Shown here piece by piece: positions 1-64,000 of a DNA stretch of 64,000 nt. Source of the DNA: Parasphingorhabdus sp. (GTDB lineage Bacteria; Pseudomonadota; Alphaproteobacteria; Sphingomonadales; Sphingomonadaceae). The stretch covers positions 62,001 to 126,000 of the forward strand of contig JAUCYS010000005.1 of NCBI GenBank assembly GCA_030373505.1, given 5' to 3'. The number at the start of each line of letters is the position of its first letter. Within the stretch, counting starts at the first letter, position 1. Made by a program: the position numbers and the translations under genes. Under the pieces are notes generated by a model. That model searched no databases. It saw only the letters and a program-made list of their open reading frames with translations, and was not told the DNA's origin.

Positions 1-135
1 AAAGCGCGTATCATGCAAACCAGATGCGCCGGATTTGGATAATTTATTAGTGCAAACCGGTGCAGCGGCGGCGCAGGGGACGAAATCTGCATCATCATAT
101 GGACGCGCGCGGCCTCTCGTTCTAGTCAGCGAGCG

Positions 136-849
136 ATGAGCAACACAAAAACGCATATATTGGTCACCGGTGCCAGCCGCGGCATCGGCAAGGCCATCCT
201 CGAATCGCTGGACCGCGACAATGTGACTGTCGTCGGCCAGAGCACCGGCGGCGGCGATGGCCTGCTAGCCGCGGACTTCACCCGCGAGGGCGCGGCTCCC
301 GGTCTCTGGGAGCAGGCGCTCGACCGGCTCGACGGCCGGATCGACGTGCTGGTCAACAATGCCGGCCTGTTCCAGCCCAATCTGATCACCGCCGACGACT
401 GGCTGGAAAGTTGGAACCGGACGATGACGATCAACCTGACGGCCTCCGCCGAACTGTGCCGCCTCGCAGTGCTGCATTTCCAGCAGCGCGGCGAATCCGG
501 GCGGATCGTCAATATCGCGAGCCGCGCCGCCTATCGCGGCGACGGGCCCGAGCACTGGCATTATGCGGCCTCCAAGGGCGGCATGGTGGCGATGACCAAG
601 ACGATCGCCAGAGCCTATGCCCATCAGCAGATTCTGGCCTTCGCCATCTGCCCCGGCTTCACCATGACCGGCATGGCGGAGGATTATCTCGCCAGCCGCG
701 GCGGCGACAAGTTGCTCGCCGATATCCCGCTCGGCAGAGTGGCGCAACCGGAGGAAATCGCCTCGATGGCCCGCTATTGCGCGCTCGACGCCCCCGCCAG
801 CATGACCGGAGCCGTGCTCGACGCCAATGGCGCCAGCTTCGTCCGATGA
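136..849 (+). CDS. SDR family NAD(P)-dependent oxidoreductase
   Basis: A classical short-chain dehydrogenase/reductase of 237 residues, the usual length for the family. The cofactor loop TGASRGIG is at residues 11-18, NNAG at 74-77, and the catalytic set is Ser129, Tyr143 and Lys147 (YAASK). It should be a soluble Rossmann-fold enzyme that oxidises or reduces an alcohol/ketone with NAD(P); the substrate is not readable. The stop codon overlaps the ATG of the next gene (ATGA), so the two are probably translationally coupled and may act on one pathway. Only a weak ribosome binding site (GCGAGCG) precedes the ATG. Confidence 0.9.
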   Translation: MSNTKTHILVTGASRGIGKAILESLDRDNVTVVGQSTGGGDGLLAADFTREGAAPGLWEQALDRLDGRIDVLVNNAGLFQPNLITADDWLESWNRTMTINLTASAELCRLAVLHFQQRGESGRIVNIASRAAYRGDGPEHWHYAASKGGMVAMTKTIARAYAHQQILAFAICPGFTMTGMAEDYLASRGGDKLLADIPLGRVAQPEEIASMARYCALDAPASMTGAVLDANGASFVR

Positions 850-1526
850 TCGCCCGCGAGCTGCTCGATACCGCCGCCATCCCCGGCGGCGGCGAATTGC
901 GCCTGTTCCGGCGGGAGCTGAAAGGCGCGGATGAATTTTCGATCATGCTCGGCCGGATCGAACTGATGAACAGCCGGCTCAGCGGTTCGGAAGAGGCGCT
1001 CGCCACCCTCACCTGCGCTGGCCTCCAGGTCAAAAACCCGCGCCTGCTGATCGGCGGCTACGGCATGGGCTTCACCTTGCGCGCAGCGCTGTCGGTGCTG
1101 CCGCCGCAGGCGAGTGTCGAGGTCGCCGAGCTGATCCCCGCGATCGTCGATTGGGCCCGCGGACCGATGGCCGATCTGTCGCAGGACTGTCTCGCCGACA
1201 GCCGGGTGACCATGACCATAGGTGATGTGTGCGATCTGATCCACAGCGCGGACCGCGACTATGATGCGATTCTGCTCGATGTCGACAATGGTCCCGACGG
1301 CCTGACTCACGAAGCCAATGACCGGCTCTACAGCATGGCAGGTCTGGCCAAGGCGAAGAAGGCGCTGCGCAGCAACGGCATCCTCGCGATCTGGTCGAGC
1401 GAAGGCGATTCCCGGTTCACGTCGCGCCTGCACAAGTCCGGTTTTGCGGTCGATGTCAAAACCGTAGCAGCGCGCAGCAGCGGCAAGGGCGCGAAACATA
1501 CGATCTGGCTGGCGACGAAGCGCTAG
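846..1526 (+). CDS. spermidine synthase-like methyltransferase-fold protein
   Basis: A 226-residue protein with the spermidine/spermine synthase type Rossmann fold. The glycine loop LIGGYGMGFTLRAAL near residue 68 and the acidic strand VEVAELIPAIVDWARG fit the family, as does ILLDVDNGPD near 140. It lacks the N-terminal beta domain of true spermidine synthase, so it may use another substrate; many such proteins in bacteria are uncharacterised. The open frame extends upstream to 411, but that part overlaps the SDR gene antiphase. The ATG at 846, overlapping the SDR stop by four bases, is the sensible start. The exact reaction is not predictable. Confidence 0.75.
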   Translation: MIARELLDTAAIPGGGELRLFRRELKGADEFSIMLGRIELMNSRLSGSEEALATLTCAGLQVKNPRLLIGGYGMGFTLRAALSVLPPQASVEVAELIPAIVDWARGPMADLSQDCLADSRVTMTIGDVCDLIHSADRDYDAILLDVDNGPDGLTHEANDRLYSMAGLAKAKKALRSNGILAIWSSEGDSRFTSRLHKSGFAVDVKTVAARSSGKGAKHTIWLATKR

Positions 1527-1534
1527 CCGCCCCG

Positions 1535-2821
1535 CTAGAAGCGGATATCCAGCGCGGCAAAACTGACCGCCCCGGCGAGGGCCAGAACGACGCTGCTCGC
1601 AGCAAGGGCAAGCACCGCCGACCGGCCGTTTTTCCAGCCCGCAGCAAAACCGGCGACGACCGCCTTGAAGATCATATTGGCGAGCACCGTCATCGCCAGC
1701 ACGAAACCCGCCAGACTGGCCGCGATCGTATCGGTCGGCAGCGTGCCCAACGTGATGATCGCGGCGTCCACGTCAAACGAGCCCATGATCAGCACCAGAT
1801 AGGCGATGCCGCTGCTGCCGAATTTCGCTTCCGCCCAGCGCGCCGCCAGCGACATCACCGCTACCGTCGCCGCAAAGAAAAAGGCGGGCAGCAGATGGAT
1901 CGGATTGCGCGTATCGACGCTCTCGTCGCTTCTCGCCGCACCGCTCCGGCGCAACAGCAGCAAGCCGATGCCCCCCGCCACCAGCGCCGCCGGCGTCAGG
2001 ATCATCGCCAGCGGCAGAAAGGCGAAATCCGCGATGATGAAGGTCAGCAGCAGCACCCGGATATACATCACCGCCGAAGCCAGCGCGATCCCTGCCGACA
2101 GCGTGCGCTGGCTGCTGTCCGCCCCGCGCAATCGCTGGGCCAGGGATGCGGTCACCGCGGTCGAACTATAGGCTCCGCCGATAACGGCCGTCACCACCGT
2201 CCCGTGGCTTTCGCCAAAAATCCGGTTGGCAACATAGCCGGCGAAGGACAGGCCGGTGACCAGAATGACGACAAACCAAAGCTGCTGCAGATTGAAGGCA
2301 TCATAGGGCCCGAAGGCCTGGGCCGGTAGAAAGGGCAGAACCGCCAGCGCAATCAGCGCAAAGCGGATCATCGCATTGATATCGGTAGGCCCCAGCTTTC
2401 TCAGTACGCCGTGCAATTCCGACCGCATCGCCAGCAGGCCCGCCACGATCGCCGCCCCGGCCATGGCCAGCGCCGGATATCCGCTGCCCGCCAGCAGGCC
2501 GAGACAGAGCGCCAGCACCGACACCACGAAATTGGTGATGCTGCGCCCGTCCGGCTCGTGGATCGTCCGGGCATGGCTGATCGCCAGCATGATCACGACC
2601 GCGGCAAGCAGGATCGCGGCAAAAATCAGATCAAGGCTCTGCGCGATCAGCGCGATCAGCCCGCCAAGTCCGGCAACCAGGCCGAATGTGCGAATTCCCG
2701 CAACCCGCCCTCCCGGCTGCTCCTCGCGCATCGTCCAGCCGCGTTCCACGCCGATCAGCAGGCCCGCCGCCAGCGCGACGGAGAGGTCGCGGTAGATCAG
2801 CCATTCCCCGGACAGGCTCAT
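1535..2821 (-). CDS. MgtC/SapB and DUF4010 family membrane protein
   Basis: A polytopic inner-membrane protein of 428 residues. The first part (LSVALAAGLLIGVERGW... GIRTFGLVAGLGGL) is the MgtC/SapB domain. The rest is the DUF4010 domain with several more hydrophobic helices, giving roughly a dozen membrane segments in all. MgtC-type domains are linked to magnesium limitation and ATPase regulation, but the function of the DUF4010 fusion is not established. The frame also opens at a GTG at 2827; I prefer the ATG at 2821 giving MSLSGEW, although neither has a clear ribosome binding site. It converges with the preceding gene with only 8 bases between stops. Confidence 0.85.
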   Translation of the reverse strand: MSLSGEWLIYRDLSVALAAGLLIGVERGWTMREEQPGGRVAGIRTFGLVAGLGGLIALIAQSLDLIFAAILLAAVVIMLAISHARTIHEPDGRSITNFVVSVLALCLGLLAGSGYPALAMAGAAIVAGLLAMRSELHGVLRKLGPTDINAMIRFALIALAVLPFLPAQAFGPYDAFNLQQLWFVVILVTGLSFAGYVANRIFGESHGTVVTAVIGGAYSSTAVTASLAQRLRGADSSQRTLSAGIALASAVMYIRVLLLTFIIADFAFLPLAMILTPAALVAGGIGLLLLRRSGAARSDESVDTRNPIHLLPAFFFAATVAVMSLAARWAEAKFGSSGIAYLVLIMGSFDVDAAIITLGTLPTDTIAASLAGFVLAMTVLANMIFKAVVAGFAAGWKNGRSAVLALAASSVVLALAGAVSFAALDIRF

Positions 2822-2955
2822 CGGCACTGCCGTTGCAAGATCCGCCTGTCTGGTCCGGTTTGTGCCATAATCATCCGACGCTGCTTAGGTTCGTGGTGGC
2901 GATAGCCTATACGTAATCATCCCTAAGCAAGCGTGATCCGGTCTGGCAAGCATCA

Positions 2956-4632
2956 TTACCGGCGGACGTCAGCGCTCGCATCGCGCCGTTCCTTGAATTC
3001 CGAACCCGCTTTCCATTCGGGCCAGCGCTCCGAATAGGCCAGGCTTTCGCCGATATCGAACATGACATTGATATCCTGCAGCGCGCCATCCAGATTCCAG
3101 TCCGGTGACCACGCATCGCAGGCGGCGTGATAGCAATTGCCGGTATAGTCATCGATCCATTTCTGGCCGGCCTTGCGGCCGCCCTCCACCAGATCGGATG
3201 CGCCGGCGAGGCTCATCATCAGCAGCACTGGCACGCCTTGCTTGGCCAGCGAGAAATGGTCGGCGCGGAAAAACAGCCCGCGCTCGGGCAGATTTTCCTC
3301 GGTGACCACGCGCCCCTGAGCCTTGGCATATTTGGCCAGATCATCCTCTAGCGTCCCCTGCCCCTTGCCGATCAATATCACATCCTTCGCCTTGCCGGCG
3401 GTCTGCAGCACATCGATGGTCAGGTTGGCGACGGTCTTTTCCAGCGGATAGATCGGGTTCTGGGCATAGACTTCCGAGCCCAGCAGGCCGCGCTCTTCCG
3501 CCGACCATGCAGCGATCACGATCGTCCGGTCGGGCTGCGGCAGGGATTTGAACTTGCGGGCAATTTCCATGATGCCGGCGATACCAAGCGCGTCGTCATT
3601 GGCACCGGCGCGATAGATGCGGCCTTCTGCATCCGGCGGTCCTTCGCCATAGGCATCCCAGTGCGCGCCATAGATGATCGTCTCGTCGGGCCGCGCCTTG
3701 CCGGGGATCTTGCCGAAGACATTCTGGCTTTGCACGGTTTCCTGCTCCACCGGATAGTCGGCGGTAAAGCTTGCTCCCATCGGCACCGGCGTGAAATCGC
3801 TCTTTCTCGCGGCGACCCGCAGCTTCGCCAGATCAAGCCCGGCATCGTCGAACAATTTCTGCGCCGTTCCCCCGCTGATCCAGCCCTGCAGCGCGAGGCT
3901 GGTGACTTCGTCATCCGGCTTGGCAATGCCGTAATTTTCACCCTGCGGGCTTTCGACCACGCTCCAGCCATAGCCGGCGGCTTCGGTCTCGTGGACGATC
4001 AGCGCCGCCACTGCGCCGCGCCGCGAGGCTTCCTCGAACTTGTAGGTCCAGCGGCCATAATAGGTCATCGCCCGGCCGCCGAATTTGCCGGCCACCGCTT
4101 CATCGGCAGCGGCGGCAAAATCCGGGTCGTTGACCAGAAAGACCGCGACCTTGCCCTTCAGGTCAACATCCTTGAAATCGTCCCAGCCGCGTTCGGGGGC
4201 GGTCACGCCATAGCCGACAAACACCATTTCCGCCTTGTCTACCACCGCCCGGTCCTTGGGCTGCAGCGTCGACACATATATATCCTTGCCCGGATTCAGC
4301 GCCATGCCCTTGCCATCAATGGAAAAATTAAGCGTTTCCGGCTTGCCGAGCCGGGTGTGCAACAGCGGCACCCGCTGGGTCCAGCTACCGTCAACCCCGC
4401 CGGGTTCCAGCCCAAGCGCCTGGAATCGCCCGATCAGATAGCCGATCGTCCGGTCCTCGCCCGCAGTGCCGGGCGCACGGCCCTCGAACTGGTCGAGAGT
4501 CAGCGTCCTGACCGTCCGGGTCACTTCATCGGCGCTGATATCGACGGCCTGGTCCGGGGACTGGGCCTGGACCGGCGATACAATCATCATGGCGGTGGCG
4601 GAAAACAAGGCGATGGTGCGACCAGAAAACAA
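2956..4632 (-). CDS. exported M28 family zinc aminopeptidase
   Basis: A 558-residue exported peptidase. The N-terminus (FSGRTIALFSATAMMIVSPVQAQ) is a Sec signal peptide ending in an AQ-type cleavage site. A protease-associated (PA) domain occupies about residues 130-270. The catalytic M28 domain follows with the metal ligands in GAHWDAYG, AGANDDALG and AAWSAEERGLLGS, and the late YHAACD. It should cleave N-terminal residues from peptides in the periplasm or outside. The start is TTG at 4632: AGGAG lies 7 bases upstream, and the first internal ATG would destroy the signal peptide. Confidence 0.9.
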   Translation of the reverse strand: MFSGRTIALFSATAMMIVSPVQAQSPDQAVDISADEVTRTVRTLTLDQFEGRAPGTAGEDRTIGYLIGRFQALGLEPGGVDGSWTQRVPLLHTRLGKPETLNFSIDGKGMALNPGKDIYVSTLQPKDRAVVDKAEMVFVGYGVTAPERGWDDFKDVDLKGKVAVFLVNDPDFAAAADEAVAGKFGGRAMTYYGRWTYKFEEASRRGAVAALIVHETEAAGYGWSVVESPQGENYGIAKPDDEVTSLALQGWISGGTAQKLFDDAGLDLAKLRVAARKSDFTPVPMGASFTADYPVEQETVQSQNVFGKIPGKARPDETIIYGAHWDAYGEGPPDAEGRIYRAGANDDALGIAGIMEIARKFKSLPQPDRTIVIAAWSAEERGLLGSEVYAQNPIYPLEKTVANLTIDVLQTAGKAKDVILIGKGQGTLEDDLAKYAKAQGRVVTEENLPERGLFFRADHFSLAKQGVPVLLMMSLAGASDLVEGGRKAGQKWIDDYTGNCYHAACDAWSPDWNLDGALQDINVMFDIGESLAYSERWPEWKAGSEFKERRDASADVRR

Positions 4633-4688
4633 AGCAAAACTCCTGAAAAATTCTCAACTGCCCTGACACTAGTCATTCAGAGCGTGAT

Positions 4689-4716
4689 TTGCACATGAAG
4701 TTTTTTACGCTATCTT
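4689..4716 (+). promoter_or_regulatory. candidate sigma-70 promoter of the ABC-F gene
   Basis: TTGCAC (4689-4694) and TATCTT (4711-4716) are separated by 16 bases, about 35 bases before the ATG at 4752. This is a pattern match by eye in the divergent spacer between the M28 peptidase and ABC-F genes. Confidence 0.35.
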
Positions 4717-4751
4717 TTGCACTAATGTGAAGGCTCGGCTAACGGCACCCC

Positions 4752-6632
<1,881 letters not shown>

Positions 6633-6644
6633 ACGGCTCTTGCG

Positions 6645-7628
6645 ATGAGCGAAACCTGGAAGGTCTCGATCCCCTGCACCCGCGCCGAGGCCCGGGCGCT
6701 GTCCGAGGACAATCTGTTCATCAGCTCAAGCGATTCGACGCCAACGATCGTTGCCAGCGAGATTGATGTGAAACATCCGGACGCATGGATGATCGATGTC
6801 TATTGCGAGACGCAGCCGGAACCGGAACTGATCGGCAATCTTCTGCAATTGTCCCCTTCGGCCAGAACAGCCGGAGTCGAGCCGCTGGTCGAGCGGCTGG
6901 GCGACGAGGACTGGGTGTCGCTGAGCCAGCAGGGCCTGGAGCCGCTGCGCGCCGGGCGCTTCCATGTCCACACCTCCAGCGACCAGCCATCGGACGATGC
7001 CAGGCTGACCAATATCTGTATCGATGCCGGCCGCGCCTTTGGCACCGGCCATCATGAGACGACGATGGGCTGTCTGCAGAGCCTCGACCAGCTCCGGCGC
7101 ACCGGCCACCGGTTCCGCAATATCGCCGATCTGGGCACCGGCACCGGCCTGCTCGCCTTTGCCGCTTATCATCTGTGGCCCGACGCCCGGATCATCGCCA
7201 GCGATATCGATCCGGTTGCGGTCGCCGTGACCGAGGCCAATGCGGAACTAAATGCCATCCCGCTGGGCAATGGCCGCCGCCATATCCGGCTGGTCCAGAG
7301 CAACGGCCTCGACCATCCCGCGCTCCGCAACCGGGCACCGTTCGACCTGATCATCGCCAATATCCTCGCCGGTCCGCTGGTCGCCCTCGCCCCGCAGATC
7401 GCCACCGCGTCAGCAGCCGGAACGGTATTGCTGCTCGCCGGCCTGCTGACCCGCCAGAAAAACGACGTGGTCCGCGCCTATGTCCGCGAGGGCTTTCGCC
7501 TGAAGCACACCCATCTCGACAATGAATGGCCGTGCCTGACTCTGGTAAAGGCGAAGAAATATGGCTGGACCCGCAAACCGCACCGCAAGAAATCGCCGCT
7601 GGCATCGGATTATTTCGGGGAATGCTAG
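6645..7628 (+). CDS. prmA: ribosomal protein L11 methyltransferase
   Basis: PrmA transfers methyl groups from S-adenosylmethionine to ribosomal protein L11. The protein has 327 residues. The substrate-recognition half comes first, then DAGRAFGTGHHETT, the SAM loop NIADLGTGTGLLAFAA with acidic DIDPVAVAV, and the NILAGPLVALAPQI motif typical of PrmA. It is slightly longer than the usual 290-300 residues because of a basic C-terminal tail (about 25 residues). It sits 12 bases behind the ABC-F gene, forming a translation-linked pair. A palindromic repeat begins right after the stop. Confidence 0.9.
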   Translation: MSETWKVSIPCTRAEARALSEDNLFISSSDSTPTIVASEIDVKHPDAWMIDVYCETQPEPELIGNLLQLSPSARTAGVEPLVERLGDEDWVSLSQQGLEPLRAGRFHVHTSSDQPSDDARLTNICIDAGRAFGTGHHETTMGCLQSLDQLRRTGHRFRNIADLGTGTGLLAFAAYHLWPDARIIASDIDPVAVAVTEANAELNAIPLGNGRRHIRLVQSNGLDHPALRNRAPFDLIIANILAGPLVALAPQIATASAAGTVLLLAGLLTRQKNDVVRAYVREGFRLKHTHLDNEWPCLTLVKAKKYGWTRKPHRKKSPLASDYFGEC

Positions 7629-7630
7629 TT

Positions 7631-7717
7631 GTGCACCTGCGCAGGCAGGTGCCCATCTCCCAAAGGTGCGCTTAGACGGACTGGTCCTAGATGGACCCCT
7701 GCCTGCGCAGGGGCACC
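7631..7717. repeat. palindromic repeat, family 1, copy a (intergenic)
   Basis: Imperfect inverted repeat: left arm 7631-7660 containing CTGCGCAGGCAGGTGCCCAT, right arm 7689-7717 its near complement. It lies between the convergent prmA and phhA genes, where it could also serve as a bidirectional terminator. The same arms recur at 15653-15737 (inside ligA) and 55072-55220. Confidence 0.75.
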
Positions 7718-7720
7718 CAA

Positions 7721-8617
7721 TCAAACGACCGTGGCTTCCCCAGCCTGTGACCGCGCATATTCCTGCGTTCCCTCAGTCAGCACGACATCGCCCTCGACGA
7801 TCTCGGCGATCTTGATGTCCGGCAGCCCGGCAATCCGGTCATAGACCGGCTTGAAATCGGTCTCGACCGTCACCCGCAGCAGCTCGTCGAGGCTGGGGAT
7901 GACGAAATAATTCTGCTGATAATCGTCGATCCGATATTCGGTGCGCAGCACCCGTTCAAGATCGAACAGGATGCGGTTGGGGCTCGGATCGTCGAGCGCA
8001 AAGACGCTCTCGCCATAGCTGGACACAATCCCCGCACCATAGATGCGCAGGCCCTCGTCCTCCTGGATCAGACCGAATTCGACCGTATACCAGTAGAGCC
8101 GGGCGAGCTGCTTCAGCGTGCCATATTTCAGCGCCCTGAGCCCGCCGCGGCCATAAGCCACCATATAGTCGGCAAAGCGCTGGTCGGCGAGCATCGGCAC
8201 ATGGCCGAAGACATCGTGAAAAATATCCGGTTCCTGCAGATAGTCGAGCTGGTCGCGCCGACGGATAAAGTTGCCGGAGACAAAACGCCGGTTGGCAAGA
8301 TGGTCGAAAAACACATCATCGGGCACCAGGCCGGGCACCGCCACCACCTGCCAGCCGGTCGCGTCCATCAGGATCCGGTTGAGCTCATCAAAATCGGGAA
8401 TGCCGGGCCGCGACAAATTCAATATGTCGATGCCGTTCAGAAAGGCCTGCGAGGCGCGGCCCGGCAGCATCTTCTGCTGTCGCGCGAACAAGATGTCCCA
8501 GGTCTCGTGGTCTTCCTGCGTATAGCTTTGCCAGTCCTGATCGATCGTCCAGTCGGCATTTGCGTGCGCTGGCGGCTTGTCATAGACATGGGTTTCGGTT
8601 TGGGGCTTGCTGGACAT
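7721..8617 (-). CDS. phhA: phenylalanine 4-monooxygenase
   Basis: A pterin-dependent aromatic amino acid hydroxylase that converts phenylalanine to tyrosine with O2 and tetrahydropterin. The 298 residues match the monomeric bacterial form. The iron ligands are visible as His134 and His139 in FHDVFGHVP and Glu180 in YWYTVEFGL, and the QEPDIFHD segment is highly conserved. There is no N-terminal regulatory ACT domain, as normal for bacteria. No pterin dehydratase (phhB) or Lrp-type regulator lies adjacent, so the gene appears to stand alone. Confidence 0.95.
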   Translation of the reverse strand: MSSKPQTETHVYDKPPAHANADWTIDQDWQSYTQEDHETWDILFARQQKMLPGRASQAFLNGIDILNLSRPGIPDFDELNRILMDATGWQVVAVPGLVPDDVFFDHLANRRFVSGNFIRRRDQLDYLQEPDIFHDVFGHVPMLADQRFADYMVAYGRGGLRALKYGTLKQLARLYWYTVEFGLIQEDEGLRIYGAGIVSSYGESVFALDDPSPNRILFDLERVLRTEYRIDDYQQNYFVIPSLDELLRVTVETDFKPVYDRIAGLPDIKIAEIVEGDVVLTEGTQEYARSQAGEATVV

Positions 8618-8646
8618 GGCCGCATCTTAACGCAAAAAAGGTTTCA

Positions 8647-9339
8647 ATGGCAACTACTTTGCTTATATTCCTGAAACGCGGAGCGCTTGCGCTGGCCGCG
8701 ATCGTTGCGCTTTATCTGATGGCCGCCCTCGCCGGCAGCCTGCTGCCCGCCAATCCGGACTGGCAAAGCCCTGACGACGGCATCGAACTGTTCGTCGAGA
8801 GCAATGGCCTGCACACCGGGATCGTCATGCCGATCTGGAGCGATGTCCACGACTGGACGCCGCTGGTCCGGCCCGAAGATCTCGCTGATCCGTCGCGCTA
8901 CGGCAGCCATATCCTGGTCGGCTGGGGCCATGAAGGCGTCTATCGCAACACCCGCGAGTGGCAGGACCTGCGCGCCAGCGACGCGATGAGCGCGATTTTC
9001 GGCAGCGACCATGTGCTTGTCCACGTCGATCACCTGCGATATCCACAGGCTTATCCCCCGTATCGCCGCCGCCTGAAAGTCAGCGCTGCCGAATATCGCA
9101 AGATCGCCGCCGCGATCGAGGAAAAATTCCTGCTCGACGACCAGTATCGGTCGCAGCCCTCGCCGGGCTATGGCGCCTCGGACCTGTTCTACCGGTCACA
9201 CGGCCATTACAGCGCCCTGCACACCTGCAACAACTGGACCAGCGAAGTGCTGCAGCGGGCCGGCATCCGCACCGGCCTGTGGACGCCCTTCCAGGGTGGC
9301 GTGATGCGCTGGTTTCCGGACAGCGGCACCAGCCGCTAG
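8647..9339 (+). CDS. TIGR02117/DUF2459 family membrane-anchored protein
   Basis: A 230-residue protein with one N-terminal membrane helix (about residues 7-28, ALALAAIVALYLMAALAGSLL) and a soluble domain outside. Motifs such as ESNGLHTGIVMP, LVGWGHEGVYRN and HTCNNWTSEVL (near residue 197) fit the DUF2459 family, whose function is unknown. The His/Cys pairs in LHTG and HTCNNW look like a possible hydrolase centre, but that is speculation. The start at 8647 was chosen because earlier in-frame codons lie inside the divergent phhA gene. Its TAG stop is shared with the convergent Crp/Fnr gene. Confidence 0.8.
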   Translation: MATTLLIFLKRGALALAAIVALYLMAALAGSLLPANPDWQSPDDGIELFVESNGLHTGIVMPIWSDVHDWTPLVRPEDLADPSRYGSHILVGWGHEGVYRNTREWQDLRASDAMSAIFGSDHVLVHVDHLRYPQAYPPYRRRLKVSAAEYRKIAAAIEEKFLLDDQYRSQPSPGYGASDLFYRSHGHYSALHTCNNWTSEVLQRAGIRTGLWTPFQGGVMRWFPDSGTSR

Positions 9340-10001
9340 CCGCCAATGACCGCCCGCAAGCCGTTGCTGTCCCGGACCGTCACAAATCCGTAGCCCGGTT
9401 CGATCATCCCCGCGGCCTCCAGCCCAGCCAGCGCCTTGCCCAGCGATACCCGCGACACCCCCACCAGATCGGCCAGATCCTGCTGCGTCGCCATGATCCG
9501 CGCCCCGTCCTGCTGATCGCCGCACAGCTGCAGCAGGGCCTGCGCCAGTCGTTGCGGCACCGACAGATTGCGACTCGACTCGATCAGGTTGAACGCCTGC
9601 TGCACGGTCAGCGCCATGGTCTTGAGCAGCAGCCGGGTGACCGCCGGATCCGAATCCATCAGGCTCTGCAATTCCTTGTCCCCGATCCGGATCAGCTGGC
9701 AATCCGACCCGGCAATGGCGTCGACGGTGCGCGGAAACTCGCCGAGAAAGGCCAGTTCGCCAAAAGTCTCGCCAGCCCCGATCAGGGCGAACAGCGTCAG
9801 CCGCCCGTCCATGCCATAGCGGCCGATCTGCACCGACCCGCTCTCGACATACCAGAATTCGCGCGCCGGGTCGCCGCGCTGCTGGATGATCTGCCCCCTG
9901 TCGAAATAGCGCCGCTTGCCGCGCGCCAGCAAATCCGCGCGAACCGTCTCGGGAAGCGCCATGACAAAGCCGGTTCCGGCGATCGGAGAGGCCGTCGTCA
10001 T
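9336..10001 (-). CDS. Crp/Fnr family transcriptional regulator
   Basis: A 221-residue regulator. Residues about 20-135 are the cyclic-nucleotide-binding-type beta roll (GQIIQQRGDPAREFWYVESGSVQIG, GAGETFGELAFL), then a dimer helix and a winged helix-turn-helix with ATQQDLADLVGVSRVSLGKALAGLEAAGMIEP. No FNR-type N-terminal cysteine cluster is present, so it is not an iron-sulfur oxygen sensor. It is divergent from the sterol-desaturase-like gene with a 90-base gap, so it may regulate that gene. It overlaps the DUF2459 gene by four bases tail to tail. Confidence 0.9.
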   Translation of the reverse strand: MTTASPIAGTGFVMALPETVRADLLARGKRRYFDRGQIIQQRGDPAREFWYVESGSVQIGRYGMDGRLTLFALIGAGETFGELAFLGEFPRTVDAIAGSDCQLIRIGDKELQSLMDSDPAVTRLLLKTMALTVQQAFNLIESSRNLSVPQRLAQALLQLCGDQQDGARIMATQQDLADLVGVSRVSLGKALAGLEAAGMIEPGYGFVTVRDSNGLRAVIGG

Positions 10002-10091
10002 AAATAGCCGTGCAATTGAAAACTTATTTGCATTTGACCTTCTCTACATCCGCTATCGCATCCTCGCAAGCAATGGAGAGGGAGAAAGAGA

Positions 10092-10946
10092 ATGCGACCT
10101 GAACTTCTGGCAATCACCGGCATATTTCTTGGCTTCGGCCTGCTCGAATTTTTTCGCACCAGGCTGTTCAGCAAGCCGGAGCAGACCCGCGATGATGCTC
10201 TCGTCGAAATCATCGGCTCGTTCGTGCTGCTGGCCATTACCCAGCCCGCCATCTTTCTCGCCACCCAGTTCATCCTCGCCGGCGTCGCACCGCAATGGCA
10301 GGACGCTCTCGCCGGCATCCCGCTGATCGCCGCGATCGCGCTGTTCCTCGTGCTCGACGACATGATGCAATATTGGTGGCACCGGCTGTCGCACAGCGTG
10401 CCCTTTCTCTACAATCTGCACCGGTCGCACCACAATGCTCGCTACATGAGCGTGCGCTTGGTCTACCGGAACAATATCTTCTATTATCTGACCATGCCGA
10501 GCATCTGGTTTTCCGGCGCGCTGATCTATCTCGGGCTCGGCTGGGTCTATGTCGGTTATATCATCGTCAAGATGGCGGTGATCGTCGGCGCCCACAGCGA
10601 TGTCGCCTGGGACGCGCCGCTGTACAAGATCAAATGGCTGTCACCGGTCATGTGGCTGGTCGAGCGCACCATCTCCACCCCGGCGACGCATCACGCCCAT
10701 CATGGCCGGCACAAGAGCGACGGCGTGACCCATTATAAGGGCAATTTCGGCAATCTGCTGTTCTTCTGGGATGTCCTGTTCGGCACCGCCCATATCACTC
10801 GCCGCTATCCCGAAAGCTACGGCGTCGAAAATCTCGCCCCCGCCACCCTGGGCCAGCAACTGGCCTGGCCGATCTTTCCGGAGAATCGGGAAGGCGGACA
10901 CGGGGTCAGGGAACTGGCCGAGATCGAGGCCGCTGCCAAAATATGA
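10092..10946 (+). CDS. sterol desaturase/fatty acid hydroxylase family protein
   Basis: A 284-residue membrane di-iron enzyme. The histidine clusters that bind the two irons are visible: WWHRLSH near residue 95, HRSHHN near 110 and HHAHHGRH near 200. About four hydrophobic segments surround them. Members hydroxylate or desaturate sterols, carotenoids or fatty acids; in sphingomonads related proteins often act on carotenoids or lipids, but the substrate here is unknown. A purine-rich ribosome binding site (GGAGAGGGAGAAAGAGA) precedes the ATG. It is divergent from a Crp/Fnr gene, which may control it. Confidence 0.88.
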   Translation: MRPELLAITGIFLGFGLLEFFRTRLFSKPEQTRDDALVEIIGSFVLLAITQPAIFLATQFILAGVAPQWQDALAGIPLIAAIALFLVLDDMMQYWWHRLSHSVPFLYNLHRSHHNARYMSVRLVYRNNIFYYLTMPSIWFSGALIYLGLGWVYVGYIIVKMAVIVGAHSDVAWDAPLYKIKWLSPVMWLVERTISTPATHHAHHGRHKSDGVTHYKGNFGNLLFFWDVLFGTAHITRRYPESYGVENLAPATLGQQLAWPIFPENREGGHGVRELAEIEAAAKI

Positions 10947-10973
10947 GGCAAGCCCGTTATAATCCCGTAAATT

Positions 10974-13883
10974 CTAGCGACCAATGACCATGAACGGGGC
11001 CCAGAATGCCGGATGAAGCGCGCCATCCGACCGCGCCCGGACAGTGGCAATCGCGCGCTGCAGCGATTGCGGCGCCGAGAAGCCTTCGCCAGCGAATTTC
11101 AGCGTCTCGACCGTCAGCAGCCTGGCAATATCGTCCTGCACAATCCAGTGGGTCGCCAATATGTGGCGCCCGCCTGCCCGCATGAAGGCTTCTGCCAGAC
11201 CGGACAATCCGGGATCATCCGGGCCGATCGAAGCCGCGCTGTTGCATGCCGACAGGATCACCCATTCGGCCGGCAGCGACAATCTGGCAATTTCGGACAC
11301 GGTCAGCAGTCCGTCAGACTGATCATCGGGGGCGACCAGCAAAGCCGGTTCCTTGAGTCCTTCCAGCTCGCCGGAGACCAGGCCATGGGTGGCGAAGGCA
11401 ATGATCGATTCCGGCGGCACCACCATCGCGGAGATCGCGGTCTCGGTCGCATCCGGCCCCAGCAGCAATGCGCTTTCCTTGCCTCCGATGATGGCGGCAA
11501 GATCGCGCAACTCCGCGTCACTGGCCGACAATGCGGGCAGATCGGCAACCAGGCGCGCGTCGCTGGCCGACCGCGATGCAAGGGTTGGATAGTCATTCTT
11601 GCCGCTGGATGCCGCCCCGATGCCCAGAAAAAGTTCGACATTGCCAAGCGTTTCGGTGCCCCCTGCCCGTTTCAGAAACTGGACCGAGGGAAGCTGGGCC
11701 AGTCCGATCCTGTCGATCAGAAAATGCGAGGCCGCCTGGCCATCAGGGCCTGTCTCTTGCGCAGACAATAGAGAGAATGGCAGCGCATCCAGCGCCCCGT
11801 TGGCGACATAATATAGTTCCGACCGCTTCGCCAACAGGTCGGCAGGCAGTGCGCCCAGCAGGCCATCATATAATTTTTGCGCCGCCACCTCGTCAAATTT
11901 GGTCTGCGCCGCGGTCAGCGGGTTCACGGAGGTCCGAATGCGATCGACATATGCTTTCGCATCCTGCGCCGAAAGCTCCGAGAGCACAGCGACGCTTTGG
12001 GCGGCATCGACATAGAAAACCGCAATCTGGTCATTCAGCTCTGCGGCCATCAGCAACGCCGAGCTTTCGCTCAGGGCGGCATGGACATCGGCCACCACCA
12101 GCGGCTCGAATGTCTGAACCGGCAAATATTTCGTCAGACCGGCTGTCTTGATCTGCTGCTCGGCGCTTGCCATCTTGCGATCGATTTCGGCGACCGCCGC
12201 AACGTCATCGGCCAGGGAAAATTCCGCTTTCGCATTGCCGATACGGCTGCTCGCCGCATCAAGCAGAGCGCTGCGCTGGGACCGCAGGTCAGCATATTGA
12301 CGCACAAGATCGGCATCCTTCTGATCCAGATCATCGGTCGGTGTATCGGGCTGCGGAATCGAATCGAGTCTGCTGAAGGCGACATATTGCAGCGCCAGAA
12401 AACTGGTCTCGAGATCCTCTCCGGCGCGCAGCAGAACTTCAGCGAGATAGGCAAAGGCAGCGCGCTCTCGCTGGCCAATGGTGCCATTTTGCGAAAGGCT
12501 CAGGTTGCGTTGCATGACCAGCAGCAACGCCTTCGCCTCGCGGGTCAGCTCCGCTGCCGATCGCAGTTGCAGGCGGCTATCGATGGCAAGCGCCATTGCC
12601 TTGGTGGCGAGAACGTCCGGATGTTCGGCAACCAGCGCCTGCGATTGCAAGACGACAGCCTGGGAAACCGCCTCCCGGGCAATATCAAGCCGGTCGGCTC
12701 TGAGCGCAATGGAAGCCAGTCCGATATAGGATCCGGCCCGGTCACGGTGAAATTCCGGAAGCTTGGAATCGGAGATCAGAGCAACCGCCCGCTGCTCGGC
12801 CAGCGCTTCATCATAGCGTCCCAGTTGCGACAATGCGGTTGCCCGATAGGTGCGGGCGAGCAGCGTCCGGTCCGATTCAGCGCCCAATTGCTCGACCAGG
12901 ATCGGCAGCGCCGCGTCAAGAAAGGTGATCGCATCAGCATAGTCGCCTTTTGCGATCAGCGCGCTGGCGTAGATGGACCGGATCGCCGCGCTATTCTGGG
13001 TCGGCGAACCGGCAGCCTTTTCCTGCACTTCAAAGGCCCGCCGTGCAAAATCGAGCGCATCATTGGGGCGGCCTTGCCGGTACAGCAGGCTGGCCATATT
13101 GGCGAGCATGTTGCCGTTCGAGGGATGGTCTGCCGGCAATATCTCCCGCATCTTCGCCAGGCCGTCGCGACCCGCTGCAATGGCCGCATCGGTCTGCCCG
13201 GCTTGGTAAAGATAGACGATCCGGTTGGCGAGCCATACCGGCGTATCGACCGGTACCGGATCCAGCGACAGCGCCATATCGGTTGCACGCTGGTTATATT
13301 CCAGCGCCGCAGCCAGATTGCCCTGTTCCAGTTCGCTGGCGGCCACATTGTTGAGCGCGGTGGCAAGCTCAAGATGCGGCTTGCCCGCAGCTTTTTCCTC
13401 CCAGAAAGCCAAAGCGTCGAGGAAGTTCTTGCGCGCCTTTTCATGCTCGCCCTTGTAATTATAGATAACCGCCAGGTCCGATCGCACCTTGATCAGATCG
13501 GCCCGTGCTTCTTCCCCCGCTTCGGCCAGGGAGGCTTCCGCCGACTGGAAAGCCGAAAAGGCCTGCTCGACATCGCCAAGATGGAAATAGGCCTGACCAA
13601 TCAGATGGTGTACACGCCCGACCGATCGCGGATCGGGGCTGTCCGGTGTCAGCGCTTCCTCGAGCAGCAGCTTGCGACCCGCCAGAGACGCCGAAGGATC
13701 GACCGAAGCATCGACTTCTTCTTCCGCATCGATCCGCTGGGCCAGCGTGCTGACGGCGGCCGATGTTGATGTTTCGGAATTCTGGGCGGATGCCGGAGAA
13801 GCCATCGCCCCGACCTGAGCCAAACCAAGAAACAAAGAGGCGAATGCCGGTTTGTTCACCACAGCGCTAAGTTTCGACACCAA
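10974..13883 (-). CDS. exported TPR and CHAT domain protein
   Basis: A large protein of 969 residues. After a probable signal peptide (PAFASLFLGLAQVGAMASPASAQ), about 550 residues of tetratricopeptide repeats follow (units such as AYFHLGDVEQAFSAFQSAEASLAEAG). The last 300 residues form a CHAT domain, a caspase-like cysteine peptidase fold. The catalytic pair is visible as His near 830 (IAFATHGLVSGELEG) and Cys near 879 (VILSACNSA). The frame opens TTG at 13883, directly followed by GTG at 13880; GGGGG lies 6-9 bases upstream and either may be used. It follows ligA by 44 bases on the same strand. Export would place it in the periplasm; partner and substrate are unknown. Confidence 0.85.
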   Translation of the reverse strand: MVSKLSAVVNKPAFASLFLGLAQVGAMASPASAQNSETSTSAAVSTLAQRIDAEEEVDASVDPSASLAGRKLLLEEALTPDSPDPRSVGRVHHLIGQAYFHLGDVEQAFSAFQSAEASLAEAGEEARADLIKVRSDLAVIYNYKGEHEKARKNFLDALAFWEEKAAGKPHLELATALNNVAASELEQGNLAAALEYNQRATDMALSLDPVPVDTPVWLANRIVYLYQAGQTDAAIAAGRDGLAKMREILPADHPSNGNMLANMASLLYRQGRPNDALDFARRAFEVQEKAAGSPTQNSAAIRSIYASALIAKGDYADAITFLDAALPILVEQLGAESDRTLLARTYRATALSQLGRYDEALAEQRAVALISDSKLPEFHRDRAGSYIGLASIALRADRLDIAREAVSQAVVLQSQALVAEHPDVLATKAMALAIDSRLQLRSAAELTREAKALLLVMQRNLSLSQNGTIGQRERAAFAYLAEVLLRAGEDLETSFLALQYVAFSRLDSIPQPDTPTDDLDQKDADLVRQYADLRSQRSALLDAASSRIGNAKAEFSLADDVAAVAEIDRKMASAEQQIKTAGLTKYLPVQTFEPLVVADVHAALSESSALLMAAELNDQIAVFYVDAAQSVAVLSELSAQDAKAYVDRIRTSVNPLTAAQTKFDEVAAQKLYDGLLGALPADLLAKRSELYYVANGALDALPFSLLSAQETGPDGQAASHFLIDRIGLAQLPSVQFLKRAGGTETLGNVELFLGIGAASSGKNDYPTLASRSASDARLVADLPALSASDAELRDLAAIIGGKESALLLGPDATETAISAMVVPPESIIAFATHGLVSGELEGLKEPALLVAPDDQSDGLLTVSEIARLSLPAEWVILSACNSAASIGPDDPGLSGLAEAFMRAGGRHILATHWIVQDDIARLLTVETLKFAGEGFSAPQSLQRAIATVRARSDGALHPAFWAPFMVIGR

Positions 13884-13927
13884 ATATTTCCCCCTTGACG
13901 GATAATCTACACTCGGGCCCTAGACTG

Positions 13928-16991
<3,064 letters not shown>

Positions 16992-16995
<4 letters not shown>

Positions 16996-18656
16996 ACCCC
17001 CTCCAGCAACCGGTCCGCCTGCGCTCTCGCCTCATCGGTCACATCCGCCCCCGACAGCATCCGCGCAATCTCCTGCCGCCGGCCCTCGTCGTCCAGCGCC
17101 CGGACATCGGTGCGCGAGACGGTGCCGCTGAGCGACTTGTTGATCAGCATATGGGCATCGCCCTTGGAGGCGACCTGCGGGCTGTGGGTGACGACGAGCA
17201 GCTGCGCGCCCTTCGACAGGCGGGACAGGCGGTCGCCGATCGCCGAGGCGACTGCACCGCCGACGCCGCGGTCGACTTCGTCAAAAATGATCGATTTCAG
17301 GCCATATTCTTCCGCCAATGCGACTTTCAAGGCCAGAATGAACCGCGAAAGCTCGCCACCGGACGCAATCTTGCCGAGCGGCGCCAGCGGCGCCCCCGGG
17401 TTGGTCGAGATCAGAAACTCGATCCGGTCCATTCCGCTTTTATTCCAATGCTCTTCGGATAATTCTTCAAGCAAAGTCTCAAATCGGGCGGCATCCAGCT
17501 TGAGCGGCGCCAGCTCGCCGGCCACCGCCTTGTCGAGCGCCTTCGCCGCCTTGGCCCGCTGCGCCCGCAGCTTTTCCGCCGCCGCCACATAAGCGGCTTT
17601 CGCATTCGCCAAAGATGCTTCCAGTTCTTCCAGCGTCCGCCCGCCATCGCTGATCGCCGCCAGCTTTTTCTCCAGCTCATTCAACAGGTTGGAGAGCTGA
17701 TCCGGCTCTACCCGGTGCTTGCGCGCCAGCCCCCTGAGATCGAACAGCCGGGTCTCCATATCGTCGAGTCGCTGCGGGTCGAAAGACAGCGCCGCCGCCG
17801 CCTCGTTGAGCTTGTCCTCGGCCTCGGTCGCATCGATGATCGAACGGTCGAGCGCCTCCAGCGCCTCCTTGAGCAAGGGATGATCCTCGGCAATCATATC
17901 GAGCCGCCGCGCCGCCGAGCGAAGCGAGGCCAGCCCGCCGTTGGAGCCATCAAAGGCCGCCCGAATCGCCTCGAGATCGCCGGTCAGCTTCTCGCCCTTC
18001 ATCATCGTCGCCCGTTCCAGCGCCAGTTCCTGCTCCTCGCCGGGCTGCGGCGCAAACTTGCTCAGTTCGGCAACGCTGTGCTCAAGATAGTCGCGGTCCT
18101 GTTCCGCCGCCTCGACATCCGCTTTCGCCTGCTCCAGCGCGGCCTTCGCCGTCTGCCAGGCATCAAAAGCCTCGCGTACCGCAGCGGCCTCGACACCGGC
18201 AAAGGCATCGAGCAGCGCCCTATGGCCCTTGGGGTTGATCAGCCCGCGATCGTCATGCTGGCCGTGAATCTCGATCAGCTGGCTGCCGATCGCGCGCAAC
18301 AGGGTCGCGGAACAGGGCTGGTCGTTGATAAAGGCGCGGCTGCCGCCGTCGGCCTTGACCGACCGCTTGATGATCAGCGGCTCGCCGGCTTCGATGTCGA
18401 TATCATTCTCGGTAAGCGTAGCGGCCAGCCTGCTGCCCGCTACGGGCGGCGCAAAACTCGCGGTAACCTGCGCCTTTTCGGTGCCCTGGCGAACCAGCCC
18501 GCTATCCGCCCGATTGCCCAGCGCCAGCCCGAGACTGTCGAGCAGAATCGACTTGCCCGCGCCGGTCTCGCCGGTCAACACGGTCAGCCCCGGCCCGAAC
18601 TCGAGATCGAGCGCCTCGATCAGCACAATATCGCGGATGGAAAGGGACTGCAGCAC
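16992..18656 (-). CDS. recN: DNA repair protein RecN
   Basis: RecN is an SMC-like ATPase that acts at double-strand breaks. The 554 residues show Walker A GETGAGKSILLD near residue 30, a central coiled-coil region (about 150-350), then the ABC signature region GKIASGGELSRFILALK and Walker B SIIFDEVDRGVGG, ending with LLVVTHSPQVAS. The start is GTG at 18656 with GAGGG just upstream. It follows bamD by 57 bases on the same strand. Its stop overlaps the start of the AT-rich gene. Confidence 0.95.
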
Positions 18657-18713
18657 AGAGCCCTCTTAAAACAGCTTTACCCTGGCCGCAACGCATTGCA
18701 GCATGGGCGTGGC

Positions 18714-19499
18714 TTAAGTGGTGCCGTACTTGTTGACCAGCTCATAGGCCCGCTCATACCATTTGGTACCGGGATAGTTGGCGCCCAGAACCGCAGCGGT
18801 CTTCTTCGCTTCCACCGGGATGCCCAGCGCCAGATAGGATTCGGTGAGACGCATTAGCGCTTCCGGCGTATGGGTGGTGGTCTGATATTTCTCGATCACC
18901 GTCCGGAAGCGGATCGTGGCGGCCAGCCACTTGCCGCGCCGCTGGTAAAAACGGCCGATTTCCATTTCCTTGCCGGCCAGATGGTCGTTGACCAGATCCA
19001 TTTTCAGCTTGGCATCTGCGGCATAGCGCGAATTGGGATAGCGGCGGGCAACCTCGCCAAGCGACGCCAACGCCTGCTCGGTGATCTTCTGGTCGCGGGT
19101 CACATCACTGATCTGCTCATAATAGCAGAGCGCGATCAGATAATAGGCATAAGGCGCATCCTTGTTGCCCGGATGGATCGACAGGAAGCGACGCGACGAT
19201 TCGATCGCCTTGTTATAGTCGGCCGCCATATAATAGCTGAAGGCGCTCATCTGCTGCGCACGGCGGGCCCAGGGCGAATAGGGATGCTGGCGCTCGACTT
19301 CATCGAACAGCGCCGCAGCAATCTTGTACTGGCCGCGATCCAGACGCTCTTTCGCGGCATTGTAGAGCGTGTCCACATCGCGCGCGACATAGCGCGTGTC
19401 GGTGCCGCGACCGCCGCTGCCACCGCCGAACATCGCACAGCCGGAAAGCATCGTGGCGGAGAGGCCTATCACGGCCCATTTGATCATGTGTTTTCTCAT
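18714..19499 (-). CDS. bamD: outer membrane assembly lipoprotein BamD
   Basis: BamD is the essential lipoprotein partner of BamA in folding outer-membrane beta-barrels. The 261 residues start with a lipoprotein signal ending in LSGC (lipidated Cys21). The body is a series of TPR-like helices (LYNAAKERLDRGQYKIAAALFDEVERQHPYSPWARRAQ; ESSRRFLSIHPGNKDAPYAYYLIALCYYEQI) matching the family. It is the first gene of the minus-strand run bamD-recN-unknown-ligA. Sitting next to recN is common in alphaproteobacteria. Confidence 0.93.
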   Translation of the reverse strand: MRKHMIKWAVIGLSATMLSGCAMFGGGSGGRGTDTRYVARDVDTLYNAAKERLDRGQYKIAAALFDEVERQHPYSPWARRAQQMSAFSYYMAADYNKAIESSRRFLSIHPGNKDAPYAYYLIALCYYEQISDVTRDQKITEQALASLGEVARRYPNSRYAADAKLKMDLVNDHLAGKEMEIGRFYQRRGKWLAATIRFRTVIEKYQTTTHTPEALMRLTESYLALGIPVEAKKTAAVLGANYPGTKWYERAYELVNKYGTT

Positions 19500-19688
19500 A
19501 TGGCAGACCTCTTAACCGCTTGTTTTCATCCAGCCAAGAATAAAGCAAAAAAAGCGGCTGGACGGATAGACACTCCGTGTTCGCTTGCAGCTTTACCAGA
19601 CATTAATCCGCCGTCCTTGGTTGAAATTTTTCCCCGGGGAAACCGGTGTCAGCCACATGCGGCCCCGGGGCCGAGCGGATAAAAAAAA

Positions 19689-19710
19689 GGGCCCGGATCG
19701 CTCCGGGCCC
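19689..19710 (-). terminator. rho-independent terminator after pnp
   Basis: A perfect 9-base stem (GGGCCCGGA at 19689-19697 and TCCGGGCCC at 19702-19710) with a 4-base loop. On the minus strand it is followed by eight T residues (19688-19681). It lies 23 bases past the pnp stop and closes the large translation operon. Confidence 0.93.
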
Positions 19711-19732
19711 CATTTGATTGATTTGGCAAAAT

Positions 19733-22021
19733 CTAGTCTTCGGTGATCGAAGCCGGCAACGGAATATCGCCGCCGCCTTCATTCTTCGGGCCATCATTGT
19801 TCCGGCCGCGTCCGCCGCCGTCACGGCCACGTCCGCCACCATCGCGTCCGCGACCACCGCCATCACGGCGTGGGCCACCGCGTGGCTTGTCGCCGCGCGG
19901 TTCGCGTGCAGGACGGGTGTCCTCCAGCTCTTCGCCGGTTTCCTGATCGACAACTCGCATCGACAGGCGAACCTTGCCGCGCTGGTCGATCTCGAGAACC
20001 TTGACCTTGACTTCCTGGCCTTCGCTCAGAACGTCGGAGACCTTCTCGACCCGCTCATTCTTGATTTCCGAGACGTGGACGAGACCGTCCTTGCCGCCCA
20101 TGAAATTCACGAATGCGCCAAAGTCCACCAGGTTCACAACCTTGCCGTCATAGACCTTGCCGACTTCCGCTTCTTCGACAATGCCCTTGATCCATGCGAT
20201 CGCCGCATCGATCTGGGACTTGTCGGAAGAGGAAACCTTGATCAGGCCTTCGTCGTCGATATCGACCTTGGCGCCGGTTTCCGCAACGATTTCACGGATC
20301 ACCTTACCGCCGGTGCCGATCACTTCACGGATCTTTTCCTTGTTGATCTGCAAGGTTTCGATACGCGGAGCATGTTCGGACATTTCGGTACGAACGGAGC
20401 TGAGCGCCTTGCTCATTTCACCGAGGATATGTGCACGACCGCCGCTGGCCTGTTCCAGAGCGGACTTCATGATTTCCTGCGTGATGCCGGCAACCTTGAT
20501 GTCCATCTGCAAGGACGTGATACCCTTTTCGGTACCCGCTACCTTGAAGTCCATGTCGCCGAGATGATCTTCGTCGCCGAGGATGTCGGACAGAACCGCA
20601 AAATCTTCGCCTTCGAGGATCAGGCCCATCGCGATACCGGAAACCGGGCGCGTCAGCGGCACACCGGCATCCATCATCGCCAGCGAACCGCCGCAGACGG
20701 TCGCCATCGAGGACGAGCCATTGGACTCGGTGATGTCGGACAGCACGCGGATCGTGTAAGGGAAGTCTTCCACTGTCGGCAATACCGGGCGAAGCGCGCG
20801 GAATGCGAGCTTGCCGTGGCCGGTTTCGCGGCGGCTGGTAAAGCCGAAACGACCCACTTCACCGACCGAATAAGGCGGGAAGTTATAGTGCAGCATGAAG
20901 TTGGTGTAGCTCAGACCGTCGAGCCCGTCGATCATCTGCTCGGCGTCCTTGGTGCCCAAGGTCGTGGTCACGATTGCCTGCGTTTCACCGCGCGTGAACA
21001 GAGCCGAACCGTGGGTCCGTGGCAGCAGGCCAACCATGGCTTCGATCGGGCGAACCTGATCGAGCTTGCGGCCATCGATACGGGTGCCATCCTTGAGGAT
21101 CGCGCCGCGAACGATTTCGGCTTCCAGCTTCTTGACCATCTTGCCGGCGGTCATCTGGGTCTGGCCGTCTGCGTCGGCGTATTTTTCCTTGGCCTTCTCG
21201 CGAACCGCGTTCAGGGCGTTGCTACGCTCCGACTTGTCGGTCTTCTTGTAGGCCGCAGCGATATCTTTTCCGACCAGCTTGCGCAGGTCTTCCTTGATCG
21301 CGCTATTGTCTTCGCCGGCATCAAGCTGCCAGGGTTCTTTTGCAGCCTGTTCAGCCAGATCGATGATCAGACCCGCAACCTGCTTCGACGCATCATGCGC
21401 GAATTGCACGGCACCAAGCATGACTTCTTCAGAAAGCTCCTGTGCTTCGGATTCAACCATCATCACGGCGCCCATGGTGCCAGCGACGACCAGGTCGAGT
21501 TCGCCCTTGGCGACTTCTTCCATCGACGGGTTCAGCTGATATTCGCCTTCCTTGTAACCGACGCGAGCGGCACCGATTGGTCCCATGAACGGAACGCCGG
21601 AAATGGTCAGCGCAGCGGATGCCGCAACCATCGCCAGAATGTCGGGCTCGTTGACGCCATCATAGCTCATCACCTGACAGATCACGTTGATTTCGTTGTA
21701 GAAACCTTCGGGGAACAGCGGACGGCAAGGACGGTCGATCAAACGCGAGGTCAGCGTTTCCTTTTCCGTCGCGCGGCCTTCACGCTTGAAGAAGCCACCC
21801 GGGATACGACCGGCGGCTGAGAATTTTTCCTGATAGTGGACGGTGAGCGGAAAGAAATCCTGCCCTTCGCGTACCGATTTGGCGGCGGTGACTGCGCACA
21901 GCACAACCGTTTCGCCGAGGGTCGCGAGCACCGCGCCATCAGCCTGACGGGCAATACGGCCCGTTTCGAGGGTGAGGGTCTGTCCGCCCCACTCCATTTC
22001 AACTTTCTTGATATCAAACAT
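19733..22021 (-). CDS. pnp: polyribonucleotide nucleotidyltransferase with Arg-Gly tail
   Basis: PNPase degrades RNA from the 3' end with phosphate and is a degradosome component. The 762 residues hold two RNase PH domains separated by a helical domain, then a KH domain ([25 protein letters not shown]) and an S1 domain ([32 protein letters not shown]). The last 60 residues are unusual: three tandem DGGGRGR units within an Arg/Gly/Asp-rich tail. The start is ATG at 22021 ([13 protein letters not shown]); the frame extends further upstream without homology. It follows rpsO, but a strong terminator lies between them, so pnp may also have its own promoter. Confidence 0.96.
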
Positions 22022-22164
22022 TCGTATTTTCCTTTGTCCCGCCTGCCCTATGCAGTGCGGGGGCTTTCTTGTGTCCAGCAATCCGGCTGAACAGCGGTTC
22101 GGGGTGACTTTCACCCCCCTTGCTTGGCTTGTCTTCGCCTTATTGCGGAGATTGGCCGGTTTGC

Positions 22165-22234
22165 CGTTAGTCTCGAGCCTGTCAAGGGACAGCTCTCATC
22201 GGAGTATCGTGGTTTGAAATGCTCGCCACTAACG
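22165..22234. repeat. palindromic repeat, family 2, decayed copy
   Basis: This 70-base segment aligns end to end with the intact element at 40879-40947: both contain a GAGCCTGTC arm, a CTCTCATC centre and a CGTGGTT right half. Several substitutions have weakened the inverted arms. It lies between pnp and rpsO. Confidence 0.6.
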
Positions 22235-22245
22235 TCATAAGAAAA

Positions 22246-22265
22246 CGGCCCCACTCAGGGGGCCG
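22246..22265 (-). terminator. rho-independent terminator after rpsO
   Basis: Stem CGGCCCC (22246-22252) with GGGGCCG (22259-22265) and a 6-base loop. On the minus strand it is followed by TTTTCTT. It lies 12 bases past the rpsO stop and should limit read-through into pnp. Confidence 0.88.
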
Positions 22266-22277
22266 CCTTCAAAATTC

Positions 22278-22547
22278 CTACTTACGCAGACCAAGATCCT
22301 TGATCAGCTTGGCATAGCGCTCGACATCCTTCTTGCGAAGATAGTCCAGCAGGCTGCGCCGCTTGTTGACCATCATCAGCAATCCGCGACGCGAGTGATT
22401 GTCCTTGTGATGGCCCTTGAAATGCTCGGTCAGGTTCACGATGCGCTCGGTGAGCACGGCGACCTGAACTTCCGGGGAACCGGTGTCACCCTCGGTCTGG
22501 GCGAATTTCTTGATCAGTTCCTGTTTTTTTTCTGCGGTGATCGTCAT
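22278..22547 (-). CDS. rpsO: 30S ribosomal protein S15
   Basis: S15 is a primary 16S rRNA-binding protein of the small subunit. The 89 residues are full length and show the family core: [22 protein letters not shown], then [36 protein letters not shown]. It lies between truB and pnp as in most proteobacteria. In E. coli S15 represses its own mRNA through a leader structure; a leader of only 22 bases from truB makes a similar control uncertain here. Confidence 0.97.
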
Positions 22548-22569
22548 ATATTTTTCCTTCGAACATCAT

Positions 22570-23571
22570 TCACATATTGAACCCGCGAACCACCTTGACG
22601 GTGCCATCAACAAGCTCGGCCAGCGCAACCGGAGAACCTTGGTTCTCTGTCGCCAGAAAAAGCCCGTTGAGTGCGGGGTTCCCGATCATTTCCTGTTCGT
22701 CCAGCGTCATGCCTTGCCGAAGCAGTTTTGCCTGATCAGGAGTGAGGTCATAAGCCGGGATGTCGTCCAGCCCTGCCTCCAGCGGCAAAAGATAGTCTGT
22801 AATGTCCGCGCCCTTACCGATTTCGTTGAGTTTGTCCAGCGAAATCGCCCGTTCCAGGGTGAAGGGACCGGCCTTGGTCCTCCTTAACATGGTGACATGG
22901 CCGACCGTATCAAGGGCCCGCGCGATATCCCGGGCAAGGGACCGGATATAGGTGCCCTTGGAGACAGTGGCCGTGAGCGTGATTTCTGCCAATGGTTCGT
23001 CATCCTGAACTTGTTTCAGGACCTCGGGGGATCCTGAAACAAGTTCAGGATGACGAGTGGCGGCATCAGGGTGCCGAACGGATAGACTATAGATCTCTAC
23101 CCCCCGCAGCTTCATCTCCACGTCCACGCCAGCGCGCGCCAGATCATAGGCCCGCTTGCCGTCGATCTTCAGCGCCGAATATTTGGGCGGTATCTGCTCG
23201 ATCGGGCCCGTAAACCGCGGCAATATCGCTTCCACTTGCGCCAGCGTCGGTCGATGGTCGGATGTCTCGGTAACCGCCCCCTCGACGTCCAGCGTCTCGG
23301 TTTCCGTCCCGAAACCGATGGTAAACTCATAAATTTTCGACGCATCCAGCATCCGTCCGCACAGCTTGGTCGCCTCGCCGATCGCGATCGGCAGGACCCC
23401 GGTCGCCAGCGGGTCCAGCGTCCCGCCATGGCCGACCTTCAGCTTGTCCTTGCCCATGCCGAGCAAGCCCGCCTCCCGCAAATTGCGCTTCACCGCTCCG
23501 ACCGCCTGGGTCGAGCCAAGTTCCAGCGGTTTGTCCAGTATGATCCAGCCGTGCGGTTTCAACGCGCCCAC
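22570..23571 (-). CDS. truB: tRNA pseudouridine-55 synthase with a repeat-encoded insertion
   Basis: TruB makes pseudouridine 55 in the T loop of tRNA. The 333 residues show GWIILDKPLELGSTQAV, the catalytic Asp in VGHGGTLDPLATGVLPI, and the SKGTYIRSLARDIA motif. Residues about 172-191 (starting RHPELVSGS and ending VQDDE) are not part of the family; they are encoded by a perfect 24-base-arm palindrome at 22998-23055. The start is GTG at 23571, overlapping the upstream GNAT gene by 13 bases. The reading frame remains open through the insertion, so the enzyme is presumably functional. Confidence 0.95.
   Translation of the reverse strand: MGALKPHGWIILDKPLELGSTQAVGAVKRNLREAGLLGMGKDKLKVGHGGTLDPLATGVLPIAIGEATKLCGRMLDASKIYEFTIGFGTETETLDVEGAVTETSDHRPTLAQVEAILPRFTGPIEQIPPKYSALKIDGKRAYDLARAGVDVEMKLRGVEIYSLSVRHPDAATRHPELVSGSPEVLKQVQDDEPLAEITLTATVSKGTYIRSLARDIARALDTVGHVTMLRRTKAGPFTLERAISLDKLNEIGKGADITDYLLPLEAGLDDIPAYDLTPDQAKLLRQGMTLDEQEMIGNPALNGLFLATENQGSPVALAELVDGTVKVVRGFNM
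22998..23055. repeat. perfect palindrome inserted in truB
   Basis: Arms 22998-23021 (CGTCATCCTGAACTTGTTTC plus AGGA) and 23032-23055 are exact reverse complements over 24 bases, with a 10-base loop. It is the widespread 'HPELVSGS' type repeat of alphaproteobacteria, here carried in frame within truB before the SKGTYIRS strand. Confidence 0.92.
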
Positions 23572-24098
23572 TCTTCTTTCAGCAGCCCAAACACCGCCGT
23601 GTCCCGCACATAGCCGGTCCAGGTGATCCGGTTCCTGCGCAACGTGCCCTCGTGCTTGGCGCCCAGTTTCAGCACCGCTGCCATCGAGCGCTTGTTGCGG
23701 GTATCGACGCGAAATTCGATGCGGGTGAAGCCTTGCGAAAAGGCATGATCGATCATCAGCTTCTTCATGCTGTCGTTAAAGCCGATGCCGCGAACCGAGG
23801 GGGCAATATAGGTGCCGCCGATTTCCGTCACTTTGGTCTTGGGATCAGGATTGATATAGTTGGTCATCCCTACCAGCTTGCCGGTTTCGCGGTTAATGAC
23901 GGCAAAGCGGACCCAGTTGCTGGTATCGTGAAAGGCCTCGATCGCCTGGTCGAAATTCTCGTCGAGCATAGAAACCGGGTATATCTCCCAGATATCCCGA
24001 TCTTCCGCGCAGGCCGCGCGAAGCGGTTCGAGATGATGTTCGGCAAGCGGTTCGAGCCGCACCGGCCCCTGCTCCAATATTGTCGACAGTTCAGCCAT
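23559..24098 (-). CDS. GNAT family N-acetyltransferase
   Basis: A 179-residue acetyltransferase of the GNAT fold, RimJ/RimL-like subgroup. The acyl-CoA loop region reads [28 protein letters not shown], followed by the [26 protein letters not shown] motif typical of RimJ/RimL-type enzymes. The substrate could be a protein N-terminus or a small molecule. It overlaps tdk upstream (8 bases) and truB downstream (13 bases), so it is embedded in the translation operon. Confidence 0.85.
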
Positions 24099-24669
24099 TC
24101 AGCCGCTCCCGGAAATGTTTCCGGCACAGAGCCAGATAGCTTTCATTGCCGCCTATTTCGGTCTGCGCACCGGCGGCAATCGCCCTGCCCGCTTCGTCGA
24201 TGCGCAGGTTCATCGTCGCCTTGCGTCCGCATTCGCAGACCGCCTTCAGTTCCACCAGACTGTCGGCGATGCCCAGCAGCTTGGCCGATCCGGTGAACAG
24301 ATTGCCCTGAAAGTCGGTCCGCAGACCATAGCAAAGCACCGGAATGCCCATTTCATCGGCGATGCGCGCGAGCTGCCAGACCTGACTTTCGGTCAGAAAC
24401 TGCGCTTCGTCGATCATCACGCAAGCCAGTTCGCCTCGCTCATGCTCCTCGCTTATGGCGCCAAACAAGTCCGTTTCCTCGCTAAAGCGATGGGCATCGG
24501 CATGGAGTCCGATCCGCGAGGCAATGGCGCCGAAACTCGCCCGGTTATCGATCGCTGCGGTCCATAGCATCACCTTCATGCCGCGCTCGCCATAGTTGAA
24601 GGCCGCCTGCAGCAGATTGCTCGACTTGCCGGCGTTCATCGACGCATAATAGAAATAGAGCTTGGCCAT
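24091..24669 (-). CDS. tdk: thymidine kinase
   Basis: A type II thymidine kinase that phosphorylates thymidine with ATP in the salvage pathway. The 192 residues show the phosphate-binding loop [13 protein letters not shown], the catalytic DEAQFL segment, the lasso/zinc region [12 protein letters not shown], and a late LCRKHF cysteine. The frame opens much further upstream, but that extension is translated repeat DNA (FVLSLSKDG...). I therefore place the start at ATG 24669 (MAKLYFYY). It lies between rbfA and a GNAT gene inside the infB-truB cluster, an unusual place for tdk. Confidence 0.93.
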
Positions 24670-24686
24670 AGGTACCGCTTCATAAC

Positions 24687-24755
24687 CGTTCGGGCTGAGC
24701 CTGTCGAAGCCCATTTGCGTCCTGAAACCGTCCTTCGACAGGCTCAGGACGAACG
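24687..24755. repeat. palindromic repeat, family 2, copy upstream of tdk
   Basis: Left arm CGTTCGGGCTGAGCCTGTCG at 24687 and right arm CGACAGGCTCAGGACGAACG ending at 24755 form a 69-base inverted repeat. It lies immediately upstream of tdk and runs up to the last codons of rbfA. Same family as 40879-40947. Confidence 0.85.
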
Positions 24756-24758
24756 GCA

Positions 24759-25169
24759 TTATTCGCCGTCAGATTCCTTCGACAGATCCTGCGCCACCTT
24801 GGGATTGTTGAGCAGGCTTTCGATATGCTCCGCAGTGTCAAAGCTCTCGTCGGCCAGGAATTTCAGCTTCGCCGCATATTTCATCTGCACCCGCTTGGCG
24901 ACTTCCTTCTGGAAGAAAGCCGTGTTGGTCCTGAGCGCCTTCAGCACATCGGCCTCATTCGCCCCCAGCAGCGGCTTCACGAACACGGTAGCATGGCGCA
25001 GATCGGGCGACATGCGCACTTCGGTGACGCTGACGCTGTGCGAGGTCAGCACCACATCATGCACCTCGCCGCGCATCAGCAGTTCCGACAGGATATGCCG
25101 CACCTGCTCGCCGACCCGCAGCAGGCGGACCGAACGGCCTTCGGGGGATGTATCGTTATATTTTGCCAC
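24759..25169 (-). CDS. rbfA: ribosome-binding factor A
   Basis: RbfA helps mature the 5' end of 16S rRNA in the small subunit. The 136 residues show the KH-like fold: [46 protein letters not shown] and a late [28 protein letters not shown]. The start is GTG at 25169, with GAGG nine bases upstream; ATG at 25193 is less likely because it adds residues without homology. It lies directly downstream of infB. Confidence 0.92.
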
Positions 25170-25265
25170 AATAATAAACCTCAAATCCGCCATGCCGAAA
25201 TGGGCCACCCTTGAGCAGCCTTGCATTCAGCCCCCGGAGGGACCGCCACAGATTGCGCGCCCGAT

Positions 25266-25298
25266 CCCTCTGGATTCCCGGATCAAAGCCGGGTTGAC
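25266..25298. repeat. short hairpin repeat fragment after infB
   Basis: A hairpin CCCGG-ATCAAAG-CCGGG within TCTGGATTCCCGGATCAAAG. It resembles one half of another common dispersed repeat. No T-tract follows on the minus strand, so it is not an obvious terminator. Confidence 0.35.
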
Positions 25299-25305
25299 GA
25301 TTGCG

Positions 25306-27843
25306 TCAGAGTACCCGTTCTTTCTCCGTAACCTGGAAGACTTCGAGCATATCGCCTGGCTTGATATCGTTGGTATCTTCCAGAACCGCACCGCATTCCA
25401 TGCCGGCCCGGACTTCCTCGACATCGTCCTTGAAGCGGCGCAGCGACGCGATGGTCGTTGCGCTGACAATGACATCGTCGCGGGTAAGACGGGCGAACAG
25501 GCCCTTGCGCAGTGCCCCTTCGGTAACCAGCAAGCCGGCTGCCTTGTCCTTCTTGCCCGACTTGAACACGTCCTTGACTTCCGCACGGCCGACCACATTC
25601 TCGATCTTTTCCGGGCCGAGTTCACCAGCCATTTCGGCACGGATATCGTCGGTCAGATCATAGATGATGTCGAAATATTTGAAGCGGACACCATCGCGCT
25701 TGGCGATTTCGCGCGCCTTGGCGTTGGGACGAACGTTGAAGCCGATGATCGGCGCCTTGCTCGCGCCAGCCAAAGTCACATCCGATTCCGTAATCGCGCC
25801 GACACCGCTGTGCAGGATGCGCACCTTGATATCGTCGTTCGAAATCTTGTTCAGCGCCTGCACGATGGCTTCGGTCGAACCCTGCACGTCGGCCTTGACC
25901 AGCACGGGGAACTCCACAGCGCTGTTGGCAGCGGCAGAGAACATATTTTCCAGGCTGGTCGGTGCCTGCGTGGTGCGCTTCAGCTTCTCCTGCTCGGCAC
26001 GATAGGCAGCCACTTCGCGGGCACGGCCTTCGTTCTCGACCACGGTCAGCTTGTCACCGGCAGACGGAACGCCCGATATGCCCAGCACTTCTACTGGCGT
26101 GGACGGTCCTGCTTCCTTGACCTGCTGGCCCTTGTCGTCGATCATCGCCCGGACCTTGCCGGTCTGTGAGCCAACCACAAAGACATCGCCGCGTTTCAGC
26201 GTACCGCGTTCGATCAGAACGGTGGCCACCGGACCGCGCCCGATATCCAGCTTAGCCTCAACCACTGCGCCTTCAGCAGGACGGTCGGGACGCGCCTTCA
26301 GTTCCAGCAACTCGGCCTGGACGTGAATCTTGTCCATCAGCTCTTCGAGCCCGATTTTCTTGAGCGCCGAAACCTCGGCGTCCAGAACGTCACCGGACAT
26401 TTCCTCGACGATGATTTCATGCTCGAGCAGGCGGGTGCGGACCGTTGTCGGGTCTGCGCCTTCCTTGTCGATCTTGTTGATCGCCACGATCATCGGCACG
26501 CCGGCGGCCTTGGTATGGTTGATCGCCTCGATCGTCTGCGGCATCAGGCCGTCATCGGCTGCAACCACCAGGATCACGATATCGGTGACATTGGCACCGC
26601 GCATCCGCATTTCGGTAAAGGCTTCATGGCCCGGCGTATCGAGGAAGGTGACCTTGTCGCCATTCTTCATCGTCACCTGATAGGCGCCGATATGCTGGGT
26701 GATGCCGCCCGCTTCGCCGGCAACCACATCGGTTCCGCGCAGCGCATCGAGCAGCGAGGTCTTGCCGTGATCGACATGGCCCATGATCGTGACCACCGGT
26801 GGACGCGGCATCAGCGTTTCTTCCGGATCAACATCGGCATTGGTGTCGATTTCAACGTCGGACTCCGACACACGCTGGATATTGTGGCCGAATTCCTCGA
26901 CCAGCAATTCGGCGGTATCCTGGTCAATCGTCTGGTTGACGGTAACCATCGAGCCCATGTTGAACAGGGATTTGACCAGATCGGCACCCTTTTCGCCCAT
27001 ACGTTTTGCCAGTTCCTGGACGGTGATGGCTTCCGGCACGATGACAGAGCGGATCTGCTTTTCGCGCGGTTCGCTTGGCCGTCCCGAACGCTGGGCGCGT
27101 TTTTCCTTTTCGCGGGCGCGTTTCAGCGCAGCCAGCGAACGAGCCCGTGCCGCGCCATCTTCGCCGCGCAGCGCGCGGTTGACGGTCAGCTTGCCGGACT
27201 GGCGGCGATCGGCGCGATCCTCGCGCCCGACTTTCTGCTCTTTCTTCTCCGGCTTCGGCCGTTTTGGCGATTCCACAGGGGTGAATTTGCGAGCCGGCGG
27301 CCGCGCATCGGTTTTCGGCGCAGCGGTCTCCTCGCTGACAGGTTCGGCCACGGGAGGTGCCTCGGCAGCAGCTTTTTCCGCCGCGGCGATATCTTCCTTC
27401 GCCTTGCGTGCCTGTTCTTCTTCGGCCTTGCGGTTTTCTTCAGCCCGTTTCTTCTCTTCTGCGGTCTGCTCTTTCTTCTCCAGCGTATCACGCTTGCGCG
27501 CTTCCTGCATGGCCTCGAGGCGGGCTTCTTCTGCTTCACGCAGCAATTTTGCCTGCAATTCCTGACGAGTCAGGCCGTCGTCCACCTTGGGCGCAACGGG
27601 CTGTTTCTTCGGGGCCGGCTTGGGAGCGGGCTTCGGAGCAGGCGCAGGTGTTTCCTTGACGATTTCCTTCGCCGCTTCCTGTGCGCCGGGCTTGCCGACC
27701 AGCTTCTTGCGTTTGACTTCGACCACAACCTTGTTGGTGCGTCCGTGGCTGAACGTCTGTTTGACTTCGCCAGGTTCAACCGACCGCTTCAACCCGAGGG
27801 GTTTGCGTGCAGGTTTTGGCGTATCTTTTGTTTCTTCACTCAT
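25306..27843 (-). CDS. infB: translation initiation factor IF-2
   Basis: IF-2 is the GTPase that places initiator tRNA on the ribosome. The 845 residues comprise an N-terminal IF2_N segment, a long Lys/Glu/Ala-rich low-complexity region (about 55-250), a second IF2_N-type domain ([27 protein letters not shown]), and the G domain with [18 protein letters not shown] and NKIDKEGAD, followed by domains II-IV. It starts at ATG 27843 and follows the YlxR-type gene by 63 bases in the canonical nusA-infB order. Confidence 0.97.
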
Positions 27844-27906
27844 CGAACAGACTTAATCCTTAAAATAGTAATTACTGCAATCTCTTGCCGGCTTTTCATA
27901 ACCGGA

Positions 27907-28590
27907 TCACGCAACCTTCATTTCGGCACCATCATCGACTTTACCAGAACCGATAAAGTGAAGCCATCTATTCAGGCTGTGCGAAATCCGCGCCGCCGCG
28001 CGCTTGTCGGTTATCCCGATATGTACCACATTCTGGCGGCCCAATGCCACAGAAAGCCCCTGCCGGTCCACTGGCAATATCAGACCGTGAATATTTTCGC
28101 CCTCACGGTCACTTCCCACTCGCCAGGCCTGGTCCAGGTTGGCGCAGCCATCGCGGCCAGCGTCGGCCGCATGGAGCAGCATGTGGAGTTCACCCTGCCG
28201 CGCAGCGGTTTCGATCTTCTCCGAACCGGCGAGCAACGTACCGCCGCGCGCTTCCAGACCCAGTCGGTCCAAGGTGGAGCGTTCCAGCGCAGATTCAAGC
28301 AGTTCCGCAAGATTTTCCGGAATAGTGAACTGACCAGTCTTGAACGCCCGTGCCAGCGCGCCTTTCAGCTGCCCCTTTGCCTGAGCCGCTTCCAGAGCAA
28401 CACGATTAACGCCGATCCACGCGCCCCGGCCCGGAGCCTTGGCGCGCACATCGGGTGCAATCTGCCCGTCGGGCCCCATCGCAAGACGCATCAATTGCTC
28501 CTGGGGAAGGCTTTCCCCAGTCAATATGCATTTACGATAAGGCGCTTGATCTAGAGGTTTAGACCGCGTCTCATTGGGGGGATTCCGCAT
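27907..28590 (-). CDS. YlxR (DUF448) and L7Ae-like RNA-binding protein
   Basis: A 227-residue fusion. The N-terminal YlxR domain has the RKCILTGESLPQEQLMRLAMGPDGQIAPDVRAKAPGRGAWI signature. The C-terminal half (about 125-215) resembles the L7Ae/YlxQ RNA-binding fold. This fusion is common in alphaproteobacteria, always between nusA and infB; YlxR has been linked to RNase P and to regulation, but its role here is inferred. The start at ATG 28590 lies inside the end of nusA (20-base overlap). The longer frame to 28638 adds residues antiphase to nusA. Confidence 0.88.
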   Translation of the reverse strand: MRNPPNETRSKPLDQAPYRKCILTGESLPQEQLMRLAMGPDGQIAPDVRAKAPGRGAWIGVNRVALEAAQAKGQLKGALARAFKTGQFTIPENLAELLESALERSTLDRLGLEARGGTLLAGSEKIETAARQGELHMLLHAADAGRDGCANLDQAWRVGSDREGENIHGLILPVDRQGLSVALGRQNVVHIGITDKRAAARISHSLNRWLHFIGSGKVDDGAEMKVA

Positions 28591-30196
28591 CAGCGTCCTC
28601 CCCGGTTTCTTCGGTGGCGGCAGCCGCTGGCTCTTCATCCTCGAACCAGTGCGCGCGAGCGGCCATGATGATCTCGTTGCCCTGCTCTTCGGTCAGGCCA
28701 TATTTGGCCAGCACACCATCCGGTTCGGGCTTGCGATTATCGTTGCGGCGACGCGGTTCGGATTTCCGTTTCAGCACCAGCTCGTCAGTCGCCAGGTCGG
28801 CAACATCATCGAGAGTCTTGAGACCGGCTTCACCAAGCGTCACCAGCATGGCTTCGGTCAGATGCGGCAATTCGGCAATCGCGTCTTCCACACCCAGTTC
28901 GGTACGCTTTTCGCGGGCAGCCGCTTCGCGCCGTTCCAGCGCCTCGAGCGCACGGTTCTGCAATTCGGCAGCCAGTTCCTCGTCAAAGCCCTCGATGCTG
29001 GAAATTTCTTCCGGCGCGACATAGGCAACTTCTTCGAGTTCGCTAAAGCCTTCGGCAACCAGCAGCTGCGACAGGGTTTCATCGACGTCCAGATCTTCCT
29101 GGAACATCTCGGTCCTTGCAGCAAATTCGGCCTGCCGCTTCTCGCTCGAATCGGCTTCGGTCATGATATCGATCGCCAGGCCGGTCAGCTGCGAAGCCAA
29201 ACGGACATTCTGGCCGCGACGGCCGATGGCGAGGCTGAGCTGGTCGTCGGGAACAACAACTTCGATCCGGCCTTCTTCCTCGTCGATGACCACACGGCTG
29301 ACGGTGGCGGGCTGCAACGCGTTGACCACGAAGGTCGCAATATCTTCCGACCAGGGAATGATATCGATTTTTTCGCCCTGCATTTCCTGCACGACAGCCT
29401 GCACGCGGCTACCCTTCATGCCGACGCAGGCGCCGACCGGGTCAATCGAGCTGTCATGGCTGATCACGCCGATCTTGGCGCGCGAACCCGGATCGCGGGC
29501 AGCAGCCTTGATCTCGATGATACCGTCGTAAATTTCCGGCACTTCCTGTGCGAACAGATGCCGCATGAAATCAGGATGGGCGCGGGACAGGAATATCTGC
29601 GGGCCACGGTTTTCGCGGCGGACATCCAGGATCAGGGCGCGGACGCGATCACCAACCCGGGCCGCTTCGCGCGGAATCTGCTGGTCGCGGCGGATCACGC
29701 CCTCGGCGCGGCCCAGATCAACAACGACATGGCCAAATTCGACCGACTTGACGACGCCGGTGATGATTTCACCCGCGCGGTCCTTGAATTCCTCATATTG
29801 CCGCTCGCGTTCGGCATCGCGGACCTTCTGAAAAATGACCTGCTTGGCGGACTGGGCATCAATACGTCCGAGATCGACTTCCGGCAGCGGATCGACGATG
29901 AAGTCGCCAACCTTGGCACCGGGCTCGAGCTTCTCTGCCTGCTTGATATCGACCTGCTTGAAATAATCCTCGACCTCGTCGACCACTTCGACAACGCGCC
30001 ACAAGCGCAGGTCGCCGGTGTTAACATCGAACTTTGCGCGAATGTCATTCTCGGCACCATAGCGGGCGCGGGCGGCCTTCTGGATCGCCTCTTCCAGCGC
30101 CTCGATCACGATCGCCTTGTCGATCATCTTTTCCGTCGCAACGGCGGTCGCAATAGCGAGCAATTCGGCTTTATTGGCTGAAATAGCACTGCCCAT
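28571..30196 (-). CDS. nusA: transcription termination/antitermination protein NusA
   Basis: NusA binds RNA polymerase and controls pausing, termination and antitermination. The 541 residues show the N-terminal polymerase-binding domain, an S1 domain ([27 protein letters not shown]), KH domains ([43 protein letters not shown]), and C-terminal helix-hairpin-helix repeats with an acidic end. The ATG at 30196 comes two bases after the rimP stop. Confidence 0.97.
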
Positions 30197-30198
30197 GA

Positions 30199-30756
30199 TT
30201 AGTCTTCCTGTTCTTCTAAAGTCTGTTCTTCAATTTCGTCCGCACCGTCCGCTGAAACCGGAACGGTTGCAGCAATCAGGGCGTCGGTCAGAATCAATTT
30301 CGCGCTATGGACATTTGCCAGGGGCGTCTCCTGACTTCCCGTCTCGCGATCGTCAATCTTTATCGTCTCGCCTTCTATGCCTTCCAGCATACCGCGCAGC
30401 TGTTTCTTGCCGGCAACAGCGTCGACCAGATTGATTCTCGCTTCATGGCCGGACCAGTTCTGGTAATCTTTCGCGCGGGTCAGCGGACGATCAATGCCGG
30501 GAGAGCTGACTTCCAGCCGATAGGCATGGTCGATCGGATCGCGGCCTGCTTCCTCCAGATCATCGAACTTCGCCGAGATGCGCCGCGACAGGGCCGCACA
30601 GTCATCGATGCCCAGCTGCCCGGTCTCCGGGCGCTCGGCCATGATCTGCAGGGTCGGCTCTTCCGCCCCGGACACAAATTGTACCCGCACCAGCTCGAAC
30701 CCCAAAGCATCTGCTTCGGGCTTGATCAGGGTGGTCAGGGTTTCAATATCCGTCAA
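30199..30756 (-). CDS. rimP: ribosome maturation factor RimP
   Basis: RimP assists assembly of the 30S subunit. The 185-residue protein shows ALGFELVRVQF, LGIDDCAALSRRISAKFDD, the YRLEVSSPGIDRPLTRAKDY signature and a C-terminal Sm-like domain with an acidic tail. No ATG fits: the frame opens at 30819 without homology. I chose TTG at 30756 (LTDIETLTTLIKPEADALGF) with GGA five bases upstream. It is the first gene of the operon rimP-nusA-ylxR-infB. Confidence 0.87.
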   Translation of the reverse strand: MTDIETLTTLIKPEADALGFELVRVQFVSGAEEPTLQIMAERPETGQLGIDDCAALSRRISAKFDDLEEAGRDPIDHAYRLEVSSPGIDRPLTRAKDYQNWSGHEARINLVDAVAGKKQLRGMLEGIEGETIKIDDRETGSQETPLANVHSAKLILTDALIAATVPVSADGADEIEEQTLEEQED

Positions 30757-30843
30757 ATCAGTTCCATTTCCAAATGCAAGACCCTCGTTGCCGGCCCCGT
30801 CTGGCGCCAGCCCCTTCAAATCTCAAAATGTTGGGATGGATGT

Positions 30844-30872
30844 TATTTAGGGAGAGATTCTGGAAATTGCAA
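30844..30872 (-). promoter_or_regulatory. candidate promoter of the rimP-nusA-infB operon
   Basis: On the minus strand TTGCAA (30872-30867) and TAAATA (30849-30844) are separated by 17 bases, about 90 bases before the proposed rimP start. The gap between rimP and the downstream antiporter gene holds nothing else. Confidence 0.3.
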
Positions 30873-30880
30873 CGCCTGAT

Positions 30881-31855
30881 TCAAACCGCCACAATATTAT
30901 AGACCAGCAGCGCAAGATAGGTGACCAGCAATATCCCCCCTTCCCAGCGGGTGATCTTTCTACCGGTGGCGGCAAATATCAGCAGCAGCACCGACGCTGC
31001 CACCAGCACCGGCAGCCCAAAGCCGGTGATTTCGCCCGGAATAGTGCCCGGAGCAATGATCGCGGTAACGCCACCAATCAACAGCAGGTTGAAAATATTG
31101 GACCCCAGCACATTGCCCAGGGCAACCGCGCTGGCCCCCTTGTAGGCAGCAATGACCGAGGTCACGAGTTCCGGCAGCGAGGTACCGATCGCGATGACCG
31201 TCAGGCCGATAACCGCTTCGCTCATCCCCACCAGACGGGCCAGATCAACCGCCCCTTCGACCAGCCAGCGCCCGCCGAGCACGATGAGCACGATGCCGAA
31301 CAATAGCACCGCGATCGATCGCCACAGCGGCTGAACATCGTGCAAATGCGCGTCGGAAATTTCCAGCGCTTCCGCTTTTTCGTGCAGGGCGCTGGCACCG
31401 GCCGGCTGTGTCTGCTCGGCGCGATAGGCATAGGCAAGATAAGCGAGGAGGATGATCAGAAAGACGACGCCGATGGAAACGGTGATACCCGTCGTGCTGG
31501 CCACCAGCCACAGCATGATCGTCGCCACAAGCGCCAGCCCGCCGTCGCGCCACAAGGGGCCCCTGGGTACCACCACCGGCAGGATCAGCGACGCCGCACC
31601 CAGAATCATCAGACTGTTGGCGAGGTTGGAACCGACAATATTGCCCCAGGCAATCCCCGGCGATCCCGCGCGCGCCGCCTCCACACTGGCGACGAGCTCA
31701 GGAGCCGATGTCCCGAAACCGACGATCGTCAGTCCGATCAGCAGCTCCGACATTCCCGCCCGTTCCGCCACGCGGACCGCGCCGCGGACCAGCAGTTCGC
31801 CACCCACGATCAATATCACAAAGCCCGCGAGGAGCAGAAGGAGGGGAATCAGCAT
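30881..31855 (-). CDS. calcium/sodium antiporter, CaCA family
   Basis: An inner-membrane cation exchanger of the YrbG type with 324 residues and about ten hydrophobic segments. The two alpha repeats that form the ion site are clear: GFGTSAPELVASVEA near residue 47 and AIGTSLPELVTSVIA near 215, followed by GNIVGSNLANSL and GNVLGSNIFNLL. It likely exports Ca2+ in exchange for Na+. It follows argG by 19 bases on the same strand and may be co-transcribed with it. Confidence 0.92.
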   Translation of the reverse strand: MLIPLLLLLAGFVILIVGGELLVRGAVRVAERAGMSELLIGLTIVGFGTSAPELVASVEAARAGSPGIAWGNIVGSNLANSLMILGAASLILPVVVPRGPLWRDGGLALVATIMLWLVASTTGITVSIGVVFLIILLAYLAYAYRAEQTQPAGASALHEKAEALEISDAHLHDVQPLWRSIAVLLFGIVLIVLGGRWLVEGAVDLARLVGMSEAVIGLTVIAIGTSLPELVTSVIAAYKGASAVALGNVLGSNIFNLLLIGGVTAIIAPGTIPGEITGFGLPVLVAASVLLLIFAATGRKITRWEGGILLVTYLALLVYNIVAV

Positions 31856-31874
31856 GAACTAGCCGGAACAGCTT

Positions 31875-33092
31875 TTAACCATTGCGCTTGCCGAGCAGTT
31901 TGAGCCTGAGAGCGTTGAGCTTGATAAAGCCTTCCGCGTCTTTCTGGTCATAGGCACCGGCATCATCCTCAAAGGTCACGACCTTTTCGCTGTACAGACT
32001 GTCGGGCGACTTGCGTCCAACGACGTTCACCGATCCCTTGTAGAGCTTCAGCCGCACCGTGCCATTGACCCGCGCCTGGCTGTGATCGATCGCTGCCTGC
32101 AGCATCTCCCGCTCTGGCGAGAACCAGAAGCCGTTATAGACCAGTTCGGCGTAGCGCGGGGCCAGTTCATCCTTCAGATGCGCCGCGCCGCGATCCAGCG
32201 TCAATTGCTCGATGCCGCGATGGGCAGCATGATAGATGGTGCCGCCCGGCGTTTCGTACATGCCGCGCGATTTCATGCCGATATAGCGGTTCTCGACCAG
32301 ATCGAGCCGGCCGATGCCATGCTCGCGGCCATATTCGTTGAGCTTCTCCAGCAGCGTCGCAGGGCTCATCGCCTCGCCATTGATCGCGACACCGTCGCCG
32401 CGTTCGAAATCAATCGTGATATATTCGGGCGTATCCGGCGCATCCTCGGGATTGTTGGTCCGCGAATAGACATAGTCGGGCACTTCTTCCCACGGATCCT
32501 CGAGCACCTTGCCCTCCGAAGAGGTGTGCAGCATGTTGGCGTCGCACGAAAATGGCGATTCCCCGCGCTTGTCTTTCGGAATCGGAATCTGGTGCTTCTC
32601 GGCAAATTCGATCAGCCGGGTGCGGCTGGTCAGATCCCATTCGCGCCAGGGGGCGATAACCTTAACGTCGGGATTAAGACCGTAATAGCCCAGTTCGAAG
32701 CGGATCTGGTCATTGCCCTTGCCGGTTGCGCCATGCGCTACGGCGTCCGCGTTGGTCAGCTTGGCAATCTCGATCTGGCGCTTGGAAATCAGCGGGCGTG
32801 CGATCGAGGTGCCGAGCAGATAGAGGCCTTCATAGAGCGCATTGGCGCGCATCATCGGAAAGACGAAATCCTTGACAAATTCCTCGCGCAGATCGTCGAT
32901 GAAGATATGCTCAGGCTTGACGCCCAAGGTTTCCGCAACCCGGCGTGCCGGCCCCAGTTCCTCGCCCTGCCCCAGATCGGCGGTAAAGGTCACCACCTCG
33001 CACTGATATTCCTGTTGCAGCCACTTGAGGATGACGCTGGTATCGAGGCCGCCGGAAAAGGCCAAAACCACACGTTTAACGGAATCGCTCAT
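31875..33092 (-). CDS. argG: argininosuccinate synthase
   Basis: ArgG condenses citrulline and aspartate with ATP in arginine synthesis. The 405 residues are full length. The PP-loop [16 protein letters not shown] lies at residues 9-24, and [11 protein letters not shown] and [16 protein letters not shown] motifs are present. The ATG at 33092 is preceded by a modest GA-rich site. No other arginine genes are adjacent. Confidence 0.97.
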
Positions 33093-33181
33093 AATCTCGT
33101 CTTTCCATGAATTAAGCGCCGCGCCTAACAGGCTCCAATTTGCCGTGCAATATGATATGCTGGAATAATCGGGAGAGGATC

Positions 33182-33625
33182 ATGGCAAAAGCGGATATGA
33201 AAACAAAACCAACCAGCGCCGACGTCGACGCCTTCGTCGCCGCCGCCGAGCCGGAACGCAGGCAGGACGAAGCCCGGCAACTGATCGACCTGTTCCGAAA
33301 AGTCACCGGAGAGGAACCCGCCATGTGGGGTCCCAGCATCATCGGCTTTGGCAGCTATAATTATAAATATGACAGCGGTCGGCAAGGCACCATGTGCCGC
33401 ACGGGTTTTTCGCCGCGCAAGGCAAAGCTCACGCTTTATCTGATGGGCGCCTATTGCACGCCGGAGGCGGAAGCCGAACAGCAACGGCTGCTGGGGCAAC
33501 TCGGCAAGCATAGTGTGGGAAAATCCTGCCTCTATATCAACCGGCTGGAGCAGGTAGATCTGGAAGTACTGGAACAACTGATAAGAAACAACTGGCTTTT
33601 GATGAACGACCGCTACCCGGAATAA
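33182..33625 (+). CDS. DUF1801 domain protein
   Basis: A small soluble protein of 147 residues with the DUF1801/YdhG-like fold. Residues about 25-140 carry EARQLIDLFRKVTGEEPAMWGPSIIGFGSYNYKY and FSPRKAKLTLYLMGAY, typical of this family of unknown function. The ATG at 33182 has GGGAGAGG 6-7 bases upstream and is preferred to the upstream in-frame ATG at 33140. It is divergent from argG. Confidence 0.85.
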   Translation: MAKADMKTKPTSADVDAFVAAAEPERRQDEARQLIDLFRKVTGEEPAMWGPSIIGFGSYNYKYDSGRQGTMCRTGFSPRKAKLTLYLMGAYCTPEAEAEQQRLLGQLGKHSVGKSCLYINRLEQVDLEVLEQLIRNNWLLMNDRYPE

Positions 33626-33658
33626 TCGCCCGATTGTGCAGGAAGGTGTTTCCTCAGA

Positions 33659-34912
33659 TCATCCGCCGCGAAGTTTTTTCTCCGTCTCGCCTATATAGTC
33701 GCGAGTCAGGGGCAAGCTGCTGCGGTTGCGGCTGAACTGAATCTGGTAATTGCACATCCCGCCATTTTCAAACGCCGCGGTCGCGCCGGCCAGATAGAAT
33801 GTCCACATCCGGTAGAAACGCTCGTCATAGAGAGCGACAATCTTGGCCCGGTTGCGCACCGTTCTTTTGTACCATTCGCGCAGGGTGAAAGCATAATGCA
33901 GCCGCAGGGTCTCAATATCGGTCGGGATCAGCCGGTAATGCTCGCTCGCCTCCAGCGTTTCGCTCAGCGCCGGGATATAGCCGCCCGGAAAAATATATTT
34001 GCGAGTGAAGGCATCGGTCGTACCCGGTCCGCCCATCCGCCCGATCGTGTGCAGCAGCATCACCCCGTCGTCGGTCATCAGATTGGCGCAACACCGGAAA
34101 AAGGTCCGGTACATGGGCGTTCCCACATGTTCGAACATGCCGACAGAAACGATCCGGTCAAACGCTCCGGGCGCGCGCTCCGCCAGATCGCGATAGTCGA
34201 TCAGCTCGAACTTCACCTTGTCGGCCACGCCTTCCTGCTCCGCGCGCTCCCTCGCCTTTTTGAGCTGCTCCTCGCTCAGGGTGATGCCGAGCACTTCGAC
34301 GCCTGTTTGATGGTGCAGATAGAGGGCCATGCCGCCCCAGCCGCAGCCAATATCGAGCACCCTCTGTCCGGGCTTCAGATCCAGCTTGGCGGCAATATGG
34401 GCCTTTTTATCCTCCTGCGCCTGCTCCAGCGTCATGTCGGGTCCCCGCCGGTCGAAGTCCCAATAGGCACAACTATATTGCAGGTCATCGTCCAGGAACA
34501 GCTCGTACAGGTCATTGCCGATATCATAATGATGCGCGACGTTGCGTTTGGCCCTGCCGCGGAAATTGAACCGGTCAACACTGGCCGCCGCATAGTCGCG
34601 CGCTTTCTTGAAGAAACCAGGTTCCCGCAACTCCCCGCCACGTTCGAACGGCCGGTTCGCGCGCAGCAGTTCGACCAGTTGCATGATGTCGCCCTCTTCC
34701 ACGATCAGGCGACCATCCATGAAGGTTTCGGCAGCACCGAGCCGAGGGTCGAGCAGAATCTGCCGGATCACGCCCTTGTCTGCGAGCCGTATGGCAACAT
34801 CGGGATAGCCTTTCGCGGACGTTCCGAAAGTCTCGGTCGATCCGTCGGCATGGATGATGCGAATTGTGCCTTTTTCAATCACATTTTGCAGAAATTTGCC
34901 CAATAGTGACAT
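33659..34912 (-). CDS. cfa: cyclopropane-fatty-acyl-phospholipid synthase family protein
   Basis: A SAM-dependent lipid methyltransferase of 417 residues that adds a methylene across double bonds of phospholipid acyl chains, or a close relative. The SAM loop is LDIGCGWGGMALYLHHQTG near residue 180, with EHVGTPMYRTFFRCCANLM and FPGGYIPALSE further on. AGGAG lies 7 bases before the ATG at 34912, which settles the start against the longer frame to 34966. It is followed on the same strand from upstream by the molybdoenzyme gene 36 bases away. Confidence 0.9.
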   Translation of the reverse strand: MSLLGKFLQNVIEKGTIRIIHADGSTETFGTSAKGYPDVAIRLADKGVIRQILLDPRLGAAETFMDGRLIVEEGDIMQLVELLRANRPFERGGELREPGFFKKARDYAAASVDRFNFRGRAKRNVAHHYDIGNDLYELFLDDDLQYSCAYWDFDRRGPDMTLEQAQEDKKAHIAAKLDLKPGQRVLDIGCGWGGMALYLHHQTGVEVLGITLSEEQLKKARERAEQEGVADKVKFELIDYRDLAERAPGAFDRIVSVGMFEHVGTPMYRTFFRCCANLMTDDGVMLLHTIGRMGGPGTTDAFTRKYIFPGGYIPALSETLEASEHYRLIPTDIETLRLHYAFTLREWYKRTVRNRAKIVALYDERFYRMWTFYLAGATAAFENGGMCNYQIQFSRNRSSLPLTRDYIGETEKKLRGG

Positions 34913-34947
34913 ATTTTCACTCCTGTGGAGATCCCGAATCCCGTTGC

Positions 34948-35706
34948 TCAGATACCGGCATACCATTCATAATTTGCGACGTCTTGCCAATAGCCACCCT
35001 TGCCTTCGCCGATACCGGCAAGCGAGGCCACCGCCTGAACGCCGGTCACATATTTGGCCTGCTTGTAGCCCAGCTGGCGTTCGACCCTGAGCCGCAACGG
35101 CGCGCCATTGGCCACGGGCAGCGGCTCTCCGTTCAGTTGATGCGCCAGAATCGTCTGCGGATGAAAGCCCTCCAACAGATCGATGCTTTCATAATATGGC
35201 CGCCCGCCCAGCCGGTCGGCACAGTGAAATACCAGAAAGCGTGCGCTGGGCTGCAATTGCGCGATATCCAGCAGGATTTTCAGCGGCACGCCGGTCCATT
35301 GTCCGATCGCGCTCCAGCCTTCGACACAGTCATGGCGCGTGATCTGGGTCCGCTGCGGCAGCGATTGCAGAGCGGCCAGGCTGAATATCTGCGGCCTGAC
35401 GAACAGCCCGGTCAGCCGCAGTCGCCAGTCGGCGAATCCCTGTGCCGCGCTCGCCGCATAGGCAGGCGTTCCCGGATCGCGCGTACCATTGGCGCGAAAG
35501 ACCGGAGACAGATCGGCCACGCGATATTCGCTGGCCAGCTCCATCCGGTCGCCAAGCGCGCGCTGGACCGTGAAATTGGCGGTTTCGGCGCTGGCCAGTA
35601 CATCCTGAAAAGCCGGGCTGCGATTGAGTGCATCGCAGCCGGTCAGCAGGCCACCAGCGCCGATCGCAGCGCTGGTGATCAATTTGCGTCTGGTAAGGAT
35701 CGTCAT
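34948..35706 (-). CDS. exported molybdopterin-dependent oxidoreductase (MsrP/SuoX-like)
   Basis: A 252-residue protein of the sulfite oxidase/MsrP superfamily. The Mo-binding cysteine is Cys127 in RHDCVEGW, followed by GVPLKILLDIA and a later LRLRVERQLGYKQAKYV segment. The N-terminus has a twin-arginine motif (TRRKLITSAAIGAG) and then LLTGC, so it may be exported folded by Tat and lipidated at Cys24. Its ATG overlaps the stop of the upstream cytochrome b gene, and the two form a complex-like pair resembling MsrP-MsrQ, though the membrane partner is of a different cytochrome b type. The substrate is unknown. Confidence 0.87.
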   Translation of the reverse strand: MTILTRRKLITSAAIGAGGLLTGCDALNRSPAFQDVLASAETANFTVQRALGDRMELASEYRVADLSPVFRANGTRDPGTPAYAASAAQGFADWRLRLTGLFVRPQIFSLAALQSLPQRTQITRHDCVEGWSAIGQWTGVPLKILLDIAQLQPSARFLVFHCADRLGGRPYYESIDLLEGFHPQTILAHQLNGEPLPVANGAPLRLRVERQLGYKQAKYVTGVQAVASLAGIGEGKGGYWQDVANYEWYAGI

Positions 35707-36515
35707 TGTCCGCTCTCCCTTGCGTGCCCGCCCGTGATCATCGCCCGGATTTGCCGGACCGGCCGGGACAGCAGAACCATCACAATATGGATCAGGAAAA
35801 ATACGACCAGCAGAAATGCGGTCAGAAAATGCACCGACCGCGCCGACTGGCGACCGCCAAACAGATCGGTCAGGAACGGCCAGTTGGCATCCATCGCCGG
35901 AGACATGGTGAGACCGGTCGCGATCATCAGCGGCAGCAGGATGAATATCACCCCGATATAGGTCAGTTTCTGGATCACATTATAGGGTTCGCCTGAGGAT
36001 TTCCGGATCGCAGAAATCCTGGTGTGATCCCGCAACGAATGCCAGATATGCGAGGGTCGCCACTCCTGTTCCCGCATGCGCAGATCTTTCTGAATATGCC
36101 GGTTCCACAGCGACCGGATCATGAACAGGGTCAGACCGAGAGCGAATATCCACGCAAAGAAAAAATGCCAGCGCCGACCATCGGCCAGGCTGTAATTGGA
36201 CGGAATGGTCGCCCAGCCCGGAAAGGCCCATGTCCGCGTGCGCCCTTCGCTGTCCTTCCAGTTTCCCAGAAAACCGGTCGTCTCGATGCGCATTTCGCCC
36301 AGTCGCAGATAACCGGTCCGTTCCGATGAGCCGACCGCCAGCCAGGCAGGATCATTATTGGCTCCATATTCGCCCCAGTAGAGGCGCGGATGGGCGTTGA
36401 AAATGGTCAGACCGCTCATCAGCAGAACGAGCAGACACAAAGCATTGATCCAGTGCCACAGGCGGGTGGTCAGGCAATGGCGCGGTGTTGGGGAAATGAC
36501 GGCCTCCTTCAGCAT
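35703..36515 (-). CDS. cytochrome b561-type membrane subunit
   Basis: A 270-residue integral membrane cytochrome b of the Ni/Fe-hydrogenase/thiosulfate reductase type. About four membrane helices are visible, with His candidates for heme in TRLWHWINALCLLVLLMSGL (near residue 21), RRWHFFFAWIFALGLTLFMI and VHFLTAFLLVVFFLIHIVMVL. It should pass quinol electrons to the molybdoenzyme encoded immediately after it (ATGA overlap). The pair has its own upstream gap of 170 bases and so probably its own promoter. Confidence 0.87.
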   Translation of the reverse strand: MLKEAVISPTPRHCLTTRLWHWINALCLLVLLMSGLTIFNAHPRLYWGEYGANNDPAWLAVGSSERTGYLRLGEMRIETTGFLGNWKDSEGRTRTWAFPGWATIPSNYSLADGRRWHFFFAWIFALGLTLFMIRSLWNRHIQKDLRMREQEWRPSHIWHSLRDHTRISAIRKSSGEPYNVIQKLTYIGVIFILLPLMIATGLTMSPAMDANWPFLTDLFGGRQSARSVHFLTAFLLVVFFLIHIVMVLLSRPVRQIRAMITGGHARESGQ

Positions 36516-36685
36516 GCGGCTACTCTAACCGCTGGTTCGTCGTTGCCAAGCCCGTCGTTACATCGCTTCACTATGGTAAATAAACGGGTGCGGCGAATAT
36601 CGCCGCCATATGCATCGGTTTTTTGTCTTTAAAATGTTGCCGATTGCCTGCACAAGAAAGGCTCGGCTTTGAAGGATGAACCATC

Positions 36686-37075
36686 ATGGGCACATATAAA
36701 CAGGTCATCAAGCTCGATCCCGATCCGCTAGCCCCTTATGCGATATCGCCGGGTTGGCAGGTCGGGAATGTGATTTTCTTTTCCGGTCAGGCGGCGATAA
36801 ATGAACAGGGTGAAGTCGTAGGCCCCGGTGATTTCGATGCGCAACTGCAGCAGGTGTTCCACAATATTGACCGGCTTCTGCACGCCGCGGGCAGCAGCAG
36901 GGACCAGATTGTCAAGGTCACCATCTATCTGACGGACATGGGGAATTTCCCCAAAATCGTTCAAGCCCGCAAGGTCTATTTTCAATATCCCTACCCGGCA
37001 GACACGGTCGTCGAGGTCCGGGCTCTTGCCCTGCCCGATCTGATGGTCGAAATTGACGTAATCGCGGTCGCCTAG
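36686..37075 (+). CDS. RidA family protein
   Basis: A 129-residue RidA/YjgF-type protein; RidA proper hydrolyses reactive enamine/imine intermediates. Motifs: [45 protein letters not shown] and [21 protein letters not shown], with the conserved Arg in VEVRAL. Cytosolic trimer expected. It may belong to a divergent RidA subgroup with an unknown substrate. Its stop shares a CTAG with the convergent rlmN. Confidence 0.9.
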
Positions 37076-38328
37076 CCCAGAGCGGCCTGCTTCTCTTCCG
37101 CCAGACGATCCAGTTCGGCCCGGCTTTTCTTCTCGCTGGCCGATTTCAACTGGCCGCAGGCCGCCATGATGTCCCGGCCGCGCGGCGTCCGGACCGGCGC
37201 ACTGATTCCCGCATCGAAAATGATTTTCGAAAAGGCCTTGATCCGTTCCGGAGCCGAACATTCGTAATCGGAGCCGGGCCATGGGTTGAACGGGATCAGA
37301 TTGACCTTGGCCGGCAGATCATAATTGCGCAGCAGGTTGACCAGCTCGCGGGCATCCTGGTCGCTGTCATTCTTGTCCTTGAGCATGACATATTCGAAGG
37401 TGATCCGGCGGGCGTTATTCGCGCCGGGATAGTCGGCGCAGGCCTGCAGCAGCTCCTCGATCGAATATTTGCGGTTGAGCGGCACGATCTCATCCCGCGT
37501 TTCCTTGTTCACCGCGTGCAGTGAGATCGCCAGATTGACGTTGATCTCAGCTCCCGCCCGGGCAATCATCGGCACCACGCCGCTGGTCGACAGCGTGATC
37601 CGGCGGCGCGAAAGCGCCAGTCCGTCGCCGTCCATCACGATCTTCATCGCATCGCGGACATTTTCGAAATTATAGAGCGGCTCACCCATGCCCATCAGCA
37701 CGATATTGGTCAGCAGCCGCCCGTCCGACTTGTAGGCCTGGTTATATTCCTTGGTATTTTCCGCTTCTTCATCATCGGCGAAATCCATGACACCCTTCGG
37801 CCATTCGCCCAGCGCATCGCGCGCCAGCATCACCTGGCCGACAATCTCGCCGGGCGTCAGGTTGCGCACCAGCCGCATCGTGCCGGTATGGCAGAAACGG
37901 CAGTTGAGCGTGCATCCGACCTGGCTCGAGATGCAGAGCGTTCCCCGATCCTCATCGGGAATGAACACCATCTCATAATCCTGGGCATCGGCCGAGCGCA
38001 GCAGCCATTTGCGGGTGCCGTCCTCCGACAGGTGCGCCTCGACGATTTCCGGCCGACCGACGACAAAACGCTCCGCCAGCCAGGGACGCAATGTCTTGCC
38101 GAGATCGGTCATCTGGTGGAAATCGGTGACGCCGCGATGATAAATCCAGTGAAACAGCTGCTTCGAGCGCAGCTTTGCCTGTTTTTCGTCGAGCCCCGCC
38201 TCATGCATCAGATCGCGAATCTGCAGCGGGCTGAGGCCGATAATATCGACTCGGCCATCGGCGCGGGGAGTGACCTTGGCTGGCAAGGGGACGGGATCTA
38301 TATGGCCTGGAATCTGCATGAGCGGCAT
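37072..38328 (-). CDS. rlmN: 23S rRNA/tRNA (adenine-C2)-methyltransferase
   Basis: RlmN is a radical-SAM enzyme that methylates A2503 of 23S rRNA and A37 of some tRNAs. The 418 residues show the iron-sulfur motif [20 protein letters not shown], the [14 protein letters not shown] strand and [15 protein letters not shown]. The family's two extra catalytic cysteines are probably the one in the C-terminal [11 protein letters not shown] and one earlier. It converges with the RidA gene. Confidence 0.95.
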
Positions 38329-38351
38329 ATAAGACCTGTCTGCAGGAAAAT

Positions 38352-38846
38352 CTACCGCAACCGCGAACAGCCCAGAGAAGCCGCATCAATTGCCGTCGCC
38401 GCGCCGCGCAGCCGGTAGGCATCGACGATCGGCTTGCCGTCCCGTCCGACACTTTCCACCGTCATACTGGTCGCCGAACGGATCGCGGCGTTGATCGCGG
38501 CATCCATGCGCCTGTCCTGCGACCAGCCATCGGAGCGAGTGGCGGTCAGCTGGAAACGGCGGCCACCGATACTGACGATCACCCGGCTGTTGGTCGACCG
38601 GTCGCGGCTCAGGCGAACATGAAACTGCCGCCTGATCGATCGTTTGGGCCAGAATCCGATGGTGGCAAAAGATTTGCGCTGCGCCTTGCCGGTAATTTCC
38701 TCCGACTCCGCAATCGCATAACAGCGCGGAATGTCCGGATCGCGAAACGCCCCCCAGCTGTTGAATATGCCGAGAGAATCCTTTGCGATCGCCGGAACCG
38801 GGGTCGCAGCCGCTGCCAGGGCCAGGAAAATGAACCGCTTTTTCAA
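38352..38846 (-). CDS. exported hypothetical protein
   Basis: I do not recognise a specific family. The 164-residue protein begins with a signal peptide ([20 protein letters not shown]), then [15 protein letters not shown] and a late LGCSRLR, so one disulfide between two cysteines is possible. The layout recalls invasion-associated locus B-type proteins, but this is weak. TTG at 38846, overlapping the stop of the upstream phosphatase gene by four bases, gives the signal peptide cleanly; the longer frame does not. Confidence 0.65.
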
Positions 38847-39487
38847 GCCTTCTCGCCTTCCCCTCCACCGAGGTGAATAACCGTCTCGACACCGTCGCAA
38901 ATCTGGACGATCGAGCCCTGCGGCAAGCCTTCTGCGATTGGTGTGTCAAAGCGCGGATGCGGTTCGCGTCGGGTCAGCAGCCCGCGGAGCACCCGGCTGG
39001 TCATCCCGTGGCTGATCAGCACCGTATCCCTCGCGAAATCCTGCTCACCAAGCCACTGTTCAAGCCGCACCGCGATATCACGATAGGTCTCGCCGCCAGG
39101 CGCCACGGTGGCGAACAGCCCTTCCTGATGGTCAATCTCCAGCTTGCCGGCCAGATCGCGATACCAGGCACCGCCCCACTCGCCCATGTCGATTTCGCGC
39201 AGCCGCGCATCGCTGCGCGCCTGATGCCAGTCGGCACCGACATGTTCGGCGATCACCGACAGGGTCTGCAACGCCCGGTCGGTATCGGAGGCAATGAGAT
39301 CCAGTACTGGTTCCTCGGTTGCCAGATGCAGCGCCAGCGCCCGCCCCATTTCATCGGCCTGGGCAAATCCGGTGCGGGTCAGCGGTGTATGAACATGCTC
39401 GCCCTGTATCCGGCCCGCCAGATTGAAGATGGTCTCGCCATGCCGCGCGATAAACAGGCGCTTTCCGTTGGTATCCATGCCGCTCAT
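38843..39487 (-). CDS. histidine phosphatase family protein
   Basis: A 214-residue phosphoglycerate-mutase-fold phosphatase. The phospho-accepting histidine is in FIARHGETIFNLAGRIQG near residue 13, the second in LISHGMTSRVLRGLL near 160. Substrates range from sugar phosphates to cofactor intermediates, so the role is open. AGGG lies 5 bases before the ATG at 39487 (MSGMDTNGKR), which I prefer to ATG 39478. It is coupled to the exported hypothetical gene downstream. Confidence 0.88.
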   Translation of the reverse strand: MSGMDTNGKRLFIARHGETIFNLAGRIQGEHVHTPLTRTGFAQADEMGRALALHLATEEPVLDLIASDTDRALQTLSVIAEHVGADWHQARSDARLREIDMGEWGGAWYRDLAGKLEIDHQEGLFATVAPGGETYRDIAVRLEQWLGEQDFARDTVLISHGMTSRVLRGLLTRREPHPRFDTPIAEGLPQGSIVQICDGVETVIHLGGGEGEKA

Positions 39488-39558
39488 ATTAACCCTGTTC
39501 TGTCCCGAAATGGTCAAATCCACCCCCTGCCCCTGCGGCTTTAGCCAGCTGCACGCTT

Positions 39559-39577
39559 TTTTCCACAGTTTTTCACA
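39559..39577 (+). promoter_or_regulatory. possible DnaA-box-like pair before dnaN
   Basis: TTTTCCACA (39559-39567) differs by one base, and TTTTTCACA (39569-39577) by two, from the DnaA box TTATCCACA. They lie 140-160 bases before dnaN. A chance A/T-rich match is possible. Confidence 0.3.
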
Positions 39578-39680
39578 GCATTATCGGAAGGGATACCGCG
39601 ATCAGGCTTGCCCTGCGGCACTTTATTGTTAATGAAGCCATGGACGATCCGTGAACACGTGCGGCGTATTTCTGCACATC

Positions 39681-39686
39681 TATAAT
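39681..39686 (+). promoter_or_regulatory. candidate -10 element of dnaN
   Basis: A perfect TATAAT lies 31 bases before the dnaN ATG. No good -35 hexamer is seen at the right distance, so the call rests on the -10 alone. Confidence 0.35.
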
Positions 39687-39717
39687 CACGGGCGATTGGG
39701 AACAAGAAGGACGGTTT

Positions 39718-40833
39718 ATGAAAGCGACCATTGAACGCGCGGCATTGCTAAAGAGCCTGGGGCATGTCCAGTCCGTGGTCGAGCGGCGCAACACCATTCC
39801 GATCCTCTCCAACGTGCTGATCGAAGCCAGCGCCGAAGGCAGCATCAAGCTGATGGCCACCGATCTCGATCTCCAGGTCGTCGAAACCGTCCAGGCCCAG
39901 GTCGAGACCGCCGGTTCGACCACCGTTTCGGCGCACACCCTGTTCGATATCGCCCGCAAATTGCCCGACGGATCGCAGGTCCAGCTCGACGCTGCCGATG
40001 GCAAGATGAAGGTCAACGCCGGCCGCGCCCGGTTCAATCTGCAGACGCTGCCGCGCGACGATTTCCCGGTCATTGCCGAAGGCGAACTGCCGACCAGTTT
40101 CGAATTGCCCGCGACCTCGCTGATCCAGATCATCGACAAGACCCGCTTCGCGATCTCGACCGAGGAAACGCGCTATTATCTCAACGGCATCTTCCTGCAC
40201 GTGCAGGACGAGGATACGCCGGTTCTCAAGGCCGCAGCCACCGATGGCCACCGTCTTGCGCGCGTAACGCTGCCCCGGCCGGCCGGCGCCGAAGGCATGC
40301 CAGATGTGATCGTGCCGCGCAAATGCGTCAACGAGCTGCGCAAATTGCTCGACGAGAATAGCGAATCCTCGGTGCAGATTGACCTGTCGGCCAGCAAGAT
40401 TCGTTTCACGCTCGGCACCGCCATCCTGACCAGCAAGCTGATCGACGGCACCTTCCCCGATTACACGCGCGTCATTCCAACCGGCAACGACAAGCTGCTC
40501 AAGATCGACCCGAAAAGCTTTGCCCAGGGCGTCGACCGCGTCTCGACCATCGCCACCGAAAAGACCCGCGCCGTCAAGATGGCGCTCGGCGACGACAAAA
40601 TCACCCTCTCCGTCACCTCGCCCGAAAATGGCAAGGCCGAGGAAGAGGTGCCCGGTTCCTACAAGGACGAGACCTTCGAAATCGGTTTCAACTCGAAATA
40701 TCTGATGGATATCCTGGGCGAGATCGAGGGCGATACCGTGGAACTGCATCTGGCCGATGCCAGCGCCCCGACGCTGATCCGCGAGAATGACAAGTCGGCG
40801 GCACTCTACGTACTGATGCCGATGCGGGTTTAA
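39718..40833 (+). CDS. dnaN: DNA polymerase III sliding clamp (beta subunit)
   Basis: The beta clamp holds polymerase III on DNA. The 371 residues are full length with three repeated clamp domains; recognisable segments are ERRNTIPILSNVLIEA, VIVPRKCVNELRKLL and the C-terminal DKSAALYVLMPMRV, ending in the expected MPMR-type tail. AAGGA lies 8 bases before the ATG. It is not next to dnaA or recF in this window, a usual arrangement in alphaproteobacteria, where dnaN can be separate. Confidence 0.97.
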   Translation: MKATIERAALLKSLGHVQSVVERRNTIPILSNVLIEASAEGSIKLMATDLDLQVVETVQAQVETAGSTTVSAHTLFDIARKLPDGSQVQLDAADGKMKVNAGRARFNLQTLPRDDFPVIAEGELPTSFELPATSLIQIIDKTRFAISTEETRYYLNGIFLHVQDEDTPVLKAAATDGHRLARVTLPRPAGAEGMPDVIVPRKCVNELRKLLDENSESSVQIDLSASKIRFTLGTAILTSKLIDGTFPDYTRVIPTGNDKLLKIDPKSFAQGVDRVSTIATEKTRAVKMALGDDKITLSVTSPENGKAEEEVPGSYKDETFEIGFNSKYLMDILGEIEGDTVELHLADASAPTLIRENDKSAALYVLMPMRV

Positions 40834-40878
40834 CCCATTTCCCCTCAGGGGAGCCAAAAGTAAACGCACACAGAATCA

Positions 40879-40947
40879 CGTTCGTCCTGAGCCTGTCGAA
40901 GGACATCTCTCATCCAGGGGCGTGGTTCGACAGGCTCACCACGAACG
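40879..40947. repeat. palindromic repeat, family 2, intergenic copy
   Basis: Left arm CGTTCGTCCTGAGCCTGTCG from 40879 and right arm GGTTCGACAGGCTCACCACG followed by AACG ending at 40947, with CATCTCTCATCC between them. It lies between the convergent dnaN and amidohydrolase genes. Confidence 0.88.
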
Positions 40948-41006
40948 GCAGCAAACACCAAGCTAATCCGGATTGCCCCCCAGCCTGCGCCGGGGCGACC
41001 CCAAAC

Positions 41007-42749
41007 TTACTCCGCTGCCTCCAGCATCTCGACCCGCTGCGGACCACGGATCAGGCCGCCCGGACGCTTGTCGGTGACGACACCGCCCTTGAACGTTACC
41101 TGCCCCGACTTGATCGTATAGTCATAGCCCTCGGCCTTCTGCAGCAAACGCTTGCCGCCTGCCGGCAGATCGAACGCCAGCCATGGCTTGCCCAGCTTGA
41201 TCCGGGCCATATCGATGACATTGACGTCGGCGAGATAGCCGGGCTTGAGCTGGCCGCGGTCATTCAGGCCATAGAGCCGCGCCGTATCCAGACATTGCCG
41301 CTTGATCGCATGTTCGATGCTGATCGTGCCGCGCTTGCGGTTCTTCACCCAATGTTCCAGCATGAAGGTCGGGCTGGCCGCGTCGCAGATCGTGCCGCAA
41401 TGGGCGCCGCCATCGGACAGGCTGTTTACCGTATCGTCGGCCTGCTGCAGCGTCTCGAGAAAATCGAGATTGCCGTCCATATAGTTGAGCAACGGCAGAT
41501 ATATAAATCCCTTGCCCTCATCGCGCATCAGCAGGTCATAAGCATATTCCGCGCCCGACTTGCCGGCGGCCGCAGCGCGCGAGGCAATGCTCTCGTCGGC
41601 CTGGGGTTCATAGTCGAAATCCTCGTCCATCTCGAACTGCGCCGCCCAGCCCTGGGTCACCACCATGAACACGGGGATCATGTCGACCTGCTCCGGCGGT
41701 GTGCTGGTCTGGCTCAGCAGCTGCGCCTTGAACGCGGGATCCTTGAGCTTGGCATATTTCTCGTCCCAGCTCAGCCCGTCCATCGCCATCCAGCTGGGAT
41801 GACGGATGAAGGGATGCACTGTCCCCTGCCAGGCCATGACAATGCCATTCCCGCGTAGCGCAATCTGCGCGACGATATTGGCGCCATTGTCATTCTCGGC
41901 GCGCATATTGGCAATCTGCTCGTCAAGCGACTGGTCCTTGGCAATCGACTGCAGCGCGGCAAAGGTCACCGGCATCCCGGTTTCGCGGGAAAGGTCGCCC
42001 ATCCAGCCGAATTCGTCCCATTCCCTGTTGAGGTCGCTGGCCATTTCGAACACGCCATAGCCGACCCGGCCCATCGCGCGGCCGATGCCGATCAGCTCTT
42101 CCTTGGTCGCGGTCGTGCCGGGCACCAGTTCGCCATCGATGCTGCGATGCAGGATCGTCCGCGAGGTCGAGAAGCCCAGCGCACCGGCCTTCAGCCCGTC
42201 CTCGACGATTTTCGACATCTGCTCGATCTCGTCCTCGGTCGGGACCGCACCCGGCTTCTCCCGGTCGCCCAGAACATAGGCACGGACCGCACCATGCGGG
42301 ACATGGGTCGCAACATCGACGGTGCGCGGCATTCTTTCCAGCTCGTCGAGATATTCGGGGAAGGTCTCCCAGTTCCAGCTCATCCCCTCGGCCAGCGCGG
42401 TGCCCGGAATATCCTCGACGCCTTCCATCAGATTGATCAGCCACTCGTGCCGGTCGGGCCGTGCGGGCGCAAAGCCGACGCCGCAATTGCCCATCACCAC
42501 CGTGGTGATGCCATGCCAGCTGGACGGCGCCATTTCATCATCCCAGGTCGCCTGGCCGTCATAATGGGTGTGCACATCGACAAAGCCCGGCGTGACGAAT
42601 TTGCCCGTCGCATCAATCTCTTCGCGGCCCTGCGCCGTAACGGTTCCCACCAGAGAGACCCGGTCACCGTCGATCGCGACATCCGCCACAAAGGGCTTGC
42701 CGCCAGTTCCATCCACTACAGTTCCGCCGCGAATTACCAGATCATGCAT
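41007..42749 (-). CDS. D-aminoacylase-like amidohydrolase
   Basis: A 580-residue member of the amidohydrolase superfamily, N-acyl-D-amino-acid deacylase branch. Metal-binding motifs are visible: [16 protein letters not shown] near residue 58, [12 protein letters not shown] near 86, [13 protein letters not shown] near 145, and a C-terminal [18 protein letters not shown]. It begins [31 protein letters not shown], the usual composite beta domain. It probably removes acyl groups from D-amino acids or a related amide, but many such proteins have other substrates. Confidence 0.88.
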
Positions 42750-42827
42750 CGAGTCTCTCCTTTATATTTGCGGTCTGTTTAACAGATTTAACTGGATGAT
42801 TAAAGACTGCTGATGCTAGGAAGGAAT

Positions 42828-43718
42828 ATGTCCTATTCATTCTCATGGAACCCGGCCCCGGCGAGCGGTATCGCCATGCAATGGATCGAGGTTAATGGTC
42901 AAAAGATAGAAATGGCCACCGCTGGCGAAGGCAGGAAGCTCGCCCTGTGTCTGCACGGCTTCCCCGAACTGCATTATTCCTGGCGTCACCAGATCCCGCT
43001 GCTGGTCCAGATGGGTTACAGGGTCTGGGCCCCGAATCTGCGTGGCTATGGCGGCTCCAGCAAGCCGGAGGAAGTCGACTCCTACCGGCTGAACACCCTG
43101 GTGCAGGATGTCGCGGCGCTGATCGATGCCAGCGGCGCGGAAGAAGTCACGCTGATCGCGCATGACTGGGGTGCAATCATAGCCTGGCATTTCGCGATCC
43201 TGAAAATCCGTCCGCTGACCCGGCTGGTGATCATGAACGTGCCCCATCCCAAATGCGCGCAGCGGGAAATGCGCCACTGGTATCAGCTGAAGAAAAGCTG
43301 GTATATTTTCTTTTTCCAGCTGCCCGGACTGCCGGAATGGCTGCTCGGCCGCAACGGCGCAGAGCGGATCAAGCGGGCCTTTTCGCGCATGGCCGTCGAC
43401 AAGAGCCGTTTTCCGGAGGAAGATTTGCAGGTCTATGCCAGTGCTGCGAGCCGGCCCGGCGCTTTGCGCTCGATGATCAACTATTACCGCGCCCTGCTCC
43501 GCACCCCCGACGCGCGGCAAATCGGCGACGGCATGGTGCACGTTCCCACGCTGATGATCTGGGGCGAGGAAGACAGCGCAATCGATATCCGCTGCACCGA
43601 CGGCACCGAAGAATGGGTGCCAGACCTTGAACTGCATCGCCTGGCCGGCGTCTCGCATTGGGTGCAGCAGGAAGCCCCGGAAAGAGTCAATGCGATCTTG
43701 CGGGATTGGCTGGACTAG
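42828..43718 (+). CDS. alpha/beta hydrolase, epoxide-hydrolase-like
   Basis: A 296-residue alpha/beta hydrolase. The oxyanion loop LHGFPELHYSWRHQIPLL, the strand VWAPNLRGYGGSSKP and the nucleophile in LIAHDWGAIIAWHFA (an Asp in HDWG rather than Ser) point to epoxide hydrolases or haloalkane dehalogenases. The late Asp (IWGEEDSAID) and His (VSHWVQQEAPERV) complete the triad. AGGAAGG just before the ATG at 42828 supports that start; ATG at 42813 is an alternative. Its stop overlaps the convergent ferredoxin reductase gene. Confidence 0.87.
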   Translation: MSYSFSWNPAPASGIAMQWIEVNGQKIEMATAGEGRKLALCLHGFPELHYSWRHQIPLLVQMGYRVWAPNLRGYGGSSKPEEVDSYRLNTLVQDVAALIDASGAEEVTLIAHDWGAIIAWHFAILKIRPLTRLVIMNVPHPKCAQREMRHWYQLKKSWYIFFFQLPGLPEWLLGRNGAERIKRAFSRMAVDKSRFPEEDLQVYASAASRPGALRSMINYYRALLRTPDARQIGDGMVHVPTLMIWGEEDSAIDIRCTDGTEEWVPDLELHRLAGVSHWVQQEAPERVNAILRDWLD

Positions 43719-45022
43719 GTTTTCCGCGCCGCAATCATCTCCGCAATATCGGTGAATTTTTCGCGCGGGGAACCGTCCCTGGCGCGAGCAATTTCCGCTT
43801 CCTCGATCTTCTTCCAGTCGCGGAAGGTGACCGCTTCCACCCCGCGCTCCGCGAGCAAGGCGTCGAGACCCGGGCGGCCGACCTTGCGGCTGCTGGAGCC
43901 GATATCCTCGTCGATCTTGTCCACCACGGCAAAGCCGTCCGGCTTGTTGGTGCCGATGGTGCCCGACGGACCGCGCTTGGCCCAGCCGACGCAATAGAGT
44001 CCCGGCAAAATCCGGCCATCGCTGTTGGCAAAACGCCCTCGCCCATGTTCATAGGGCACGCCCTCGATCGGCGGCGTGCGATAGCCGATGCAACTGATCA
44101 CCATCTGGCAATCCAGCGCATAGCGTTCCCCGGTCCCGATTGAGCGCAGATTCTGGTCCAGCTCGGTCCTTTCGACGATCAGCCGCTCGACCTTGCCCTC
44201 GCCCTGCACCTCGACCGGCATGGCAAAAAAGTCGAAGATGATCTCGATCGGCTTGTGCCGGGCATCGGCGGCGGCGATCTGGAAATTGCGCAAATGGGTG
44301 ACCGACTTGCGCATCCCCGGCTCCAGCATCGCGTCGTCGCCCGGGTCCGGAAAATCCTCCGCCTCGACCACCGGTCTCGCGCGTTCCAGCAGCGCCAGTT
44401 CACCCAGTTCCTTGGGCGTCATCGCGATCTGATGCGGTCCCCGCCTTCCGAGAAAGGTGATTTTCTCGACCTTGCTGTTTTTCAGCGCATCCAGCGCATG
44501 CCCCACGATATCGCTGCCGACAAATTCATCTTCGGTCTTCGCCAATATCCGCGCGACATCGAGTGCGACATTGCCGTTGCCGATAATCGCCACCGAGCGG
44601 GCATCGAGCGGCGGATCAAGGTCCCTGAAATCCGGATGGCCATTATACCAGCCGACAAAGGCGGCACTGCCGATGACGCCGGGAAGATCACTGCCGGGAA
44701 TGTCGAGTTCACGATCATGAGGCGCACCCGTCGCCAGAACGACCGCATCATAAAGATCCTGCAATTCGCTGACCGTGATATCCTGACCAACCGTCACATT
44801 GCCGACGAACCGCACATTGTCGCCGAGATTGGTTTTTTCATATCGCCGGGACACCGCCTTGATGGACTGATGGTCGGGAGCCACACCGGTGCGGATCAGG
44901 CCAAAGGGAACGGGCAGACGGTCAATGATGTCAACAGCAACATCGTCGCCAAATTTCCTTTGCGCCGCTTCCGCCGAATAATAGCCTGCGGGTCCCGATC
45001 CTATGATCGCAATATGACGCAT
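43715..45022 (-). CDS. adrenodoxin reductase-type ferredoxin-NADP reductase
   Basis: A 435-residue flavoprotein of the FprA/adrenodoxin reductase family. The FAD loop GSGPAGYYSAEAA starts at residue 8, the NADP loop SVAIIGNGNVALDVARIL is near 150, and the GWAKRGPSGTIGTNKPDG signature sits near 350. It should move electrons from NADPH to a ferredoxin, for example for a P450; no P450 or ferredoxin gene is adjacent. It stands alone on the minus strand. Confidence 0.93.
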   Translation of the reverse strand: MRHIAIIGSGPAGYYSAEAAQRKFGDDVAVDIIDRLPVPFGLIRTGVAPDHQSIKAVSRRYEKTNLGDNVRFVGNVTVGQDITVSELQDLYDAVVLATGAPHDRELDIPGSDLPGVIGSAAFVGWYNGHPDFRDLDPPLDARSVAIIGNGNVALDVARILAKTEDEFVGSDIVGHALDALKNSKVEKITFLGRRGPHQIAMTPKELGELALLERARPVVEAEDFPDPGDDAMLEPGMRKSVTHLRNFQIAAADARHKPIEIIFDFFAMPVEVQGEGKVERLIVERTELDQNLRSIGTGERYALDCQMVISCIGYRTPPIEGVPYEHGRGRFANSDGRILPGLYCVGWAKRGPSGTIGTNKPDGFAVVDKIDEDIGSSSRKVGRPGLDALLAERGVEAVTFRDWKKIEEAEIARARDGSPREKFTDIAEMIAARKT

Positions 45023-45127
45023 CGTCCTGCCTCCCCGGTTATGGCAACCATGCTAACGCCATAATTTCAAAAGAAAAGCAAAAGGGCGCTGTCATTTTCG
45101 CGAGGCTGGAACTCTGACCGCCACGGA

Positions 45128-45850
45128 CTAGCCACTGACATTGGCAACATTGTAGCGCAGCGCTTCCTCATTGGTCAGACAGCGACGCGTCGACTTGTCC
45201 CCGTCCTCGGTCTTCACGGCATTGGTCCGGTACATGACTTCCGACAGCAATTTGCGCGATACGCCCATGCGGATCAGAAAGTCATTGTCCTCGGTGGCCA
45301 GCAGCGCGCTTTGCTGCTCGACTTCACCGATCAGACCGACCGTGGAATCGGTGCCCATCTCGATGCTGTAGTTGATGGCATTGCGGTCGTTGGTCATGGT
45401 GAACATATGGACCATGAAATGGGCACCCGGCTCGACGATCCGGGCCCGGCCTCCCATGAACACGAAATTGCAGGCGCTGAAACAGGTCCAGCCCTGTGGA
45501 ATACGGGTGATGATCAGGGCATCCGCCTCGCGGATCACACGGCCCGCTTCGTTGCCAGCGCGAGCGACACCACCCGGAGACCGCAGCCAGATCTCGGAAA
45601 TATCCGGGTTATCGGCCAGCATCTTGCGCAGCCGGTCGGGCAGACCTTCATCGACAGCGCCTTCCGCGAACAATATCTTGGTGCCATTGATCATCTTCGG
45701 CGTCAGCTCCATCGTGCTGTTGGCCGACCAGTTGGGTGCCAGCGGACAGGTTGGATTTTCCGGGTCCATGGCAGCGCCTGGCTCGGTCGCACCGATGGTG
45801 AAAAGCGACGCGGCAACGAGTGCGGTTCTGATGATCTTTTTCATATTCAT
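45128..45850 (-). CDS. exported ClpP/crotonase-fold protein (COG3904-like)
   Basis: A 240-residue exported protein. After a signal peptide (KKIIRTALVAASLFTIGATEPGAA) the body resembles the periplasmic ClpP-like family: SEIWLRSPGGVARAGNEAGRVIREADALI, then a likely nucleophile serine in WTCFSACNFVFMGGRARIVEPGAHFMVHMF. His in FMVHMF could be part of the active site. A periplasmic serine peptidase role is possible but untested. ATG 45850 overlaps the stop of the upstream gene (ATGA); the longer frame to 46030 is antiphase to that gene. Confidence 0.75.
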   Translation of the reverse strand: MNMKKIIRTALVAASLFTIGATEPGAAMDPENPTCPLAPNWSANSTMELTPKMINGTKILFAEGAVDEGLPDRLRKMLADNPDISEIWLRSPGGVARAGNEAGRVIREADALIITRIPQGWTCFSACNFVFMGGRARIVEPGAHFMVHMFTMTNDRNAINYSIEMGTDSTVGLIGEVEQQSALLATEDNDFLIRMGVSRKLLSEVMYRTNAVKTEDGDKSTRRCLTNEEALRYNVANVSG

Positions 45851-46425
45851 GCCACGATTATATATCGTGTCTCTCCCGGATTTCTGCACATCTGCTTGGA
45901 TATGCGGGACTCTTCCCCGTCGACAATAACAACATCGGTGATGGTCATGCAACTTGTGCCGTCCGCCGTCAGGGTTTTTGCCGTCGCGGTTGAACTGCCC
46001 GAAACCCCGGGACGCGTCTGGCTGGTCCATTCCGACGTGGTCCCGATCTGTTCAGTAGCGGTCACGCTTCGTGTCGCTTCGGCCGCCTGCAGCTGCTCGT
46101 CAGGATCGAGCCGACAGGCGATGGCATCGGTCAGCGTATCCGCAACCTCTGCGCGCGGAATGAATGACCCGGCGACTCCCAGCCCGTTAGCGGCACGGCG
46201 CGTAAAATCTCCGATCATCTTGCCCAATATGGATTTCCCGATCGAGCTTTTTGAATCCGAAGCACAATCGCTGTTCGCGCTGCGCTCGACCGCCTCCCCG
46301 TCGGTTGTGGAGCGCTTCTTGAAAAGCCCGCCAAATTGTGCCGCAGCCGGAGCGGGCATCACAAATGCTGCGGTTAGCGCTGCCGCCATCAGTCGAGAGG
46401 TGAAACCGCGAGACTTTTTAAACAT
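45847..46425 (-). CDS. exported protein with surface-antigen-like C-terminus
   Basis: A 192-residue protein with a signal peptide (FTSRLMAAALTAAFVMPAPAAAQ). The mid part is a short helical region (SIGKSILGKMIGDFTRRAANGLGVAGSFIP). The end (ADGTSCMTITDVVIVDGEESRISKQMCRNP) looks like the C-terminal beta domain of 17 kDa surface-antigen-type proteins, with two cysteines. Exact function unknown. It is translationally coupled to the ClpP-like protein, so they may work together at the cell envelope. Confidence 0.68.
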   Translation of the reverse strand: MFKKSRGFTSRLMAAALTAAFVMPAPAAAQFGGLFKKRSTTDGEAVERSANSDCASDSKSSIGKSILGKMIGDFTRRAANGLGVAGSFIPRAEVADTLTDAIACRLDPDEQLQAAEATRSVTATEQIGTTSEWTSQTRPGVSGSSTATAKTLTADGTSCMTITDVVIVDGEESRISKQMCRNPGETRYIIVA

Positions 46426-46626
46426 GGCAAATCCTCGATTACATCCAGAATATACTTATTCTATCATCCGCACCATCGCAAACAGTGGCTTGGATCACAT
46501 CAGTAGGAAAATCAGGGATAGAAAAAGCCTGATTAGCTGTTATCCTGCCTTTGGAAGACTGAAAAATAGCGGATTTTTATAGACCGATGTTTTGCGGAGC
46601 GCCATGGAACACCGGTCCTTGCAGAG

Positions 46627-48735
46627 ATGGACAAGACCTTGTCCGGATTCATAATGCTGCAGGGATCCGATCAAATCAGTTTGCACCCCGGGTCGCAGCT
46701 TGGGAGACGAATATTGCAAAAGCCGTTCAATCGCCTGCAGGCCCTGATGATCAAGGCGATGGCCGAGGCCCTGTTTCACAATCGCGAAATGGCGATATCG
46801 GCCGATCAGGTGGTCGAGAATCTGCAGGAACATTTTTCCAATATCGAAGGCAGCAAACCCGATGAAATCGGCATGGCGCTTTACGGCCTTCTGCTTCTCC
46901 TGGGAGGGCCCTTTTTCCTGCTGGCGCCGCCGGGAATCCGCAAGAATCTCATCCGCCGCCGCCTGCAAAATTCGCGTGTCGATTTTTTCCAGGACATAGC
47001 GCGCACCAAGGGCGTGATTCTCGCCGGCTATTATGGCCATTGGCAGCCGGGTGACGAAGCAGACAATTTCGACAATCCGGTCTATGCCGATCTTGCATTC
47101 GAGCTGCCGGCACAGCGCGATCGTTCCGCCTCTGGAGAGCGTCCGGTCCGGCGCGAGAGCGGCCGGGATCTCACGGCCGAGGTGTTTGTTGGTCATGATG
47201 CCGTGCCCGAAGAAGCCGATGTGATCGTGATCGGATCCGGTGCCGGCGGGGCCGTCGCTGCAGCAGCCGTCGCCGATGAAGGGCACCAGGTGCTGGTCAT
47301 CGAGGCCGGCGGCCATTACCCCTCATCCCGTATCACCCAGGAAGAAGCCCGGATGACCGCACGCCTGTTCAAGGATGGCGCGCTGCAGACCACCGCTGAC
47401 CGTGATATTATCGTGTTTCAGGGCCGGGTAGTGGGCGGCTCAACCGTCATCAACAACGGCATCTGCCTGCGGATGAAACATGCGGCTCTCACTCATCCCG
47501 ATGCGGAAGACGTTTACCAGACATGGGCCAGTCTCGGCGCTCCGGTCAGCGAGGCGGCGCTGGCGCGCAGCTATGACGCCGTCGAACAGGCACTCGAAGT
47601 TTCTGAAATTGACCCGATCGTCGGCCGCAACAATGGGCCGCATCTGATCGACGGCTGGAACAAATATGCCGCCCAGTCGAACGATCCCATGGACCACAAG
47701 GCGGTTACCGCCTGGTTTCGCAAAAATTACGGTCCGAACACGTCGGACAGCGAGTGCGTCTATTGCGGCTACTGCAATACCGGCTGTCCCTACGGCCGGA
47801 AGAAAGCGATGCCGGAAAGCTTTCTTGCGCATGCCACAAGCGACGCGCGCAGCAAGCCGGCCCGGATACTGGACCGGGCCGAGGCGACCGAAATTTTGTG
47901 GGACGAGGGCGCGAATGGGAAGCGGATCGCCCATGCCGTCAAAATCCGGCTGGCAGATGGCAGGAAGCGCACCATTCGTGCCAAAAAAGGCGTGGTCGTC
48001 GCTGCCGGTGCCCTGGCGTCCAGCAAACTGCTCCACGACAGCGGCATCGAGCAGTCCGGCAGCAATATCTCGCTCAACATCGCCTGCCCGGTCGTCGCGC
48101 TGATGCCTGAGGGGATGGAGATGAACGTCTGGAACGAGGACCAGATGGCCACCTATGTCGACCGCGGCGATTTCCTGATCGAGAGTCATTTTCAGCCACC
48201 GATGAGCATGGCGACGCTCGTGCCCGGATGGTTCGAGGACCATTATGAGCGGATGAAAAACTACAACCGGCTGGTATCCGCCGGCGTCCTGTTTCCCGCC
48301 GACCGGCTCGGCTATATGGACAAGGGCAAGCTCAAACTGAAAATTCGCGAGAAGGAACTGGCGCTGTTACGCCGGGCGCTGGCAACGATGACCAAGGTCC
48401 ATTTCCTGAACGGCGCGATCGAGGTCTACCCCGCCCTGCTGCGCGGCCAGACCCTGACCTGCGACATGAGCCCTGCCGATATCGACGCCTTCTACGAAAA
48501 GGCCATTGTCGAACCGGATGATGTGGTGCTCTCGAGTTCCCATCCCCATGGCGGCAATGCGATCAACATGGATCCCGACAAGGGCGTCGTCGATCTCAAC
48601 CAGCGCGTGCACAATACCACCAATTGCTATGTCGCCGATGCCAGCGTGATGCCGAGCTGCATCCGCGTCAATGCGCAACTGACCACGATGGCGATGGCGC
48701 ACCGGGCGCTGGCAGGCAAGCGGCGCTTCGGCTAG
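46627..48735 (+). CDS. GMC family oxidoreductase with cysteine motif
   Basis: A 702-residue flavoprotein. Residues 1-190 form an extra N-terminal region with a hydrophobic segment (ALYGLLLLLGGPFFLLAPPGI, about 84-105) that may anchor it to a membrane. The FAD loop IVIGSGAGGAVAAAAVADEG starts at 200. Near residue 376 is a five-cysteine-type motif CVYCGYCNTGCPYGRKK, seen in the long-chain alcohol oxidase/cholesterol oxidase branch. SSHPHGGNAINMDP and the ending with CIRVNAQLTTMAMAHRAL form the catalytic half. It probably oxidises a long-chain alcohol or sterol-like substrate. ATG at 46627 is used; ATG at 46654 is an alternative start. Confidence 0.85.
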   Translation: MDKTLSGFIMLQGSDQISLHPGSQLGRRILQKPFNRLQALMIKAMAEALFHNREMAISADQVVENLQEHFSNIEGSKPDEIGMALYGLLLLLGGPFFLLAPPGIRKNLIRRRLQNSRVDFFQDIARTKGVILAGYYGHWQPGDEADNFDNPVYADLAFELPAQRDRSASGERPVRRESGRDLTAEVFVGHDAVPEEADVIVIGSGAGGAVAAAAVADEGHQVLVIEAGGHYPSSRITQEEARMTARLFKDGALQTTADRDIIVFQGRVVGGSTVINNGICLRMKHAALTHPDAEDVYQTWASLGAPVSEAALARSYDAVEQALEVSEIDPIVGRNNGPHLIDGWNKYAAQSNDPMDHKAVTAWFRKNYGPNTSDSECVYCGYCNTGCPYGRKKAMPESFLAHATSDARSKPARILDRAEATEILWDEGANGKRIAHAVKIRLADGRKRTIRAKKGVVVAAGALASSKLLHDSGIEQSGSNISLNIACPVVALMPEGMEMNVWNEDQMATYVDRGDFLIESHFQPPMSMATLVPGWFEDHYERMKNYNRLVSAGVLFPADRLGYMDKGKLKLKIREKELALLRRALATMTKVHFLNGAIEVYPALLRGQTLTCDMSPADIDAFYEKAIVEPDDVVLSSSHPHGGNAINMDPDKGVVDLNQRVHNTTNCYVADASVMPSCIRVNAQLTTMAMAHRALAGKRRFG

Positions 48736-49469
48736 TCCTGGAAGTGGAAGTCGGGCAGCGATTGAAACGCACTTCTCAGCGCATCTCCCCAGCCCTCTGA
48801 AATCGTCTGGAAATAGGGATCAACCTTCTCGATCCGCTGTTGCTGCGTGATCGCGAAACTGTCCGCCTCATATACCTGCATGTCGAGCGGCAGATCGACC
48901 GCCAGATTGGCCCGGATGGTGGAATCAAAGGACACCAGCAACAGCTTCACGGCGTCTTCGAAGGACATGTCCGGATCAAAAGCACGCACCAGGATCGGAC
49001 GGCCATATTTGGTTTCACCGCTCTGGAAAAAAGGGCTGTCGTCGCTGGCCTCGATGAAATTACCGGCCGGATAGATCAGGAAAAGCCGCGGATCACTGCC
49101 CTTGATCTGCCCGCCGAGGATCAGCGTCGCGCCGAAGGGCGACTTGGCTTCCTGGCCGTCGGGGGTATAAGTCTTGACGACCTCGCGCAAAGTTTCCCCG
49201 ATGATCGTGGCCACCTGGAACATTGATGGCGCCTGCAAAATCGAGGGGTTGCGGTCGTCGGGATGCTTGCCGCGTTCGTCGAGCAAGCTGACAACGGCCT
49301 GCGTGGTCGCCAGATTACCCGCCGACAGCAGCGTGATCACCCGGTCGCCGGGCAGTTCCCAGCTGGTGAGTTTCTTGACCTGGGCAATATCGTCGACTCC
49401 GGCGTTGGTCCGGGTATCCGACATGAAAACAAGGCCGCGTTTCATTCGCAGGCCGACACAATAGGTCAT
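48732..49469 (-). CDS. Anbu-type proteasome-like peptidase
   Basis: A 245-residue Ntn hydrolase of the Anbu family (ancestral beta subunit, an HslV/20S relative). It starts MTYCVGLRMKRGLVFMSDTRTNAG: after Met removal Thr2 becomes the N-terminal nucleophile, with Asp18 and Lys33 as the expected partners. There is no propeptide, as in Anbu. Known members form helical or stacked assemblies, and their substrates are unknown. It is the last gene of a four-gene minus-strand operon with a transglutaminase, an alpha-E protein and an ATP-grasp protein. Its stop shares CTAG with the convergent GMC gene. Confidence 0.9.
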   Translation of the reverse strand: MTYCVGLRMKRGLVFMSDTRTNAGVDDIAQVKKLTSWELPGDRVITLLSAGNLATTQAVVSLLDERGKHPDDRNPSILQAPSMFQVATIIGETLREVVKTYTPDGQEAKSPFGATLILGGQIKGSDPRLFLIYPAGNFIEASDDSPFFQSGETKYGRPILVRAFDPDMSFEDAVKLLLVSFDSTIRANLAVDLPLDMQVYEADSFAITQQQRIEKVDPYFQTISEGWGDALRSAFQSLPDFHFQD

Positions 49470-49501
49470 TTATCTAATCCTGAATTGGGTTGAGACTGCG
49501 T

Positions 49502-50302
49502 TTACTGCTGAACCTGCAGCGTGACAATCATATCTTCTTTTGCCGCGCCATATCGCATCCCCGAAATCGGAGAGGCTTCCCGATAATCCAGCCCGGTGGC
49601 GATGCGCACATAGCGTTCATCCGGGGAATAGCCATTGGAAATGTCAAATCCGACCCAGCCCAGCCCCTGGACATAGGCCTCAGCCCAGGCGTGCGTGGCG
49701 TCCTGGTCCACGCGGTCGCTCATCATCAGATAGCCCGAAACATAGCGTGCCGGAAAACCGAGCAGACGCGCGGCGGTACAGAAAATATGGCTATGGTCCT
49801 GACAGACGCCCTCGCCCGTCTTGATCGCGGCCTCGGCCGTTGTTTCCGCATTGGTTTTTCCCGTCTGGTAGGCGACCTTCTCCAGCACGGCCGCAGACAG
49901 GCCGTGAAGTTTGGCAATATCATTTTCGAAATCATCGCCCAGTGCAGCCACCAGTTTCCTGGTTTCCGGACCCGGTTTCGTCAAATCGGTTGCCTGCTTG
50001 AAATACCAGAGCGGCGCGAAGCCCGAATGCGAGCCCATGATGCCGCTGCCATCGCTGTTTTCCACTTCACCGGTACATTTGATCGATATTTCGGTGCGAC
50101 CGCGTTCGATGCTGATCAGGTCCACATGATTGCAATGCTGGTCTTCAAACGACAATTCCACCTTGCCGCCCTCGACTTCGAGATTCCAGCTCTTGACCGC
50201 TTGTCCGCGACGCTCTTTCGGTCGCAGACGGACTTGCTGCAATCCATATTGGACAGGCGCGTCATAGACATAGCGGGTTTCGTGATTGATCTTCAGCAGC
50301 AT
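49502..50302 (-). CDS. transglutaminase-like cysteine peptidase
   Basis: A 266-residue cytosolic protein (no signal peptide) with an N-terminal beta domain and a transglutaminase/papain-like core. The triad is visible: Cys167 in TGEGVCQDHSHIFC, His204 in DATHAWAEAY and Asp220 in WVGFDISNG. Such enzymes can hydrolyse or form amide bonds. The start ATG at 50302 is two bases past the alpha-E stop. It is always found with alpha-E and ATP-grasp genes in this type of operon. Confidence 0.92.
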   Translation of the reverse strand: MLLKINHETRYVYDAPVQYGLQQVRLRPKERRGQAVKSWNLEVEGGKVELSFEDQHCNHVDLISIERGRTEISIKCTGEVENSDGSGIMGSHSGFAPLWYFKQATDLTKPGPETRKLVAALGDDFENDIAKLHGLSAAVLEKVAYQTGKTNAETTAEAAIKTGEGVCQDHSHIFCTAARLLGFPARYVSGYLMMSDRVDQDATHAWAEAYVQGLGWVGFDISNGYSPDERYVRIATGLDYREASPISGMRYGAAKEDMIVTLQVQQ

Positions 50303-50304
50303 GA

Positions 50305-51255
50305 TTACCCGACCCTGTCCTGAAAATTGAAATCTGTCTCGATTTGCGCAGCCAGCCTGTTGTTTGCGGCAATGAAATCCACAATATATTCGTGCAGGCC
50401 ATATTCGAAAATAGCCTCGATCGGCTGGTTCAGCACATTGCTGCAAATCTCGTGCGCAAGCTCGGCGGACCGGCTCTTATAGTCATAATTTATGTCGAGA
50501 TAATTGAGATTGTCGCTTATCTTTGAGTAGCAGAAGGTCAGGGACCTCGGCATTTGCTTGTGCAATATCAGATATTCGGCGACCGCCTGTGCACTTATAT
50601 CCGTACCATTGAGCCAGCGAAAGGACCGGTGCGCGGATACCGATCGCAGGATCGTTTCCCATTGCACATTGTCGACCGAAGATCCGATCAGGGCAACCGA
50701 GGGCAGCAGCAGATAATATTTTACGTCGAGGATGCGGGCGGTACTGTCGGCCCGCTCCAGAAAGCTGCCAAGGCGCAGAAAATTGAACCCGTCATTGCGC
50801 AGCATGGTGCCCAGTGTCGCCCCTCTGACCAGAGCGCTCTGCTGGCGGATCAGCCCCAGTGTTTCGGGCAGGTCCTGCTCCTTTACCGGCTTGGCCATTG
50901 CGGCTTTCAGGGTCATCCAGCTTTCGTTGGTGGCTTCCCAGACTTCCCGGGTCAGCGCGGTTCTGGCGGTCCTGGCACTGTCCCTTGCCTTTTTCATCAC
51001 CGCCATGACGCTGCTCGCATTGTCGCGATCACGCAGCAGAAAGTCGATCACCTTGGCCGATTCAAAATCATCATGTTTCGCGCGATACGCATCGATCACG
51101 CCCGACGACTTGAGCACCGATGACCATTCATCGCTGGCGGATGCCGAGCGGGTGAGCGAAATACGGAATCCTGCATCAATGAAACGCGCGCTATTTTCCA
51201 CACGCTCAAGATAGCGCGACATCCAGAACAGGCTTGCAGCCGTTTTACCCAGCAT
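50305..51255 (-). CDS. alpha-E domain protein
   Basis: A 316-residue all-helical protein of the alpha-E family. It begins MLGKTAASLFWMSRYLERVENSARFIDAGFRI, the family hallmark, and shows the later LGSFLERADSTARILDVKYYLLLPS segment with conserved Arg and Glu residues. No enzymatic role is proven. It belongs to the conserved set with circularly permuted ATP-grasp, transglutaminase and Anbu genes, where it may be a scaffold or a carrier. Confidence 0.93.
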   Translation of the reverse strand: MLGKTAASLFWMSRYLERVENSARFIDAGFRISLTRSASASDEWSSVLKSSGVIDAYRAKHDDFESAKVIDFLLRDRDNASSVMAVMKKARDSARTARTALTREVWEATNESWMTLKAAMAKPVKEQDLPETLGLIRQQSALVRGATLGTMLRNDGFNFLRLGSFLERADSTARILDVKYYLLLPSVALIGSSVDNVQWETILRSVSAHRSFRWLNGTDISAQAVAEYLILHKQMPRSLTFCYSKISDNLNYLDINYDYKSRSAELAHEICSNVLNQPIEAIFEYGLHEYIVDFIAANNRLAAQIETDFNFQDRVG

Positions 51256-51268
51256 CAGATACGCCCCC

Positions 51269-52678
51269 TCATTCTTCCAGCACCCATGTATCTTTGGTGC
51301 CTCCGCCCTGGCTGCTGTTCACCACCAGCGAGCCTTCGGTCATCGCGACCCGGGTCAGCCCCCCAGGCGTGATGCTGATGCCGTTGGGCGAAACCAGAAC
51401 AAATGGCCTCAGGTCGACATGACGTGGGGACAATCCCTTTTTGGTAAAAATGGGAACGGTTGAAAGCGACAGCGTCGGCTGCGCGATATAATTGCTGGCA
51501 TTGTTGATCAGCTTGGAGCGAAAGGCGGACACTTCCTTTTTGGAAGCTGCAGGTCCGACGAGCATGCCATAGCCACCGGAACCGTGAACCTCCTTGACCA
51601 CCAGTTCTTCCAGATGTTCGAGCACATAGGCAAGCTCGTCCTTCTCGGAGCAGCGCCAGGTCGGCACATTTTCGAGCAGCGGCTTCTCACCGGTATAGAA
51701 TTCGACGATGTCGGGCATATAGCTGTACAGCGCCTTGTCATCAGCTATCCCGGTACCGGGCGCGTTGGCAATGGTGATGCCGCCAGAACGATAGACGTCC
51801 AATATTCCCGGCACGCCGAGCAGCGACTGCGGATCGAAGTTGAGCGGATCGAGATAATCATCGTCGATCCGGCGATAGAGAACATCGATCGCGGTATAGC
51901 CCTCGGTGGTCCGCATGGCGACGCGGCCGTCGACGATCTTCAGATCATGTCCCTCCACCAGCTCGACGCCCATCTGGTCAGCAAGAAAGCTGTGCTCGAA
52001 ATAGGCGCTATTGTGGATGCCGGGAGTGAGGACGGCAACCACCGGTTTTCCTTCGCACCGCGGCGGTGCGCAGGCCGCCAGCGAACGCCGCAGCTGCCCC
52101 GGATAGTGGCTGACTTCCTGCACCTTGATCTTGGCGAAAAGTTCGGGAAACATCTGCAACATGGTTTCCCGGTTTTCGAGCATGTAGCTGACACCCGAGG
52201 GGGTGCGGGCATTGTCCTCCAGCACGTAAAATTCGTCATCGCCGGTCCGGACGATATCGGTACCAATGATATGGGTATAGATGCCGCCGGGCGGATTGAC
52301 GCCGATCATCTGCGGCAAGAAGGCGGCGTTGTTGGCGATCAGCTCGACCGGCACCCTGCCCGCGCGCAATATTTCCTGGCGGTGATAGATATCATAGAGA
52401 AAGGCATTGATCGCCCGGACCCGCTGCTCGATGCCTTTCGACAGCTTGCGCCACTCGCGCGCCGACAGCACGCGCGGCACAACATCAAAGGGGATCAGCC
52501 GCTCGTCGGCCTCATCCTCGCCATATACATTGAAGGTGATCCCGGTTTTCCGGAGAAAGGCTTCCGCCTCGGCAGATTTTCGATGCAGCCGTTTGACGTC
52601 TTCGCCATCAAGCCAGTTTTTATATTCCTGATAAGGAGGCCGGACATCTTCCCCGCTACCCAGCATTTCATCGAACAA
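51269..52678 (-). CDS. circularly permuted type 2 ATP-grasp protein
   Basis: A 469-residue ATP-grasp enzyme, the kind that makes amide bonds between a carboxylate and an amine using ATP. The family is recognised by GVNPPGGIYTHIIGTDIVRTGDDEFYVLEDNARTPSGVSYMLENRE, the RRIDDDYLDPLNFDPQSLLGVPGI segment and VVKEVHGSGGYGMLVGP. The start is TTG at 52678, with AGGGG 7 bases upstream; ATG at 52666 is the alternative. It is the first gene of the operon, so the promoter should lie in 52679-52785. Confidence 0.92.
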   Translation of the reverse strand: MFDEMLGSGEDVRPPYQEYKNWLDGEDVKRLHRKSAEAEAFLRKTGITFNVYGEDEADERLIPFDVVPRVLSAREWRKLSKGIEQRVRAINAFLYDIYHRQEILRAGRVPVELIANNAAFLPQMIGVNPPGGIYTHIIGTDIVRTGDDEFYVLEDNARTPSGVSYMLENRETMLQMFPELFAKIKVQEVSHYPGQLRRSLAACAPPRCEGKPVVAVLTPGIHNSAYFEHSFLADQMGVELVEGHDLKIVDGRVAMRTTEGYTAIDVLYRRIDDDYLDPLNFDPQSLLGVPGILDVYRSGGITIANAPGTGIADDKALYSYMPDIVEFYTGEKPLLENVPTWRCSEKDELAYVLEHLEELVVKEVHGSGGYGMLVGPAASKKEVSAFRSKLINNASNYIAQPTLSLSTVPIFTKKGLSPRHVDLRPFVLVSPNGISITPGGLTRVAMTEGSLVVNSSQGGGTKDTWVLEE

Positions 52679-52785
52679 TAAATATCCCCTTATACGCAGC
52701 TTTCAAATCCGCCCTCCCCATGGTTAACTAGCGCACCAACGCCCTGAAAGCAAAGGAAATGCAGAAATCAGCGGTTCTGACGCAC

Positions 52786-53700
52786 TCAAACGGGATATGT
52801 CACGCCGGTCATTTCTTCCGAAACATCCCACAGCCGTTTCGCCGTTTCGATCCGCTTGGCCTTGGGACGCGGCTGCACCTCGCGCGCCGGACCGACCCAT
52901 TCACCGTTGCGACTTGGCCCGAAATAGCTGCCGCTCTCCACCCCGGGCGCAGCGGCAGCCGCCAGCGTCGGCCAGGCACCTTCCGCGGCACTGTTCATAA
53001 ACAGGCTGGATAGCGGGCGAAACAAGGACACAAGCAGGCCGGGGAAATTTCTGGTCAGCTCGGTATCGGCAACGCCGGGGTGGCAGGCGACGGCGATGAC
53101 GGGGGAATCAGCCGCACGCAGACGCCGGTCCAGCTCGTACATATGCAGGAGATTGGCCAGCTTGCTCATCGCATAGCGGCCCATCCGGCTGTAGCTTTCC
53201 TCCGCATTGATATCATCAAAATCGATCCGGCCGCTGCGATGCGCCATGCTTGAGGTGATGACCACCCTTGGCTCCTTGCCTTTCGCAAGCTTGTCCAGCA
53301 GCAGCCCGGTAAGCGCGAACGTCCCCAGATGATTGACCCCGAATTGCGATTCAAACCCGTCCATCGTGACTTCGCGCGGCGGCATCATGATCCCGGCATT
53401 GTTCACCAGCACATCCAGACGCCGTTCCTGTCCGACCAGCGCCGCAGCCTCGCGGATGGACTCGAGATCTCCCAGATCCAGCGGGATATATGCCAGATCG
53501 GCCTGCGGAAACTCCTCCCGAATCTTGGCTATCGCCGCAGCGGCGCGGGTCTTGGATCGGCATCCCATCAGGACCCGCGCTCCCTTGCCAGCAAGAACCT
53601 TGGCGGCCTCATAGCCGATGCCACTGTTCGCTCCGGTAACCAAAAAGACCCGCCCGTTTTGCGCGGGCACATCCTGATCGGTAAAATTGCTAATCGCCAT
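52786..53700 (-). CDS. SDR family oxidoreductase (retinol dehydrogenase-like)
   Basis: A 304-residue short-chain dehydrogenase of the extended WWOX/retinol dehydrogenase-like type. TGANSGIG is near residue 21, NNAG near 100, and the catalytic YAMSK near 176 with the serine in ITSSMAHRSG. The longer C-terminal tail (about 240-304) is typical of this subgroup. Substrate unknown. It reads in the same direction as the ATP-grasp operon and ends 107 bases upstream of it; co-transcription is possible but not evident. Confidence 0.88.
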   Translation of the reverse strand: MAISNFTDQDVPAQNGRVFLVTGANSGIGYEAAKVLAGKGARVLMGCRSKTRAAAAIAKIREEFPQADLAYIPLDLGDLESIREAAALVGQERRLDVLVNNAGIMMPPREVTMDGFESQFGVNHLGTFALTGLLLDKLAKGKEPRVVITSSMAHRSGRIDFDDINAEESYSRMGRYAMSKLANLLHMYELDRRLRAADSPVIAVACHPGVADTELTRNFPGLLVSLFRPLSSLFMNSAAEGAWPTLAAAAAPGVESGSYFGPSRNGEWVGPAREVQPRPKAKRIETAKRLWDVSEEMTGVTYPV

Positions 53701-53840
53701 GCCCGCATGCCTCCTGGTCCTGCTTTGCTTCTACCACAAAAATCGCGGGAAGGCAGCAATTCCGATGTTCGCATCCCCACACCACTTTACATAGCCGCCC
53801 AATCGTCTAATCGCTGCTGCCATCAGCTTTGGAGATTTTC

Positions 53841-54968
53841 ATGCGTGCAGACGCGCAAGCCTATGTCGACCGGATCGACGCCGCCCTTTCCCTGATCAGG
53901 ACCTCGCTCAACTGGGACGTTGCCCTGCGCCGTCTTGACGAGCTCAATGCCCGCGTCGAGGATCCGACCCTTTGGGATGACCAGACAGCCGCGCAGGCGG
54001 TGATGACCGAACGCCGCCGGCTCGATGAATCGATCACCGCCGCGCGCGAAATCCAGCAGGAACGCGACGACGCCCTCGAATTTATCGAGATGGCCGAGGA
54101 AGAAGGCGATGCTGCCATGGCCGACGAGGGCGTGGCCAGCCTTGAAAAACTCGCCGCTCGCGCCGACCGCGACAAGGTCAGCGCCCTCCTCTCCGGCGAG
54201 GCTGACAGTCTCGACACCTATATCGAAATCCACGCCGGCGCCGGCGGCACCGAGAGCCAGGACTGGGCCGAGATGCTGCTGCGCATGTATCAGCGCTGGG
54301 CCGAGGCGCGCGGTTACAAGGTGTCGATGGTCGACTATCAGGCGGGCGACCAGGCCGGCATCAAGTCGGCGACGATCGAGGTGAAGGGCGAAAATGCCTA
54401 TGGCTATGCCAAGACCGAAAGCGGCGTCCACCGGCTGGTCCGCATTTCTCCCTATGACAGCGCCGCCAAGCGTCACACCAGCTTCTCCAGCGTCTGGGTC
54501 TATCCGGTGATCGACGACAGTTTCGAGGTCGAGATTAACGAGAGCGACCTCAAGATCGACACCTATCGCGCCTCCGGCTCCGGCGGCCAGCATGTCAACA
54601 CCACCGACAGCGCCGTGCGCATCACCCACCAGCCGACCGGGATCGTCGTCGCCAGCCAGAATGACCGCAGCCAGCACAAGAACCGCGCCACCGCCATGGG
54701 CATGCTGAAAGCGCGCCTGTTCGAGGCCGAACTGCAGCGCCGCGAGGCTGAGGCTTCGGGCGAATATGAGGCCAAGACCGAGATCGGCTGGGGCCACCAG
54801 ATCCGCTCCTATGTCCTGCAGCCCTATCAGATGGTCAAGGACCTCCGCACCGGCCACACCAGCAGCGCACCCAATGCCGTGCTCGACGGCGGGCTGGATG
54901 AATTTATCGCGGCGACGCTGGCGCAGAAGGTCACCGGCGAAAAGGTCGATATCGAGGATGTAGACTAG
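53841..54968 (+). CDS. prfB: peptide chain release factor 2
   Basis: RF2 ends translation at UGA and UAA. The 375 residues contain the peptide-release GGQ at 248-250 (ASGSGGQHVNTTDSAVRITHQPTG). The stop-reading tripeptide is SPY in RISPYDSAAKRHTSF rather than the E. coli SPF, as seen in other alphaproteobacteria. The frame is continuous, so there is no programmed +1 frameshift of the E. coli kind. GGAG lies six bases before the ATG at 53841, which I prefer to ATG 53829. Confidence 0.95.
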   Translation: MRADAQAYVDRIDAALSLIRTSLNWDVALRRLDELNARVEDPTLWDDQTAAQAVMTERRRLDESITAAREIQQERDDALEFIEMAEEEGDAAMADEGVASLEKLAARADRDKVSALLSGEADSLDTYIEIHAGAGGTESQDWAEMLLRMYQRWAEARGYKVSMVDYQAGDQAGIKSATIEVKGENAYGYAKTESGVHRLVRISPYDSAAKRHTSFSSVWVYPVIDDSFEVEINESDLKIDTYRASGSGGQHVNTTDSAVRITHQPTGIVVASQNDRSQHKNRATAMGMLKARLFEAELQRREAEASGEYEAKTEIGWGHQIRSYVLQPYQMVKDLRTGHTSSAPNAVLDGGLDEFIAATLAQKVTGEKVDIEDVD

Positions 54969-55012
54969 CCAGGCTTGCGCGGCTTGTGGGGAAACAAAAG
55001 TCTTGCCACACC

Positions 55013-55038
55013 CGTTCGTCCCGAGCCTGTCGAAGGAC
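55013..55038. repeat. palindromic repeat, family 2, half copy
   Basis: CGTTCGTCCCGAGCCTGTCG followed by AAGGAC matches the left arm of the element at 40879-40947. No right arm is seen nearby. Confidence 0.65.
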
Positions 55039-55071
55039 AGCCCCTAAAAGCGCTTACCGGAACTGCCGCCC

Positions 55072-55220
55072 GTGCCCCTGCGAAGGCAGGGGCCCATCTC
55101 CCGAACGGCGGTCGAAACACACTGGCGAAAGAGCCCAGCGCCCGGTCGACTTCCCGTACCTTCATAACCATTCTGCCATCAGAAAAAGCAGGAGATGGCC
55201 CCCTGCCTTCGCAGAGGAAC
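55072..55220. repeat. palindromic repeat, family 1, copy c with long spacer
   Basis: Left arm 55072-55102 contains CCCCTGCGAAGGCAGGGGCC; right arm 55191-55220 contains GGAGATGGCCCCCTGCCTTC. The spacer of about 88 bases is longer than in copies a and b (about 25). Confidence 0.8.
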
Positions 55221-55321
55221 CATCGCCAGCCCAACCACCTTGCAAATCTGTGCGTCCGCAACCTTCGTAGCGCCGCAGAGGCACGGAAACTAGCCGGAGA
55301 AAAGTCTGCTGTGGCAGCAGC

Positions 55322-56392
55322 CTATTCAGACCCTTCCAATGCTTCCAGCACCTTGCGCCAGCTGATATATTTGAAATTCTGGGTCTGGTCACCATTGTCG
55401 CCATCCTGCACGACCATCAGGCCGTCGGGATAGCCGGGTCCGAAATCGCCGAGCATCACCTCGATCCCGTCGGTTTCGGACGTGCCATCGACAAGCCCGT
55501 CGACCAGGCGAAAGCGGTTGACATAGGCACCGGTCACAAGGTCGTAGAGCACATAGGCATTGTCCCCTTGGCTGGAGGCCACCAGATAACCGCCATTTTC
55601 TCCCGTCGGGGCGAGCGCGAGACCTTCCACGTCTGCCACCAGTTCGACGCCGTTCACATTGGCAAAGCGCTGCGGAACAAAGGCATCGGCATTGAGATCA
55701 TAGAGCCAGATCGCCGCATTCTCCTCGCCGACATAGAGCCGTCCGGTCCGGTCATCGACGACGCAGCCCTCAGGCTGCGTCGTCAGCTTGTGCTCGCGCG
55801 TGATAACGGCGTTGGGGACACCTCCGGCGAACGACAATTTCATTTCCCGGACATTGCCGGCCTTGCTTATCATATAGGAAAATATTTCGCCCTGCGCGTC
55901 CTGTCCGAAGCAAAAGCCATAGGCTTCGCCCGGGCCGGCTGGATATTTGCCCAGCGCCGTCAGTTCGGCCCTGTCCGTATCGAGCCGATACAAGCCGATA
56001 TGCGCGTTGTTCGGGTCATTGCGGATGCTCGCCCCGACCAGGGCCGTCTTGCGACCGTCGATCATGACTTCCCGCAAGTCGACATTGTTCAACTCGCCCT
56101 CCGGCAGGAACGACTTTTTGCTGCCGTCCATGCCGAACACGTAGAGGCCCGCCCGTTTGTCTGTACCAATGATCAGGCTTTTCGCCGGATCCTCGGCATT
56201 GCGCCAGATCGCCGGATCATCGGCGGCATCCCTTGCTGTCGTACCGACCGGAACGGTTTCACCCGTTGCCGTCAGTTCGAGCGTCGGAACAGCCGCCATG
56301 CCCGCCGCACTGACGTCGGATTGCGCAGCACAGCCCGACAGCGCCAGAGCGGAAACGGCCAGCAAATGCACTTTCATTTTCATTTTCATCAC
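55322..56392 (-). CDS. beta-propeller phytase lipoprotein
   Basis: A 356-residue phytase of the beta-propeller type that releases phosphate from inositol hexakisphosphate in a calcium-dependent way. The signal ends LALSGC, so it is lipidated at Cys21. Family motifs: DAADDPAIWRNAEDPAKSLIIGTDKRAGLYVFGMDG, a GPGEAYGFCFGQ strand and ADVEGLALAPTGENGGYLVASSQGDN. GTG at 56392 overlaps the stop of the upstream TonB receptor; ATG at 56389 is next. The pair forms an operon for phytate use at the cell surface. Confidence 0.92.
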   Translation of the reverse strand: MMKMKMKVHLLAVSALALSGCAAQSDVSAAGMAAVPTLELTATGETVPVGTTARDAADDPAIWRNAEDPAKSLIIGTDKRAGLYVFGMDGSKKSFLPEGELNNVDLREVMIDGRKTALVGASIRNDPNNAHIGLYRLDTDRAELTALGKYPAGPGEAYGFCFGQDAQGEIFSYMISKAGNVREMKLSFAGGVPNAVITREHKLTTQPEGCVVDDRTGRLYVGEENAAIWLYDLNADAFVPQRFANVNGVELVADVEGLALAPTGENGGYLVASSQGDNAYVLYDLVTGAYVNRFRLVDGLVDGTSETDGIEVMLGDFGPGYPDGLMVVQDGDNGDQTQNFKYISWRKVLEALEGSE

Positions 56393-59181
56393 ATCGTTAT
56401 CTTTGCGCCAAATTTGATGGTCGAGCCATATTCTTCATATTGCAGATTGCGCCGGGCACTGGCGAAATCCTGATAGGCAAAATATTTGGCGTTGTTGATA
56501 TTGATCCACTCGGCGAACAGGCGGATATTCTTGGTCACATTGAGCTTCACGCTGGCGTCGAGCTGAAAATGGCTGTCGACGATCCGGTCCGTCGTCGCAT
56601 CGCCGCCAAGCTCGTCGAGATATTTGTCCCGATAGGTACCGGCCAGCCGGAAATCAAACGGCCCTTTTTCATAGCCCAGCACCGCGTTGAACGTATGTTT
56701 CGAGCTGCTCGGCAGACTGATTTTCCGCGGCTGATCGATATCGCCATCGGTCAGCACCGTGCCGGTGGCATCGGTATAGGTATAATTGAGATTGACCAGA
56801 AACCCGTCCAGTGGCGACGGCAGGAAATCCAGCAACTGGCTGAAACTGGCCTCCACCCCGAATATTTCGGCTTTTTCGCCATTGATCGCTCTGGTCAATT
56901 CTTGATAATCGACACCCTGGAAGGTACCCGGCTCGGGCAGCGTCTGGTCGACGATGAAATTGTCGACCGACTTGTAGAACGCGCCCACCGACACCGCGCC
57001 ATTGCTGCTGAAATAATATTCAGCCGAGGCGTCGGCGTTCCAGGCCCGGTAAGGAAGCAGGTCCGGGTTGCCGAATTCGGCCTCCTCATCATCATTGATC
57101 GTAAAGCGCGGCACCATTTTCGACAGCTTCGGACGGACCAGGCTCTTGTAGCCGGCCACCCGCAGCACGAGCCGCTCTTGCGGCTGGAAGCGCACGGTCA
57201 GGCTCGGCAGCCAGTCGGTGTAACGGCGGGAGACGTTTACCGGAATGACATCGGTCACTTCGTCGCCATCATCGGCAACCAGTTGGCCGGACAACTCGTT
57301 CGACGTGCGCTCGGCGCGAAGGCCGCCAATCACCCGAAGAGTCGAGCTGTCATAGCGGCCAAGCAGATAGCCGGCGAGCACATCTTCGTCAGCCGAATAG
57401 TCGCTCGGCAGGCTGAGCAGATCCGACTCATATGGATCCGCTTCAAAATTGCCCAGATTGGCGAAGAGGAACTCGGTCGCTCCGCTATAGCTGGCCACCG
57501 GACCAATGTTGGTGATGCGATAGGTCTGCTGGCCGAGTACATCGGCCAGCGTATAGTCGCCATCATAATCGCCGTAAAATACGCCGTTCATATCATAGCT
57601 TTTGGTCCGCCAGCGGGACTTGATCCCTGCCTGCACGGTAAATTCGCCGCCGTCGGTCAGAAAGCTGCGACCGAGGTCGCCCTTCAGCGCATATTCGGTG
57701 TCGACGCTGTCCGACAGCCGGGTCACCTCGGCGCGGTTGAACTTATAATTTGCGGGATCGAAAAACTGATCCGCTCCAGCGGTCACGCTGTATAGCGGCA
57801 TACGGTCATCGCTATAGTCCATGTTGACATCGACCCCGTCACCATCAAAGCGGGCGCGGAAGCGGGTCGGATCGACCGAGCCATTTTCCAGTTCGCTGGA
57901 GCGCGCCCAGCTTCCCGACAGATGCGCTTCCCAGATACCGTCATCATGATCCAGTCCGACCTGATAGGTGGCGATACGCTGCCGCTCGAACCGGTCCTTG
58001 ATGTCGCGGCGCACTTCGATCCGGCCATCGGCATCGGTAAAGGAGGCGCTGGTGTCGGTCCCGCTCGCTGGCTTCTCGTCAAAAATGATTGTCGTGCGCC
58101 GGCGATATTCCTGATCGTCAAACTGGCTGAAATTGCCGCGGACAAAGACCGTCGTATAGTCCGAAGCCCGGACATCGACATTCAGAGAGCCGCTGATCCG
58201 CTCGCGGGTGACATCATAGTCGCGATACTGGACTTCCTCGGCATAGGCGATACCGCCTTTTTCCTTCCAGTCTCCCGCCTCGATATTGTCGGTTTCAAAT
58301 TCGCGCTTGTAATAGCTGATACCGCCCGAAATACCGACATTATCTCCAATCCGGGTGGAAAAATCGATGCTGCCCTTGGGCGTCACGCTGTCGGCATATT
58401 CGTTGTAGCTACCCTCCAGCTTGACCGCGAACAGACCTTTCTTGCGATCAAAGGCGCTGGTCGTGTTGATCTCGATCGAGGCACCGATCGTGTCAGCGTC
58501 CATATCCGGGGTCAGGGATTTCTTGATTTCGACGGACTCGATCAGGTCGCTCGAGATGACGTCGAGCGCGACCGAGCGGACATCCGATTCCGGGGACGGC
58601 AAGCGCACCCCATTGAGCGAGCTCGAGTTCAGTTCCGGGTCAAGACCGCGGACCGAAACAAAGCGTCCTTCGCCCTGGTCGTTGAGAACATTGACGCCGG
58701 GCAGACGCCGGATGGACTCGGCGACATTCTGATCCGGAAACTGGCCGATGGAATCGCGGGTAAGAACCGAAGACACGCCATCCGCCTCGCGCTGGCGAGA
58801 GAGAGCGCTGGCCTGATTGGCGCCCTGACCAATCACCAATATTTCATTATCCGCACCTGAGCGCAGCACGATATCGGCGCGAACGACGCCAGTTTCTGTA
58901 ACTGTCACGCTGGTCTGAGTGGTCTCGGCACCGACATAGCGGGCTTCCAGTGAATAGGTGCCCGCCGGGACATCCGGAAAGGTAAAACCGCCATCCCGCT
59001 CGGTGGTGACGACGCGGTCCAGCTCGACGATCCGAACCTGAGCGGACTGTAGCCCGCGCGTCTCGCTGGGATCGACCACGACCCCCGTGATTGTCCCAGC
59101 CCAGGCCGCGGTTGGCAGAGCGCAGCCGAGCATGAGAGCGAATTTGAAACCCGACTTTATTGTTCTGGATTGGCGCGACAT
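56389..59181 (-). CDS. TonB-dependent receptor with carboxypeptidase-like N-domain
   Basis: A 930-residue outer-membrane receptor. A signal peptide (SGFKFALMLGCALPTAAWA) is followed by a carboxypeptidase-regulatory-like beta domain (GTITGVVVDPSETRGLQSAQVRIVELDRVVTTERDGGFTFPDV), then the plug (QFPDQNVAESIRRLPGVNVLNDQGEG, MDADTIGASIEINTTSAFDRK) and a long beta-barrel ending YGSTIKFGAKITM. The substrate is probably phytate or its inositol phosphate products, because a phytase gene overlaps its stop. ATG 59181 has GGGGA about 10 bases upstream; ATG 59205 has none. Confidence 0.92.
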   Translation of the reverse strand: MSRQSRTIKSGFKFALMLGCALPTAAWAGTITGVVVDPSETRGLQSAQVRIVELDRVVTTERDGGFTFPDVPAGTYSLEARYVGAETTQTSVTVTETGVVRADIVLRSGADNEILVIGQGANQASALSRQREADGVSSVLTRDSIGQFPDQNVAESIRRLPGVNVLNDQGEGRFVSVRGLDPELNSSSLNGVRLPSPESDVRSVALDVISSDLIESVEIKKSLTPDMDADTIGASIEINTTSAFDRKKGLFAVKLEGSYNEYADSVTPKGSIDFSTRIGDNVGISGGISYYKREFETDNIEAGDWKEKGGIAYAEEVQYRDYDVTRERISGSLNVDVRASDYTTVFVRGNFSQFDDQEYRRRTTIIFDEKPASGTDTSASFTDADGRIEVRRDIKDRFERQRIATYQVGLDHDDGIWEAHLSGSWARSSELENGSVDPTRFRARFDGDGVDVNMDYSDDRMPLYSVTAGADQFFDPANYKFNRAEVTRLSDSVDTEYALKGDLGRSFLTDGGEFTVQAGIKSRWRTKSYDMNGVFYGDYDGDYTLADVLGQQTYRITNIGPVASYSGATEFLFANLGNFEADPYESDLLSLPSDYSADEDVLAGYLLGRYDSSTLRVIGGLRAERTSNELSGQLVADDGDEVTDVIPVNVSRRYTDWLPSLTVRFQPQERLVLRVAGYKSLVRPKLSKMVPRFTINDDEEAEFGNPDLLPYRAWNADASAEYYFSSNGAVSVGAFYKSVDNFIVDQTLPEPGTFQGVDYQELTRAINGEKAEIFGVEASFSQLLDFLPSPLDGFLVNLNYTYTDATGTVLTDGDIDQPRKISLPSSSKHTFNAVLGYEKGPFDFRLAGTYRDKYLDELGGDATTDRIVDSHFQLDASVKLNVTKNIRLFAEWININNAKYFAYQDFASARRNLQYEEYGSTIKFGAKITM

Positions 59182-59525
59182 TTTTATATTTTCCCCGTTG
59201 GTCATTTTGAATGTGACGCCGCCCTAGGGAAATTAAATGACTCTTTCGGACCAATGCTATGACGATGATATGTCAGGGATATTGGGCTTTTGTGACAGTT
59301 GGTGAGACCTTCGTTGTGCGAACCCGTGAGTAGCAGTTTTTCGATGAATAGCGCGGCGGCGATCCAGCGTCCTACCTGCCCTTCGGGGCGCCTTTCCAAC
59401 GGTATTCGGAACCGGACAAACCCGCAAATTGCTCTCTATTTAATGCCAGCAAAAAGAGAAGCATCGGGCAGTTATCGGCCAATCAAAGATTGAACGACAT
59501 CGTCCGCTCGCCTAGTCTTTCGCCG
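59182..59525. other. intergenic region of 344 bases
   Basis: Divergent spacer between the TonB receptor and the methyltransferase-like lipoprotein. It contains the Pho-box-like motif at 59281-59298. Short open frames on both strands (about 64 codons) show no recognisable protein. Confidence 0.6.
59281..59298 (-). promoter_or_regulatory. candidate PhoB box upstream of the TonB receptor-phytase operon
   Basis: On the minus strand the 18 bases CTGTCACAAAAGCCCAAT begin with the conserved CTGTCA half-site of PhoB boxes. They lie about 100 bases before the receptor start. Fourteen of 18 positions match the motif upstream of the porin at 63346-63363. Confidence 0.5.
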
Positions 59526-60335
59526 ATGAAAAATAATGCCCAAAGACCAGCGGGACTTTTTCCTGTTTGCCAGCCTCTTGCCCGCCTGACCACGGGCCTT
59601 GCGGCGCTGCTGTTGCTTACCGCGCCGCTTGGAGCCTGCAAAAGAGTGGAAGACACGAGTGCCAGCCGGCCCGACACCGCGCGCGCCTACCCCCCGGCGT
59701 CGCGACCGGTATCGGCCCTTGCCGGCAATCAATGGTCGACAGAGACGGCGCGCGACAAACGCGGCGAGGCGGAAGAGATCATGACGGCAGCGGGACTGGA
59801 GCCGGGCATGACGGTGGCCGACATCGGCGCTGGCGAAGGCTATTATACGGTACGGCTGGCGGAGAAAGTCGGACCCAATGGGCGCGTTCTGGCGCAGGAT
59901 ATCGATGAGGGGGCGATCGACCGGCTGGCCGAGCGAGTCAACCGCGAAAGAATAGATAATGTCTCGATCAAGCTCGGCGCGCCCGATGATCCGCGCCTGC
60001 CGGAGAACAGCTTTGACCGGATTTTCCTGGTGCATATGTATCACGAAGTGCGCGAGCCTTATGCTTTTCTGGCTCGCCTGCGCCCTGCGCTGATCGACAG
60101 AAGCGGGCCCCGCGGCGCTGGCGAGGTGATTGTGGTCGATGTAAACCGCGATGTCTCGCAGCACGGAATCCCGCCCAAGCAGCTGTTCTGCGAATTCGAG
60201 GCGGTCGGCTATGAACTGGTCGGATTCATGGAGCGGCCCGAACTCGGCGGATATTTCGCGCGCTTCCGCGCCAAGGGCCCCGCGAAACCGCCTGAGCAAA
60301 TCGTGCCCTGCCCCTATCAGGATAGCGCGCAATAG
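59526..60335 (+). CDS. exported methyltransferase-like lipoprotein
   Basis: A 269-residue protein with an unusual combination. The N-terminus has a lipoprotein signal (LTTGLAALLLLTAPLGAC, lipidated at Cys38), and the body is a class I SAM-dependent methyltransferase fold with TVADIGAGEGYYTVRLAEKVGPNGRVLAQDID and RLPENSFDRIFLVHMYHEV. SAM is not normally available outside the cytoplasm, so it may act otherwise. ATG 59526 is preferred because the upstream TTG frame gives a poor signal. No clear ribosome binding site is seen. Confidence 0.78.
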   Translation: MKNNAQRPAGLFPVCQPLARLTTGLAALLLLTAPLGACKRVEDTSASRPDTARAYPPASRPVSALAGNQWSTETARDKRGEAEEIMTAAGLEPGMTVADIGAGEGYYTVRLAEKVGPNGRVLAQDIDEGAIDRLAERVNRERIDNVSIKLGAPDDPRLPENSFDRIFLVHMYHEVREPYAFLARLRPALIDRSGPRGAGEVIVVDVNRDVSQHGIPPKQLFCEFEAVGYELVGFMERPELGGYFARFRAKGPAKPPEQIVPCPYQDSAQ

Positions 60336-60337
60336 TC

Positions 60338-60553
60338 TCAGCCGGTTTTCAGCCTATCCATCCATTTGTCTTGCTGCCGACGCGCCTTTCGCGCCAGCCG
60401 CCTCCAGTGACGCCGGTCACGGGAGGAGAGTGTAGAATCCGCAGCCCGACGGTTCAATACGTCCGGAGCGTCAACTCCATATCTGTCGTAAAAATAGTTA
60501 ACATCTCGATTGTCTCTGACCCGACGATCGGTTGGTTCGAATAGGGAGAACAT
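60338..60553 (-). CDS. small basic hypothetical protein
   Basis: A 71-residue protein, strongly charged and helical in its second half (SSRDRRHWRRLARKARRQQDKWMDRL). I do not recognise a family. GGAG lies about 6 bases before the ATG at 60553 (MFSLFEPTDRR), which favours a real gene; the frame opens earlier at a TTG. It lies between the lipoprotein gene and lepA, and a 12-base direct repeat sits upstream. Confidence 0.55.
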   Translation of the reverse strand: MFSLFEPTDRRVRDNRDVNYFYDRYGVDAPDVLNRRAADSTLSSRDRRHWRRLARKARRQQDKWMDRLKTG

Positions 60554-60598
60554 AAGTGGCTCCGTCAACGTGATGCGACCCCTCCAGCTTTTATGTTG

Positions 60599-60671
60599 AA
60601 TCGGACATAAACCATTTTATGAGCGGTTTCAACGGTCCTCCTTCATCTTTTCGTCGCAAAATCGGACATAA
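60599..60671. repeat. direct repeat of 12 bases before the small basic gene
   Basis: AATCGGACATAA occurs at 60599-60610 and 60660-60671, 61 bases apart, in the gap between lepA and the small gene. Confidence 0.6.
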
Positions 60672-60690
60672 GGGGTCTTGCCCCGACGGA

Positions 60691-62496
60691 TCAGGCTTCA
60701 TCACCCATCTTCAGCGCGGCAATAAACGCCTCCTGCGGGATACTGACATTGCCATATTCGCGCATCTTGGCCTTGCCCTTCTTCTGCTTGTCGAGCAGCT
60801 TCTTCTTGCGGCTGATGTCGCCGCCATAGCATTTCGCGGTCACATCCTTGCGCATCGCCGAGATCGTCTCGCGGGCGATCACCTTGCCGCCGATCGCGGC
60901 CTGGATCGGGATCTTGAACAGATGGCGCGGGATCAGGTCCTTGAGCCGCTCGCACATGTGCCGGCCGCGCGCCTCGGCGGCGTCGCGGTGGACGATCATG
61001 CTCAGCGCGTCGACCGGATCGCCGTTGACCATGATGTTCATCTTGACCAGCTGGCCGGTGCGCAGCCCGATCTGGTGATAGTCGAAGCTGGCATAGCCGC
61101 GCGAGATGCTCTTCAGCCGGTCGTAAAAGTCGAACACCACCTCGTTGAGCGGCAGCTCGTAGACCACCTGGGCGCGGTCGCTGACATAGGTCAGGTTCTT
61201 CTGCACGCCGCGCCGGTCCTGGCAGAGCTTCAATATGCCCCCGAGATATTCGTCGGGGCAATAGATGGTCGCCTCGATCCACGGCTCCTCGATCTCGCGG
61301 ATCTTGACTACGTCGGGCATGTCCGCCGGGTTGTGCAGGAACATCTCGCTGCCGTCGTTCATCACGATCCTGTAGACCACCGACGGCGCCGTAGTGATCA
61401 GGTCGAGATCATATTCGCGGGTCAGCCGTTCCTGGACGATCTCCAGATGCAGCAGCCCGAGGAAACCGCAGCGGAACCCCTGTCCCAGCGCCGCGCTGGT
61501 CTCCATCTCGAAGGTGAAGCTGGCATCGTTGAGCCGCAGTTTGCCGATACTCTCGCGCAGCTTCTCGAAATCCGCCGCGTCGACCGGGAACAGGCCGCAG
61601 AAGACCACCGACTGCACTTCCTTGAAGCCGGGCAGCGGCTCGGTTGCCGGGTTCTTGACCGTGGTGATCGTGTCGCCGACCGCGGTCTGGCTGACTTCCT
61701 TGATCTGCGCCGTGATAAAGCCGATCTCGCCGGCCGCCAGCTCCGGCAGCTGCTCGATCTTCGGCCGCATGCAGCCGACCCGGTCGACCAGATGCTCGGT
61801 GCCCTGGGCCATGAACTTGATCTTCAGCCCCTTGGTCAGCACGCCGTCGATCACCCGCACCAGAATCACCACGCCGAGATAGGGATCGTACCAGCTGTCG
61901 ACCAGCATCGCCTTGAGCGGCTTGTTGCGGTCGCCGCCCGGCGCGGGAATCTTGGCGACAATCTGTTCCAATATGTCCTCGATGCCGATCCCCGACTTGG
62001 CGCTGGCCAGCACCGCCTCGGAGGCGTCGAGCCCGATGATCTCCTCGATCTCCTTGCGCACCCGTTCCGGCTCGGCGGCGGGCAGATCGATCTTGTTGAG
62101 CACCGGAATGATCTCGTGGTCATGCTCGATCGACTGGTAGACATTGGCCAGGGTCTGCGCTTCCACGCCCTGCGCCGCATCGACCACCAGCAGCGCGCCC
62201 TCGCACGCCGCCAGGCTCCGCGACACTTCATAGGCGAAGTCGACATGGCCCGGCGTGTCCATCAGGCTGAGCTCATAAGTCTCGCCGTCCTTCGCGGTAT
62301 AGTTCAGCCGCACCGTCTGCGCCTTGATCGTGATGCCGCGCTCTTTCTCGATATCCATATTGTCGAGCACCTGCTCGCTCATCTCGCGCTCGGTCAGCCC
62401 GCCGGTCTGCTGGATCAGCCGGTCGGCGAGGGTCGATTTGCCATGGTCGATATGGGCGATGATGGCGAAATTGCGGATATGGCTTTGCTCGGTCAT
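60691..62496 (-). CDS. lepA: elongation factor 4 (LepA)
   Basis: LepA/EF4 is a ribosomal GTPase that can back-translocate stalled ribosomes. The 601 residues are full length: GTPase motifs [30 protein letters not shown] and [13 protein letters not shown], then domain II, the EF-G-like C-terminal domains, and the LepA-specific end ([31 protein letters not shown]). ATG at 62496. Confidence 0.97.
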
Positions 62497-63099
62497 CCGC
62501 GCCCGTTAGCAGGGGCGGTGCGGGTTGTCAGCAGGAAACGACGGTGGCAGGCGGCGGCGGACGGGGTGCCGGTATCTCGTCCGGGCCCCAGATGAACTTG
62601 ACAAACTTTACAGGGTTATATTCTGGAAAAGCCGCGGGCCTATCGGAAAGAGGTTTTTTGCATTTTTTCCTTAAAAAACAGTCCCTAGATTCCATTTTTC
62701 AACAACACTTCTGAGAATACGCCAAAAGAAGCGGCGACAGTCCCCGGGCAGCGCGCGCTAGTTCCGGTCCAGATGCAAAAGGGCGATTCGATTGTCAAAG
62801 AGCCATGGGGAATATGGCATAAAGCGGGATATGTAGGAAAGGCAGTTGGACACCCACCATCCTCCCTGTCGCGAAGCGACGGGGAGGTGGCATTCGCCGA
62901 AGCCCTGGCGAAGGCGGATGACGGAGGGGCGGGTGCGGCAATCACCGCCCTTCGAGAGCAACCCCGATCTCCAAGCTTGGCGCCATGCCCAACCGGCCCC
63001 TCCACCATCCTGCAGTCGATCAACGAATCTCATTGCTTTGGTAATTACCAGCTATTCTCCGCCTTGCCCGCCTCCCCGCAAGCCGCTAATTCCCACCCA
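62497..63099. other. intergenic region of 603 bases with a hairpin repeat
   Basis: No convincing gene. A hairpin at 62861-62887 (CCTCCCTGTCGC-GAA-GCGACGGGGAGG, one mismatch) and nearby GGCGAAGGCGG look like another dispersed repeat. A run of purines and pyrimidines around 62655-62690 resembles a weak leader region of lepA on the minus strand. Confidence 0.55.
62861..62887. repeat. hairpin repeat upstream of lepA
   Basis: Twelve-base arms with one mismatch and a GAA loop, as listed in the region entry. No T-tract follows, so it is more likely a repeat than a terminator. Confidence 0.6.
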
Positions 63100-63276
63100 T
63101 GCGCACCCGCCTCTCCATCTGCCGCAAGAAAAGGCGCTTCCCAAGCGAAGCCGAGGCCATTGCCGCCGCGCAGGCCGCCGCCATCACGCTGCGCCCCTAT
63201 CACTGCGATCGCTGCCATCTTTATCATCTGACCGGCCGGACCAGAGGCAAGCGCCGCCTGCCGGTGGCCGGATAGG
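63100..63276 (+). CDS. small zinc-ribbon-like protein
   Basis: A 58-residue reading frame (MRTRLSICRKKRRF... ending GKRRLPVAG). It has a single cysteine near residue 8 and a CDRCHLYHLTGR segment near 36, giving a CxxC plus two His that could bind zinc. The rest is basic and alanine-rich. Short proteins of this kind occur in sphingomonads, so I call it a real gene; there is no strong ribosome binding site, and its function is unknown. Confidence 0.6.
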
Positions 63277-63345
63277 CCCTTGCCGCTGCGGCGCCTGCAC
63301 CCGGCGCGCGGGCGCCCTGCCCGGCCGCATTGCGCTGCCCCGCCC

Positions 63346-63363
63346 CTGTCACAAACATGCAAT
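63346..63363 (+). promoter_or_regulatory. candidate PhoB box upstream of the porin
   Basis: CTGTCACAAACATGCAAT, about 80 bases before the porin ATG, starts with the CTGTCA half-site and shares 14 of 18 bases with the motif before the TonB receptor (59281-59298, minus strand). Confidence 0.5.
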
Positions 63364-63443
63364 AAATTTGCCATCAAATGGCAACGCATCGGTCATATTG
63401 CGCTCATCAACTTGAAACCAGAACGCAACAGACAGGCCCTTTG

Positions 63444-64000
63444 ATGAAAACCCCGATGCTCAAGACAATTGGTCTGCTGGCCGGAACCGCAGCGATGGCC
63501 CTCCATCCGGCGGCGGCTATGGCAGCGCCGATTTCCGAGGAACAGGCCGCCGCATTGCTGAGCAAGCTCGAAAGCCTGGAGCGCGAAGTCGCCGATCTGA
63601 AGGCGCAGCTGGGCACCGTCCGGCAGGACCAGCAGCTCTCAACCAGCGCGATTGCCGCGACCGATGCGAAGGTTGCCGCGACCGAAGAGAAGCTGGCGCA
63701 GCAGCAGCCGGCCAGAATCGCGTTCAAGGGTGCACCGGAGATCAAAGCTGAAGACGGCTGGAGCTTCAAGCCGCGCGGACGCATCCTGATCGATGCCGGC
63801 ACGGTCAACGCGCCGGACAGCATCGTCGACGCCGGTCTTGGCTTTGCCAGCGAGGCGCGGCGCGTCCGGCTGGGTGCCTCGGGCACGATCCCGGGCGGCT
63901 TCGGTTACAAGCTGGAAGCGGATTTTGCCGGCAATGATGTGGAGCTGACCGACGCCTTTTTCACCTATGAGCATGGCGGGCTGACGCTGACCGCGGGCCA
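63444..64000 (+). CDS. phosphate-selective porin O/P-like protein (5' part, cut by window end)
   Basis: The first 185 residues of an outer-membrane porin. A signal peptide (KTIGLLAGTAAMALHPAAAMA) is followed by a coiled coil (EEQAAALLSKLESLEREVADLKAQLGTVRQ), then the start of the barrel (WSFKPRGRILIDAG, RRVRLGASGTIPGGFGYKLEADFAGNDVELTDAFFTYE), the layout of the OprP/OprO family that takes up phosphate or polyphosphate. The coiled coil may form a periplasmic trimer stalk. The gene continues past the end of the window, so the C-terminus is missing. A Pho-box-like motif upstream fits a phosphate role. Confidence 0.87.
   Translation, partial: MKTPMLKTIGLLAGTAAMALHPAAAMAAPISEEQAAALLSKLESLEREVADLKAQLGTVRQDQQLSTSAIAATDAKVAATEEKLAQQQPARIAFKGAPEIKAEDGWSFKPRGRILIDAGTVNAPDSIVDAGLGFASEARRVRLGASGTIPGGFGYKLEADFAGNDVELTDAFFTYEHGGLTLTAG

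Follow-up and report, generated by a model that had tools for sequence, protein, structure and literature searches.

Rickettsia palindromic elements (RPEs) were reportedly described by Ogata et al. in 2000 and 2002. RPE-4 and RPE-6 are classed as CGTC repeats (PMC3733652, PMC10969869). In 2013, Di Nocera et al. reported REPs in the truB genes of S. maltophilia, E. litoralis, and S. alaskensis, and their article also notes RPE-1 in truB of R. conorii (PMC3733652). As these cases had already been reported, an in-frame palindrome in truB is not new. The parts of that article used here state that CGTC REPs have no dedicated or linked transposase and that how they move is open. According to the same parts, genes that share a functional category carry their REPs at differing sites, with recB as the exception (PMC3733652).

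We analyzed a 64,000-nucleotide stretch of a Parasphingorhabdus sp. genome (GCA_030373505.1, contig JAUCYS010000005.1, positions 62,001 to 126,000), referred to as the window. Its truB gene carries a palindrome. The features are as follows, in window coordinates.

22570..23571, minus strand: truB, tRNA pseudouridine(55) synthase, intact, 333 codons with the GTG start as listed (Pfam and NCBIfam matches)
22981..23082, minus strand: loop joining the strand that ends in ...EIYSL to the strand ITLTATVSKGTY, residues 164–197, a recurrent insertion place (coordinates from the loop of L018, the window's own locus)
22997..23056, no strand assigned: head-to-head dimer of a CGTC-2 type REP, 60 bp (arm pairing, genome copies, and RNA fold)
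22997..23021, plus strand: first arm, TCGTC end outward (sequence)
23022..23031, no strand assigned: 10-base spacer (sequence)
23032..23056, minus strand: second arm, exact reverse complement of the first (sequence)
23057..23076, minus strand: decayed run resembling a head (RHPDAA), immediately upstream with respect to coding, either a relic or a partial duplication (judged by eye against L020 and L022)

The initial annotation, made from the sequence alone, had described exact arms of 24 bases. Positions 22998–23021 and 23032–23055 were indeed exact reverse complements, and a further T–A pair (22997/23056) made the arms 25 bases long, one more than claimed. Positions 22996 and 23057 were unpaired, so the near-perfect 60-bp palindrome ends at 22997–23056. 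A 22-base arm pattern (≤3 mismatches) occurred twice in the window and in none of 100 window shuffles. The coding-strand RNA of 22990–23062 was predicted to form a single hairpin of −48.4 kcal/mol (z −10.9), and 0 of 200 shuffles folded equally well. This prediction agreed with the very stable mRNA hairpin proposed earlier; that the hairpin slows ribosomes is a suggestion only. A known RNA family was rejected as the identity of the hairpin, as an Rfam search of the insert returned nothing but six microRNA-type matches below threshold (E ≤ 1).

The palindrome consists of two CGTC-tagged REPs joined head to head; such REPs form a known alphaproteobacterial repeat superfamily. The CGTC tag is present at both outer ends, and the two tags pair with each other within the dimer. 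One arm contains an 8-bp stem, with A and T in the first/second position, and a 5-base loop (ATCCTGAA / CTTGT / TTCAGGAT). In the other arm, the last stem base is C. The stems are followed by CCC and CTC; the CGTC-2 tail is given as near CCA. The CGTC-2 class was assigned from the lengths of the stem and the loop.

In this genome, 17 arms (≤3 mismatches) were found at ten sites, and 14 of them formed seven opposed pairs; the reversed control gave 0. Arms were found in all 32 genomes of the genus and in none of the controls. Only one of the ten sites, the one in truB, was inside an identified gene. Of the remaining nine, four were within unassigned open frames of 106–217 codons, and the rest were between frames or at frame ends. 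The initial annotation was right about the palindrome and missed its setting, namely membership in a dispersed repeat family and a recurrent landing place.

Two further repeat types were observed in the window. A second palindromic family (CCTTCGACAGGCTCAGGACGAAC, PELVEG type) had four arms, located at 24688–24754, 40880–40902, and 55014–55036. Two of these arms extend over the start that is listed for the thymidine kinase frame (24091–24759). The true start of this frame is probably downstream of the listed one, because the family match begins only at residue 31. A third family of paired palindromes (GTGCCCCTGCGAAGGCAGGGGCCCATCTCC type) was located at 7631–7717, 15653–15738, and 55063–55229.

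The truB gene is intact. In the profile search, its product matched Pfam TruB_N (8.4e-47) and TruB_C_2 (4e-12), and it scored 210.4 bits against NCBIfam TIGR00431 (cut-off 151.45). The GGTLDP motif, which we take to hold the catalytic Asp, was present, and G49 to A56 were invariant in 30 aligned rows. The insert is in frame and stop-free within the 333 codons. It had been read as HPELVSGS...VQDDE ahead of SKGTYIRS, and the frame and translation of the window and of the relatives' loci agreed with this reading. The initial annotation had also raised a pseudogene and an assembly artefact as possible objections. A pseudogene was ruled out by the intact frame with all domains present, and also by the truB genes of five carriers (L018–L022), which differed by 5–11% in amino acids versus 23–31% at third positions over 230 codons. 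An artefact is unlikely, because five other genomes (G010, G001, G015, G025, and G024) carry such a dimer at the same truB place; G010 and G024 are listed as single contigs.

The TruB structure was modeled using AlphaFold2 with 30 aligned sequences. The best of five models had a mean pLDDT of 84.2, and the others ranged from 81.2 to 62.6. The sole run of at least three residues under pLDDT 50 was 170–186, located between strands 156–165 and 196–203. Solved TruB sequences have a short connection at the insert place in the alignment. From the model, the insert peptide is best taken as the disordered tip of a β-hairpin. As such a tip would be able to hold a disordered loop, an enzyme with about 20 extra surface residues likely works.

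To compare this loop among relatives, truB was sought in 60 genomes, the window's own included, and 57 matched; loci L018–L047 are the best 30 of the 57. Another 80 truB loci were taken from named genomes, most of them titled as Sphingomonadales genera, for a total of 110 loci. One peptide pattern for the named-genome search came from the insert (KQVQDDEP), which may favour CGTC-2 carriers. We take E. litoralis and S. alaskensis to be sphingomonad relatives. A sequence pattern located the loop in 109 loci, 90 of which were distinct, and the loop of the remaining locus, L068, was read by eye. The loop was 10 to 69 residues long in the 109 loci and longer in L068; several relatives had short loops. 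The frame was open through the loop in all 110 loci, and other reading frames of most inserts contained stops (13 loops tested).

Hand labeling indicated that 53 of the 90 distinct loops contained an in-frame insert of one of seven repeat families. These were A (CGTC-2, 12 loops), B (CGTC-1, 6), C (GGGGGACC repeat, 12), D (HPNPSPEGEG, 9), E (SSPPEGE, 10), F (ERSRET, 2), and G (PELVEG, 2). An Erythrobacter-type long loop was assigned to 21 of the 90, and 16 had neither this loop nor a repeat. Single linkage joined D with E; it also pooled A and C with the Erythrobacter-type loop, probably via two-segment rows. As it merged hand-labeled groups, six families is the cautious count. The L068 loop seems to be a stack of head relics, a CGTC-2 dimer, and a PEPVEG repeat (by eye). 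A conserved long loop, SAFATTAGRPDPYDPxAPLELAD, was observed in L078, L080, L088, and 18 other loci. It is the Erythrobacter-type loop and has no sign of a repeat, so a long loop need not derive from one. L106 and L121 contain a repeat beside this type of loop.

We searched for the inserts elsewhere. All loops of A (12/12), B (6/6), F (2/2), and G (2/2) matched DNA elsewhere in the fetched loci with L068 left out, that is, 22 of 90 loops versus 0 of 179 control segments. In the same search, no match was found for C, D, and E together (0/31) or for the unlabeled loops (0/37). In the genus genomes, the C insert of G003 had matches in 14 of 32, with 23 in G003 itself, and the D insert of G022 in 27 of 32, with 21 in G022 itself; one palindromic copy may score on both strands in these counts. 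The E insert of G011 had matches in 29 of the 32 genomes, and within G011 the sole match was the truB copy itself, hit on both strands.

The loop was also compared with other places. Gains of at least 12 residues were found in truB of 18 of 80 loci, all at residues 164–197, with the window's TruB, insert included, as the reference. No such gain was found in rpsO (80 loci), pnp (80), rbfA (38), or infB (27), over about 75,000 residues. In a sample of the class, TruB_N matched in 130 of 134 genomes. All three genomes of the window's family had an expanded TruB or a broken match; apart from the window's genome, one had an Erythrobacter-type loop and one a repeat-like loop. Among the other 127, three gained 12–13 residues and one broke the TruB_N match; two of these four had low-complexity residues in this loop, and two had extra residues elsewhere. 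In a sample of the phylum, which shares genomes with the class sample, 139 of 140 matched. All five genomes of the window's family were expanded or had a broken Pfam match, and the loop was read in three of them. None of the other 133 gained more than about 6 residues (by inspection), G311 apart, which gave a short degenerate match.

In-frame CGTC-2 inserts were also observed in glyS (L166, L167, and L168; G015, G024, and G025) and cysS (L170; G021), named by NCBIfam matches, so truB is not unique in taking them. The glyS genes of G024 and G025 seem, by eye, to hold two different repeat-like inserts at another single site, which lies between GHRFH and ITIGNA.

A quick tree was built from 90 TruB proteins with the loop removed; 22 of its 87 inner branches were starred and 30 were open. 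The seven families plus "other" required at least 31 changes on it, and repeat presence versus absence required 15. In the window's genus, 29 of 30 rows (28 by kinship code and two named loci placed by us) contained a repeat, with at least 11 changes. If only the starred branches are used, fewer changes are required (for example, A, 6; C, 5; D, 4), and exchange of truB between species could inflate the count. As judged from these sequences, different repeat families have filled the loop repeatedly in this bacterial family, and they appear to be gained, lost, and replaced.

These results were probably due to repeated capture of dispersed, non-autonomous repeats by a tolerant loop, most likely neutrally, with the arms of the truB copy being re-supplied. 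The non-coding, non-autonomous REP dimer lies in truB in the one codon phase without a stop. The β-hairpin tip would tolerate a disordered loop, so that the enzyme would keep working. Different repeat families would successively fill the loop, leave it, and replace one another. Through new insertions or gene conversion, dispersed copies would renew the arms more quickly than these decay. We infer tolerance as the cause of the loop filling and re-supply as the cause of the arm identity, and the insert peptide would be translated.

Targeted landing, in which truB DNA or a structure there would be recognised and the site would not be merely tolerant, was considered unlikely. Across genera, 13 of 18 CGTC-type inserts started 6 bases after the strand motif, although the rows are related and this is not a count of events. 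Three more (L018, L021, and L022) had a decayed head-like run at this offset (by eye). This start is more regular than simple tolerance suggests, and further compact CGTC-2 dimers 1.3–2.7 kb from truB (G001:C24:30969-31022, G015:C1:2911121-2911174, and G025:C58:228509-228562) also speak for targeting. However, the remaining inserts started at 0 (L082), 9 (L106), 27 (L018, the window, and L021), and 48 (L022), and the frame and the structure restrict which offsets survive. Families without a common sequence end up in the same loop, and glyS and cysS are hit too.

Head-only fragments (CATCCTGAA-like) were observed by eye 19–21 bases upstream of complete dimers in the L018, L020, L022, and L068 loops, in L166, and in L011 near 1480–1510. 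They look like relics of earlier arrivals or partial duplications. In eight genomes, exact-arm pairs fell into step classes of 32, 48, 52–54, and 65 bases, and the truB copies were all of the 32 class (by eye).

Arm sequences were compared among the six carriers. In L018–L022 (G000, G010, G001, G015, and G025), 0 of 48 arm bases differed in all ten pairs, despite the third-position differences given above (26–31% for the window versus the other four). The initial annotation had offered two alternatives, a recent insertion or a process that keeps the arms identical; of these, the latter is better supported. Identity of the arms over such a distance indicates that their sequence is re-supplied or homogenised. 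The sixth carrier, L023 (G024), differed from the window at 4 of 48 arm bases, and its own arms mismatched at 2. The right-hand flank codons CCA nTG nnA (G/A)AA ATC were common to five of the six carriers, which suggests that the truB site was filled before the carrier species split.

A single old insertion, with the arms kept alike in each genome by hairpin-templated correction (template switching) and no exchange between copies, would account for the shared flank codons. It would also account for a T-to-C change in L023 that is mirrored in both arms. We consider it quite unlikely. Template switching aligns two arms within a genome and would not hold five genomes identical at 48 of 48 bases. 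In addition, of the eight genomes searched for the L023 variant, G024 had it at two further sites, G001 and G025 had it at one site each, and the other five lacked it. Conversion by dispersed copies would fit both the shared flank codons and the arm identity; an independent recent insertion in each genome is a possible alternative for the arm identity. Among the compared truB loci, whose flanks were read by eye, no near-identical strain offered a clean empty site from which the insertion borders or a MITE-type target-site duplication could be read.

It is very unlikely that the hairpin is kept for a function, such as tuning truB expression at the RNA level or serving as a binding site for the TruB protein. 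The predicted fold is strong, 29 of 30 genus rows carry some repeat, and all 52 repeat-labeled loops of at least 60 bases folded better per base than the flanking truB. However, unlabeled loops tended the same way (15/20 and 4/4), so folding is a weak test, and palindromes fold by nature. The short loops of several relatives also argue against a function, as do the lack of a conserved structure type common to the families and the sub-threshold level of the microRNA-type Rfam matches. Skipping of the insert during translation, as for the bypassed hairpins of some mitochondria, would suit a hairpin inside a coding region but is extremely improbable, since it would not require the open frame kept in every locus, and the other frames of most tested inserts hold stops.

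The mover of the element was also considered. Y1_Tnp (RAYT-type) had no match in this genome (a draft, 88% complete), and a RAYT mover was rejected for it. None was found in 19 of the 32 genus genomes, including this one, G010, and G024; the other 13 had matches. The single-contig genomes G010 and G024 contained 42 and 51 arms, respectively. The absence agrees with the published absence of a transposase linked to CGTC REPs. As the start offsets of CGTC-type inserts are regular, the TruB hairpin loop might, tentatively, be a natural landing pad that receives transposase-unlinked REP-type elements time after time, close to one and the same codon boundary; we regard this as doubtful. If true, and as only in-frame arrivals would survive, the movement of REPs would be written into a single core gene, truB, as consecutive and in some cases stacked inserts, and this record could help find the mover.

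One loop with many turnovers in some 90 distinct genes offers a comparative record of how several repeat families arrived, were lost, and were replaced, and it is a defined place to seek empty sites. It also indicates that repeated DNA can add disordered segments to a core enzyme with the reading frame intact. No report of several repeat families captured by one loop was found in the open-licence literature, supplements excluded.

Compared with known systems, the element shares with GTAG REPs and REPINs moved by RAYT the paired small palindromes, the dispersal, and the lack of a gene of its own. Unlike them, its tag is CGTC and this genome has no Y1_Tnp match. It resembles the Rickettsia palindromic elements, as far as these are described in the parts of the two articles used here, in being a palindromic repeat in frame in a housekeeping gene (PMC10969869, PMC3733652). 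RPEs are about 150 bp, whereas the truB element is 60 bp, and the likeness is one of description. The closest match is the CGTC-2 REPs, with the same CGTC tag, 8-bp stem, 5-base loop, head-to-head pairing, dispersal, and alphaproteobacterial host, no linked tyrosine transposase found, and intragenic copies, truB included, as given in the parts of that account used here (PMC3733652). The element itself is ordinary, and its presence in truB is a known phenomenon. Repeated filling of one truB loop by different families is seen here, and not in those parts of that account (PMC3733652).
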